Part shown: piece after piece, positions 1 to 64,000 of the stretch
Layout: every line of letters starts with the position of its first letter
Position numbering within the stretch: position 1 is the first letter of the stretch
Assembly (NCBI GenBank): GCA_029204225.1
Contig: CM055095.1
Coordinates: forward strand, 21,805,252 to 21,869,251
Reading direction: 5' to 3'
DNA length: 64,000 bases
Source of the DNA: Diphasiastrum complanatum
Taxonomy: Eukaryota > Streptophyta > Lycopodiopsida > Lycopodiales > Lycopodiaceae
Made by a program: the position numbers and the translations under genes
The notes under the pieces: generated by a model
Told to the model about the DNA's origin: nothing
Seen by the model: only the letters and a program-made list of their open reading frames with translations
Database searches by the model: none

Positions 1-111
1 ATATGACAGAGAACATCCTGGAAAAGATCAGGGCCATGAAAGTAGATATGAAAGATATTATTGAAAGGGGTTGAACCATTAACCATTCTAGAAGACATTT
101 GGTGGGGAAAA

Positions 112-1404
112 TTATCTTGCTTCCATCTCCTTGCTCTGTAAGTTTCGAGCCACTGCCATAGAAGACTCCCAGTTTTGGAAAATGACTAATAACCTTGCAA
201 GTTTCACAGCAACATCTTTCATCTCTGGTCGATCATTCGGATCAGGTTCCACGCAAGCCTTAGCCAGAAGAACCACTTCATAAGCTGATTTTAGAGGGTA
301 AGAATCTTTCAACAATGAATCTATCCACAACCTCAGATTCCTAGTCCACTGATTATCAGCAGCAAGTGCTCTTGCCATTTCAGGAAGAGACATATTACTG
401 TAAAGGCCCCCCGTTAGGTTATATTTGACAGTGGCAGGATCTTTCCCAGTAAGAAGCTCCAGCAAGATAACTCCAAAAGAGAAAACGTCGAGTTTTTTTG
501 TTATCAAGCTGCTAGACAGATATTCCGGAGACATGTATCCAGGGGTTCCCGTTAAGCGGATACTATGTGATCGTGTCAGATTTCTTTCTTGTCCTTGCTG
601 TCCATCTGCTTCGCTCTCTTCGTGAATGGGCTCATCAGAAGCTCTCCAATCAATTTCGCCTGTCAACTGGGGAATTCCAAACTTGGCAATCTTTGCATGG
701 AGTTCGCTATCGATAATAATATTACTGCTCTTGATGTATTTGTGTATAAAGTCTCCGAAGGTGTAGTCGTGAAGATACTCAAGACCCTGAGCCAACTCCA
801 TAGCTACTTGCAACCTCTTTACCCAGGAATCTAATACAGTAAACCCCGGTGTTCTGCTGTTCCGCAGACACTCTCGTAAATTTATACCCTCAGCATACTC
901 GTACACAAGATATAGATGCTCGCCTTCACTGAAACAGGCCCCAAAAAGCTTCACAACAGATGCATGATGCACACTGCATAACATCTTTAGCTTCCGTAGA
1001 AAGTTGCCAACAAACCCTCGTTTCTGAAGAACAATGAAGACATCCCTGTTCCTGACCGTGGCTCTAAAAGATGACGATCCGATCTTTTTCGAAGGGTTAA
1101 AATTACTTGTAGCTCTACTAAGTTCCTTGTATTTGAAGACCATGACTCCATCAGACACCATCTCTTTCACACCGGTCAGGGATGAGCCGCCGCTGCTGCT
1201 GGAATATTTAGAAGCCTTCGAAAACTGGCTTGAAGACGTTGCATTTCCAGAGCTAGTGCTAGTGCCTGTGCCCGAGGTCAAGCTGGCGTCTCTACTGTCT
1301 TCTGAGGTAGTTTTCCCGAAGCTCGACCATATTTGCACGCGCTTCACAGACTTACGCCTAGTCAAACACATGTTGAAAAATATATTGCTAAGACTTCTTT
1401 CCAT
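112..1404 (-). CDS. LYK-type receptor-like cytoplasmic pseudokinase
   Basis: One uninterrupted 430-residue frame ending in TAA. Residues 32-73 are Ser/Thr-rich; the kinase fold runs from about 88 to 412. The nucleotide loop is poor (IGSSSFRATV, 108-117). The VAIK lysine is replaced (VFIVL, about 122-126), HRD is HKY (221-223) and DFG is KFG (241-243). Structural landmarks remain: GTPGYMSPEY (286-295), DVFSFGVILLELLTG (306-320) and DRPEM (391-395). The C-lobe most resembles LysM receptor kinases, but no LysM domain, signal peptide or membrane span is encoded, so the protein should be cytosolic or membrane-associated through the MC at residues 12-13. From family knowledge, such domains act as scaffolds or allosteric partners rather than enzymes. 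Met12 is an alternative start. The fold is intact while all catalytic residues are gone, which argues for a retained pseudokinase rather than random decay. The exact subfamily is inferred. Confidence 0.8.
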   Translation of the reverse strand: MERSLSNIFFNMCLTRRKSVKRVQIWSSFGKTTSEDSRDASLTSGTGTSTSSGNATSSSQFSKASKYSSSSGGSSLTGVKEMVSDGVMVFKYKELSRATSNFNPSKKIGSSSFRATVRNRDVFIVLQKRGFVGNFLRKLKMLCSVHHASVVKLFGACFSEGEHLYLVYEYAEGINLRECLRNSRTPGFTVLDSWVKRLQVAMELAQGLEYLHDYTFGDFIHKYIKSSNIIIDSELHAKIAKFGIPQLTGEIDWRASDEPIHEESEADGQQGQERNLTRSHSIRLTGTPGYMSPEYLSSSLITKKLDVFSFGVILLELLTGKDPATVKYNLTGGLYSNMSLPEMARALAADNQWTRNLRLWIDSLLKDSYPLKSAYEVVLLAKACVEPDPNDRPEMKDVAVKLARLLVIFQNWESSMAVARNLQSKEMEAR

Positions 1405-2596
1405 ATACTGTTTGTTTTCAAGCTCCTTACATTCTCACTATGGACGCTTCTGGCATTACATCTTAAGTTGAAGATTAAGGAAATATATCTTAGTCTGCCA
1501 TTTCTATGCATGCTTTAAAGCATCAAGACGGCCATCTTTCTGATGCGAATCTATTATCTTTGGGGACTTCGGAAAGCGAGATCGAACAGGAGGCAGACGG
1601 AGCCACACAAAGTAAAAGCATTACTAGAAGACCCTGATAATGTAACGTGATATATCGCAGGCCAATCTTATCAAAAACGAACCAGCGCAGAATACGCGAT
1701 CGAGAAAGTGCTAGTTTTGCAAAGGGAGCAGAATTTGAAACGCATCAGGCTAGTTTAAGCAATCTGGCTTTTCTTCGAGAAAATCAACAGACAGTAAAGC
1801 ACGTTTGACAGAAGTGCAAGCAGGGCAAAATACTACAGAGTTTGTGATAGATAGAAAAAAGCATACCCGAATGCCTTGAACATCATCAGCTCTAGCAGGC
1901 AAGAACCAGAAAACGAGTCTCCATAGATACTAGTATATTCGAAAATGCAGCGTACAGCGCATATAATAGCCGTGATTATGCTTCATTCATTCCGCAGAAA
2001 GAACCGCGAAAAGTGCAACAAAAATTCCAAAACCAGTAAAATCTTGTAGGTATGCTTCTTTTGTGTTGAGGTCCAGACAACAAAGGACAAACACAGACTA
2101 GGCCAAAACCGAGAATCACGAAATCCAATGAAAAAGACGACAACAACAACAACAACAGTATCAAACACAATTCAAATAGATCTTTTCCAGGTCCAAAGCA
2201 AACAGCACAAGACACTGGTCAGATTTCACATATAATCAAGATATTTTACAGATTATTCTTATCAACTGTTAACAAACTGCGTTTCGGTAACTCCAGCGCA
2301 TCTCCAATCCATCCTTCCTTCCTTCCTTCTTTTTCCTTGCTCTTGTATTTTTGCTCCCTTCCATTTACTTTCTTCGTATCTGCTCCTCTTTACCGCCTTC
2401 CATAACAGGCAGCTTCGTTACATCAAAGAACAAAAGAATCAAAGAAATGACGATCAAAGCATAAAACTGACGAGCTTGTCAAGCAAGTATGGCCGTGTCT
2501 CGTACGTTAATGGCACGCGGTAATTTATATCTCGCCACCGTTAGATTTCATCATCGACGTTCAGATTTTGACACGTCACCAAGCGTCATCGCCAAA
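1405..2596. other. 5' flank of the pseudokinase gene, no gene seen
   Basis: No coding region is supported here. The stretch contains a pyrimidine-rich tract (about 2308-2350, CCTTCC repeats) that reads as a GGAAGG purine run on the minus strand, as is common in plant 5' leaders. Promoter or untranslated leader is inferred from position only. Confidence 0.4.
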
Positions 2597-2630
2597 GATA
2601 AGTGTCCAAGTGGCATTCGTGCCACGTGGC
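2597..2630. promoter_or_regulatory. I-box (GATAAG) plus palindromic G-box (GCCACGTGGC)
   Basis: GATAAG lies at 2597-2602 and the perfect 10-bp palindrome GCCACGTGGC at 2621-2630. This spacing is typical of the I-box/G-box module of light-regulated plant promoters, where G-boxes are bound by bZIP and bHLH (PIF-type) factors. It lies about 1.2 kb upstream of the pseudokinase start. A TATA-like AAATATAC at about 2653-2660 suggests it could instead drive a rightward transcript, but no gene is seen there. The motif is certain; the function is inferred. Confidence 0.5.
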
Positions 2631-2659
2631 AAAATCTCCCCTAGGGGGTGGAAAATATA

Positions 2660-3563
2660 CCGTGCCCTTAAGGCCCTCAGGTAGCGCAGAAGAAAGAGAG
2701 CAAGGGTCAAGGACGTCGTCACAGTCTTCCTCAGTCGCCAAAGGAAGTAATAAGTCGGTAAGACATGTCACATGTACCCTCCAGAGGGGCCCACTTTAGA
2801 GTTGACATGTGTAAAGTGGAACCGCGGGGCTCGGTAAAATTAGGGCATCTTTTCACGTAACCCGCTCACCCGAGAATGACATCGTGGGTCGTCATCTTCT
2901 ACTAGCAAGATTTGGTTTTTGACTCGGCACTCCTCATCCACACATTCAAGACTTCTTTCTCTCCATCCTCACTATACCCAATCATGTCTGTGAGCACAAA
3001 GGGTCATGGGGCCCAATCCCAATGTCAAGATTCACAATGTTGAGGTTACCATCAAGTAAAGCATTCACTTTGAAACCTCGATGATAAATTGCACTATAAT
3101 AAAGCAATGTGACAACATATCAACTGCATTCTAAGGGTGGTTTCATACTGCATTTGTATAGCAAGTCCAAAATTTAAAATAGAGTCCTTCAATTGGTTTG
3201 GGGAGGAAAATTGGGTTTTTCCCCAATCGCTTAGCTTGAGTTGCAACCATGTGGCAAATGCGAGGTGGCATGGGACCCATGCCAAGTAGGGGCAACTCAA
3301 GCCCGTTTCCTGGGCCTGGGGACATTGCTCGACATGTTGAGTCAAGGGACAACTTAACAGAAATGGACCAATCAAATAGTAGGCATTCAAACTGGTCAAT
3401 CATATTGAGACTCTTCATTTGGCACTTCTTATCCAAGTTTGAAAAGGGGGGTGGGGTGTATCTTGCCCATCAACTCAAGTGCCAAAATTCAAAAACTTGG
3501 TGGCAAGTCAAAGGGCCACCCAAAAGAACTTGCCCAGTTTTGAAATCACCCTAAGAAAGCAAG
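2660..3563. other. Intergenic or unclassified repeat-like DNA
   Basis: No protein similarity is recognised. Short overlapping frames on both strands have no domain or codon pattern. The region runs directly into the start of an LTR at 3564, so the right part may be the internal region of that element. Confidence 0.3.
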
Positions 3564-4209
3564 TGTTATGTCCATGTCCTGTATATAGGATTCGGCATAA
3601 TCCCACACTTGGATATCCGGTACTCCAGTGTACGAGATTATTGGTTACGCCACGTCATTCCAGATTAGGCCAATAATGTAATTAATAACCTTATGAGGGC
3701 CTAGGTGTTCTAATTGGACCTGTGGAGCTTTTTGTTGGAGGGTTTGCGGATATCAAAACAACCCTAACCCTAGTTGGAAGTTAATCAGTGAGAGGGATTT
3801 GGCACCCTGCGTGTGTAAGTACAACCTGATGATCACATAGTTATTTGATTAATTAGAAGGTAATAAAAGGACTTTAGGCCTTTTTGTGGAACTTTTAATG
3901 TCGCAAGGCCTAATAGTCAAGTTAGTGAATAAAAAGGGCTCCTCCCAAAATTTGAATTTCAAATAATAAGGGAGGTGGAGATTGGCCAATAGGATTTGAG
4001 GCCAAAGCCCTAAAATTCACTATATATAGTGGTGGTTTCAAGTTATTTGTACACTTCACTCTTCATTTCAATACCAACAGGTTGAGCCTCTTATGGAATG
4101 GATATGAAATGTCCTTGCTCTTCTTCTCCCTTCCTCCATCTCTAATGTTTTCTTTGGATTTGCTAATTGTTGGATTTGATGTTTATTGGAGTTTATCTTT
4201 ATTATATTC

Positions 4210-4247
<38 letters not shown>

Positions 4248-4269
4248 CACACACACACACGCGCGTGCG

Positions 4270-4344
<75 letters not shown>

Positions 4345-4872
4345 TAAGATCTATCATTGCTTGAATAGTGTTAATTGCTAGTGTTAATGAATCGTAGTGT
4401 TAATGGTTAGTGTTAGATGTGGATCATAAGCATGTGCTTGATTATGAACTATGCTATTGCTTTCATGGGAATGAATCTCCGCGTGACAACAAGTTAATCA
4501 TCTTCATCTCATTGATGCTTGTGTGCTTGGATTTAGAGTTGAAGGTGGATAGGAAATACCCACTACACATTTGCATGGTGATTGACAGCTTTTGTGCAAG
4601 AATGGGAGGTCAAATGCTTTTGATAGGATTGGAAAATATTCTCTAGCTTTTGTAGAGTATATAACCTATTGAAACTCGTCCTACTCACTCCAATTTCCTA
4701 TTTCCAAGAGCTAGGATCTTCTCCTCTCTTGCATTCAATCACCATGGCTTGGGGGTGACGTGATTAGGGATTTGATTATATGTATCTGTTGATTGGGTGG
4801 TTTAGCTCCAGAGGTGTCCTTTTGGTTGCATGCAACAGGATTTAGGTAGATCTTCACTTGGCGATCCTTACA
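3564..4872 (+). mobile_element. Long terminal repeat (TGTTATG family, copy 1)
   Basis: Starts TGTTATGTCC and ends in CA just before a primer-binding site. Its first 150 bp align with 33394 onward, and its last part (GGCTTGGGGGTGA) also matches that copy, so this is a repeated LTR family. At about 1.3 kb it is long, partly because a compound microsatellite sits inside it. No target duplication or second LTR was found, so it is the left end of an incomplete element. Confidence 0.65.
4212..4344. repeat. Compound (TG)n(CG)n(CA)n-(GA)n microsatellite
   Basis: Alternating TG runs into CG, then CA, then CGTGCG and a long GA tract. The TG-CG-CA part is self-complementary and alternates purine and pyrimidine, so it could fold as a hairpin or adopt Z-DNA. 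Confidence 0.95.
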
Positions 4873-4873
4873 A

Positions 4874-4885
4874 TGGTATCAGAGC
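4874..4885 (+). other. Primer-binding site, initiator Met-tRNA type
   Basis: TGGTATCAGAGC one base after the LTR end; this is the standard plant LTR-retrotransposon primer site complementary to the 3' end of initiator Met-tRNA. Confidence 0.8.
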
Positions 4886-4991
4886 AAGGCTTTGCATCGA
4901 TCAAAAGGTGTAATCTTATGTACAAAAAATGTCATTGACCTAAAAGCTCCTCAAGATCCTACTTACAAGACAAAACAATAGAGAACACACT

Positions 4992-5088
4992 ATGGAGAAA
5001 CTACCCAACCAAGTAGAAGCAACCGATCAATCTCCAGAAGCTTCACCCCCAAGCCAAGAATTAGGAAGAATGAGAGTAGAGAGAAGTT
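4992..5088 (+). pseudogene. Start of a retrotransposon gag, truncated
   Basis: An ATG after the primer site opens a frame beginning MEKLPNQVEATDQSPEASPP. The same start, in reverse complement, is found at about 33867-33914, so it belongs to the repeated element and is not chance. The frame is cut at about 5088, where a CACTA fragment on the opposite strand begins. Confidence 0.55.
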
Positions 5089-5560
5089 ATAGTTGCTTGG
5101 GTAATACTATGCACAATATACACTTTTTCCAGTACATTGAAAATCGATTGATTGACAACAAATGAACATAGATATCTTGAAGACATAGAAGAAATGTACT
5201 TGCTCACATTGTTGAGAAAAACAAATGTATCGCTTTGATCTGTCCAAAGCTTGGTAGAGTCAGTGGCAAAATAACCACTCTCATCTTTCCTGACAGTTGC
5301 ATTGGGACCATTGCAAATAACTTTGAACCATTTGACATCAAATATGAAAAAGCTTACTTGTCTAAATCCAACTTCGACGATGTCATTGATTGTCCCACAA
5401 TAATCAAGTTGAGAAGAGAACAAATTGGTGTCCGTCATGCTTGCTCGACTCTCTTGGGTAAAATTTGCCATGACTCCACGATTGTACGTGTTTCTATTTT
5501 TGTCAATGTGCTCCGTACGAAAGTGTCATCCATGCGTCCACAGTGCATTGTATTTTTTGT
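5085..5560 (-). pseudogene. CACTA (En/Spm) transposon relic with DUF4216-like domain
   Basis: On the minus strand the conceptual protein shows, in order, an EHIDKNRNTYNRGVM segment, DYCGTINDIVEV and FDVKWFKV, then a Tyr/Phe-rich strand. This is the pattern of DUF4216, a domain next to the transposase in plant CACTA elements (compare family signatures 'TQNSGV', 'YYGVL..IIEL', 'FKCDWFD'). There is a frame change at about 5470 and an upstream stop. No CACTA termini or other transposase parts lie nearby, so this is an isolated fragment. Identification rests on recalled family patterns. Confidence 0.6.
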
Positions 5561-5891
5561 ACTGAACGAAATGGAATTTAATGTGTTAGGGATACAACAA
5601 ACATATACAAAATTGCACATATTAATTAACATGTGAATGTTGATCATCATAGCTTACATGTAAATCGCACCCCCTTGCATATTCTCGCTCTCTCTCTCTC
5701 TCTGTTACTTCCTGGTTGTTTGCTTAGGCTTCTCTATGGGCATCACGCAGCCAATCAAGCGTCAGGTCCTTGGGTAGAAGGGCGAGGTCAGGTGGATATG
5801 GTTGTCTTCTATGCCCTCTCTTGAAAGTGGCTTGAGCGGTTTGTCTACGAGCCTTGGCCTCTTCGACACATCTTAGAAACAAATCTGTACT

Positions 5892-6332
5892 TTTATTGAT
5901 AAAGTACGTCTATCAATTGGGGTGGTAATCAGTGGAGGTCGGAACATACCTCGAAATATGTGGATCTATTTAAGGCAATACACCATATCTTATTCTGAGG
6001 TCCATTCTGACTTCTTCTCATACATTTTTTACAATTCATAAACAGATTATATGCTAGATTGTTACCAGCTCATAAATGCTAGATTATATACCTCTGCTCA
6101 TAAATTTATCTCCTATTTTTTATTGTAGATACACGTTTTTGTAGTGTAAGAATACATTCAGTTTTATTTTACATTAGGATTATATAAAAATGTATCTACA
6201 TTTATTGATGAATCTGTTGATAATGGGTGGGGGTTCAGAGGAGGTCGGAATAGACCTCGAAATATGTGGATCTATTTAAGGCAGTATACCATCTCTTATT
6301 CTGAGGTTCATTCCAACATCTGCTCCTACATG
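5892..6332 (+). repeat. Pair of ~110-140 bp direct repeats
   Basis: Segments at 5892-6030 and 6200-6332 are clearly alike, sharing TACCTCGAAATATG-like and GTGGATCTATTTAAGGCA runs and the following TCTTATTCTGAGG. They are separated by about 170 bp of AT-rich sequence. They could be the two ends of a small non-autonomous element or a local duplication; no inverted termini were seen. Confidence 0.7.
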
Positions 6333-7363
6333 CTTTGAGAGGGAGCTGAAGAAACAGAGTGTTTCTGATTACAAAGCCTTGCTAGCTTTCAGCCCTTCAC
6401 CTGACAAAGATGTTCGTGAACTCGAACATCTGGAGACACAAAACATGAAGAGTTTCGCGAACACGAAAGTCAACGGAACGAAGACGAACAGTTCGCGAAC
6501 ACGAAGGATCCACAAACGAGATTCCTTTGCGGTCCAGCAAGAGAGAAAGGTAGACGAGGTAAACGAAACCAATGGTGGAAACGAAACTCGTTCTGTCCTT
6601 GCGCTCCAAGGAGTACCACCAGAGATCATGCAAGTACCCAAAAGTACAGAGATCTGACCTGATGGCATGACGCCAGCAGATACTTCCTAGGTCATGGCTA
6701 ATCTGCCACTCTTGTAATTCTCTGATTAGTTGTAGATGTATAATCACTCTAATCTTAGGTTTACATAGAGAGATTGTACTTACTGGATAATACTTGACAT
6801 ATATCAAAACAAGATACACAGAGAGTAACTAAGAGAAGAGACACTGAAGAAGTTTGATGCAAGTAAGCAATCAAGACGAACAAAGACAGAAGCTCCGTCT
6901 GTGTGCGAGAAGATAATTCTGTCTAGGATCAGAAGATCCAATTGTCTACTAGTGAAGCGAGACTACTACTCATGAGAGAACCGTGCTTCTCTCACGCCAA
7001 CGCACTGCGTGGATTCGCATGCAGTGCCCTAAAGAAATCAGAGAAAATCAATATAGATTATTTTCTAGTTGTGTCTGATCTTGGATGTTGAATGCTTATG
7101 CTGTTTATTTTATATGTTTGAGTTTTTTTGTTCCCTTTGGATTCCGCACCTTGGTTGAAATTAAGTCGAATGATGTATTAATTTTATGAACGTAGATTAG
7201 TAATAACTAGCTACGCTTTGGAGGATTGTAGGAGTGTTTCACCTGGCAGTGCCCAGCGAACGCATCTGAACTCCATCCGAATCTTGAAAGAGAGTCGCGA
7301 CTGTTTTGTGAATTTTTCTCCTCACGATTCTCATCAATCGTATCAGAGCATCTCACGATTCTC

Positions 7364-7368
<5 letters not shown>
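6333..7368 (+). other. LTR-like non-coding stretch, weakly supported
   Basis: Contains a CTCATGAGAGAACC...CTCTCACGCCAACGC stretch (about 6970-7010) resembling, in opposite sense, the CATGAGAGAGGTGTTCTCTTC part of the copia LTRs at 39.1 and 42.7 kb. No coding region is supported; a 92-codon frame at 6379-6657 has no recognisable domain. Confidence 0.25.

Positions 7369-7440
<72 letters not shown>
7369..7440. repeat. (GA)36 microsatellite
   Basis: Uninterrupted GA dinucleotides, 72 bp. Confidence 0.97.
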
Positions 7441-7442
<2 letters not shown>

Positions 7443-8508
7443 ACCAACACTCCCAATTCTAGGAAGGTGTGTAGCACTTGTTTTCTTTCGTTAAAGACGT
7501 GGTTTGATAAGTTTCACAAGAAAGCCCAAATGCTGTAGGGAGGGAGCATGTGGTGACATTCTGGAATAGGATATAACCGTATAGATCGGGAGTTTCGATT
7601 AGCACTCTACTATGTTCTTTCTTTTCTTTCTCCTCGTGTGTGTTTAGGTTCTAGAGTTTAGGGTGTGTGTGTGCGTGTGCATGTGTGATGTCATTCATTT
7701 ATGTTTCATGATTACCAGTTCATGCTACCCTAATTCGTAGTATCTTGATTTATGTTTCATGCTTACTAGTTCATGTTACTCTGATTTGTAGGATCTTAAT
7801 TGATTCATGTGTGTGCATGCGTGGTTCCCGTATCATAGTCTGAGCTATAATTATAGGTATTGAGTCAAAGTTATGAGGGCAATACCAACATATAAATCAA
7901 TATTCCATCCATGATTAAACACAAATCATAACCCTAACAATATTGGTGAACACACAAATCCATTGAGGATGCAAAAGGGGCTAATTGGCTCCGCAATTGA
8001 GTTGTCTGTGCCGATTGAGTATCTCACTTAAGAATGACGACACCAGAGAATGGTGTGTTATGTGTTGACGTTCTTGAACCTCATGGTTCACCACATCAAA
8101 ATGAGAAAAGTGTGTCTGCTACTTCAAACTCAATAACTCTAAAAGGTTGTATGAGTTTCATTTGGATTCAAACAAGTCTCCACATATAACCACGAGTTCG
8201 AAGTAGCAGCATCATTTTCTCTCTTCGATGCTACGAACTGTCAGACTCGAGGACTGGCAAAGGCCTACACATCATGTTCCTCTTTGGTCTCTTCATAGAA
8301 GAGACACCCCCTCGTAATGTACGAGTCACTTGTGGGGCCAGTGAGCCTCTTATTGATGTCTAATCCTCAATGTGATCATTGCTGTTTGAAGTTGAAATGG
8401 TCGTGAATGGACAATACATATGTGTTGATATTGACTTTGTAGCTATGAGTCAATATACATAAAAGTTTTGGCATCTGTTTCACAATACTCTACATTTCTA
8501 GCCCACGG

Positions 8509-8511
<3 letters not shown>
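7441..8511. other. Non-coding stretch between GA tracts
   Basis: No coding region or known repeat domain recognised; AT-rich with short TG runs near 7660-7690. Confidence 0.35.

Positions 8512-8591
<80 letters not shown>
8512..8591. repeat. (GA)40 microsatellite
   Basis: Uninterrupted GA dinucleotides, about 80 bp, followed by a T10 run. Confidence 0.97.
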
Positions 8592-8593
<2 letters not shown>

Positions 8594-8673
8594 ATAATGT
8601 TTTTTTTTTTACTATTTTTGAGACTCTCATTGGTTGTCTGCAGTATTTATCTCTCTTATTTCGTTGCACCCAT

Positions 8674-10257
8674 TATGTCGGATGGTGGATCCCCTAGTCA
8701 GAGGTCAGGCCATAGTTGCGGGTCATCCCGTCTTTCCTCTATGAGCAAGAGTGATCTCATTAGCTACCTTGATCAGTTGTCTTCCTCGCAGCATGATAGG
8801 GACAACGATTGAGAGTTCGACGCAAGGCTTGTAGCTCTTCTCAATTGGTTGAGTACACATCATCGACCGAGGAGATTTAGTCTACTCCTCGTGTAGACCA
8901 GTCACATGTTTCCCTTCCCGTGAGGGTCACTCTGACGAGGTTCGCACCCCCACCCATGGCGCTACTGCTAGTGCTTCCTCCCGACACTCTCGGGAGAGGA
9001 GGAAGAGCCGCTTCGGTGTCTCTTGTTGTGGAGGATGTGGTGATGACCCTGATCTCCCCGATGTGGTCATGAGCTGGCACATCTGCGTAGCACATATCAT
9101 TGTGGGGAGTCCCTACTTTGAGAGACACTGACCTAGGAGGCAACTTATACGTCACACGATACTGCGACTCCTGCATCCGTCACACCTCAGATTCCCGACA
9201 CGCCCACTTTTACTCTTCACATTTTCCCTCCCTCTGGACCCACTGCCACTGAGTTCTGTCCTCTCAACTATACTCCGTGGGGTCACGTTTCACCATGAGA
9301 CTTTCAGCCCACTCCCCTCCCCTCCGGTCCCCTCCTATCTATTCTCCCATCCCGATGCTCCCCATTGGCTATTCTCCTCTCCGTACCCCCCCCCCCCAGT
9401 ACACTACGTACACCCCACAACATGAGTATTCTCCCATCAGCAGGGCATCTCCCATACATGAGGCCACCCCCCGCAGACACTCCCAGGGCCACATCTCCCA
9501 TACCGGAGGCCACCCCCGCAGACACTCCCATGGCCACATCGCCACCAGTTGTCATCCCATCGTCGTATGACATAGACATGGATGGTCACATCATTGAGAA
9601 TAACCGTGGTAAGAGGGTCATCTCGCGCATGAGGGAGCTCATGTATATCCTCTTTCCCAGAGACATTTTTCATGACTGGTGCGATGTCAGCAATGCACAA
9701 GGATGATTGGAAATTTGCAAAGAAAGAATTTCGAGAAAATCCAGATCGTTTCAAGCAACAAAGAGAGGTAGCTAAGAAGCGAATGGAGACGGCAGGGCCC
9801 TCGCACCTGGGTAGTGGTGGCCAAGGTTCTTTTCATGCCCATTTTGTAAGTCTCCCCACCCATAGGTTGAATTTGATATTGTCGTAATTCATTTTTATTT
9901 TTATTTTTTTCTTTAAATTAAATTACAATTACCGATTTGTCGGTTCATATAGAAATCTGTCGTAAAGCGGTCTCCCACAAAAGAGGAGTACAAGTATGCA
10001 TATTCCAACAACTTGCAATCATTACTCGAATTATTGGAGAGAAAGGAGTGAGAATTGACTGGGATGGATATTCTAAGGTATGTATTATGGTCTCAACATA
10101 TATTTTGACTTCACCACATTCATTTGGTCAGACAATCTAACAGCGTCACTTAAAAAATTTACACATCTTCGTTGCATGCAGGTATCGCAGTCCCAGTCTC
10201 ATGCATCGCAGTCGAGGATCTCGTTTCGAGGCATACTTCATGGTGTATACCGAGGTT
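8674..10257 (+). pseudogene. CACTA/En-Spm ORF1-like (TNPA-type) relic, spliced
   Basis: Begins at MSDGGSPSQRSG, a Ser-rich start. A Pro/Ala/Thr-rich part (about 9400-9560) carries a 15-residue repeat of the type SPIPEATPADTP. Then come NNRGKRVISRMRELM, a DWKFAKKEF block and QQREVAKKRMETAGPSHLGSGG, which fit the plant Transposase_24 (Ptta/En/Spm) pattern of a basic block followed by a Gly/Ser/His motif. A canonical donor GTAAGT at 9846 pairs with an acceptor at 9952, giving KSVVKRSPTKEEYKYAYSNN downstream; a second donor is at 10078 and an acceptor at 10181. Several frame changes and stops show it is decayed. The DUF4216 relic at 5.1-5.6 kb on the other strand may come from a related element. 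Confidence 0.5.
9447..9538 (+). repeat. Two-copy 45/46-bp tandem repeat, Pro-rich coding
   Basis: Copies start at 9447 and 9493 (ATCTCCCATAC...GCAGACACTCCCA). The first carries one extra C, giving a one-base phase difference between copies. Confidence 0.8.
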
Positions 10258-10514
10258 TGTGATCTGTTTTCAAAAAATAAAAAAATAAAAAAACAAAAGA
10301 ACAAAAACAAAAACTTCATACAAGCCTCGGTACCCTACAAGTTCATGGATCGATGATATACTATCATACGGTATGCATCTTTTTCTCTTTTGCACTGCTC
10401 TCTTAACACTCTACTCTCATGATGATGGTGCTTTGATAGCCTTCAGCTATTGTTTATGATTTGCTCATCACACGAAAGTGTAAAGAAGTTTAAGTAGGTA
10501 TAAGAGGTATGGAA

Positions 10515-11017
10515 GTCCAGCGATGGACAACAAAGGCACTCTCTGAATATGTAAAATTGTCCATCCTGCCTCAAGAGGCAGCAATGGACAGATTCTCTTA
10601 TGTTGCAACCCTTCATGAGATCAAGTGATAGTGATGGTCTGACAACCTTTCCAACTATCAAGATACTCTATCTTGCTTTGATAGACAGCGATGGAGTGCT
10701 CCTCTACATACTTGTATAATGTTTACTCTTTTATGAAAAGGGGGCCGTTGTCCAATGATGGACAGATGGCTACCTATATCAAATGATATGGTTAATAATG
10801 AGTGATGAGGTGTGTTGTCCAGCGATGGACAATATGACCTTGTTGGATATACGTTTGCTTACCGTATTGCACACAATGTATCCTACTGTCCAGTGATGGA
10901 CAAGAGGGGCACTTACTTTCATACTCTGATATTTTATCCTGATCAATGGCTGACTACAAACTGCTACTATCTTTTTTTATACTTTTTGCATAAGTATCCT
11001 CTTCTATCCAGCGATGG
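10515..11017. repeat. Spaced array of TGTCCA-N4-TGGACA hairpins
   Basis: Near-palindromes built on GTCCAGCGATGGAC recur at 10515-10528, 10558-10590 (a longer hairpin, arms TGTCCAT/ATGGACA and CTGCCTC/GAGGCAG), 10680-10695, 10749-10764, 10815-10832 (TTGTCCAGCGATGGACAA), 10887-10902 and 11005-11017. Several spacings are near 66-72 bp or about twice that. The sequence between them is much less conserved than the motif. Confidence 0.75.
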
Positions 11018-13683
11018 ATGGTTGGAACATTAAAGCTCAATATGTGTGGCATAGTGACTCTCTTTAATGGTTTCACATACCTTTGGTCTCACATTACTAA
11101 ACTGATAATATCTCATGATGTAGTATCATCATACTGCTCCAGCTTCTTCTTTGTACGTCTCAGTTCACATCTGAACCAAACACTTGCTATGTCAAGGTAT
11201 GGCACCAACCGAATCTCCATAAAGCAAGTTAGTTATCATACTCAGAATATGCCTTGTAAATGCTCTTTTCGTAACTCTTTATAAGCAGCTATATGCTAAA
11301 AAGTGTGTCTTTTGGCTTTCTATGATCTAAAGAGAAAGAATCCTCTCGCTTAAGACAACAATGGTATCCTCTCAAGAAGCTACGTCTACAACCATTCAGG
11401 TATACTTTTTTAGTTTGAACAAACTCTTTGCAGCTTCGGCAAGCATGGTATATTCAGATCCGTACATCTTTATGATATATCACTCTTCTACACAAGTTCA
11501 CTTTTTCTTCCTTTCTCGAAAAAAAAACAACGTAAGACCACATTTAATCTCATATACAAATCGAGCTAAAGCACCTTGAAATAGAACCTGGTCATAAAAA
11601 TTAACAATAAGGACTCCAATAACATGATCTTAGACAACATGGATATGCGTAAGAGTTGTAGTTTCTACTAAAGGATTAGGATGGCACAGATTTGCCCTAA
11701 TACCTAGTATAAACATTGGTAATCTCTTACTGAGTATTAATCATGTTGTTAGGGCCTATTTTAACGGGGGGTTGGTCCATCCAAAACGTCCTAAAAGGGT
11801 CAAGGGGCCCCACCTCTAATGGTGGTTCAGCCCTACGTGAGCAATAGAGGATTTGCCACTTCCAACCCTGATGGCCTTCTCTATTGCCCCATACTCCCCA
11901 ACCGATGAGAGTTTTCCAAGTTCTCAGAGATACGGTTGTAAGGAGGGGGTACTGTCACTTTTGGTGCAATGAATCACTAGCTTTCTAGGGCTACGGTTCC
12001 GTAAAACTTCTGATCACTAATTGCGTTAGGATCTTGCTAATGTCTCTTTCCCCATTGAATTTGGCTTACAGTTAGTAAAAATCTTACATGGGCTTGAAAC
12101 CGATTTATTGCCTATGATGTGCTCGTGGGGTGCAAGTTATACGCACCGCTTTGTTTGATAAGCGGTGGTATTTTCGCCAATCGTCGGGTCTAGGTATTTC
12201 GCTAGACGATACCAACGACGGGTGTGACTAGTGTGACACTTAACCAAGGCGGTGTTTTTCAACCATGGATGGTGGACGACCCGCTCTGGTGTTTCACAGA
12301 GGTCGGGTCCAACTGACATGCTTCATAAATGACAAAAATAAAATGTTTCTGAACTCTGACGGTTTATTGCGATTTTAAACTATCAGTTTTATCTCAGACA
12401 AGCATAGAGTAAAACACATTCACCTTTTAAAACCGTATCCATATAATTACTTCCAAACCATGCTAATAAACTCTGGTTACAAGCGTTCTTGCTTTCACTA
12501 AACGTCGATAACCGAAAAATCAATCATTCCCTTAATAACTCCTTCTCAACTGAACTCTAGTTCATGCTTTAAAAACCAATTCACTACCAAATCTTACAAG
12601 TAGTCACCAATGTAAATGAGTACAACCGAAAATTACAACCATCAACAACACTTAAATATGTAGGACCTCCGAAAAAAAAACTTGACGTAATTAGTCCCTC
12701 AACAAGCTTACTTCCCTAGACCATTCATAACAACCTCCTTCAAAGTGTAAAACCCTACCTTACACATCTCACATCCCATTCCAATTTAAGTTAAGAGATT
12801 ACAAACAAAATTTAAGAAATGGAAGTGAATAGAAAGAAAGTTCAAGTCAAAAACTCACCTCAATGTGCAATTAAGTAGCTGGATGTCGCGGAAACTCCAG
12901 TCATGAATGCCACATCATCTCGGTTGCATTGCCCTTGTTGTCTCGCTTGCCGTTCTGGAATGCGATGGATATATGCTTGAATATTGGCTAGAGAGATACG
13001 ATGAACTACAAATGTATTCGATCTCTTCAAATGTAATCCATCGCCTTGTTAGCAGTGAGTATTTCCCTCCGAAAGTGTGATTGACAGCAACGGTTAGAAC
13101 TAAGCCGTGCAACTTAGATGGCAGATGATGAGGACAGTGAACCAGCGATTGTATGAATCCAAAAAGTACTCAGTGGCTATATCTGTCTGCGAGGGAAGGT
13201 AGAAGCAAATTGACAATTCATGGAATGGGAATTTCTTTCAGATACTTCTCTGACAGCGCTGAGCATCGTCGAATTTTTTCTCATGGACGATGATTGACAA
13301 CTACAATGGGTCTGCTAGGCGACAAAACATGTGCAGACAGTTGCAAACAGGTGCAACAAACTATGCAAAACCACAGACAGATTATCAGGGCTGAATTTCT
13401 TGCCACATACAATGATCATAGGGTGTAAACGGAGTGCCTCTGATCGTAGGTAGACGGCTACAGGCTGTGGATAGAGGTAGTAGGCAGATCGCAGGGCCAG
13501 CAGAGGCAGCGGAAAGTAGGAGCAGGCAGGCAGAGGCAAGAGGCCGCACTTAGATCGATTGTAGGCCGCAAACCGCTAGAAATTCATCCTTGATCACCGA
13601 TGATTGGCAGGGTGCAGCGAACAATGACCAATTGCGACTTATTGCCATTCTGGAAATCAGAACTGTAGCACTACTGTCAGTGA
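11018..13683. other. Unassigned non-coding sequence
   Basis: No coding region is supported. A CATGGATATGC...GCACAGATTTGCCCTAATAC stretch at about 11638-11704 resembles sequence at 17.5 kb and 47.5 kb, so part of it probably belongs to the same unclassified repeat family. Confidence 0.35.
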
Positions 13684-14058
13684 TTGAATGCACTCCAAGT
13701 AATCAACAAGAAAACTTCAAAAGTGTGCATGATGCAACCAACCATAGCAGGGTGTAGAGCCTCAGAAATTAGCGATGGAAATCCTCATAGAAGTGTCAGT
13801 TATTTGAACTGGAAGTACTCTACAGATTGGTTGGGATCAATGAATGGTTTAGCCACAGAAATGGGCTTGAAGAATGCCAAAAAGTATGTGCTTGAAACCT
13901 GCTATAGAGATGGCTTGATTCTCTGCCACGTAATTGGGTTGATCGTTGGCAACAGCAGCGCGACTGATATCCCAACCGAATTCAGTGTAGTCTTCCTCAG
14001 AAATGCAACTGAGTTCTGCCACATAGATGACTTTGATGAAAACTCTTTGAGAATTTAG
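13684..14058 (+). other. Unrecognised 124-codon open frame
   Basis: An open frame from ATG to TAG with mixed composition and no low-complexity bias, but no domain I recognise. It has no neighbouring exons, no visible promoter, and lies in repeat-derived surroundings. It is listed because it is among the longest non-simple frames here without an explanation; a chance frame is quite possible. Confidence 0.15.
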
Positions 14059-15361
14059 TTATCGTTGGCTATCAGCTCACAGCATAGAGGCGCACTCCTT
14101 CAACATTGGCCAAGCGATCCTACTCAAGAGGGCAAATATTTCATTGAGGCCCCTTCAACATCAGAACGCATAAGGCTCTCTCATGAACTTACTCCTTGAT
14201 GCTCTCTTAGCAACAAAATGGCCTCAACAATGAAGAAGTACTTCAACAAATGGAGTCCCTATCAATTGAAAAACCCTCAAGTCTTGAAATCTTTGAAGAT
14301 GAAGTAGATGGAAAAACACAAGAGCATAAGTCCATAAGCACTTGATTGAAGAAAGTTGTCACCTCACGATCCAAAGCTATTTCTTGTATAGAATAGAAGA
14401 TAACAAGCACTCCTAAGAAAGGATCTCACATGATGAAAATTAATAAGCATAAGATCAAATAGGCCTCCAAGGCATGAGATTTCATGACTCACTCACAAGA
14501 ATCAATTCCTCAACAATACAAAGAAATTACAAACTCTAAGACCATACTCAACGCACTACTGCAAAAAACCTTCTATCTCTCAATAAGATTAGATGAAACT
14601 CTCAATGAACATGGCATCACATCATCAAAACTATCACATCAAACTCAATCACTCCAACTATCACCATCAACTCACTATTAAATCATTAGCCAACTATACT
14701 CCACTCTCAAATTATCAACTCACAAAAGCACTAACTCACAAAAGCACTAACTTTAGAAATACAAGAAGTTGGCTCCTTCTTATAGGAAATTCCAATGCAT
14801 CCCCTTCACAACCTTCACTGTTCTCGTCAGGAGGTACATCTTGTTCGCTGGTGGCTTGTTGATTAACAACAGATGCGAATGATATAAGCTCCGTAGACTT
14901 AGTGGACTTCCCAAGACTCACCTGCCGATCACACTCTTCCATCTACTCTTTCCTAGGTGGGTCTGTCCGTAACTCGCTCTGGGTTGTCGTCAGTACTCTC
15001 GCCCTAGTCCCCTCGGGGATGAGTGTTCCTGTAGAGTGTTGCGGGGGTCTTTTGTCATTGGTCTTGTCTCGTCTATCCTGAGGAGGTCGTTTAAGCTTTT
15101 CGATCTATGAATATTCAGTCTTTCTGTTTAAAATTTTGTGAGTGACTAGCCCATAACACTGTAAATCTAACCCAACCCACTATATCCGATGTCCATGGCT
15201 TTGTATGCTTGTAGATCCGGGCTTCTCACTCAAAACTACTTTCTTCACAAGATTGCATTCCCGAATCCTAGCCTATATAGCCCTAAGGAATAATCGAGTT
15301 TTGACTGGTTTTCTTTGAAGTATAATCCCTTTGGTTTGTCTCAATTCCAAGGGAAATGGCC
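14059..15361. other. Unassigned stretch between the open frame and the gypsy relic
   Basis: No domain recognised. It contains a short tandem piece (ACTCACAAAAGCACTAA twice at about 14718-14752) and probably the outer part of the gypsy-like relic that follows. Confidence 0.3.
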
Positions 15362-16973
15362 TCATACTAACTTCTGAGGGAGTGTTTCTTCATATATACA
15401 GCTTCCAATCAAGGGTATAGGTTCTTCTATTCTAATAGTAGCTATTGAGGGTGATCCGTCTCTAGGTTCAGTGTCTTTGGAGTCTATCAGCCGCTTACTT
15501 GCTCCTTCACACTCTTCATTAGTGATGTCTATCTGTACCCTATCATGGGTTACCCTCAGCCGTTTCTTTTCTCTGAGTGTTTCTGCCAAGTTTATCCGGG
15601 GCTTCTCTCCTTCCGTTCTAGTTACGTCACCTTGAGAGGCCACTCTACAATCTATCTGCGGTTGACTCCAAGTTTGGTAGGTTCTAAGTAGTTAGTCATC
15701 CATGACGTCATGGCCTATCGGTTCTTGCCTTCGATTTCTAGTATTCAAACCATTCTCTTGTGACAAACATCCATCCTCTGAATGACCACACTCCCTACAA
15801 TATCTACAAAAGGTCTTGGAATGTGCAAGTGCAACACCTCCTACAAAAGTGGGACTATCAAGTGGTGATTTATCACATTGTATTGGCTTGGTGTCCCCTT
15901 TATGGTACTATATGATTTACAGTTTTCATCATGGATAAGATGGTTTGGCATTCATTCGTAGCAATAAAAGCCTCTTCTGTGGTTCTGGCTCTAGACACTG
16001 CTTCTTCGAATGATGTAACCCCAAATTGGCGTACTTCTAGCTGGATAGCTGGTTGTAGGCCCCTCAAGAAAAACATGAGTACTAATTGAGATGATACCTC
16101 AGTCACTAGCCCTATGTTCAATTGGCGAATGAGCTGCTTGAGTCGCTTAACATATAGGCATACTGATTCTCTTGGTTCTTGTTGTATCGTGGTCAGAGCG
16201 AACATCAAGCTATCGACATTGTATTTGAGTCCAAACTCTGCTATAAACAGTCATAATAGTTCTTTCAAGGTGGTAATGGAAGCTTTGGGTAAATTATAGT
16301 ACCAGCGCCTGGCTTCTCCTACCAGACTTGTGGAAAACAACATCATTCTATGCATTGGATTTATGACAGTGCTGGTGAACATTAGCATGTCAAATTCCTG
16401 GATATGTCTATGGGCACCTTCATCAGTGCTTCCATGAAACTGAGGTAAGGAGCCTACTATTCTTGGTGTCCTTCCGATATCATCAGGAATAACTATTGGC
16501 TGAGTAACTCTTCGTGTCAATGGTGCGATAGATAGAGGGCTAGGTGTTTGCACAGTCAGTTGTCGATGGTCATCTTCAGCTAAAATTTCTACTTCCGTGT
16601 TTTGGTTAGTGTGATCCTCGAGGCCCATGTCTAGCTCAACTTTACTTTCTACCATCGGTCCCTGTTTTGACAGTATGTCATCATCCATCATCTCTTCGTC
16701 ACTTTTTGCTTCATCATCCACCACCTCATTGGGCTTTGGCTCAATTCCATCTTCAGATATAGTCTCCCACTCAGATTCATCACTATAACTCTCAACTGGA
16801 TTAGATATCTCACCTTCATTGTCATATCGAGTTGAGCACTCCCCTAATTCTACTTCTAATTGGATGTCATCTATGTGGATATTTGAAGGTGTTTCCCACT
16901 CTTGCAGTGAGAGTGTTATTGCTATTTGCAGATCGGTCGTACTATCTTCTTGATCCTCAAGAAGATTTGGCAT
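15362..16973 (-). pseudogene. Ty3/gypsy-like gag relic with zinc knuckle
   Basis: Read on the minus strand. An acidic N-terminal part (about 16973-16550) is followed by a retrotransposon gag core: GSLPQFHGSTDEGAHRHIQE and ARRWYYNLPKASITTLKELL, then, after a frame change near 16230, FALTTIQQEPRESVCLYVKR and FLRGLQPAIQ. A CCHC zinc knuckle CRYCRECGHSEDGC lies at 15767-15808. This order (target-binding gag core, then CX2CX4HX4C) is that of gypsy-type capsid proteins, which package element RNA. Frame changes and stops make it non-functional. No protease or reverse transcriptase follows, so the element is truncated at its 3' side. Confidence 0.7.
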
Positions 16974-17135
16974 TGTGTCTTCTTGTGATCATATATCAGT
17001 AAAAATGGACTCAGTACATGGTGAGTTAGCACGGTCATACCGGCTTATTTTTTACAACTGGCCATTTTTTTTGAAAAGTCATAAAATATTTACCGCCCAT
17101 TTCTAAGGCCGCAAAATTTGCTCTAGCCTCATTTA

Positions 17136-17276
17136 GGACGGGCTGGGACCCAATTCTAGGTGGACCGGCACTTTTGGCTCGGTCTTAACCACAAAATATT
17201 TTTGACGATTTTTTTGAAAAGTCAAGTTCTTACTTTTAAACTGTGTCTAAAGGGGCGGGCTGGGACCCAATTCTAA
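17136..17276. repeat. GGGCTGGGACCCAATTCTA direct repeat pair
   Basis: The 19-bp core occurs at about 17139-17157 and 17256-17274, inside a ~115-bp duplicated module that also shares TTTTTTTGAAAAGTCA. It lies just upstream (in the minus sense) of the gag relic and may be part of its LTR or leader. Confidence 0.75.
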
Positions 17277-17489
17277 GGCAAATTTGTGCCAATTTTTCTC
17301 TAATAACCAAATTTTACATGCCATGTTTTTCAATTATTGCGAACTCACACTTCAATATTAGCCCGATTTTCCATGCCAAAATATCGGCTAACACATGTCT
17401 TTCCTACACAGTGTTCTTGTGCCTTGGCTGTTATGTCATTCATATATATAACACTTAACCTTACCCTTTTTCAGTGATACTTTAGACTC

Positions 17490-18060
17490 TTGGTGATATA
17501 CAACTGGAAAGCATGGATATGCTCAGGAGTATGGACAGTAGTGCATGACACACCTTACTCTGTAAGAGTCACCTGAGTTAGCATGGATTTGCTCTAACAC
17601 CAGCACATGTGTCCCCACCAGGTCTTTTGACCAAGTAAAACGTTAACGGTTAAAACTTTTCATACTCTTCTTTGTTTAAAACGAACTGACAACACACGTG
17701 TCCACACCAGGTCTTTTGGCTAAGTAAAACTTTAACGGTTAAAACTTTTCATACTCTTCTTTGTTTAAAACTAACTGACCAATTGCCCATAAGCTGATCA
17801 ACATGGCACTCGTCCTGATACGATGATATGACGGCTTGGCCTATCAATAAAACAACGTTCTATTCAAAGTTGTTAAGTAGTACTTCTTTTGGACATAAAT
17901 AACAACTGACGCTCAGCTATGACAGCTATCTTCCTCACTAAACTAACTCGTGCGGTTTTGTTTTGTGGGATGGTGGCAGGTATCAACTGGGCATCTTGAA
18001 AGTGGTTTTGCTTTATGGTGCTTTATAATCTTTGATTTTTATATGTGAAGCGGGCTCATT
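17490..18060 (+). repeat. Unclassified dispersed repeat, copy related to 47.3-48.0 kb
   Basis: Shares GGATGGTGGCAGGTA-CAACTGG, GTTTTGCTTTATGGTG and other runs with 47290-47990 in the same orientation. Contains its own 89-bp tandem duplication (17603-17691 and 17692-17780). Probably LTR or untranslated part of an LTR element; class unknown. Confidence 0.5.
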
Positions 18061-18155
18061 CTTTGCCGTTAATTTTGATCTAAGATATTGTTGGACGCTC
18101 AATTTGAGACATAGTCAACGACAAGGGTAGTCTATCCAATGTTGACAATATAGAG

Positions 18156-19262
18156 ATGGTTTATATGCTGATTAGAGGTAGAGAATCATTTGAGGGAGTA
18201 GATTTGATATCTGATGTGTATGTTACACCCGTAGAGGTGCATAACCATCCATCTTATAGGACCCCTGAAGAGGAGTCAAGATCGGCCAAGGTTAGAAGAA
18301 TGGACCTAGATATGTTGCTAAGAGGAGATATTGGGATAGAGTACGTGCGACAGTGAGAGATAGAGAGGAAATTGAGAGAGTTGAACTGAGTTCAGTGGAT
18401 TTGGTACATTTGAGGAAGTGCATAGCCACCCTTCGTATAGGACCCCTGAGGCAAAGTCTAGATCTACTAGAGCTAGAAGGATGAAGCGTAGAATGAATGC
18501 CAAACGAAGATTTTTGGGTAGGATTTTGCCTGCACATTCCATAGGTAGGTTGTTTGAGATGGCCAGATCGCTTGATGGATCAATGTGTCATGATTTGGGG
18601 AGGATGGAATTTGTGTGTAGTTGTTGTTCAGCCATGCGATGGAAAGCAAAAAGAAATAACTCTTTCTGTTGCATGAAAGACAAGGTGCATTTGCCTTTGA
18701 TGTCATCACTGTCTCTTTATCTCCTTGATTTGTACACGTCTACTGATGATGTGGGAGCTCATTTTAGAAAACACATTCAGAGCTATAATAACTCCTTGCC
18801 CTTTGCATCTCTTGGGGTGCATCTAGATAGATCCACTGCCAACTCTGTAGGCGATGTGTATACATTTAGAGTGTCTGGCCGGTTGTATCATCATATTGGT
18901 GGTTTGTTGCCCTTAGATAGACCTTCCTTTTCATAGATCTACATCGTGGATGGTGATGATTTGCAATCAGATCAGAGATTATCTCTGAATCCTGACCTTA
19001 GGCATGACATTCGCTCCCTTTTGCAAAGCATGATGGTGGATGTGAATCCATTTGCGCAACGTTTTAAGAATGTTGCTCGAATCATGCGAGAGAATCTCAC
19101 AAAGGATATTCGACTTCACATAGTGTCTGGTTGTCACAGAGTAGAGCGAATAGACAGTTCAATGCTCCTACATGCAATGAGATTGCAGTGCTTATGCCTA
19201 TAGATGAGACCTCGAGCGACAGAATGTGTGACATCATAGAGCAATGTTTCAGCTTGGTGATT
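18156..19262 (+). pseudogene. Helitron Rep/helicase N-terminal domain relic
   Basis: The conceptual protein follows the Helitron_like_N pattern: HDLGRMEFVCSCCSAMRWK (zinc-finger-like start), then FRKHIQSYNNSLPFASLGVH, VYTFRVSGRLYHHIGGLLP, a broken FAQxYIYD motif (FS*IYIVD), LNPDLRHDIRSLLQSMM, NPFAQRFK and, after a frame change near 19155, APTCNEIAVLMP. In intact Helitrons this region precedes the rolling-circle Rep domain and the Pif1-type helicase. An in-frame TAG at 18934-18936 sits where glutamine is expected. Neither the HUH Rep motifs nor the helicase are present, so only the front part survives. Upstream, a ~180-bp segment encoding a HPSYRTPE motif is duplicated (near 18237 and 18417). 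Confidence 0.75.
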
Positions 19263-19711
19263 TTTTGCTGTTTTTTTGTTAGACACCGGTGGAGCTCTAA
19301 CACATGAGCTCAGCACGATGACCTGAGGCCATCAGATTGGTGATGACCAGTAATCAGAATAGACACTTGGACCAGGCTGGCGTGTCACAAGCAATGACCC
19401 AATGTGCTTCTAACATATACTTCTAACAAACCAGCAATAGCTGATCTACATAATGTTGGCACATCTGGCGCCATTGACATGTCGTCCACCATTGACGCAT
19501 GTCCGCACTCTGCCAGGCTGGCACGTCCGCCATCAGCGTAAGTCCCCGTTGTCGACGCACATCCACCATTGCCCATCAACGAATTTTGGAGACTCGAATG
19601 TTTGTAGACTCGAAATATTCTAGAATCGAATTTTTGGAGAGAAATTTTGAGAGAGAGAGAGAGAGATAGAGAAATTTTTGCAAAAATTTCAAGAGAGAAT
19701 TTTCGTTGATT

Positions 19712-19859
<148 letters not shown>

Positions 19860-19899
19860 AGAATTTTCAAGGAATCTTCAAAAGAATTTTTTGTTGATT

Positions 19900-19902
<3 letters not shown>

Positions 19903-19967
<65 letters not shown>
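19903..19967. repeat. (GA)~32 microsatellite
   Basis: About 65 bp of GA, preceded by TTGTTGATTTTT, which nearly matches the TCGTTGATTTTT before the tract at 19715; a local duplication is likely. Confidence 0.97.
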
Positions 19968-19972
<5 letters not shown>

Positions 19973-20313
19973 TTAGATTTTTTCAGAGAATTTTCGAGAG
20001 AGCATTTTTGGCAAAAATTTTAAGAGGGAGAATTTTTAGCCGATTTTTTAGAGAGAGAGAGAAAAAAAAATTCGTGAATTTTGGAACTCGAATTTTGGAA
20101 CGAACTCGACTTTTCACTGAACTCGAATTTTGGCGGCTCGAATACTTCTAGACTCGAACTATTCAAGTTACTCGAATTTTCAATCGACTCCAATTTCTGG
20201 AATTTTTGGAAGAACGAGAATTTTTTTAGATTCGAATATTTGGACCTTTGTTGTCTTCAAAGCTCCTTCATCGCACGCACTGTCTGTCGATGTTTAAAAT
20301 AACAAAACAAATT

Positions 20314-20421
<108 letters not shown>

Positions 20422-21241
20422 CTTCAGAAGAAATTCGCAAAAAATTCTCTTTCTCTCTCTTTCTATGATGCGAAGTTTTCGAGTCTTGAAATTTTCGAAA
20501 GAGAATTTTTCGCCGATTTTCGAGAGAGAATTTTTCGTGAAATTCGAATGATAGGGATTTCGCTAATGTTTCAAGAGAGACACAATTTTTCGAGAAAAAT
20601 TTTTGCAGACACAAATTTTTCGGAAGGACTCGAATTTTGAGGCTCGAATTTTTCTAGACTCGAATTTTTTGAGCACGACTCGAATTTTAGAGGCTCGAAT
20701 TCTTCTAGACTCGAATTATTCAATGAACTCGAATTTTCGTAAGAGTTCGAATTTTTTTAGTCGACTCAAATTTTTCTAGGCTTGATTTTTTCTAGACTTG
20801 AATTTTTGGGAGGCACTCGAAATATTTTAGACTCGAATTTTTTTAGGCTCGATTTTTTGGACGAACTCGATTTTTTGGAAGAACTCGAAATATTCTAGAC
20901 TCGAATTGTTGGACAAACTCGAATTTTTCTAGACTCGAATTTTTTGGGCAAACTCAAATTTTTGAATTTTTCTAGACTCTAATTTTTGGACGAACTTGAA
21001 TTTATTGAGGCTCAATTTTTTGAACAAACTCGATTTTTTGGATGAACTCAAATTTTTGGACGAACTCGATTTTTAGATCGAACTTGAATTATTTCAAACG
21101 ACATACTGAATTTTTCCGAATGACATACTAATTTTTTTTGGAACTACTCGAATGTTTCTAGACAACGTACTGAATTTCCAAATCATTGGCCGTCACCTAG
21201 ATCGGCCACTATTGCCCGTCAACAACGGACACTCACAACTA

Positions 21242-21244
<3 letters not shown>

Positions 21245-21275
<31 letters not shown>
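21245..21275. repeat. (TG)n microsatellite
   Basis: About 31 bp of TG, followed by a short TATATA-rich run. Confidence 0.95.
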
Positions 21276-21277
<2 letters not shown>

Positions 21278-21799
21278 TTATATATTTACATATATAAGAA
21301 ACCTATGAGGGGTATATGTCACAAACACACATGAGCATGAAAGAGAGGATTCATCAGGCTACATGTTTTTATTAAAATGGAATGATGACTTTAGATCTTT
21401 GTGCAAGATTATATGATGCTTAATTTTGTGATTTAAACATTTGCTCTATGTTTACAACTTACAAGCACACTTGATGCATTTCAATTTTGTAATTTTAAAC
21501 ATGTGCTAGTCTATGTTTACAACTTACAAACACACTTGATGCATTTAATTTATTTGATACATGTGTGTTTTATTTTAGTAGCATTCATTGAAGACTCATG
21601 TTTCTTAAATGTGGTAACGGTTGAAAGATAACTCTTAAATTTCGTTAGATGTATGTTCCCTTATGAGTAGACATTATTTTCATGCTATAAGTACACCAAT
21701 TTTGTTAAAGGTGTAGACAATTTTCTGAAATGGTTATGATTCCAAAAGCATATGTGTCATGGTGTTAAGTTCGCTTTGTGGAAAAGGTTTGTTACAATT

Positions 21800-22510
21800 G
21801 TGTTCCTACTGTGTGGTGAGAAAGCCTCCACAAATGTGGTTCTACTTTTATTGTTTGCCATGTGAGACCAAGGTCAAGGCTATGATAACACAATGAGGAC
21901 CCACTTTGACTTCTATAGAAACTTTGGTACAATAACCTAACAATCACTAAGATGCAATTAGACCTTCCACACAACATGTGCTTGCTAGCTAATAGAACAT
22001 GCATCTAAAATTATTTTCAATTTATTTGTTTCGTAAAAAAAATTAGCTATTGTGTTTTTATTATTTGGTAGGAGAGTCTCCACAAATGTGGTTTGTACTC
22101 TTATTGTTTATCATATGAGACTAAAGTCAAGGGCATCATCATACAATGAGGACCCACTTTGACTTTATGGCAACTTCTAGCACAATGATTCAAATATTGT
22201 TAAAATGCTAATATACAATACACACAATTTGTGCTTGTTAGCTAATAGATTGTCTAGAAAAAAAAATTCCATTTATATAATTCGTGAAGAAAATGGGTTA
22301 TTGTGTTTCTACTATTTTTTAGAAAAGTCTCCATACGTGTGGTTTTATTTTTATTGTTTGCCATGTGAGACCAAGGTTAAGGTTTTTATAGTAAAGTGAG
22401 AGAACCCACTTTGAATTTATGACCACTTTGCACATGAAAATTGAACAGTTGCTAGTATACTAATCTATCTAACACAATATGCTTTAAAATCTTGCTCATT
22501 TTCTAATATG
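21800..22510 (+). repeat. Tandem repeat, three ~251-bp units
   Basis: Units start at 21800, 22052 and 22303. Each carries TCTCCACAAATGTGGTT-like, TTATTGTTTGCCATGTGAGACCA-like and ACCCACTTTGA blocks, then a GCTAGCTAATAGA-like block and an A-rich end. The units differ at many positions, so the array is old. No coding frame is shared between the units. Satellite-like by structure. Confidence 0.85.
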
Positions 22511-23156
<646 letters not shown>

Positions 23157-24440
23157 GTGTACCATACTCGAATCTTGTAAGAGTACGTGACTTAACTCAT
23201 AACAACCGGACTTAGGATGCCGAGAAAAAAATTCTTACAATAGCTTAAGCCTATGTTAACCAATACGCATGCATGACCAACCCTTATCATATTTAATACC
23301 CGAAACCCATTGCAAGCAAGATTTATAGTATTATTACAAATGCATGGGTAATAATGAGTTTTGCCCACCGTATCGGTGATATTCCATACTGCATCATACA
23401 TGAATAAGAGTTGAAGTAATCTCTTGGGAACTATCCATCTTCAACTGCTTAAATGAATCACCTACGTGCTAAAAGCATTCAAACCGAAGGTATAGGGTTA
23501 CCCATAATGTACTTTTTAAAGCCTCATAAGGTCATCATCAAGAATTACTTGTTTTTCTGAAGATTAGTTATGTAGCTTTTGGGTTGTGTGCATTCCCCAC
23601 CATATACAGACTATCAACGATCATAACCATTTATCTCAAGTGCATACAATCATACGAAGCATACTTTGTACTGCTAACTTCCCCATACTCACAGCTATTA
23701 TCATATTAGTTATCACAATTGGATAACTTCATAGTTTCTATCAGATCAAGAGAGCATTAGCAGGAACAATATTACGTGAAAGGTTATAGCCAACCGAGTT
23801 TTATAAGAGCATTCTAAACAACCATGTTTATGCTATAGCTTATGATATCTCCATGAAACACTTGAAAGGACATCGATCAAATCACATTCTCAATAGCATG
23901 AGACACCGCTCATACCACGAGCTATATCAAATCGCATTCTCAAATGCATGAGACACTGCTCATACCATGAGCTATAGCAAGTCGCACCAAATGCAATCAT
24001 TTCTGAGTAAAATATTAGCGCTGGCCAGCGGCCTAATCCACCACAGGGAGGGCACTGGCCAGCGGCCATCCATTCCTTATAAAGTATGATAATGATAATG
24101 AACAATAAGCTTGTTGTCTAGCGCCTATCACAAGCCAAAAGGGCTGATAGAATACCTGAAAATCTGCCCACTTTTGCTCCTTGGAATAGCGTTTGATCGT
24201 GGGAGTATCCAATGATAGTATACAGGCCGATTGTTTGCTACTACACAAAGAAATTCACAAAAAAACTGCAAGCATTCATCGTAAAGTTTTGCTTATATCT
24301 TAAATCATCAGCGAGCTATCATTACTCAAATCTATCTCACCTTTGTTTGCAGTATTACTCCACCAATGCCTTTCCAATAGCAATGACGAGCATTCTCTTC
24401 AATCACAATCACAACATGGTAGAGTACCAGGAGAGCAAGA

Positions 24441-24558
<118 letters not shown>

Positions 24559-24856
24559 ATAAGGAGAAGTGAATAGGGTTATGTGATTTCCCTTGTTATA
24601 AAACCAGAGGACACTTAGGTGTACTAAGTGCAGATTGTTGTCCATCGTTAGATTAATTGTCCATAATGTGCACAGATTCTGGCCATTGAAAGATTCACAA
24701 TTTTCCCACCATATTTAAACTTTTTCTAATATGTGGGATCTTCTATCATAGTAAGGCATTTTTTTGCCCCCACTAGTAAATAAGGTTAGTACACGACATT
24801 TAATTCCACAGAGGCTTGCGAAGCGAATAAAGTGATATACGTATGCAACAGAGTCC

Positions 24857-24858
<2 letters not shown>

Positions 24859-24897
<39 letters not shown>
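24859..24897. repeat. (GA)~19 microsatellite at the end of the left direct repeat
   Basis: About 39 bp; the counterpart in the right copy is 120 bp long (30683-30802). Confidence 0.97.
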
Positions 24898-24900
<3 letters not shown>

Positions 24901-24963
24901 ACCAATTGTACCCACAACTAGCAAAGTCTCTCAGGAGGCAGTTAGCACCCTTGAGATGGAGTG

Positions 24964-26902
24964 CTAACTGCTTACCAAAAGAAATTTAGCATTTTTTGGT
25001 AAAGTGAACTTGAGTCCAGCAAACAAATTGTGTAGGAATAGATTGTTTATAATCTCATACAATCTTCCTCTCATGAAGCCATTACATTGAAAAAAAAGAA
25101 CGATGTTTCTGACCTCCATCCATAAAAGTATCTTGTTCGGTACAACAGTACATGGTAGCAATAATTTGAGCGACAATAACTTTATACGAGTTCATAATCG
25201 GCCTATTGGCAATCAAGTGTGTATATTGGAAAAACGAAAACGGAAGTTCCCTTTGCTTATCAATTTTTTTTCATATGAAACATACCTGACAAAGAATCAA
25301 AGGTAGTGGTAATATTTAAAAAATTAACCACATTATCCGAAGCGTCGTCATTTTCTATGGTGAGGTACTCCAAGGGATAGACCCATAAGACATTATCATC
25401 GACACCGGGTTGCTCCTTGTCCAGAAATAAAAGAGCATCTGAGTTATTTATGAAACAAATATCATCAATATAATGGAAAGTATACTTGAAGGCACGTAGG
25501 TATTCCACCTTTCCAAGTCTGGCGAGTCTTTTCATAAAATGCAATTCATAGAATGACAGATACCAATTACACCATGTAGGGGAACAAGCAAAACCCATAG
25601 GAATACCACAGACCTATTTCCAAGTCCTGTCTTTTAATCTAACAATGCAATTGTCATTCGGTATATCATTATATTGGCAAAGAGGTTCCATGTCAATCAC
25701 AATCCAATTATCGGTTTGATTGTTTACCCATTTTTAATCAAATTGCTTAAGGCTCGGTTTCCATTGATAGGCAATCTTTTTGTTTTTACAAGACTTGAAT
25801 GCATACCCGATCATTTTTTGTATTATTATTTTTAGCCCATCAGGACCATTAAGAGGAATATTCTCATAGCATTTTGTGATGTCAGTAGACGACATCAAAG
25901 TGATTTTGTTTGGCACATTAAGATTAAATTCAGTGGATGAATCGCACTGCCAGAATAGGTTGGTATCCACATTTATGATACTTTGGTATGAGGTTGCCTT
26001 AAGGCCTGCCCTCTCCATAAGGAGAGGAGTCAGTATACCAAGAGCTCCAGAAATGAACATGGCCACCTTAGAAAACTAGTAGTCATGTGCATTTGTAATC
26101 CATCTAAACGCATTTTTATGTGCTTTGAAAGTATAGAGTAAGAAAGGTAATTCTTCTTTCCCTATTAGAAAATCAGGTATTTTAGTAGCAAACGTATCTC
26201 GGATCTTAACCATAGCCATGTCTAGTGTATTATTATTTTCTTTTGGAAATGGGACAAAATCTGGACTAGACAGTCTAACCAAAGCCAAATTCCTTACAAA
26301 GTAGATGCATATAAAACATGGGTTATGCTAAGCCTTATCCACACCATTCACATACAGATTGATAATAATCCAATTACGCTCATCAATGGCATTTTTTAAT
26401 TGTTATTAGTTATACTTTTTCCATGTAGCCACTTGGTATTTTTCAAAAAGTTTGTTACATCATCTTTGCAAATCAAGGCATGTTCCATAACAGTCTCATG
26501 ATCAATATTTTGATAAGTAGGTAAGAAACTTGCCAATTCAAACCATCCACGATAAAGTTCAAAAGCTACCTCATTTATATTAGACTTATGCAACGGGATG
26601 TGGTAAAGTCCTTTGTTCAGGTCATTCTTTAAAACTTTGCCTCTAATAATTCCAGTATCCATCGAAACAACATGCCCAAAAATTTCGGAAATGAACTCTT
26701 TAAAACTTGTATTGTCAACACAAGTACAAGGTGGAATGTTGTCAACACCAAAATCACAAAAGACTTGAAAGGATTTATACCATTCATGCTTCAAATGTGG
26801 AAAAAGACCAACCAAACACAATAAGCTCAAAAGACTCATCAATATGACCAAAAATCTGATGTAAGACTTTAGCATATAGTCATTTAACATCAATCCTCTC
26901 AA
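24964..26902 (-). pseudogene. Penelope-like element reverse transcriptase, decayed
   Basis: Read on the minus strand from right to left. The N-terminal extension has CTC...FKEFISEIFGHV and IIRGKVLKNDLNKGLYH (26.4-26.7 kb), as upstream of the RT core in Penelope-like elements. Then follow PFLLYTFKAHKNAFRWITNA (about 26.1 kb), SSTDITKCYENIPL (about 25.88 kb), GFACSPTWCNWYLSFYELHF (about 25.6 kb), the catalytic FHYIDDICFINN (about 25.46 kb), VNFLNITTTFDS, then in another frame LPFSFFQYTHLIANRP and FFQCNGFMRGRLYEIINNLF (about 25.05 kb). YIDD, the HKN/R motif and the C-terminal block are those of this RT class, a sister of telomerase RT. Several frame breaks (near 25.2, 25.7, 26.1 and 26.35 kb) inactivate it. 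No GIY-YIG nuclease follows the RT: the direct repeat starts within about 70 bp. Family assignment is from recalled motifs. Confidence 0.7.
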
Positions 26903-27028
26903 AGCATCTGTTATAATAACGTAAATGCAAAAAATACTTCCCTATGTCTCTTCTAACCACTAGTCGTCGTCTACCAGTATTACTAACCTCCAACATCCTT
27001 GTTTCTTCTATGTCCTCCTGCACATGGA

Positions 27029-28411
27029 TCAATCACGGTAAAAGTTCAGCTTTCTGATAGGAAGATCCCCCTTACCGCCACTATTTTGCCCTTCTTTGCC
27101 TTTGTTCATAAAGTTCTTTCTCTTCCTGTTATTGCTACTGCCTGATATGATTGAGCTTGGATTGTTCAGATTGAAGGAACCCATTTTTTTGCTAGTATTC
27201 TGGAAGTATTTGTCTTGCAAGGTAGAGAAGTTGGGTTTTTCAAAAGGTGTTCAATTTCTCGAATGTTTTTAGCATCGCCAAGGTGTGCAAGGAGCTTAGC
27301 AATAGGGTTTATGGAAAGTTCAATGGCAGCATCAATCATGTATTGTCGGATATACAAACAAGGTGAGACTTGACAACCTTTCTAACAGGTTTATGCAACC
27401 AAAGAAAGAAGGCATTAAGCTGATTTTTCAAAGTTGCACCAGGAAAGAAAATGGAAAGATTATTATTTATGTACCAAGTAGAGTGATCAAACCATATGAC
27501 AGAAGAATTGTTTTTGCATTTATCACCGCATCTGCACTTAAAGAAAGGTCTTTTCCAGTTCCAGATTCTAGCGTGATGAAGATTCATTATGTTAAAGCCA
27601 GTGTCAAAATGGCCTCTAGTTCTAGCCCAGGTCTGCTCAAAAGGACATCTTGAAGGTTCAAATCTGCTCATCTTGATGATAGTATCAAAGGCAATAGGAG
27701 TATCAAAAGAAGAATTCTTATGCAAAGCAGCAAGCGTGCATGCTTGGACTTCTACATCAGTGAGATGAGCAAGAGCGATCCAGAGCTCAATACAGATAGG
27801 TGCTAGGAAGTTGACAGAGGGAAGACTCCAAAGTTTATAAGCAGTTTTTGCAGATTTAAACACAATGATACGACTTGGTACCAATGGTACTTGGCAACTT
27901 TTGGCCTGACAAAATTCAAAGGCAGATTGATTTCCCACATCACAGATTTCTTGTGAGAAGGACTCTAACTGAGAAGCACTGTCTTCATCAAGGTCTTCGG
28001 TAAAAATCAAAGGGTGAGGTGAAGTAGGAGTAGTAGCAAGGACAGGGGTATCAGTAGAGGAGTCACCATTTTCTTTTTTTAAGTAAGCAAATACTTTTCA
28101 AATATGCGTATTACAAAACGTTTCTTCAGTAGCAATTCGTTCAGCATAGTTTGAGAGGTCCATATAATTTTTTTAACCATGCTAAGGGTTTCCTTCTTTT
28201 TAATAAAATCCGTATAAATTTTGATCCAATCCATGATGCACATCAAATCAACAAGGCAAAGAATTTTATCATCCGGGCCAGTAGCATTACAAGTAGTCAT
28301 ATCATAAGCAGTATTCAATTTGTGAACTTCAACAGCTTTCTTCATGCAACATATAATATTCTGAACAAAAGGACTAGGAGGAGGAAGGGGCTCCCCATAG
28401 CCAAGTGTCAC
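27029..28411 (-). pseudogene. Probable N-terminal coding part of the Penelope-like relic
   Basis: Consecutive minus-strand frames (28411-28079, 28010-27336, 27357-27166, 27220-27029) lie directly upstream of the RT in the same sense. They include a Cys-rich segment KCRCGDKCKNN (about 27.5 kb) and a basic, Asn/Ser/Gly-rich linker NNRKRKNFMNKGKEGQN. Codon use and spacing suggest one long decayed frame continuing into the RT. I recognise no domain: in particular no GIY-YIG motif is evident, although some green-lineage Penelope-like elements carry the nuclease on this side. The assignment is from position, not similarity. Confidence 0.4.
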
Positions 28412-29132
28412 TGCATCCTGAAACCATCCTGTGGACTACACCATACAATAGACCTTGTTAGCCATAAAATACAAGTAAAGGTAAAGGTTTGGTACTACCC
28501 CAACCAAAGGGTAGTCGGGGTGGCATCAGAGATACTAGAGAGAGAGTAACAAGATTTCACATAGTCTCTCTTGACAAGTCAAGACCAAATACTTTGAACC
28601 CTTCAATTTATAGCATAACAGGAGTACATAAAGCGAAGCAAGTTTTAAGATGCACAACTGTTAACTGCCAACGTCCCACACAACAAAACTGCACAAGTTA
28701 TTCGCGTGAGAAAGACAGGTGTCATAGTTGAGCATCAGTTGTTATTCATGTCCGAAACAAGATTCACTACTTTATCAACTAGATTGCATTAACAACAAGT
28801 ACGTCCAATCTTCTCAATCGTTTCACTTTCTAAATAAGCAACACGTTCCGCCCTTTAACAAAGCCGTATCTAGACAGAAGCCATATTGATCAATAAAAGA
28901 GCAAAATGGAACATATTAGGTTCACAAGTACACTTACATGTAAGCAGCTATCTTTCATTACACTGATGGACAACGACTTGACATTGGTCACAGTGATAGG
29001 TACTAGAGCACCTCCATCCTATACTAGCCTCAAATCGGGGAAAATGAAGAACTGTCTTTGCCCCATGGATTCCCCGTACTACTTTTTATGGGAATCCAAG
29101 CACCGAACAACTTGGGCAATTCCATGCCATTC
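28412..29132. other. 5' flank of the Penelope-like relic
   Basis: Non-coding. The segment 28558-28600 (TCTCTTGACAAGTCAAGACC and surroundings) recurs in reverse complement at about 48028-48050, so an end of a repeated element is present here. Confidence 0.4.
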
Positions 29133-30311
29133 GTGTACCATAGTCGAATCATGTAAGAGTACGTGACTTAACTTATAACAACCAAACTTAGGATGCCGAG
29201 AAAAAATTCTTACAATAGCTTAAGCCTGGGTAATAATGAGTTTAGGCTGCCCACCGTATCGGTGATATTCCATACTGCATCACACCTGAATAAGAGTTGA
29301 AGTAATCTCTTGCGAACTATCCATCTTCAACTGCTTAAACGAATCACCTACGTGCTAAAAGCATTCAAACCGAAGGTATAGTGTTACCCATAACGTACTT
29401 TTTAAAGCCTCATAAGGTCATCATCAATAAGTACTTGCTTTTCTGAAGATTAGTGACATAGCTTTTGGATTGTGTGCATTCCCCACCATATACAGACTAT
29501 CAACGATCATAACCATTTATCTCAAGTGCATACAATCATACAAAGCATACTTTGTACTGCTAGTTTCCCCATACTCACAGCTATTGTCATATTAGTTATC
29601 ACAGGTGGATAACCTCATAGTTTCTATCAGATCAAGAGAGCATTAGCAGAAGCAATATTACGTGAAAGATTATAGCCAACCCAATTTTATAAGAGCATTC
29701 TAAACAACCATGTTTATGCTATAGCTTATGATATCTCCATGAAACACTTGAAAGGACATCGATCAAATCACATTCTTAATAGCATGAGACACCGCTCATA
29801 CCATGAGCTGTATCAAATCGCATTCTCAAATGCATGAGACACCACTCATACCATGAGCTATAGCAAGTCGCACCAAATGCAACTATTTTTGAGTAAAATA
29901 TCAATGCTGGCTAGCGGCCAAATCCGCCACAGGAAGGGCGCATCCATTCCTTATAAAGTATGATAATGATAATGAACAATAAGCTTGTTGTCCAGCGACT
30001 ATCACAACCAAAAGGGTTGATAGAATACCTGAAATTTGCCCACTTTTGCTCCTTGGAACAGCGTTTGATCATGGGAGTATCCAATGACAGTATACAAGCC
30101 GAATGTTTGCTACTACACAAAGAAATTCAAAAAAAATTGCAAGCATTCATCATAAAGTTTTGCTTATATCTTACATCATCAGCGAGCTATCATTACTCAA
30201 ATCTATCTCACCTTTGTTTGTAGTATTACTCCACCAATGCCTTTCCAATAGCAATGACGAGCATTCTCTTCAATCACAATCACAGCATGGTAGAGCACCA
30301 GGAGAGCAAGA

Positions 30312-30413
<102 letters not shown>

Positions 30414-30679
30414 ATAAGGAGAAGTGAATAGGACCAGAGGACACTTAGGTGTACTAAGTGCAGATTGTTGTCCATCGTTAGATTAACTATGTGCACAGAT
30501 TTTGGCCATTAAAATATTCACAACTTTCCCACCTTTTTTAAACTTTTTCTATTATGTGGTGTCTTCTATCATAGTAAGGCATTTTTTTGCCCCCACTAGT
30601 AAATAAGGTTAGTACACGACATTCATGTTCCACAAAGGCTTGCAAAGCGAATAAAGCATTATATGTATGCAATAGAGTC

Positions 30680-33393
<2,714 letters not shown>

Positions 33394-33867
33394 TGTTATG
33401 TCCATGGCCAGTAAGTAGGATTCAGTATATTCCTAGTCTTGGATACACGGTACTCCAATAAATCAAGTTGTTAGTTATGCCACGCCATACTGGATGTGAC
33501 CTGAAAGTAACTAATATCCTTGTGAGGCCCAGAACACACTAAATGGAGTTTAGACAAGGTTTGGGACAGTCAAGACATGTGTAGAGTTATCAATAATATG
33601 CAATTCTATGAATAGTTGGTCCATGCTTAGGACTCTATTCTAGGTGAATCTATGTATAGGGAACTTAGGGCTATGCATGACTATGTGCCCAGGTTGCTTT
33701 TGGCTCTATATATTGAAGCCAAACTCGTCCTACTCCTCATTGTGGTCATTGATTCATTGCCAGGGTTTCACTCTATCTTCATGCTTCCTATTCCTCATTG
33801 TGGTCATTGATTCATTGCTAGGGTTTCACTCTACCTTCATGCTTCCTATTCCTTGGCTTGGGGGTGA
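33394..33867 (+). mobile_element. LTR of the TGTTATG family, copy 2, truncated by an inversion
   Basis: Starts TGTTATGTCCATGG after a polypurine tract and aligns with 3564 onward (GGATTC, GGTACTCCA, GCCACG blocks). Near its end it carries AAACTCGTCCTACTC and GGCTTGGGGGTGA as in copy 1, with a 58-bp tandem duplication between (33735-33792 and 33793-33850). After GGCTTGGGGGTGA (33855-33867) the sequence switches to the reverse complement of the element's gag start. Confidence 0.7.
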
Positions 33868-34640
<773 letters not shown>

Positions 34641-34853
34641 ATGCGTATCTCATACGAGGTGAACATGATGAACATAGCATGGCTGTCAACAAAACCTATT
34701 CTCGAACCTATTTTTGATCTAGTTCCTTGGAAACATCCACTTTCTTACGATGAGGAAGTTGAGTTGACAGACGAGCAGATCCTACATCACATGGATCCTA
34801 AATGCTGTGGATTTCAACGAATACCAATTCAGCCACCTCAGCTTACGTTGTAA
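34641..34853 (+). pseudogene. Gypsy fragment, spacer after protease
   Basis: The frame contains VELTDEQILHHMDPKCCGF, closely like EKLSDEQVLNYLDNKRFAP in the protease-downstream spacer at about 43.85 kb. It is therefore a second copy of that gypsy family. It breaks off where a minus-strand gypsy RT fragment begins. Confidence 0.55.
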
Positions 34854-35815
34854 GCATAAACGATATATTCCATGGCAAAAGTCATTTTATGTTGATTCTT
34901 AGGGGCTATCTGGACTAGAAAATAGCCACTAAAGCTATCTAAGAAGCTGAAAGCTTCAGCTTCTGCCATTTCCACTAGAATTTGTGTCGTCAATGGCAAC
35001 AAAAAATGGTCCTTTTTAGTAACTGCATTAAGATTTTTGAGATCAACGCAGATACGAAGCTTGCCATTTTTCTTGGGCACCACCACAATGGGTGATACCC
35101 AATCTGTATGTTGGACTTCATAAATGAAGCCAACATCAAGCAGCTTTTTAATATCCTTGTCAATCATTACAATGGTATGGCTTAGCCCAAATAGGCTTAG
35201 CGTTTTTCTCGAGTGGAATGGTATGGACTACTACTTCAGGTGGGATCCCCTTCATTTTGGTTTAATTCTGAGCAAATAGTTCTCTATACTTTTTTAATAA
35301 AGTCTCCAAACCAAAGAGTTGGTCTGGCGTCAGGGGGGCTCCGACATGAACGAAACAATCCATGTCTTCATCAGGATCCTTCAGATTGAGTTGGACTGTC
35401 TTAGCAGGTCTTTCAAAAGATGGAAATCTTTGAAATGTTGTGGAAGTTCAAAAGGTGGTTCCACAAAGTTCTCGGAAACTTTGGGAGCATGACGCTCTTT
35501 CGCTTGGATGGGCCTTTTGAGATTCAGACAACGGTTGAATTGGTTGCTTAAGTTTTGCACGCATCTATTTTGTCGCTCGGTTAGTTTTGTATCTATTATT
35601 TTTTGTTTGTTTGACTGAGGTTTTTTGGTAAGTTGTGTAGGCAGTGTGGTTGCCTCTTGGATTAACTCGTCGTCGCTGGCGTCACAAACTTTGTTTGGAA
35701 GCTCTTCCCATTGGTAGACCTTGGGTTTGGGCCTATAGGACACTGTGTTGACTACCTTGGATGTAAGTTGTGTATGAGCCATAGGTCCTACTAGGCTATC
35801 CAGACACAATCAGTT
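34854..35815 (-). pseudogene. Ty3/gypsy reverse transcriptase fragment, inverted
   Basis: On the minus strand, a spacer (35809-35381, MAHTQLTSKVVNTVSYRP...) leads, after a gap, to RT blocks LLDVGFIYEVQHTDWVSPIV, VPKKNGKLRICVDLKNLN, FSFLDSFSGYFLVQI and KMTFAMEYIVYAYNV. These are gypsy RT domains 1-4; the fragment stops just before the expected MPFGL and lacks the YxDD catalytic box, RNase H and integrase. Both ends abut plus-strand gypsy sequence, so the piece is inverted relative to its neighbours. An internal stop near 35170-35380 separates the two frames. Confidence 0.75.
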
Positions 35816-35822
35816 CTCTCGC

Positions 35823-36886
35823 ATGAAATCACAAGTACATGAACCTTTCACAAACCCATTTGAGAGATGGGAACCCACTAGAACAGAAACTTCATATGAT
35901 CGAGCACATTTTCATCATGTTGAATCCTCACTTGCAAGAGCTCACCTAAATGGGACTTTTGCAAACCATGGACCTCGTACTGACAAACGCACACCAAAGC
36001 TAGATCTTCCCAAGTACGATGGTAACTCAGACCCTCAGAGATTTCTACAAGTCTTTGAGAATGCATGCGACATTTATGGCGAGACATCTAACAAAGCAAT
36101 GGTCCCAACTTTTCTCGATGACCATGATCGATCGAGCACGTGAATGGTTTTTCAACCTTGATTGTGAAGATAAACTTGATTGGTCTATCTTGAAAGAGTC
36201 CTTCATTAAACGTTTCAAACCATTTTTTTTTATTGAAAGTCCCTTTGTCAAATTAAGTAGCATCAAGATGACAAAGGACAAAAAAGTACAAGACTACATT
36301 GAACATCTCAAATGTATCAAAAGTCAAGTACAAGAGCAACCTACCAAGAACATGCTCATCATCTAGTTCTTAGTTGGACTTCCCAGATGGATTAGACGTG
36401 AGCTAAGATCTAAAGATGAATACATGTCCTTAAAGACAGCCATGCTTGATGCCATCCGAGAAGAAGACGAAGGATTCAATGTTGAGGATTCTAGAGAACG
36501 GAGAGCACATCGTGTTGTCCACGAGTCAAAGCCAACCGAGGACACTCGGAATCAACTTTGGAAATCCCAAATGGAGTTGCTGAATCAGCAACACCAAATG
36601 CAGATGGAAAAACTCACACTAGAGTTTCAAAATACGTTGAAGTCTATCCAAAGCTCAATGCATGGTCAACTAGCCCCTGGTGAGGTACACCATAGACGAG
36701 ACAACACCTGGTGCCCTCATTGTCGAGGTGCACACACTGGTAACAAAAGCCCATCCTATCAACCAGTTTTTGACAATTTCTTGATCAAATGTGAAATCTG
36801 TGATTTCATGGGCCATTCATCCTTTTATTGCTACTACAACCCACGATACAACTATCAAGAACACACAGGAGGACACTATCAGCTGT
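35823..36886 (+). pseudogene. Ty3/gypsy gag, first part
   Basis: Starts MKSQVHEPFTNPFERWEP, then the capsid core TPKLDLPKYDGNSDPQRFLQ. After a frame change near 36110 it continues with REWFFNLDCEDKLDWSILKE and KKVQDYIEHLK; after a stop at about 36363 it continues with FLVGLPRWIRREL, a coiled Gln-rich segment (NQLWKSQMELLNQQHQMQME) and a zinc knuckle CEICDFMGHSSFYC. The final TGA at 36886-36888 is created by an inserted LTR-like sequence. Decayed but in correct domain order. Confidence 0.75.
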
Positions 36887-37689
<803 letters not shown>

Positions 37690-38640
37690 CCAGTTCAAAT
37701 CCAAGAGCTACCGAGGCAAAATCAACCGCAATACTTGCCTCAAGTAGCGCTCCTAGGTCCGCCTCCAAGGGGACCACCTGAGAGAGGAACTCAACAAAAT
37801 CAGCCTCCTAAAGCACTCGTTCAGACACATTTTGTTGATAATTCCTCTGACCACTCATACCATGTCGACAACACATCCAACTCTGGAAGCTACGCACATT
37901 ATCACGAAGATCCCTCATGTTCCTGTCAAGGAGATGAGTATCCAAACAATTCAAAAACTCCAGAACTGCTAGTCATCCAAGATGGCTACGCAATTGCTCA
38001 AGGGTCTATGAGCAACGAATGTTTCATTTGTGTCAAAACAGGTCATTTCATGGTTGATTGTAAAGTCAAAACCAATACCATGAAGAATGTACCGAATGTG
38101 TACGGAAACACATTTTTAAGGATTTTTCCAAGCAACCTCATAAGATCCTACCCACAAGACATGTATGTCATGAACCAGTTAGGGTCATGACATGCGCGCA
38201 ACACAAGACTCACCAACAACACAACCCAATAGACACACCTACTGAAAATAGGGGAAGTTTCAACACAACTTCCACAATACCTCGAGATTATCCAGATCCA
38301 CTAGTGGAGCAAAGGTGATACCATGAAATTCGAGATGAGTTATTGCTGGAAGAAGCGAAAACTGATAGTCTGTTACCTGCTCCAATCCTCACACAAGAGC
38401 AACATCTACATGAATTAGAATTTCTCTCTGAACTCCTACAAGCTCAAATCACCATGTTGTTCCATAGTGCCCTGTTCCATAGTGCCATCAAATCCTTCAC
38501 AAGACTTCAAGGCTATATCCATAGAAGGTTGCAGCTGTCCGATGTACAAGATGAACAACAAAAACAGAAGAGATTTCAGAAATACCTCGGATTCCTATGA
38601 ATCTAATGAACATCGGTGTTGCTAAGGAGATTAGCATCAC
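37690..38640 (+). pseudogene. Ty3/gypsy gag, second part, and start of pol
   Basis: Pro-rich linker, then a second zinc knuckle CFICVKTGHFMVDC (about 38020-38060), later LTQEQHLHELEFLSELLQAQ and, up to 38640, the sequence leading into the protease (NLMNIGVAKEISIT). Reading across the copia insertion, the frame continues LPMIYKDYFM... at 43143, which proves it is one element. Confidence 0.7.
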
Positions 38641-38645
38641 CCTAC
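38641..38645. repeat. Target-site duplication CCTAC, left copy
   Basis: CCTAC at 38641-38645 repeats at 43143-43147. Removing the insert and one copy restores an open gypsy frame (ITLPMIYKDYF). Confidence 0.8.
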
Positions 38646-39683
38646 TATTGGGATCTTGCTCAGAGGCTCCGCTCTGATACCACTGATGGAATCACTGACC
38701 TTGAGTCTTTGAAGAGCTCGATAAGGCTGAGCAATCGGGTTGCTCTGGAACCACTATTGGTGATATAGCGGGCTCTCTGGTTGATTCATGTTGTCGCTCA
38801 GATGGAGTCGATCTATCGGATAAGGCTACTGCCTCAACCCGCAATCAATCATCCTCCGAACAACAAATAGCTATTGTTAATCTGACTATAAGTTTATGAA
38901 CAGCAGATAATGTCTTAATGACAATGAAAATGTATCTACTAATGAAATTGAACAAGCATCACAACATTCACAGATTACACACTAAGCAGAAGAGATGTAC
39001 ACATCTGTATTATCAAAAACGAATGTATGTGAAAAAATATTCTTGAGCATTGTCTGTTTCCCAGATCAGCGCATCGGCATGAGAGAGGTGTTCTCTTCTC
39101 ATGAAAGGAACTAGCTACTACTATATCTATCTTTCTAACTTGATACACACCTCATTGAGTGCTACGTTCAAGATTCTCTTTCTGCCTATCTCTCTGTATG
39201 TTTGTCTCTGATCCAAGACATATATCATGCTGGATTAGATAACACCAAATCAGCGCATCGACGTGAGAGAGGTGTTCTCTTCTCACGAAAGGAACTAGTT
39301 ACTGCTAGATCTGTCTTTCTTCCTTGATACGTGCCTTCTTGAGTGCTGCGTTCAAGATTCTCTTTTTGTCTATCTCTTTGTATGTTTGTCTCTGATCCAG
39401 GACATACATCATGCTGGATTAGATTACAAGATTGATAAGCAAAGCTTAAGCTAAAACATCTGTTTAAGCACGTTTGTGTTAACGTAACATGGCGGTGGAG
39501 GAGCGTGATAGTTTAAAAAACTTCACGCCCGAGTAGTGGAGGTCCGATAGTTCATCCATGTCCAATAGTTTGTCCTCACCATTGATGCTTGGAAGTATCG
39601 GCCTGACCCGAAATGTCGGCCAACTAAAAAAAAATACAAGGAAAAATACTAAGACTTTAAAGTAGAAACACAATGTTTCTTCA
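38646..39683 (-). repeat. Copia LTR, left copy (3' LTR of the minus-sense element)
   Basis: The part from 39055 (TGTTTCCCAGATCAGCG) to 39683 (TTTCTTCA) aligns with 42694-43142. It carries an extra ~190-bp tandem duplication (GAGAGAGGTGTTCTCTTCTC occurs at about 39081 and 39268). A Met-tRNA primer-site-like GATACCAC (minus sense) lies at about 38676-38683, so the exact LTR end (38646 or 38684) is uncertain. Confidence 0.7.
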
Positions 39684-41907
39684 GCTCCCTCTTAAAGTGT
39701 GTATTTTCCTGATTCCCAAGCTGCTCTCTATCTTTCAAACATTGTCTTATCCAATGCCTTTGTAAAGATTTTATCTACCATTTGCTTTTTCGGCATGAAG
39801 ACGGTCTTCAGCTCGCGTCTTTCTTAACCAAATCCCTGATCAAGTAATACTTGATGGCGATGTGCTTTGTTGGGAATGAAACACTGGGTCTTTTGTCAGA
39901 TGAATAGCGAGCCCATTTTGTCTTCCATGGCCTTGATCCACTTGTCCTTGTGTAGTGGACAATTGATGTCTTCTTTATAAGTCTGTGGTTCACATCTGAA
40001 TCCACAAAATTCTTCCTAAGCAGAAGATGAGTTGTCAGGTATGTATCTGACTAGTGCTCTTCTTTGTCTTGCAGATCTCCTTGGAGATAATACAAGCTCA
40101 ACAACTACTTTGCCTTTGTCCTGTCTGTTGATAGTGGGACCTCGTTGTATCGCTGGTGTAATGGGTACTCCCCATATGTCGGTCTGCTCATCATCGAACT
40201 ATCATTTAGTTCAGCTGAAATTTGAGTATCTTCATCTGGATGCTCAAGGTCTGCTCCCTCTATCGATGTGGGTAGGTCATAGTACTGTCTGTTGAGAACT
40301 TTGTAGCTGATGGGATCTTCCTCAGCCATTGTTCTCGTCTCATCAAATTTGACATCTCTGACATTCTTCACTTCATTGGTTTCAAGCATGTATACTCTGT
40401 AGTATGCAGCGTGTATATCATAGCCAACCAAGAATCCTTGATCCACCTTTTTGTCCAGCTTTTTCCTCTTCTTGTCTGGTATGTGTGTGTATGCTACACA
40501 TTCGAAGATCCGAACGTGAGCTAGATTGGGCTGCTTCTCCACCATACCTCATGTGGGGTAGTGTGAGCAATGCTCGACTTGCTTGAGCAGTAGCTACTGC
40601 TTCAGCCCATAATGATCTTGATGCCTTGGAGTAGGCCATCATTGATCTTGCAGCGTCCATGAGAGTCATGTTCTCCTCTCTGCTACACCGTTATGCTGTG
40701 GTTTATAGGCTGCTATCTTCCTATGAAGAATACCATGACTTTTACAAAAGTTGGTAAAACGGTTGGAGATATATTCTCCTCCCCTATCAGTCCTGATATG
40801 CTTGACTTTCCTTTCAGTCCACTTCTCATCCCAGTTCACATATTCTATAAACTCATCAAGAGCTTCAGAATTGTTTGGATGAAATAGACAATGGCAAACT
40901 TACTGTAATCATCGATAAAGGTGATGTAGTATCTTGATCCTCCAACAGACAGTACATTAAAGAGTCCACATATATCTGAGTGTATCAGCTCCAGAAGTTT
41001 TGTCGCTCTGAAGAAATCCTTCGTGAAAGGTGTACGTGACATTTTCCCTTTGTTGCATGCATCACAAGGTGTCAAGTTTGTGTCCTTGATGTTTCACTCC
41101 TATGAATGTGTTATACTGGCTTGCTTTGTATAGTGCCAATGGGTTCATATGGCATAGTCTCTTGTGCCAGAGAATGTTTGTAGACTCATGGACTTGGTGA
41201 GCCTGCTCTGTTGGTAGGCGTACCTTCAAGTGATACAAGTTTTCTCTTCGTCTGCCTTGTGTGATGAGCGTACTAGAGCTGGCATCAATAGCATTGCATT
41301 TCTAATCTGTGAATGTCACACACATGTCTGCATCGGCTATTCTAGCAACTGATAGCAGATCTTTCTATAGTGTCGGCACATACAAGACGTCGTCCAGTCT
41401 TCTGCCTCTACCATTGGTGCTGAGCCATAGTGCTCCAGTGCCGTTGACTTCATGTCGCGATCCATCTCCTAGAAAGATATATATCTAGAGGAGTCAGTTT
41501 GTTGAAAGTCGACGATGGCTCTTGAGTCAAGAACTATGTCTTGAACATCAGATGTGGATGTTGCACATATATCAGTGCATAGGTAAGCAGTGGAATTTTT
41601 GCTAGCTCGATCTTCAGCCATCTTTGAGGATTCAGGCTCCTCCACGAATGATGTGCTATTTGTGCTTTCCTTTTTGCTCTGCGTTTTTTTGTTCCTTGGA
41701 TTGTCGTAGCAATTCACGGCTACATGACCTTTCTTATGACAATGTATACACTCAATCTTTGGATTTAGCCAGCATTTATTCATTGTGTGGTTGTCACGTC
41801 TGCATCTCTCGCATGTCTTCTTATCATTGCCTTGCTATCTGTTCCTTCCTTTTGATCTGCTTTCTTGGGTTCCCTACTTTTGCTGGTTCTGATCTGTTCT
41901 CCTCGTC
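39684..41907 (-). pseudogene. Decayed copia pol: gag knuckle, integrase, RNase H end
   Basis: Read leftward: zinc knuckle CIHCHKKGHVAVNC (about 41.74 kb); integrase ACNKGKMSRTPF, LLELIHSDICG and YYITFIDDYSKFA (41.07-40.85 kb); ASRSLWAEAVATA (about 40.6 kb); FECVAYTHIPDKKRKKLDKK and QGFLVGYD (about 40.45 kb). It then jumps to RNase H-end sequence FPTKHIAIKYYLIRDLVKK and, in other frames, the ADIFTKAL-like tail, ending at a purine tract beside the LTR. The reverse transcriptase is missing, a deletion near 39.9-40.1 kb. Many stops. Confidence 0.75.
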
Positions 41908-42693
41908 GACTGTTTCCCAGATCAAGGTCGGGAAACAACTCCTGAGCAAGATTCCAACAGTGGTATCAGAGCCAGAAGGCTTAATCAAAACCAATAGGCT
42001 TAATCAGAACCTCGTCACTGAGACTATGACTTCCATTCACAACATCCAATCAAAGATATGCACAGTACTTGAAGCAGACGGATCGGACTTTCTTGCTTGG
42101 AAAGTGAAGACATCGCTAATCCTAAAAGGAAATGCATTATGGCCATGGGTGGATGGCACGGAAGAGATGCCAACCAACACAGGCAAAGATCTTTGGGAGT
42201 GGAAAGAGAAGAATGACAAAGCAGTAGTTGTCATCTCCTCTTCCAATGAAGACAACATTACCCTTGACCTCGCATCAATCTCTAACGCTAGAAAGATGTG
42301 GGATACACTCATCAGCAGATTTCAGACCAAGACACGAAATTAGATAATGCATCTAGAAGATCAACTTACCTGTCTAAGATGGGACGGCAAAGATCTCACT
42401 AGCTTCATTAGGAAGATGAAGAACCTCCTCCTATTGCTACACAACATTGGGGCAGAACATGCAGTCTCACAAGAGAAGTAGCTCAATTACCTGCTACGCT
42501 CCTTACCGAGATCATTTCAAACAACCCAGACATTGCTGGCTAAAGATCCTACTATGACCTTCAACAAGGCAATCATTGACATCAAAGAAGAAGTTGAAGC
42601 TAGAGAGCACTATGACTATAGGAACAAGTCTAATCAAGCTCTATATAGCAACATAGACCGGTCGAAGAAGAAGAATCAACCTAAGACACTACT
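41908..42693 (+). pseudogene. Copia primer site and gag N-terminal part, inverted block
   Basis: A partial LTR end (GGGAAACA...GATTCCAACA) is followed by the primer site TGGTATCAGAGC (from about 41962), then gag: KICTVLEADGSDFLAWKVKT, LDLASISNARKMWDTLISRF, and after an in-frame TAG a continued LTCLRWDGKDLTSFIRKMKN and RSKKKNQPKTL. This is the N-terminal and middle part of a copia capsid protein, ending just before where the zinc knuckle should follow; that knuckle is on the other strand at 41.74 kb. The block therefore looks inverted within the same element. Confidence 0.7.
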
Positions 42694-43142
42694 TGTTTCC
42701 CAGATCAACGCGTTGGCATGAGAGAGGTGTTCTCTTCTCACGAAAGGAACTAGCTACTGCTAGATCTATCTTTCTTCCTTGATACGCGCCTCACTGAGTG
42801 CTGCATTCAGGATTCTCTTTCTGTCTATCTCTCTGTATGTTTGTCTCTGATCCAGGACATATATCATGCTGGAGTAGATTACAAGATTGATTAGCTAAGA
42901 TTAAGCTAAAACATCTATTTAAGCATGTTTGTGTTAACGTAACATGGCGGTGGTGGAGCATGATAGTTTGAAAAAACTGCATGCCCGAGTAGTGGAGGTC
43001 CGATGGTTCGTCCATGCCTGATAGTTCGTCCTCACCATTGATGCTTGGAAGTGTCGGCCTAACCCGAAATGTCGGCCAACTGAAAAAAAAAAATACAAGA
43101 AAAAATACTAAGACTTTAAAGTAGAAACACAATGTTTCTTCA
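42694..43142 (-). repeat. Copia LTR, right copy (partial 5' LTR of the minus-sense element)
   Basis: 449 bp from TGTTTCCCAGATCAACGC to AATGTTTCTTCA, matching 39055-39683 minus its duplication. It lacks the outer ~410 bp present in the left copy, lost at the junction with the inverted gag block. Confidence 0.75.
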
Positions 43143-44026
43143 CCTACCTATGATCTACAAAGACTATTTCATGGTATCCATTATCTTAGATAGTGGATCA
43201 GGCGTAAACATAATGGCTTTGTCACTAGCAAAGTCATGGAGTTTCACCTAGTTAGATCTACCATGGTACAATGGTAGATCAGAGAGTCACCGACCTTGCC
43301 GGATATTTATCAAATATCCCTGTACGTATTGTAGGCATCAAATTCACCATTGATTGTGTTAAACTAGATCTCCCAAAAGATGTACATACATACAAATGCC
43401 TTCTTGGTACACCTTGGCTACAAATGGCAGGCGTCATTCAAGATTGGAAGCGCAGTAAGATAACCTTTGGCAATAATGAAAAGCGAGTCGTCGTTGACTC
43501 CATAGGCCACATTCAGCCAGCCAAGGTTTATGATGACTGGTCGTCCACAACCTATGACGCATCCTATAGTGTTCCTATCATGCCAAAAGGACACTATATG
43601 CGCTCAACTAATATCATCAATTGGGGTCACGCCTTAGCCATAGTAGACTGTGATGACTCCAACAGATGCCTCATAGAGACCATTGAAGAAGACACCCATC
43701 TCATACTGTCTTCTACTAACATTGAGACACCCATCATTCCTCTGATGATGATAGATCCTATTTCCATAGCTTGGTGCCCCGAAGAAATTATTGTTTCTAC
43801 AGCCCATGTTTCGAAAGATGGAATTCTTTCGATGAATGATGAGAAACTGAGTGACGAACAAGTCCTCAACTATCTCGATAATAAACGATTTGCACCTAAA
43901 ATGATCCCAAAGGAGATTAAGTCCCCATCAGGGGTGGATAGTCTTCTGTGGAATAAGGATCGTAATGACGATCCATCCGGATTGGTTTTATTTTTTTTAT
44001 TTTTTTATTCTAAGAATAAGCTCTAG
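43143..44026 (+). pseudogene. Ty3/gypsy aspartic protease and downstream spacer
   Basis: Continues the gypsy frame after the copia insertion. The protease active site DSGSG starts at 43189 (ILDSGSGVNIM). After one frame change near 43260 the frame runs GYLSNIPVRIVGIKFTID and YKCLLGTPWLQMAGVIQDWK, the typical flap/LLGTPWL strand of gypsy proteases, then a spacer with EKLSDEQVLNYLD. It ends in a T-rich tract; no RT of this copy follows in the window. Confidence 0.75.
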
Positions 44027-44209
44027 ATGTAAATATGTGGTAAATGGACAGTGCTTAGATGTTGGTGTTTGTTATGGAACCAAATTGCATAGTATTCAGA
44101 TGATGGGTAGTGTAAAAAACTTGGTTGATGGCATAGCTAAAAGTCTACTCAAAGACTCAGTTGACTTTCAAGGCAGGTACTCGGCTCGATTGAGATGACA
44201 AGTCCAAAT

Positions 44210-44280
44210 GGCTCGGTTGAGAGTTGATGTCAGGACTCGGTTGAGATTTGATGTTAGGACTCGGTCGAGATTTGAGAGTA
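44210..44280 (+). repeat. 24-bp tandem repeat, three copies
   Basis: Units near 44210, 44233 and 44257 of the form GGACTCGGTTGAGATTTGAT; looser GACTCGG copies continue to about 44410. Confidence 0.75.
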
Positions 44281-44902
44281 AGAGTTGTAAGCTAGGTGCT
44301 CGGCTCAGTCCAGTGATGAAGCGTGAGGACTCGGCTAGGGATGTAAGCTCAAGACTCATGCAAAAACAGAGTCATGGACTCGATCGAAATGAGAGTGACG
44401 GACTCAGTTGCGCTGGGAGCGTGAACTTTCAAGAATGGTTTGGTGCACACAGATAATGCATGTTCGATTGGTTTGTGTCTGTGTGCAGGTGGCAACGGTG
44501 CCAAATGCTCACTGATTTCTCATTAGTGAGGAGCATTTCTTTGTGTAGGTTCAATAATGCTTGGTAGCTTAATCATTTGGCGTTATTTACTTTGTTTCTT
44601 AATGTCTGTTACCAGACTCTTGTGGATCGTTCTTGTCACTTAAAGTCTTGGTTACCTTCCATCAAAAGGTGGCTCACTCTACTTTATTTAAGAGGGGTCT
44701 ACAACATTTATTACAATTGCCTAGAAGTACTAGCTCCTACATGGTCATTCCATCTCTTGGGATTCACCATGAAGCTCACAAGATTTCGAACTGTCATTCT
44801 AGCTAGCATTTCTCGGCTCTCATTCTCATCCTTCTCTTCTTCCTCAGAGACCTCCTCGGTCTAAGGTGAGAGGTGCTCTTGGAATAGCTTTAGCCCAACA
44901 TC
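44281..44902. other. Unassigned sequence before the copia RT relic
   Basis: Loose GACTCGG motifs to 44410, then no recognisable coding or repeat signal. Confidence 0.3.
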
Positions 44903-45703
44903 TTGGGGATTCTTCAGAATCAGCCAACAACAAAAGACACTAAGAGGATGCTATCCCGAGAATTTGAGATGACAGACCTAGGAGAAGCGCATTATTGTCT
45001 CGGGATTCATATCCATAGAGACAGAAGTAGAAGGCTTCTATACATCACCCAGCATAGGTACTTCTATAATTTGCTGACGAAATTCAATTTCATGAATTGC
45101 AAGTTTGTACATAATCCCATGGATCCAGGCCTAAAATTGTCTAAGGAGCAATGCCCTTAGACCAATGAAGAGAGCTCAAAATGAAGGGATATCCTTATTA
45201 ATCAATCATTGGATCCTTGATATATGCAATGATCTCTACCAGGCTCGATCTTGCATACGCCATCAGCTCCTTGAGCCAATACATGGCCAACCCTTGTATG
45301 ATCTACTGGAAAGCTCTTTTCAGAGTAATTAGATATGTACGAGCTACCATTTACCTTTGTATCTGCTATGGTGATGTCGATTCATCCGATATCCATACAC
45401 TTCATGGACACAGATACAAATTGGGCAGGCGATCACACCAGAAGATCGACTTCTCAAAATATATTGCAGCCTCTCAACCTACTAAAGAGACAATTTGGTT
45501 GAGAAATTTATTGTCTGATATTGTCCTTAGACAATCTTCTCTAATGATTATTCAGTGCAACAATCAGAGTGCTATTGCATTATTGATCAATCCTAGATTT
45601 CACTCTAGGAACAAGCACATCTACAAAGGGTTAAATCAGGAAGCACACGAGAATTTTTGTGCTATCTTGAATCTCAAAATCAAGGCATTCAAGGATTCAG
45701 ATT
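44903..45703 (+). pseudogene. Copia reverse transcriptase C-terminus and RNase H relic
   Basis: Shows LSREFEMTDLGEAHYCLGIH, the copia RT thumb, then MISTRLDLAYAISSLSQYMA, YWKALFRVIRYVRATIYLCI, and RNase H pieces YIAASQPTKETIWLRNLLSD, IIQCNNQSAIALLINPRFHS and RNKHI. Stops at about 45160-45180 and loss of the SDSDWAG block show decay. The 3' end runs into a G23 run at the place of the polypurine tract. Confidence 0.75.
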
Positions 45704-45726
45704 GGGGGGGGGGGGGGGGGGGGGGG
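45704..45726 (+). repeat. Poly(G)23 tract
   Basis: Twenty-three consecutive G. It occupies the position of a copia polypurine tract (the intact element at 61370 has AAGGGGGGG there) and could fold as a G-quadruplex. Confidence 0.9.
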
Positions 45727-46130
45727 AGGTTGGATTTCTATCCTCTCCATCCCTTATCTCATTACTAATCTAGATCCATTCATTAGTTGTTGTAAATACT
45801 TGTAGTCACATACTCTGCAAAAATACACTTGTTTTCTGACAGTCTACAGATATACAAAGGAATCGATGACAGTGTCCTGACGACCCAGTCGACACCGACT
45901 ATTCACCCCTTTCGACAATTCGGCCTACCTCCACTATTCGTCGGACACATCAACTACTCATTGGACACCGACTATTTGGTGGACATCCGACATTGACAAT
46001 TCGACTTTACCAATTAGGCGTATATCACTATCAACTCCAATAGTTGACTCAAACAATCGGTGGCTCAATAGTACCTTCATCACAACCGAACAAAATCTCT
46101 AACAGAATCAGATACTGTCCGAAGACGCCT
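45727..46130 (+). mobile_element. Probable 3' LTR of the copia relic
   Basis: Follows the poly(G) tract. It contains repeated CGACTATTC / CCTCCACTATTCGTCGG text like the CCTCCACTACTCGGGC and GACGAACTATC motifs (in minus sense) of the copia LTRs at 39.5 and 43.0 kb, suggesting a related family. Right boundary not defined. Confidence 0.4.
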
Positions 46131-47289
46131 GCCAACAACACATAGTGCCTTAATTCTAATTGTAAAGTACAAATTAAGCATTCTTTTAATTAGTTAGCCA
46201 TGTGTATATATATATATCCAACAACTTATCAGTTGCTAGGTTAAGCTCAATAGACATTGTAGTTTGATATGTGGTTTTGGCACAAATAATAGCACTTTGA
46301 CAGATGTTTCTAGTCGCTGGGACAGCACGCTACTAATGATTCATAAACACACGAAATATGTGTACACTTGTGGGTGTGATTGATTGCAACCATCTGTCTC
46401 TCGTAATACTTGTTGGACAGCGATGCAATGCCTATCTCAGTTTGCATTTGAATGGTTGTTTATAGCACAAACTTGTGGTTTTGTTCTTGCCTACCATCGA
46501 TGTTGGACAATGATGGACTTGCTTCAAACTAGTTTTCATTTTTTGGTTGGCTTAGTGGTAAACTATCGCTGATGGACATCGACCAACTTACGGTTTGTCT
46601 TGACTACACTCATGCCAATTTCCATGACCATTCATAGAATGAATGAGGACTTCCATAGTGGATAAAATGTATGTGCTTTTACAGCTGTTGATGAGACTCA
46701 TGCTTGAGTATTCATTTTGATTCAAAATGCATCCACTGATCCAGGTATGTATATGGCAAACACTTCTATGACTAAAGAAATAGTAGAATATATGCAAGGC
46801 CACCTTCTAAAACTAGCATAAAGAGCAATTTAGATCCAAAACTACTTGTTTCTGTATGATGCAATTTATGACTCTATCCTAAGACTTGTGCAAACTTATG
46901 GCAATAAATAGACCCGAAGCTGTCAATAACCATTTCCCAAAGGAGACGTCTTTGAAACAACCATGATTTTTTCATAGGATTCTTTCACAACAACTATTCA
47001 GGTTAGTGCTTTAAACATAATTCGGTTGTTGTATCACAAACATTAATGTGGTTGTAGCTACAAACATGGACTTGGTAACGTAATGAATAGGATGTTATTA
47101 AGTAAGGCACTGGACCTACCTTGCCTACATTCAAAAATAGCAAAACACTGAACTAATTCCGGTTTTTTGCTCACACCTCATAGAATAAGATAATACATGT
47201 GATTGTTTTTCACCTACGTCCCATTGAAATATAATAATAGGTAATAGCCAATGTAACATGTGTTGATAACCTAATCGCTCTTAAATGGA
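46131..47289. other. Unassigned non-coding sequence
   Basis: No coding region. Three GGACAGCGATG / GGACAATGATGGAC / GATGGACATCGACC pieces at 46413-46585 recall the hairpin motif of the 10.5-kb array. Confidence 0.35.
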
Positions 47290-48065
47290 TTTGTGCAAGA
47301 GACCATCACATTCGTAGGGATTGGAACGACATGGATTTGCCCTAGTTCTATTGTGAATGTAGGATAAAACGCTTGGCCAAGTATAAACGCACACAGGTGT
47401 GGTTTTGATTCTAAATTAAAACACGATTAGAATTTAAAACGTATAAAACAAAGAGATAGTTGTCGTGCTCTTGGGAAGCATAAATATGCTCAAGGGTTAC
47501 GAAAACGGTAGATCACCTGCGCTCTATACGATAGGTACAAGTATCGGTATGGCATGGATTTGCCCCTATACTTGCGTACTAATCCATGCTATCCCTTGTT
47601 TATGAGATGCAATCTCTTTAGCACAGCTAGTTTTCAGTACATAATGAATAAACTCACACAAAGATATGGACCAATACCAAGAGACTGATTAGAATGGCGG
47701 AATGCCTTGATACGGTGAGGATAAGGTTTGGCCTATCGCTATAAGTCACATTACGTAGGAAAGACTGGACTATATAATTTCATTAATACTGCAAATTGTC
47801 AAGTTGGTAAACTTATTTTGTACATGGATAACAATTGACATATAACAACTAACATTCAGCGTTGACACCTATCTTTCTCATTGTCCTAACTTGCTCGGTT
47901 TTGTGTGGTTGGATGGTGGCAGGTACCAACTGGATGTCTTGAAATAAGTTTTGCTTTATGGTGTGAGTATTGTATACTTTTTTAGCTATGTTTTTCCTTG
48001 TTGGTTTATGAATAAAGGGTTTTAAAAGGTTTGGTCTTGACTTGTCAAGAGGAGCTATGTTCTGT

Positions 48066-48068
<3 letters not shown>
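47290..48068 (+). repeat. Unclassified dispersed repeat, copy related to 17.5-18.0 kb
   Basis: Shares GGATGGTGGCAGGTA, GTTTTGCTTTATGGTG and CATGGATTTGCCC runs with the 17.5-kb copy. Its right end contains TTGGTCTTGACTTGTCAAGA, matching 28566-28590 in reverse complement, just before a CT tract. Confidence 0.5.

Positions 48069-48148
<80 letters not shown>
48069..48148. repeat. (CT)40 microsatellite
   Basis: About 80 bp of CT at the right edge of the repeat copy. Confidence 0.97.
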
Positions 48149-48152
<4 letters not shown>

Positions 48153-49840
48153 AATTGCACTTTAGAGCGAAGATCATTGCAATTTATCTGAAAAATAAAT
48201 GCTTGCATTAAAATTTTGGCTTCAATAGTATCTCAAAAAAATCAAATCACTATACAAGACATTTATGAAAAATGTCTCAGGTTGACTCTAATATGAAAGA
48301 AAGTCAAGCAAAAATATCTTTCTAGATTCATAGCCAACCAACCTCATGCCAGGCTACTTTTACATTCACCTTTCTAGTTTTGAGCTCAAAGTAGGCCATC
48401 CTACCACTAGTTTAGGCGCAACTCCTATTCATTTTATTATTTATGATCTTTTCAATGTTTTAGTTATTCCTCCATCTAATTGGAACTACATGTTCACATA
48501 TGAGCAAAAGGGCCTAAATTAATCACAATGTGATGAAGGTTGCACGAGGAATCAGATTGAATCCAAGCTAGCACTTAATATCAACTTATAATCTCAATTC
48601 TTACTTATACTGGCAAGGGTTGTGCCCCGTTGGTGGGGTCGCACCACCATCCCCCACGGCCATATGCCCCCACCTAGGCCCCGAGAGAGGCCCAACGGCC
48701 CTAAGTGGATGCACGCTTCCCATGAATTGCACCTTGGCGCCAACTCTCTCTTTTCTACACATTTTGTATACTTGTGCATAATATAATACTATTGAGGTTG
48801 GTTTTGTTGTGAAAAGAAAAGAGATAAACCTTCTTCCAAGATTCAAGAAACAAGCTCACACTCATATACTACAACCAAAACTACCCTTCTTCTTTGACAA
48901 AAGTACATCACAATATCAAGATTGCATGCCCTTACAATAGCTATTTTCGGCATTTGGCAAAGCCCGCCATCTTCCCCAAGAAAGCCATCTTGAATAAGCA
49001 CAGAGTCATAAAATATAGTAGACTTCCACTCAGCTCTTAAAAATCTCCAAACAAATCCAATTTTCAGCTATATGGTCATCTTTGTACTGTCAACCATATC
49101 TTTTGGATGTCTACGTTTAGACTGGATCTATGCTAGTGAAACCTTTAGTCTGGCAAATCCAGTCTTAAAGCCCAAAACTTTCTATAATAATTGTTATGTC
49201 ATGTCCTTTGCATGTGGCTGAGTGGAATCTAACTCCAAATCTCAAAGCAAGTACAAATGATGTTAACCAGCAGGCCACTTATGGAGGACCAAAGCCCAGA
49301 AATTAGAAAACAGATACTGAAGAATAGAGTTGAAATATCAACTGAAATGCTAACAAATTTGCAATGACATAAAAGAAAAGCATTCAACTTACTGGTAAGT
49401 TCAACAAAGCACGAGAGTAGGAAAAAATATACAGTTTCTATTGAGGCAGAGTATTAATAATGTTCAAAAAATTTCTTGAGCATAGGACTATTGACTGCCA
49501 TTAGTTGATTTCACAGTTCTGAGCCATTTCTTCTGCTTCTTTATAGTGATAGATATGGATAGTACAGCTTTTTGTAGCATTTCAAGAACTCAATAAATAA
49601 TATGTTACAATGCATTCTTTGACATCAGGCTTGTCAATTGTGCAATATGCGAGCCTAGGACGGCGGCCGCAGGCTTTTTGCACTGCAATAGCATTCATGG
49701 CTGCTTCACTGCAGTCTACACATCGCTCAAGCATCTGGAAATATTAATTTGGTGCACTGCTCATAGGCAGTTAGAAAGATGATTGTCCAGTTCACCTGAG
49801 GCAACTGATCGTGGGATAAAGCATCAAGAAGTGATTGATG
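48149..49840. other. Intergenic, downstream of the thioredoxin-like gene
   Basis: No coding region. A GC-rich block at about 48615-48735 (GTTGGTGGGGTCGCACCACC...) stands out from its AT-rich surroundings. The part nearest 49840 should contain the 3' untranslated region and poly(A) site of the thioredoxin-like gene. Confidence 0.35.
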
Positions 49841-52800
49841 TTAAGCAGCTTGAAGCATTTCTCGAACTTCATCAAGCACTAACCATGCCTTGTGCCCCCC
49901 AATTACTTCCCCCTTTTTCTGCCCGTCCTTCCAAAGCTGTTTGTTCCATCGTCAATGCAAGCCGAAAGATGCAGAGCACCATGAAATTCATCACACATCA
50001 GCCAGGTGCTTTCTAACATTTGAGTTTGCAAAGTATTTAATCATAAACGTTATCAATAAAAGAGAGCAATGAGGAAGGTTAACGAATGACCAAATACGCA
50101 AAAAATGAATGCATTCCTACATGGAGAAGATAATCTACTAAGAATCATCGGTGAAGATAAATAGATTTGACTATTCACCCACTAACCTGTATGGTTGGCA
50201 TTTTCTGCAAAGTATCAAAAACGAAAAGGCTTATGAGAGGCTGATAATCAAAAGGATAGATGTTAAAGTTATAGACAAGAGAGTTGAACAATAAAACAAA
50301 AAGAAATTTTTGCTTTATTCCTGTAGCACTCTGCATGTTATTCTGAGAGGCAACAATCATTGACAGGCGACTAGAAATTCGCAAACCCCTTTGGAGAAAC
50401 ATCTCATTGTAAGACTACCATACTTGAGAGAAGATCCATAAAAGGGTAACATGTTATGAGATTGGATTTTATCCATATTAACAGATTCGATTTCAGACGT
50501 TACTATTAGCTGATTCTTAGGCCTAAGTATGCACCCAAACCAAAAAAAACAAGGACCACATATAATCAACAGCATGATAGCCAGGTCTCATCAGAAACCG
50601 TAGTCGCAGATTACTTGTATGATTCATGTAAAAGAAGAAACGACTAGGTAAAGCTACTTTTATCTGTGTACCCATCATACAGTCACAAAAAGAAGCGATT
50701 GCCTAAGTTGTATATCTTGATACATGAAAGAAGGAAGCTTCTTATGTGATTCAGTTTCCCCTATAAGAAGCACTGTGTTAGTCTACCAAAGTATATTGTA
50801 ACACTATATCCGAGAGTTGGGCATTGAGACTGTGAGCTTAAGCCGAGATGTCCTCCTACAGTAGCCTGGAAAGTAGATAGAGATTCCCCTAAGAGGATCT
50901 TTCCATGTCTACCCCCTGTGCATCAGCTAACCTCATGCTTTCACCTGAGAGAATGGGTTCACCCAAGAATGGGTTCACCTGAGAGAATGGGTTCACCCGA
51001 GAATGGGTTCACCTGAGAGAATGGGTTCACCCAAGAATGGGTTCACCTGAGAGAATGGGTTCACCCGAGAATGGGTTCACCTGAGAGAATGGGTTCACCC
51101 GTTCTCTCCAAGAGCTGACCTGGCGTTTTTTGCAAACCCTCTCATCCATTCACCAACCCATGCTGTTGGTAGACGTCAGCATGCCCGGGTGAGGGGGTCA
51201 CCATGGAAAGGTGCTCTAACATGGAAAGGTGCTCTAACATGCGGAACTCGTCATTTATAGCAAATTTCTTGATGGTGCATTTATTTTGTGCTTTAGGCTG
51301 GACAGGTTGGTTTGGTGCTTACCTTCGTACATATAGATATGGCCTCGTAATTCCTCTCAATTGTGCTTCTGGATGGCTTTATGTGACACTACTGTTTGAG
51401 AGGGCTTGTTCTTGTGAGTTGAGATTATCTTCCCATCCCATTTTTGCCTTGCTACGCTTGATCTCCCGTAGCACCTTTCGCAACTTGTTGCATGCTGCTA
51501 CTTTGGCTTCCTATATCATTCCAAAGCTTGCTCTGCATACCTCATGCATTGAGGTTGCTGACTTTTTCAGATACTTCCTTACTAGATCAGAGCTTTCATG
51601 AACCACGTTCATTTTTATATACTACCTATCGCGCATGAAAAGCTTGGTGTCAATTAATTTGCTTCATTGGGGGATGTTCCTTTCCTTTTGTGGCATCCAT
51701 ACTACTCATTGACTTAGGTTGCCCACAATTACATACATCCATCCAGCTTTTACGGATACCTATCTTCCTTTAGCATTCTTGGGATATCCACGTAACTTGA
51801 CAATGCTTCATGTTTCTCTTTATGTAAAAGCTTTATGGTTCAACATGGATTTCTTTTCAGCAATTGGATGTTGTTTTACACATGCCCTGTTTTTTCAGTG
51901 GGGGAGTGTTATGGACGTCCGGTCCATCTAGCACTATTATTGGTGCTTGCAATATATTCATGCCTCACAGGTTTATTCATTATGTTGGCCATAAGCCTTT
52001 TTATTCATATATAGGCCCAAGGACCTTTTTCTATTCATGTTGGCCAAAGGCCCAAGTTTCATTAGTTGATTATTTGGAGTGGGAGTCCTGCAGTTCCCCT
52101 CCAAAAGTTCTGCCTCCCTTTATTATTTGAATCCTGCTTTAAGGGTTCCTCAACGGACTAGTAATAGGCATTAGGAACACTCATTTCTTTGCTTACTGAA
52201 CTGGTACTGCTCAGCGAAGATTCAAGTTTTTCCTCCGGAACGCAATCTGGAACGTGATCCGGAACACAATCTGGGAAATCCCATTAGGGTTTCCCGGAAT
52301 GCAAATTTTTTTGTTTTTTTTTTTGGCGGGGTGCCGATATGGGTATCAGATTGAAGTTGTTTTCAAGAGCAATTCACTTACCTAGTCTGCTCGGAGTTCC
52401 AAGAGGAGTGCGGTCCAATTTTAAGCCATTAAGTGATTCTTTACAGAACATCTCTATTTCTGTAGTATGCGAAATGAAATCACATGGAAAGCAAACCGAC
52501 AACAATTATGAAGCATAAGCACCCATCTCACATGCTCAACAAAATACAAGTACATTATACAGTGCCAACAGTATCTCTATCTACAATTAACCGGATCAAT
52601 ATGGCTCCAGGCATGTCCTGATTTGGTCATCAATAAACTTAAGAAAGCATCAAGCAGGTACGATCTTCACGTTTCACTCAGGAGTCAAGATGGTGCCAAC
52701 AATAGACAAGTGCACTCAACACACATAATTTGTTTTCATAAATGCAAAGCAACAAATTTGTCACATAGCTTGATGATACTTCTCGCAATAACCTGAGCTT

Positions 52801-54767
52801 CCTGATGTTTGGGAACTGAAGAAAAATAGAGCAAACTTGAGTTTAGAAACCTTACCGTTACTTCAGCACGATTGACAAGAGTTCGTGGCACAGCATTGAC
52901 GTCAACATAGTAGAATTTGATACTGTCATGATCTCAATTTCAGCTGAGCCATCTTAGGATTCAGAAATTTACAAACAACAACAACCACATTTGCAATGTC
53001 AAAAATTAGGAAAAGTTAGCTAATTATTAATCTCTCTGAACAAAGAAGAAATTTTGGAACAACAACTCACTCTGGGTGGTAATCAGCTGCAAGTTTTTCC
53101 AGTTTCGGCTTCAAGTATATACATTTTCTGCACCAAGCTGCCATCCTATCCACAAGTTTGACCTTCCATAAGATACTCCACTAATTGACCATCCAAAAAC
53201 TGTCTCTAACTAGGTATTTCAATCACTCATACTGTCTTTCAAGCAGAAAAATCTCAGCAACCTAGGCATTGAAAAATACACACCTAATAAATTTTATTTA
53301 TGCAGAAGAAAGCCTTCCAGTAATTATGACTATATAAACTTAAAATGTATTTGCTTTCAGCTTGGAATTTCCAAGAAGTTCTAGCTTAGAAGCCAACGAC
53401 TAATTTTGCGAATTTTCAATAACAGTGAAGCAGAATGCCAAGATGATACTGACGTACAAAGCAGATTATTGTCGCCTAGCAATTTCAGGAGTCAATGGAT
53501 CCATCAGCAAATACTATTATACTTGAAGAGGGGCATGCATTGTAGCATGATTTTCACACTCAAAGCAGCAACAAGAAAACTTCAAAGTACAGGCACAGGA
53601 TTGAGCACGAAATCAAATAAGAGGGCATTGAATTATGTAGACAGAGAGATCAGAGTCAAAACACAAAAAAATAGACCCTTCATGACCACATAAAAGACAA
53701 GGTCAAAACTTCACATGAACACAAAATGGAGGAGAATGCAAGTGTACTATCAAAGCATTAAACAGTTATAATCACTGGAACAACAATGATCTCTCTAGTA
53801 ACCTACTCATACCAAGCTCAAGAAGTCTACCTAACCGAGTTAATGGATGCTAATTTGAAGCTAAGAAGGTCAACCAACGAATTAATCTATAATCGATCAA
53901 CCATCGCAATTGCAGCTTAGTAGCCTATTTATATTGACTGATGCCCCAGAGTCTGCAAGTTAGTGCTGGAGGCCAGTAACAATAATATGACTCATAAATG
54001 ACAATAATAAATGGTGAACCCAAGAAGCCAAACTATATGGTCCAGATCGCAATCCAATAGATTCCAAGCTATCCAAAATGACCATGAATGATTTAAAAGT
54101 GACTTAGAAATACTGATAGAGGTACCCATATAGGAAGACCATACTTGTGCCATAAAAGCTAAACTCCCAAATATAAGTCTAAACCTGAGGCAACAATCAC
54201 GGCCGTAAGCGTCAAATCATTATACAAATAGAGCACTCAATGCCGCAGGATTTAAGTAGCCCAAATATATGTCAAAGAATAGGCATGAGTGGAGCTACCA
54301 TACAATATGAGAAGCTATGGCAAAACGAACAGAACAGTGTCATATATAAGTACTAGCATAGGAGCAGATAGCGAGTCATGACTTGTCTGGAAAAAGCTGT
54401 GCCCGAATCACATGCACTCATCAGAATGGCCATGTATCTCATCACATGGATCATGTACTTGTAGTCATCTAGAACAACCTGTGACTAATTGGTAATAGTA
54501 TGTACCTCATCTTTAGCAACTCGTGGCTCATCTGCAACAACATGTACCTCACTTGTCTATACCCTAGACTCATCCAAATATGCATAGAAGCCAGCCCCAC
54601 ATTCATGCCAGTTTCCTTTCTCTAGTTTATCTCTCAACTGTGAGTATTTGTCTCATGTATGCATGCCGTTGCCGCTTAGTTGCAGGTATGCGATGCTCAA
54701 CTTCAAGTCTCTATTTCTGTTGCACATGTTCCTCACTAAAACGGGCTGACCTGTGTGCTCAATATTC
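49841..54767 (-). CDS. WCRKC: Atypical thioredoxin, WCRKC type (Trx-like 3), multi-exon, 5' end unresolved
   Basis: Five minus-strand exons fit together in phase: 54737-54767 ([10 protein letters not shown]), about 53071-53162 ([20 protein letters not shown]...), 52856-52922 ([20 protein letters not shown]), 50187-50204 (KMPTIQ) and 49841-49936 ([20 protein letters not shown]...LQAA, TAA stop). Donors GTGAGT, GTAAG and GTTAG and CAG acceptors are canonical, except the weak acceptor at 53163. The WCRKC active site, the TKMPTIQLW strand and [10 protein letters not shown] are diagnostic of plant plastid-targeted WCRKC1/2 thioredoxin-like proteins, which reduce disulfides of stromal partners. Oddities: VDRM where VDWM is usual (Trp to Arg), three extra residues at the second junction, and no transit-peptide exon found with confidence (56091-56273, Ser/Leu-rich, is a weak candidate). 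Introns are 250, 2651, 148 and about 1574 bp. Confidence 0.75.
50187..50204 (-). other. WCRKC: 18-nt microexon (KMPTIQ) of the thioredoxin-like gene
   Basis: Exactly six codons between a TTGCAG acceptor and a GTTAGT donor, phase 0 on both sides. The peptide fills the cis-Pro strand of the thioredoxin fold that would otherwise be missing. Confidence 0.8.
50942..51111 (+). repeat. 34-bp minisatellite with 68-bp higher-order period
   Basis: Five units starting at 50942, 50976, 51010, 51044 and 51078. Each 34-bp unit is an 18-bp half (CACCTGAGAGAATGGGTT) plus a 16-bp half (CACCCRAGAATGGGTT). R alternates A, G, A, G, giving a 68-bp repeat. The last unit ends in a GAGAATGGGT...ACCCGTTCTC near-hairpin. 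Lies in the large intron of the thioredoxin-like gene. Confidence 0.9.
51907..52339 (+). mobile_element. LTR-like fragment in the thioredoxin-like intron
   Basis: A purine tract GTGGGGGAG (51899-51906 region) is followed by TGTTATGGACGTCC, a start shared in form with the LTRs at 3564 and 33394. It ends near a TGGGTATCAG primer-site-like sequence at 52340. A 12-bp imperfect tandem (TCCGGAACGCAA variants) lies at about 52236-52283. Boundaries are approximate and coding parts are not recognisable. Confidence 0.4.
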
Positions 54768-55665
54768 CTGAAGAGAAACATGATATACCAGATGAAAAGT
54801 AATAAGATGAGCTGAAAAATGGAAAATGCAGTATCGGAGTCTCTAGCTGCCCAATCAACAAGTTTTCAAAGTTAGATTTGTGGGATTGAAAATATTACAC
54901 CTACCATTAAATATTTAAGGTTGGAAGATTAAACAAGATGAAAATCTATGGGTCACTCAACAATATTGAAATATCTATTAGAAGAGTACTCTTTGGGTTA
55001 AATTTTGTGATTATGAAATGAGTGAAAGTATCATCATATCCTATGTTGTTGGGTAGACCATGGTTATATCATGGTTTTTTGATCTTAGAATATAAAATAG
55101 CCAGATTATCACACATAAGGTGATTTTTTTTTCTTTTTGAGATCTATAATTATAGCTAAATCAAGCATGTAAAATTTTATATAGTTACTAATACTCTCAT
55201 TGGAAGAAAAAAGAATTAAAGCTTTCAAATAATTGGAGTAATGAGAAAATTCATATGTCCTAGAAAAAAAATATATGTAAAGGAGACATACAAATTGAAC
55301 ATAGAAATTACACTTTGGATTATGCTTCACCTTCATAAACTAACAAACTGTCAAGTGATGAGGAGTCCAACTCTATACACATTTGATTTGCAGAATGTTT
55401 TGAAAGAAAAGTGAAAAACTTGCCCTAAGTCGAAAGTTCAAGCGTACAAAACTCTTCTTGGAAAATATCAAGATGTTTTTGCTGGGAGCATGAGCAATCA
55501 AGCATCAATAATGAGGCTCACAGGTCAATTTGTATTGCCTATCTCCCCAGAGTCTGCAAGTTACAGGTGGAGGCTTAGTAATGACCATGAAGCTCACAGA
55601 TGACTCTAATAAAGGCCAAATGGATCCAAGGCCTCAAATTGCATGATCCGAAAGATAACTAACTG
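53923..55665 (+). repeat. Pair of diverged ~140-bp direct repeats
   Basis: 53923-54060 and 55520-55665 share CCCAGAGTCTGCAAGTTA, a GGTGGAGGC-like block and downstream pieces in the same orientation. Their nature is unknown; the first lies inside an intron of the thioredoxin-like gene. Confidence 0.5.
55430..55500 (+). pseudogene. Tiny gypsy-like pol relic
   Basis: PKSKVQAYKTLLGKYQDVFA resembles the segment ahead of gypsy RT that ends in DVFA. Too short for certainty. Confidence 0.3.
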
Positions 55666-56090
55666 CAAACCCATCCAAATAGCATTCAGGTAGTTTTGAT
55701 GTGGTACATATACAACAATTGAATCTACAAGCATCAACAAAAAGGGGTACAACCGACAATACTAATTCACCATAGATGGTGGCCATCTTCAAAGAAAAAT
55801 ATATGAACTAACCTAGTAGTCCTAGAAGACTTGGAGGAAAACAAATGGTGGCATCTTTAAGAACAATCACAATCCTAGTAGACTTTGAAGAAAACAAACA
55901 TAGAGCAATGAATTGCATCCTCATTTCTACCACTCCCAATAGTAGAAAAGCAGGTAATGAACAGCCAACATGAATAGAATTGAAATGAGAGAAATAATGG
56001 CCTTAAAAACAAAACAAAAAGAAGGCTCTAAGTGAAAAAGCCATGTTCTTTCTAGGAAAATAGTTACTTAAGGAAGGATAATATGGGCCA

Positions 56091-56273
56091 TTAACAAGCA
56101 AATTCTGGTGTGATTAGAAGGATTGAATCGAAAAAACCTAGTGAGAGAATTTTGCTGGGATTTTGTGTTCTGAGAACCAGTCCCCCTGGAGGCAATGAAG
56201 TGTATGAGTAGGACATGATACCTTTGAGGGTAGTTCCCATGCTGAGGAGCAGGTGGGAACGGCGTTCCCCCAT
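56091..56273 (-). other. Candidate transit-peptide exon of the thioredoxin-like gene
   Basis: A 60-codon minus-strand frame, rich in Ser, Leu, Thr and poor in acidic residues (MGTTLKGIMSYSYTSLPPGG...), as expected of a chloroplast transit peptide. It lies upstream of the known exons and 92 bp from the copia insertion. No donor of the required phase was identified, so it may be a chance frame. Confidence 0.2.
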
Positions 56274-56359
56274 TCCTAGGGGATAGGAACGTTTTTAAGT
56301 GCTTTCAAATTGTAGCATGTTTTGTTCGCAAATTTTTATGAATTTGATATATGACATTT

Positions 56360-56364
56360 GTGGT
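56360..56364. repeat. Target-site duplication GTGGT, left copy
   Basis: GTGGT here repeats at 61780-61784 immediately outside the two LTRs. Confidence 0.9.
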
Positions 56365-56765
56365 TGTTGAAGAGTAATGCCTATTTTACCCCTTTTTTGG
56401 CTAAGCATTAGTTAAGTTGTACATAACTCATGGGGCATGTTTTAATTAAATGCATGACCCCCCCTTTTTGTTAAGTTATGTAAATTAGTGCAAGTGGCCC
56501 ACTTGGCCAAGTAGCTCACTCCCATGGTTGACACCTAGACTTTCCATGCATGTAAAGGAGGTGCTTGCCTCACAAGGGATTTGGAGGACCCACGCCCTCC
56601 TCTCTCTTACTAGCAATTCATTTCTTCTTGAGACTTTTAAGTTTGTGAGATGCTCATGCAATTCTCCTTGTGTGTGATATTTCCATAGCCAAGTTTTCTC
56701 AAGCTTTCATAGTTGATCTAGCATCTGAGTTAAGATACTCCATAGCTAGGTCTTGTAATTCTTCA
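56365..56765 (+). repeat. 5' LTR, 401 bp
   Basis: Begins TGTTGAAGAG and ends TTCTTCA. It should contain the element promoter. Confidence 0.95.
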
Positions 56766-56777
56766 TGGTATCAGAGC
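56766..56777 (+). other. Primer-binding site, initiator Met-tRNA
   Basis: TGGTATCAGAGC directly abuts the 5' LTR. Confidence 0.9.
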
Positions 56778-57234
56778 AGGTTGTCTAGCCTGTGAGTCTG
56801 AGAGTGAGAGAAACTTCAGTGCTTAGATTCTTGAGAAGATTCTTATCTTCTACAAGCACCTCAATCTTGAAAGAGGGAGCATTTGATCTATAGGTGTCAG
56901 ATCAGGTGGAGTCTTGCACTGTTGGTGAGCTATTGGCAAGGGGAGTGGGATGATCCAAAAACTTTCTAAATCTGGCTAAGTTTTGGAGAGTTTTTCTGGA
57001 GGAGCTTACACAAAAGTAGGGCGCACTTTCTATAGGGGCTTCTGGTTTCTGTTCCAGTGGAGCCTAGTGCTTGTGCTAGTGAGGCCACACCAAGTGGCAA
57101 AGACAAAAGCAGGAGCTGAAGGGTTGCCTTGAAGTGGCTACATACCCTAGTTTGGGGTTAAACCCTTGTTGCTGGAAGCTGTTCTTTTCTGATCTCTTTC
57201 AAGTTGAGCTTCTGTTTTAAGCACCGATTTTAGC

Positions 57235-57741
57235 ATGGCAAGTCTTGGGGAGAGTTTGCTGGGTGAATCTAGCAAACTAGATGGCACAAACTACAGAGTG
57301 TGGAAGTTCAAGATAGCCAATATCTTGATGGATAAGAATTGCTGGGAGGTCATGACAGGTACAGAACCTGTACCAACATCTGATCCTGAATTGAAGGACT
57401 ACATGAACAGGAGACATAAAGCTCATAGGATAATCAATCTTTCTGTCAAGGACAATATTATTCCTCACATTTGCAATGCAAGGGATGCAGCTGATGCTTG
57501 GACAATTCTGAAGTCTATGTTTGAAACAGTGGATTCAGCCAAGCTGGTGTATTTGCAAAACAGGTTACATACTCTCAAGATGGAAGCAGGTGCAACAATT
57601 GGTGATCATATTACAAAGGTCAAGGACCTATTGGATCAGCTTGCTTCAGTTGGAGAGAAAGTAAGTGACAGGAGTATTGTTCCCATAGTCTTGAACAGCT
57701 TGTCATTCAACTATCAAGACTGTGATGTCCCTTTCTGCTAG
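57235..57741 (+). CDS. gag: Copia gag (capsid), N-terminal part, ending at the frame break
   Basis: 168 codons starting MASLGESLLGESSKLDGTNY, 457 bp after the primer site. It shows the copia capsid (UBN2/retrotrans_gag) pattern: LDGTNYRVWKFKIANILMD, W-rich helix, AADAWTILKSMFE, LVYLQNRLHTLKMEAGATI and IVPIVLNSLSFNYQ. The last residues (DCDVPFC) are not family-like and the stop follows at 57739. The natural continuation, TVMSLSAREKLPTF, is in the +1 frame from about 57716, so gag was originally fused to pol. Capsid forms virus-like particles that carry element RNA. Confidence 0.9.
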   Translation: MASLGESLLGESSKLDGTNYRVWKFKIANILMDKNCWEVMTGTEPVPTSDPELKDYMNRRHKAHRIINLSVKDNIIPHICNARDAADAWTILKSMFETVDSAKLVYLQNRLHTLKMEAGATIGDHITKVKDLLDQLASVGEKVSDRSIVPIVLNSLSFNYQDCDVPFC

Positions 57742-60700
57742 GGAGAAACTCCCAACCTTTGGGGAGTTATGTGGTCTTCTTTTACAGGAGGAGATGAGAA
57801 GGAAGAATCTTTCTGAAAGGGAAGATAATCCAGAGCTTGCATTTGCTTCTAAGAAGAAGCAAAACTTTCAGAAGAAAGGCAAAGGCAAAAAGAAGAACTC
57901 AAAGCAAAGCTTGGAGCAGCAGGTGTCCAAGTTACAGGTTGGAGAGGAGTCAAGCACCAATTCCTCATCTACACCCAAGAGGAAGGGCAACTGCAACTAT
58001 TGTGGTAAGTATGGGCATTTTGCTTTTGAATGCAGGAAGAAGCAAAGTGATCAGAAGAAGGGAAAGAACCAGCAGAGTCACTTTGTTGACAAAGTTGCAG
58101 AGGAGGAGCAATCTGGTGTGCTTGAGCTATTCACCGCAGCCCTATCATCTGAATCCACATTTGGTGGATGGTACATTGATTCTGGAGCCTCAAAGCACAT
58201 GACACCTCATAGAGATTGGTTCAGCACCTATGAGGAGACAGAAGATAGCCAGCATGTTTGCCTTGGAGATAATTCTACACGTATGGTGAGGGGCAAAGGT
58301 ACAGTTGCAATACAGCTATCATCAGGTGAGGTGAAGGAAATTAAAAGTGTGTTGCATGTACCAGGGTTGGCTAAGAACTTGTTATCTGTTGGTGCCATTA
58401 CCAAACAGAACATGGTGGTAGAGTTTAATGATTCTAAATGTTTGGTAAAAGACAAAGAGAAGAACTTCAAAGTGGTAGCCAAGGGAATGCAAGAAGGAGG
58501 TCTTTACAAGCTTTTCACAACCATTCCTAGCCAAGAGGCCTTGTCTGCAAGAGATACTAATCGGGACAAGCTTTGGCATGAGAGATATGGTCATTTGAGT
58601 TACAAAAGTTTGCAAGTTTTGAACAGGCACAAAATGGTAGTAGATCTTCCTAGCATTAAGTCTTCTTCAGATACATGTGAGGCTTGTGCATTAGGGAAGC
58701 AACAGAGGAAAAAGTTTCCAAAGGAGAAAGTTACCAGGGCCAAGGGCATTCTTGAACTTGTGCATTCAGATTTATGTGGTCCCATGCAGGTCAAATCAGC
58801 AGGGGGGGCATACTATCTCATGACCTTCGTAGATGATTTCTCTCGGAAAGTATGGGTCTATTTTCTGAAACTGAAATCTGAAGCGTTCAAATACTTCAAA
58901 CAGTGGAAAGCTATGGTGGAAAACCACACAGGAAAGAGGTTAAAGACTCTCAAGTCAGATAAGGGTGGTGAGTATATTTCTGATGAGTTCAAAGATCTTT
59001 GCAAAGCATGTGGGATAAAGAGACAGTTTACTGCTCCACATACACCGCAGCAAAACGGCGTGGCTGAGCGGAAAAACAGGTCTATAGTTGAGTGTGCGAG
59101 GAGCATGCTCAAGGCAAAGGGGTTGCCAAATTCTTTTTGGGCAGAAGCGGTAGCAACTGCTGTTTTTCTATTGAATAGATGTCCAACCAAAGCAGTTGAA
59201 GGAATCACGCCAGAAGAGGCATATAGTGGCAAGAAGCCCAAAGTGGGCAGCCTTCGAGTATTTGGGTGTACAGCATATGCACATATACCAAAGGACTTGC
59301 GGAAGAAACTTGATGCAAAATCCGTAAAGTGTGTCTTTCTTGGGTATAGTGAAGGTGAGAAAGCTTATGTGCTATATGATCTCGAAAACAGGAGGAAGAT
59401 CCTAAGTCGAGATGTCATCTTTGATGAAGAGCATGCACCCAAGATACCGGAGCAGGAGAAGGAAGGAATTACTGAGTTCATACCCTTGATTGATTCCACG
59501 GATGAGGATCCTAGTCAAGAGTCCTGTAAGCCTCAAGTGCAGGAGCAACAACAGGAAATCGAACCTACTAGTTCGAGACCTCTTTTTGGCCAAGTACCAG
59601 AAGCAGAAGTTGGGGACAAACGGAAGACTAAAACAGTACCATGGGATACATGGTCACCATCCACATCACCTACTGCTAGGAAGAAGCTACCTAGGTGGTA
59701 TTGGGAAACAATCAAAGAAGGTCAAGTGATTGAAGAAGGAGAGAGCAGTGAACAGGGTGTCAGAAGATCTCTTAGGTCTCATGAGAGACAAGAGACTAAC
59801 TTTGCTCTTATGTCCACTATTCTGAATGCAGATGAGCCACAATTCTTTCACGAAGCCGTGAGAGAAAAGGTATGGCAACATGCCATGCAGGAGGAGTACG
59901 ACTCCATTGTCAAGAATGACACATGGGAGCTCACTACATTGCCAGAAGGGAAGCAACCAATAGGTTGCAAGTGGGTCTATAAGACCAAGTTTCATGCCAA
60001 TGGAACAGTGGACAAGTACAAGGCAAGGTTGGTGGCGAAAGGCTATGCTCAGCAAGAGGGGCTAGACTATGATGAGACATTCGCACCTGTTGCTAAAATG
60101 ACATCTATCAGGACCGTTTTGGCTATAGCCTCATATTTTGATTGGGATGTCCATCAAATGGATGTCAAGAGTGCCTTTCTTAGTGGGCACCTACAGGAGG
60201 AGGTTTACATGGAACAACCGCAGGGATTTGAAATAACAGGCAAGGAGAATCTGGTTTGCAGGCTTAGGAAAGCCTTGTATGGGCTCAAACAGGCGCCAAG
60301 GGCTTGGTATAGCCGAATTGATGAGTACTTTGCAAGGCAAGGGTTTGAGAAGAGTAAGTCTGATTGCAATCTTTATGTCTTCAGGGAAGGAGAAGACTTT
60401 GTGGTTGTTGTGCTCTATGTGGATGATCTACTCATCACGGGAAGCAATAAGAAGCTTATTGCTTGTGTTAAGAAGAATCTTTCTAATGAGTTTGAAATGA
60501 AAGATTTGGGTTTGCTACACTATTGCCTAGGAGTTGAAGTTTGGAAAGGAAAGCGTTGTCTTTTTATCTCACAGGCAAAGTATGCACAGAAATTATTGAA
60601 GAAGTTTAACATGCAAGAAAGCAAACCAATCAGCACACCCATGGATGCAAGCAACAAGCCATCAAAAGATGATGGTCCAGCATTTGCAGATGAGACGCTC

Positions 60701-61384
60701 TATCGTCAGTTAGTGGGCAGCCTGATTTACCTTACTACCACCAGGCCAGATATTGCTTATGCGGTTGGAATCGCAAGTCAATACATGTGTAAGCCTACCA
60801 AAGCACATTGGAAGGCAGCCAAGCGGATCCTACGATATGTGAGAGGGACAGTGACTTATGGGATTGGATACACGGATGACGGGAACCTTCAGCTGGAAGG
60901 CTATTCAGATTCTGATTGGGCAGGTGATAGAGACGATCGGAGATCGACGACAGGCTATTGCTTCAGCCTAGGTTCAGGGGCTATATCGTGGTGCAGTAAG
61001 AAGCAGCCTACTATTGCTCTATCGTCTACCGAAGCTGAGTACAGGGCGACTACGAGGTCCGCCTGTGAAGCCATTTGGTTACGCCGTCTACTTGAGGACA
61101 TGCAGATTGCTCAAGTAAGACCTACATTGTTACATTGTGATAACCAAAGCTGCATTCAGCTTGCAAGGAATCCAGTCTATCATGCACGGACAAAACATAT
61201 AGAGGTGGACCAGCATTTTATACGAGAGAAAGTGCACAGTGGGGAGATCGAGCTAGTTTATTGCGACACCAACGACCAGACAGCTGATATTTTTACTAAA
61301 CCACTTAGTAAAGATAAGTTTGAAAAGTTCAGAACTTTGTTGGGTGTCAGTTTGAATAAAATTGCCATTAAGGGGGGGTGTTGA
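57722..61384 (+). CDS. pol: Copia pol: gag C-terminus, protease, integrase, reverse transcriptase, RNase H
   Basis: 1220 codons without a stop; the last codon lies inside the 3' LTR. Residue landmarks: zinc knuckle C91-C94-H99-C104; protease DSGA at 153-156; integrase zinc site H286-H291-C319-C322 and catalytic D350, D413, E449 (TPQQNGVAERKNR); RT QMDVKSAFLSG (D814) and YVDD 899-902; RNase H SDSDWAG (D1063/D1065), STEAEY (E1104) and HCDNQS (D1140); C-terminal ADIFTKPL at 1188-1195. All key residues are present. The listed Met start is only the first ATG in frame; translation should enter from gag, which needs a frame change near 57715. The product copies element RNA and integrates the cDNA. 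Confidence 0.95.
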   Translation: MMSLSAREKLPTFGELCGLLLQEEMRRKNLSEREDNPELAFASKKKQNFQKKGKGKKKNSKQSLEQQVSKLQVGEESSTNSSSTPKRKGNCNYCGKYGHFAFECRKKQSDQKKGKNQQSHFVDKVAEEEQSGVLELFTAALSSESTFGGWYIDSGASKHMTPHRDWFSTYEETEDSQHVCLGDNSTRMVRGKGTVAIQLSSGEVKEIKSVLHVPGLAKNLLSVGAITKQNMVVEFNDSKCLVKDKEKNFKVVAKGMQEGGLYKLFTTIPSQEALSARDTNRDKLWHERYGHLSYKSLQVLNRHKMVVDLPSIKSSSDTCEACALGKQQRKKFPKEKVTRAKGILELVHSDLCGPMQVKSAGGAYYLMTFVDDFSRKVWVYFLKLKSEAFKYFKQWKAMVENHTGKRLKTLKSDKGGEYISDEFKDLCKACGIKRQFTAPHTPQQNGVAERKNRSIVECARSMLKAKGLPNSFWAEAVATAVFLLNRCPTKAVEGITPEEAYSGKKPKVGSLRVFGCTAYAHIPKDLRKKLDAKSVKCVFLGYSEGEKAYVLYDLENRRKILSRDVIFDEEHAPKIPEQEKEGITEFIPLIDSTDEDPSQESCKPQVQEQQQEIEPTSSRPLFGQVPEAEVGDKRKTKTVPWDTWSPSTSPTARKKLPRWYWETIKEGQVIEEGESSEQGVRRSLRSHERQETNFALMSTILNADEPQFFHEAVREKVWQHAMQEEYDSIVKNDTWELTTLPEGKQPIGCKWVYKTKFHANGTVDKYKARLVAKGYAQQEGLDYDETFAPVAKMTSIRTVLAIASYFDWDVHQMDVKSAFLSGHLQEEVYMEQPQGFEITGKENLVCRLRKALYGLKQAPRAWYSRIDEYFARQGFEKSKSDCNLYVFREGEDFVVVVLYVDDLLITGSNKKLIACVKKNLSNEFEMKDLGLLHYCLGVEVWKGKRCLFISQAKYAQKLLKKFNMQESKPISTPMDASNKPSKDDGPAFADETLYRQLVGSLIYLTTTRPDIAYAVGIASQYMCKPTKAHWKAAKRILRYVRGTVTYGIGYTDDGNLQLEGYSDSDWAGDRDDRRSTTGYCFSLGSGAISWCSKKQPTIALSSTEAEYRATTRSACEAIWLRRLLEDMQIAQVRPTLLHCDNQSCIQLARNPVYHARTKHIEVDQHFIREKVHSGEIELVYCDTNDQTADIFTKPLSKDKFEKFRTLLGVSLNKIAIKGGC
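61370..61378 (+). other. Polypurine tract AAGGGGGGG
   Basis: Directly abuts the 3' LTR; primes plus-strand DNA synthesis in LTR elements. Confidence 0.9.
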
Positions 61385-61779
61385 AGAGTAATGCCTATTT
61401 TACCCCTTTTTTGGCTAAGCATTAGTTAAGTTGTACATAACTCATGGGGCATGTTTTAATTAAATGCATGACCCCCCCTTTTTGTTAAGTTATGTAAATT
61501 AGTGCAAGTGGCCCACTTGGCCAAGTAGCTCACTCCCATGGTTGACACCTAGACTTTCCATGCATGTAAAGGAGGTGCTTGCCTCACAAGGGATTTGGAG
61601 GACCCACGCCCTCCTCTCTCTTACTAGCAATTCATTTCTTCTTGAGACTTTTAAGTTTGTGAGATGCTCATGCAATTCTCCTTGTGTGTGATATTTCCAT
61701 AGCCAAGTTTTCTCAAGCTTTCATAGTTGATCTAGCATCTGAGTTAAGATACTCCATAGCTAGGTCTTGTAATTCTTCA
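61379..61779 (+). repeat. 3' LTR, 401 bp
   Basis: Same length and, by eye, same sequence as the 5' LTR. The pol stop codon TGA is at 61382-61384. Confidence 0.95.
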
Positions 61780-61784
61780 GTGGT

Positions 61785-64000
61785 ATCAGGGCAATAGATG
61801 CATTTCAGATTCAAGATTGATTTAGTTTTTGTTCAATTTCCAAGTACTTAAGAATTTCAAGTTTCTTGATTATTCCTCTTGTTTGATCCACATATCTCCA
61901 ATTTGGACTCATTACTTGCAGGCTTTTTGTTGATACAAATATTGACTTGTTTTTTGGTTAGATTTCTGGTTTTTTGCAATCAACAATTAATCCTGAATTT
62001 GGACATCTTCAACAAGTAAAGAAATAGTCAATTTTAGAAAAAAAATTTTGCTCATTCCACAATTTTGATTATGTGTTTGATTTGCATCACATTTGCCACC
62101 TTTCAAGTTTCAGCAAAAATCCATTTCCACTTTGAATAGCAAGCAAGTCAATTTTGACATGCGACTTGCTACGTTATTGTTTCTGTTTATCTGCTAGCAT
62201 GTACTAACTGAAACTTGATGTTTGTGTAATCAAGCGAGTCAATTTTGACGGGTGATTTTGTGTTGCCAAAAGCTACAGATCTGTCAAAATTACCTATCAT
62301 GTCAACCTATCTGGTAAAAGCATGCAATGCTCTGATATTGTCATATACATCATTCATAAGATATGTTGTATTCAATATGGACATGCAATTGTACATTCCT
62401 TTTGTTAAAGTTTGTTCATTAACATACCATGCTCAAAGAACCAAAATTACGGAATAAACATTTTAACTCCAACTACTAGAGCTATTTGAATGTCCATTTA
62501 TTCACTTTGTGCAAAGCCCAAGATTCATGTTTATACAACTCTTATTCTAACATCTTTCAGAAATTGATCAGATTCCAAGATCAAAATTGACTTATATTGT
62601 TAATCCTGAGAGTTGACTTGAGTGGAAACATTCTAAAAGCAAAGTGCTACAAATTTGTCTCCCCTATGTTCATTCAGCATCAGTTTGCTGATTTGCAGAC
62701 CGAATTTCTTTCTTATTCCACTTCAACTATACGGATAAATACATAAGCAGTTCTAATACATTTACATTCATCTACATTGCTTATCTCAAATACATCTCAC
62801 ATATACATGGAAAAACAGTTACGGTGAATTCACACCGTAAGTCTATATACAAGATACAATTCCAAACAAGCAACTTCATGTAAGTATTACTATATTCACA
62901 CTGTGAGTTTATCATATGCAGTAGGCATAGCAACCTCAATCCAATTGATCGACAATCATCAGATTTTGGTTCAATCACTAAGCTATCCTAAGTCTATTTC
63001 TTAATTTCAAAAATCCAAAATGTCCAGATGATCTAATATATCATCAAGCTCCTAGGTATGGTACCATAACCCTCTTACTAGGAGAAGTAAGCCTACAGAT
63101 CTCACCACGTCCTGGCTCCAAATCTGATTCCTTAAAAAACTAATGCTCATCTATTTGTTGCAAGTTTCTCTAGAAATCATTCATCCGATGAAATGTTTAC
63201 AAGTTGAGCATTAACAAACCAAAGCTCAAATAAACCCTTCATTGTGACCAAAATAAATCTAGAAATCCTAATAGCTTCTAAATAGCATTGACCAGATTAT
63301 ACCTTGCACAAAGATTTATAAAAAAATGTCATATGATGCTCAAGGTCCATCTATTAGGCAAGATATATTTGTTTTCATAGTGATATCCAAAAATTATGTA
63401 GTTAATACAAATGCCTAAACCCCATCTTCTTGTTGAGGAAAAAGTGTACACCATTTTAAATTACATGATCCAATATATCATTGTCTGCGATTATTTGAAG
63501 ATCAACAATCTGATCAATCATCTCTTGGCTTACCAAAGCGATTGGTTTCAGATAAATGGACCGCGCAACTAAGGTCTGCCATAGGATTGTCAGTCCTTTT
63601 AGATGACCTATGCATGAAGGAACTACCTGTCAAAAAATCAATTCATTCCCTAAAGTTTGCATTATCCGTTACTCACAGTCAGGTAATTGATATTACAATT
63701 CCTAAAAGATTGGAGATTCACTATAATCCAAAGCACATTTCGTTATGCATATAGAACTTCAAATAAATGATATCAAAAGGGTATTCCTTATTGCCGAAGA
63801 AAATATATAGAGAATCATATGAAATACAGTTAGAACGGACTAACCACTCACTATCCACAAAATTTATTAAGAGATTCATTGGATGCCCTTCTTGATCTGA
63901 AGTCTGAATTTCCGAAGACTCCACCATATTAAATTGATAACTTAATCAAACAAACAACTTCACAGTAATCAAGGAAATCATAATTTGATTCACAGTCCAA
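61785..64000. other. AT-rich flank, no gene recognised
   Basis: Immediately after the target duplication the text reads ATCAGGGCAATAG, so that with the duplicated TGGT it forms a primer-site-like TGGTATCAGGGC. No coding domain was recognised on either strand; frames at 63542-63754 (+) and 63721-63927 (-) lack domain features. Confidence 0.4.

Follow-up and report, generated by a model that had tools for sequence, protein, structure and literature searches.

A probable endonuclease-lacking Penelope-like retrotransposon with many copies at CT microsatellites in Diphasiastrum complanatum

Results

From the minus strand of the window, i.e., the whole stretch of 64,000 nucleotides analyzed here, a retroelement with a unit of about 5.9 kb can be deduced, bearing two coding blocks, ORF1 and ORF2, in a terminally redundant, tandem-type structure with 2.27-kb pseudo-LTRs (pLTRs) around a 3.6-kb coding unit. 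The window copy belongs to a family of high copy number in this 1.745-Gb plant genome and is itself broken, with frameshifts and stops disrupting both ORFs. Its minus-strand open reading is not due to chance: neither the longest ORF (253 aa) nor the total of minus-strand ORFs of at least 60 aa (1146 aa) was reached in any of 1000 simulations with a first-order Markov model of identical dinucleotide statistics. The plus-strand total of 694 aa was likewise unreached, as is common opposite coding DNA.

The upstream, 5'-most and partial pLTR (28537..30802, minus strand) starts with a (CT)60 tract at 30802-30683 and ends with ...GAAATCTTGTTACTCTCTCTCT at 28537, an end defined from family copies; the same order is found in copies L017, L012, and L011. 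In the family, the pLTR begins with (CT)n and has TTACTCTCTCT as its 3' end. The downstream pLTR (23157..24897, minus strand), with its 5' (CT)n start at 24897-24859, is truncated in the window at 23157, whereas family copies run to the equivalent of 28537. The initial annotation had described direct repeats of about 1.7 kb at 23157-24897 and 29133-30802. Both are real, agreeing at 90.8% of 1561 aligned positions and at 93.8% of a further 96, but the family pLTR measures about 2.27 kb and its upstream representative covers 28537-30802. Borders excluding these repeats were not the rule in other copies, as pLTR sequence adjoins the coding part in 18 of 20 fetched ones. The pLTR or (partial) tandem direct arrangement typical of the Penelope-like element (PLE) order is accordingly present, with the 2.27-kb redundancy seen in the window and in fetched copies. 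Directly after the truncated 3' end, a tract at 23043..23155 reads (GA)56 on the minus strand, which is opposite to the usual orientation of the (CT)n tail. By Rfam, a hammerhead ribozyme was found neither in window positions 20000-34000 (E values up to 5) nor in the whole window at the gathering score, nor in six further loci, holding little pLTR, at E values up to 2.

Between upstream pLTR and ORF1, a 12-copy alignment delimits a 5' leader (28436..28536, minus strand) with two hairpins, a branch-point-like CTAAC and a 3'-splice-site-like TAG before ORF1. The consensus fold has 13 pairs, five of which show pair-keeping changes on both sides. Judged from this splice-site-like context, which was also examined in divergent copies, we infer splicing at the TAG.

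ORF1 (27029..28435, minus strand), broken in the window, is open in L032 (470 aa) and L033 (467 aa), and its terminus (K/R)LNF(Y/F)RD-stop is conserved in L032, L033, L035, and L037. A Cys cluster, FKCRCGDKC (C-x-C-x3-C; 27516..27542, minus strand), is followed by a conserved H; all eight aligned ORF1 sequences share this H and the three C without exception. Hence, the N-terminal region with a Cys cluster that had been proposed at 27.0-28.4 kb does contain the cluster, but it constitutes a separate ORF (28435-27029) with a conserved stop and not an extension of the reverse transcriptase (RT). The orphan ORF1 product of about 470 aa gave a Pfam domain in none of eight members, and its best PDB match, to a small GTPase at an E value of 0.15, was judged to be chance; assignment to a known domain was consequently dropped. 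The Cys cluster on its own matched methyltransferase EHMT2 chains in the PDB, close to their C-terminus, at an E value of 0.33.

ORF2 (24964..27017, minus strand), likewise broken, opens in a frame other than that of ORF1 at the 3'-splice-site-like TGTGCAG|GA and ends in ...LLVSS, some 65 bp short of the (CT)n of the pLTR. It comprises an N-terminal part of about 100 aa, a CxC domain, the RT and a C-terminal region. In the window frames, the minus-strand motifs listed in the initial annotation were all recovered in place: the CxC motif IPPCTC (26720..26737), preceding GHV (26666-26680), then FKAHKN (26112-26129), RT motif A STDITKCYENIPL (25851..25889) and motif C YIDD (25461..25472). CTC also occurs in L011, and the divergent L034 has HPCQC as its CxC motif. 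Motif B', GIPMGFACSP (25578..25607, minus strand), follows motif A after a long gap of 92 aa, and this spacing is the same in all five sequences measured (window, L011, L012, L034, and L035). Both ORFs are under purifying selection, with dN/dS between subfamilies of 0.05-0.16 for ORF1 (pairs with finite dS) and of 0.125 and 0.13 for ORF2 (two pairs with finite dS), values that are rough because dS is near saturation; within subfamilies, dN/dS is 0.22-0.43.

A GIY-YIG nuclease is absent from the window frames, by Pfam as well as by pattern, and from all eight ORF1 sequences at E values up to 5, while six ORF2 pieces gave sub-cut-off matches only and none to GIY-YIG. The C-terminal GIY-YIG of Penelope/Poseidon and Dryad elements was thus found neither in the window frames nor in the six ORF2 pieces, and the N-terminal GIY-YIG encoded in the same ORF, as in Chlamys/Naiad, was found neither in these nor in the eight ORF1 sequences. 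Two ORFs without a recognised endonuclease, the layout described for endonuclease-lacking, EN(-), PLEs of the Athena/Coprina kind, are present. ORF1 could hold a nuclease that is not recognised.

Chlamys and Naiad were reportedly introduced by Craig et al. in 2021 as PLEs with an N-terminal endonuclease. They have a CxC motif between endonuclease and RT as well as an insertion-in-fingers domain (IFD) between motifs A and B', and CxC domain and IFD are regarded as clade marks; in addition, they combine pLTRs and microsatellite association with absence of a hammerhead ribozyme. The family studied here is alike in having a CxC just before the RT, pLTRs and an association with microsatellites and in showing no hammerhead ribozyme, and its long A-B' gap might correspond to an IFD. 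Hence, it might be of this type, with an endonuclease diverged beyond recognition or represented by the ORF1 protein and directing insertion into the microsatellites that the clade prefers, and the invariant CxCxxxC...H cluster encoded before the RT would suit such a role. However, no GIY-YIG is recognised in any of the eight ORF1 sequences (E values up to 5) or by pattern in the window frames, and the coding capacity is divided between two frames, the stop of ORF1 being conserved, so that we consider this type unlikely.

Alternatively, an endonuclease might act in trans, with the many stand-alone GIY-YIG ORFs of the genome as helpers: at least 150 places exceed the Pfam cut-off (150 of 150 scored, from 471 candidates). 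The two of these 150 that were fetched, however, show no significant PLE match within 6 kb, and one of them adjoins ORFs read as a PIF1-type helicase, suggesting Helitrons. Moreover, among the matches listed (the best 150 each, compared by eye), no GIY-YIG lies within about 20 kb of RT or ORF1. The stand-alone ORFs were dropped as an element part, neither of the two inspected being linked to a PLE, and provision in trans appears quite improbable.

The RT itself was compared with profiles and host sequences. Pfam RVT_1 matches the stop-read-through frame 25263-26327 with an E value of 1.8e-5, albeit at 25.0 bits and hence below the curated cut-off of 29.6, and it matches five of six RT family members (best E value 3.4e-6). 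An exon of the host telomerase gene TERT aligns with the RT by hhalign (E value 0.0017, 32% over 50 columns), and its local score was reached by none of 500 shuffles for each of three RTs. In contrast, comparison with host copia RT was no better than shuffles (157, 232, and 432 of 500 reaching the score), and the same applies to two pieces of host gypsy (84-257 of 300), taken as the initial 300 aa of the ORF where no catalytic motif matched. A mussel RT fragment also resembles the element RT, including the region upstream of the motif by which it had been detected; its score was reached in 0 (L034), 6 (L012), 6 (L035), and 84 (L011, thus weak) of 2000 shuffles. The A-B' gap of the mussel element is about 87 aa versus 92 aa here, and no profile match was obtained for its motif A segment. 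PADLOC returned an RT match (E value 4.4e-6) and PHROGs a weak one. Against the PDB there was no match (window RT best E value 0.23, judged chance), the NCBIfam search yielded nothing useful, and no lead came from viral-contig scans with three window proteins, three patterns, and one profile or from a genome-contig scan with the RT. Taken from these sequence comparisons, a telomerase/PLE-type RT is supported, resembled by the host TERT exon and an animal RT and not by the tested host copia and gypsy; the RTs of PLEs form a sister clade of telomerase. The initially claimed affinity withstands comparison with host copia and gypsy.

Taken alone, direct repeats and degradation would also suit a telomerase pseudogene or a retrotransposon of the LTR or LINE class, flanked by segmental duplications. 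Nevertheless, the RT is unlike that of host copia or gypsy, and pLTR end, ORF1 or RT are common to hundreds of genome places. Furthermore, the sole Telomerase_RBD match of the genome (one of 18 scored candidates) is a separate gene, the host TERT at C5:19212968, which has the motif B' block GN....Q..GIP.G...SP..C..Y....EL in common with the element but, unlike the window family, occupies a single, unrepeated place. LTR retrotransposon, from the misfit of RT and termini, and telomerase pseudogene, from the location of the Telomerase_RBD match elsewhere, were both dropped, and this group of explanations, judged by RT against host copia, gypsy and TERT, is hardly credible.

Probing of the genome found at least 150 matching places each for the RT piece (150 of 150 scored, from 3,106 first-look candidates) and the N-terminal piece (150 of 150, from 4,430). 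A 3'-end probe gave 972 genome-wide matches, and 3' ends with a 23-base CT run were counted 538 times and pLTR/ORF1 junctions 199 times, compared to zero in the reversed control for each of the three; about 235 of the 972 probe sites are neither CT-tract end nor junction. Of seven terminal 3' ends in fetched loci, five continue into (CT)n and two are without a CT run. At the 5' side, (CT)n starts the window copy, L011, L012, and L017 immediately after DNA that does not match the unit, which is no proof of a microsatellite target because a copy inherits the (CT)n with the start of its pLTR. In L027 and L029, the first match lies inside the pLTR and not at its (CT)n, while L015 continues into a further unit; the frequent 5' truncation and variable termini of PLEs are hence seen among these copies. 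The attachment to telomeric repeats characteristic of Athena and Coprina was not found, the listed CT-tract 3' ends being on many contigs and mostly far from contig ends.

Discussion

The window locus is most likely a decayed copy, partly truncated at its 3' end, of a Penelope-like retrotransposon that lacks an endonuclease and is present in many copies. The core of the initial annotation is borne out, namely an RT probably of the telomerase/PLE type, no recognisable nuclease on either side of it and direct repeats forming part of the element. Placed within PLEs by its features, the element can be read as an EN(-), two-ORF PLE residing at dinucleotide microsatellites, not telomeres. Lin et al. 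are said to have described the Dryad PLEs of conifers in 2016. Dryads belong to the Penelope/Poseidon group and are EN(+) (PMC9033089, PMC9370799, PMC10473749), so that the window element is alike as a PLE in a plant but differs in having no nuclease after the RT. EN(-) PLEs are also noted in Selaginella and conifers (PMC9033089). Two ORFs without endonuclease are an EN(-) layout (PMC6431247), and Athena/Terminons of bdelloid rotifers, Coprina and EN(-) plant PLEs resemble our family in this as well as in the telomerase-related RT. Further likenesses to EN(-) PLEs are units of 4-6 kb, arrays in head-to-tail order, 5' ends truncated at stretches of repeats and complementarity between the 3' end and the repeat to which the element is attached (PMC6431247). 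In telomeric PLEs, the complementary repeats at the 3' end are telomeric (PMC6431247), whereas the window family has many copies at internal (CT)n, and no hammerhead ribozyme was found in it.

Since simple CT repeats are a frequent end point of the copies, insertion may be primed on them, in the way that chromosome ends serve as primers for telomerase. In the proposed mechanism, transcription would start in the upstream pLTR, and splicing onto two alternative 3' splice sites would give an ORF1 mRNA and an ORF2 mRNA. The genomic RNA would end in UUACUCUCUCU, and its (CU)n tail would anneal to the (GA)n strand made accessible where a (CT)n.(GA)n microsatellite is nicked or broken, with reverse transcription being primed from the 3' OH at that point. 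The microsatellite would be a stand-in for the G-rich overhang used by telomeric endonuclease-lacking PLEs and, playing that part, would make an own nuclease unnecessary. Such priming by the (CU)n tail on (GA)n is probable, whereas CT tails could instead arise by RT slippage on the element's own (CU)n end and not represent old target sites. The wider proposal of a major, unreported group of plant retrotransposons without endonuclease, combining RNA ending in (CU)n, priming at (GA)n microsatellites as a telomerase-like insertion mode transferred from chromosome ends to dinucleotide repeats, two proteins obtained via alternative 3' splice sites and an orphan ORF1 replacing the nuclease, is put forward tentatively, and we would rather doubt than assert it as a whole.

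If true, an endonuclease-lacking PLE at internal microsatellites would connect telomere-style priming with ordinary retrotransposition in a way open to testing, and the element might account for the abundance of long (CT)n tracts in this genome. A high-copy plant PLE would also mean that a whole retrotransposon order has been missed by plant annotation. In the literature searched, no PLE of this kind is described in flowering plants, although several flowering-plant genome papers mention Penelope or PLE, and the plant PLEs described there, termed very few, are from conifers and spike moss. In three flowering-plant repeat tables, the Penelope label is given to 0 pieces, 1 piece and, in Boechera falcata, 259 pieces amounting to 24,530 bp.

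Coding region and flanking repeats

The element is best described as an endonuclease-lacking, two-ORF, CxC-bearing plant Penelope-like retroelement (PLE), often located at (CT)n microsatellites, and its membership in the PLEs is very likely. The window copy holds a broken coding region on the minus strand at 24.96–28.44 kb, with stop-free lengths exceeding those of all 1000 simulations. As claimed in the initial annotation, the RT motifs are in order. They share one frame, which bears three in-frame stops and yields an RVT_1 hit in Pfam (E 1.8e-5) that falls short of the curated cut-off. Likewise, the direct repeats said to frame the RT were recovered (90.8% identity over 1561 positions and 93.8% over a further 96). 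Two-copy 50-bp sub-repeats lie inside these pseudo-LTRs (pLTRs) at 23876–23986 and 29762–29872; they show self-complementary segments by eye and could possibly form RNA structure. Elsewhere in the window, fragments resembling the pLTR tail (17868–18017, 79% over 154 bp) and the CT-end region (48030–48077, 85% over 54 bp) are found.

Family size

The window copy (in C4:21805252-21869251) belongs to a family. Across the genome (1,744,706,496 bases, 5,176 contigs), at least 150 places match the RT piece (150 of 150 scored; 3,106 first-look candidates) and at least 150 the ORF1 piece (150 of 150 scored; 4,430 candidates), with the window copy present in both sets. Twenty copies of about 9.3 kb and six upstream flanks of 3 kb were fetched, together with six further, mostly divergent copies of 4.3 kb selected by long open ORF1 frames. 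In blastn pieces, identity to the window copy is mostly 80–91% across the coding regions of the 20 longer copies, with lower values for L026 (74%) and one second unit in L021 (69%). In 18 of these 20 copies, all but L025 and L026, pLTR sequence adjoins the coding part.

ORF1 and ORF2

The open frame of ORF1 comprises 470 aa in copy L032 and 467 aa in L033, and its C-terminal end reads (K/R)LNF(Y/F)RD-stop in L032, L033, L035 and L037. ORF2 follows downstream in a different frame; in L011, a single 559-aa frame runs from the N-terminal part via CxC to motif C, here YIAD. Between subfamilies, dN/dS is 0.05–0.16 for ORF1 in all pairs with finite dS and 0.125 and 0.13 for the two such ORF2 pairs, all rough values at dS >1, while dS is saturated in the remaining pairs. 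Ratios within subfamilies (0.22–0.43) are as expected of many decaying copies, and one ORF1 pair read in the two wrong frames gave 0.96 and 1.17. Both ORFs must accordingly once have encoded proteins, and the subfamilies are of old age. The Cys cluster previously noticed in the N-terminal region is real, with C-x-C-x3-C and a following H invariant in eight aligned sequences, but is part of the separate ORF1 and not an RT extension; by inspection, it appears zinc-finger-like.

Nuclease search

None of the eight ORF1 sequences matches any Pfam family (E up to 5), six ORF2 pieces give only sub-cut-off matches to unrelated families, and no GIY-YIG is recognised in the window frames, all of which agrees with the proposed lack of a nuclease after the RT. 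In the host genome, GIY-YIG is found at no fewer than 150 places (150 of 150 scored; 471 candidates), with a cluster at C8:0.6–3.2 Mb. Two such loci, L044 (2904–3296, plus strand) and L045 (2802–3407, minus strand), encode a similar protein of about 130 aa, in one case adjoining ORFs that read like PIF1 helicase, which suggests a Helitron-borne gene.

RT relationships

The ORF2 profile matches the host telomerase reverse transcriptase (TERT) exon (hhalign E 0.0017), but not one host copia RT or two host gypsy pieces. When three RTs were each aligned locally with the TERT exon, not one of 500 shuffles per RT attained the score. The profile also matches (E 7.4e-8) an RT fragment in a Bathymodiolus-symbiont MAG (JACCHT010000015.1; L001, 3228–3789, minus strand), a decayed animal PLE-like RT that probably represents mussel DNA contamination. 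As this fragment had been picked via the GIPMG motif, the region upstream of GIPMG was tested separately; its score was reached in 0 (L034), 6 (L012), 6 (L035) and 84 (L011) of 2000 shuffles. The segment around motif A of the mussel RT did not match the profile. The gap between motifs A and B' is 92 aa in all five plant sequences. In PDB, no match to the RT profile was obtained.

Element ends and CT tracts

From the family copies, the pLTR 3' end corresponds to window position 28537, with the sequence TTACTCTCTCT. The searched loci, which include the window copy as L030, hold 20 ends of this kind; 13 are followed by a coding-unit start and seven are terminal, five of the latter continuing into (CT)n (L012, L017, L018, L021, L025) and two not (L014, L015). 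Genome-wide, allowing up to three mismatches, the 27-base 3'-end probe hits 972 sites, the 3' end plus a 23-base CT run 538 and the pLTR/ORF1 junction 199, with no hit for any reversed control; about 235 probe sites fall outside both latter classes, the three patterns being different and the sets thus not strict subsets. The CT run beyond the 3' end is longer than the CT of the internal pLTR/ORF1 junction. On the 5' side, DNA unmatched to the unit passes directly into (CT)n and pLTR in the window copy, L011, L012 and L017; the matching sequence of L027 and L029 begins within the pLTR, and L015 runs on into another unit. The (CT)n of the pLTR start also occurs at the internal ORF2/pLTR junction and is therefore inherited, so that alone it does not prove a microsatellite target. 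After its truncated 3' end, the window copy shows (GA)56 in element sense (23043–23156), opposite to the usual (CT)n. The 64-kb window is dense in (GA)n/(CT)n tracts, with 14 of at least 39 bp, five of which lie within or beside the element.

Leader RNA and candidate splice sites

Between the CT junction and ORF1, a leader of about 100 bases forms two hairpins across 12 copies, with both-sided changes preserving pairing in five of 13 pairs; no Rfam family gave a convincing match. Directly before ORF1 stands a box of the CTAAC type (with TTAAC and CTAGC as variants), together with pyrimidines and an AG; all three are present even in divergent copies that do not retain the ORF1 ATG. The ORF2 start carries TGTGCAG|GA, whose AG is conserved in 19 of 22 rows, with one copy represented twice. 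Judged from sequence, both ORF starts may thus be candidate alternative 3' splice sites.

Placement among known PLEs

The element misses one defining feature of Athena/Coprina and one of Chlamys/Naiad; CxC and IFD were reportedly given as marks of Chlamys/Naiad by Craig and colleagues in 2021. PLEs are described as 4–6 kb long, with RT and GIY-YIG encoded in a single ORF or with two ORFs that lack the endonuclease; the 3' end of telomeric PLEs bears complementary telomeric repeats (PMC6431247). The present element might work like these telomere-attaching, endonuclease-lacking PLEs, with a microsatellite replacing the telomere. Plant hosts are given as conifers and Selaginella (PMC9033089), known plant PLEs are very few and from conifers (PMC6696364), Penelope is said to be absent from other gymnosperms and angiosperms (PMC10473749), and Chlamys PLEs are reported from a brown alga (PMC12477816). 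Three flowering-plant repeat tables list Penelope with 0, 259 short (24,530 bp) and 1 pieces, and no described flowering-plant PLE of this kind was found in literature that covers subscription papers thinly.

Neighbouring features

At 112–1434, the window encodes a LysM-type receptor kinase ORF (best PDB match E 3.7e-48) that by eye lacks the catalytic lysine and the HRD motif, as in a LYK2-like pseudokinase; this gene marks the DNA as that of a plant. A copia element at 57208–61384 has a 1229-aa ORF with integrase and RT (RVT_2, E 1.2e-81).
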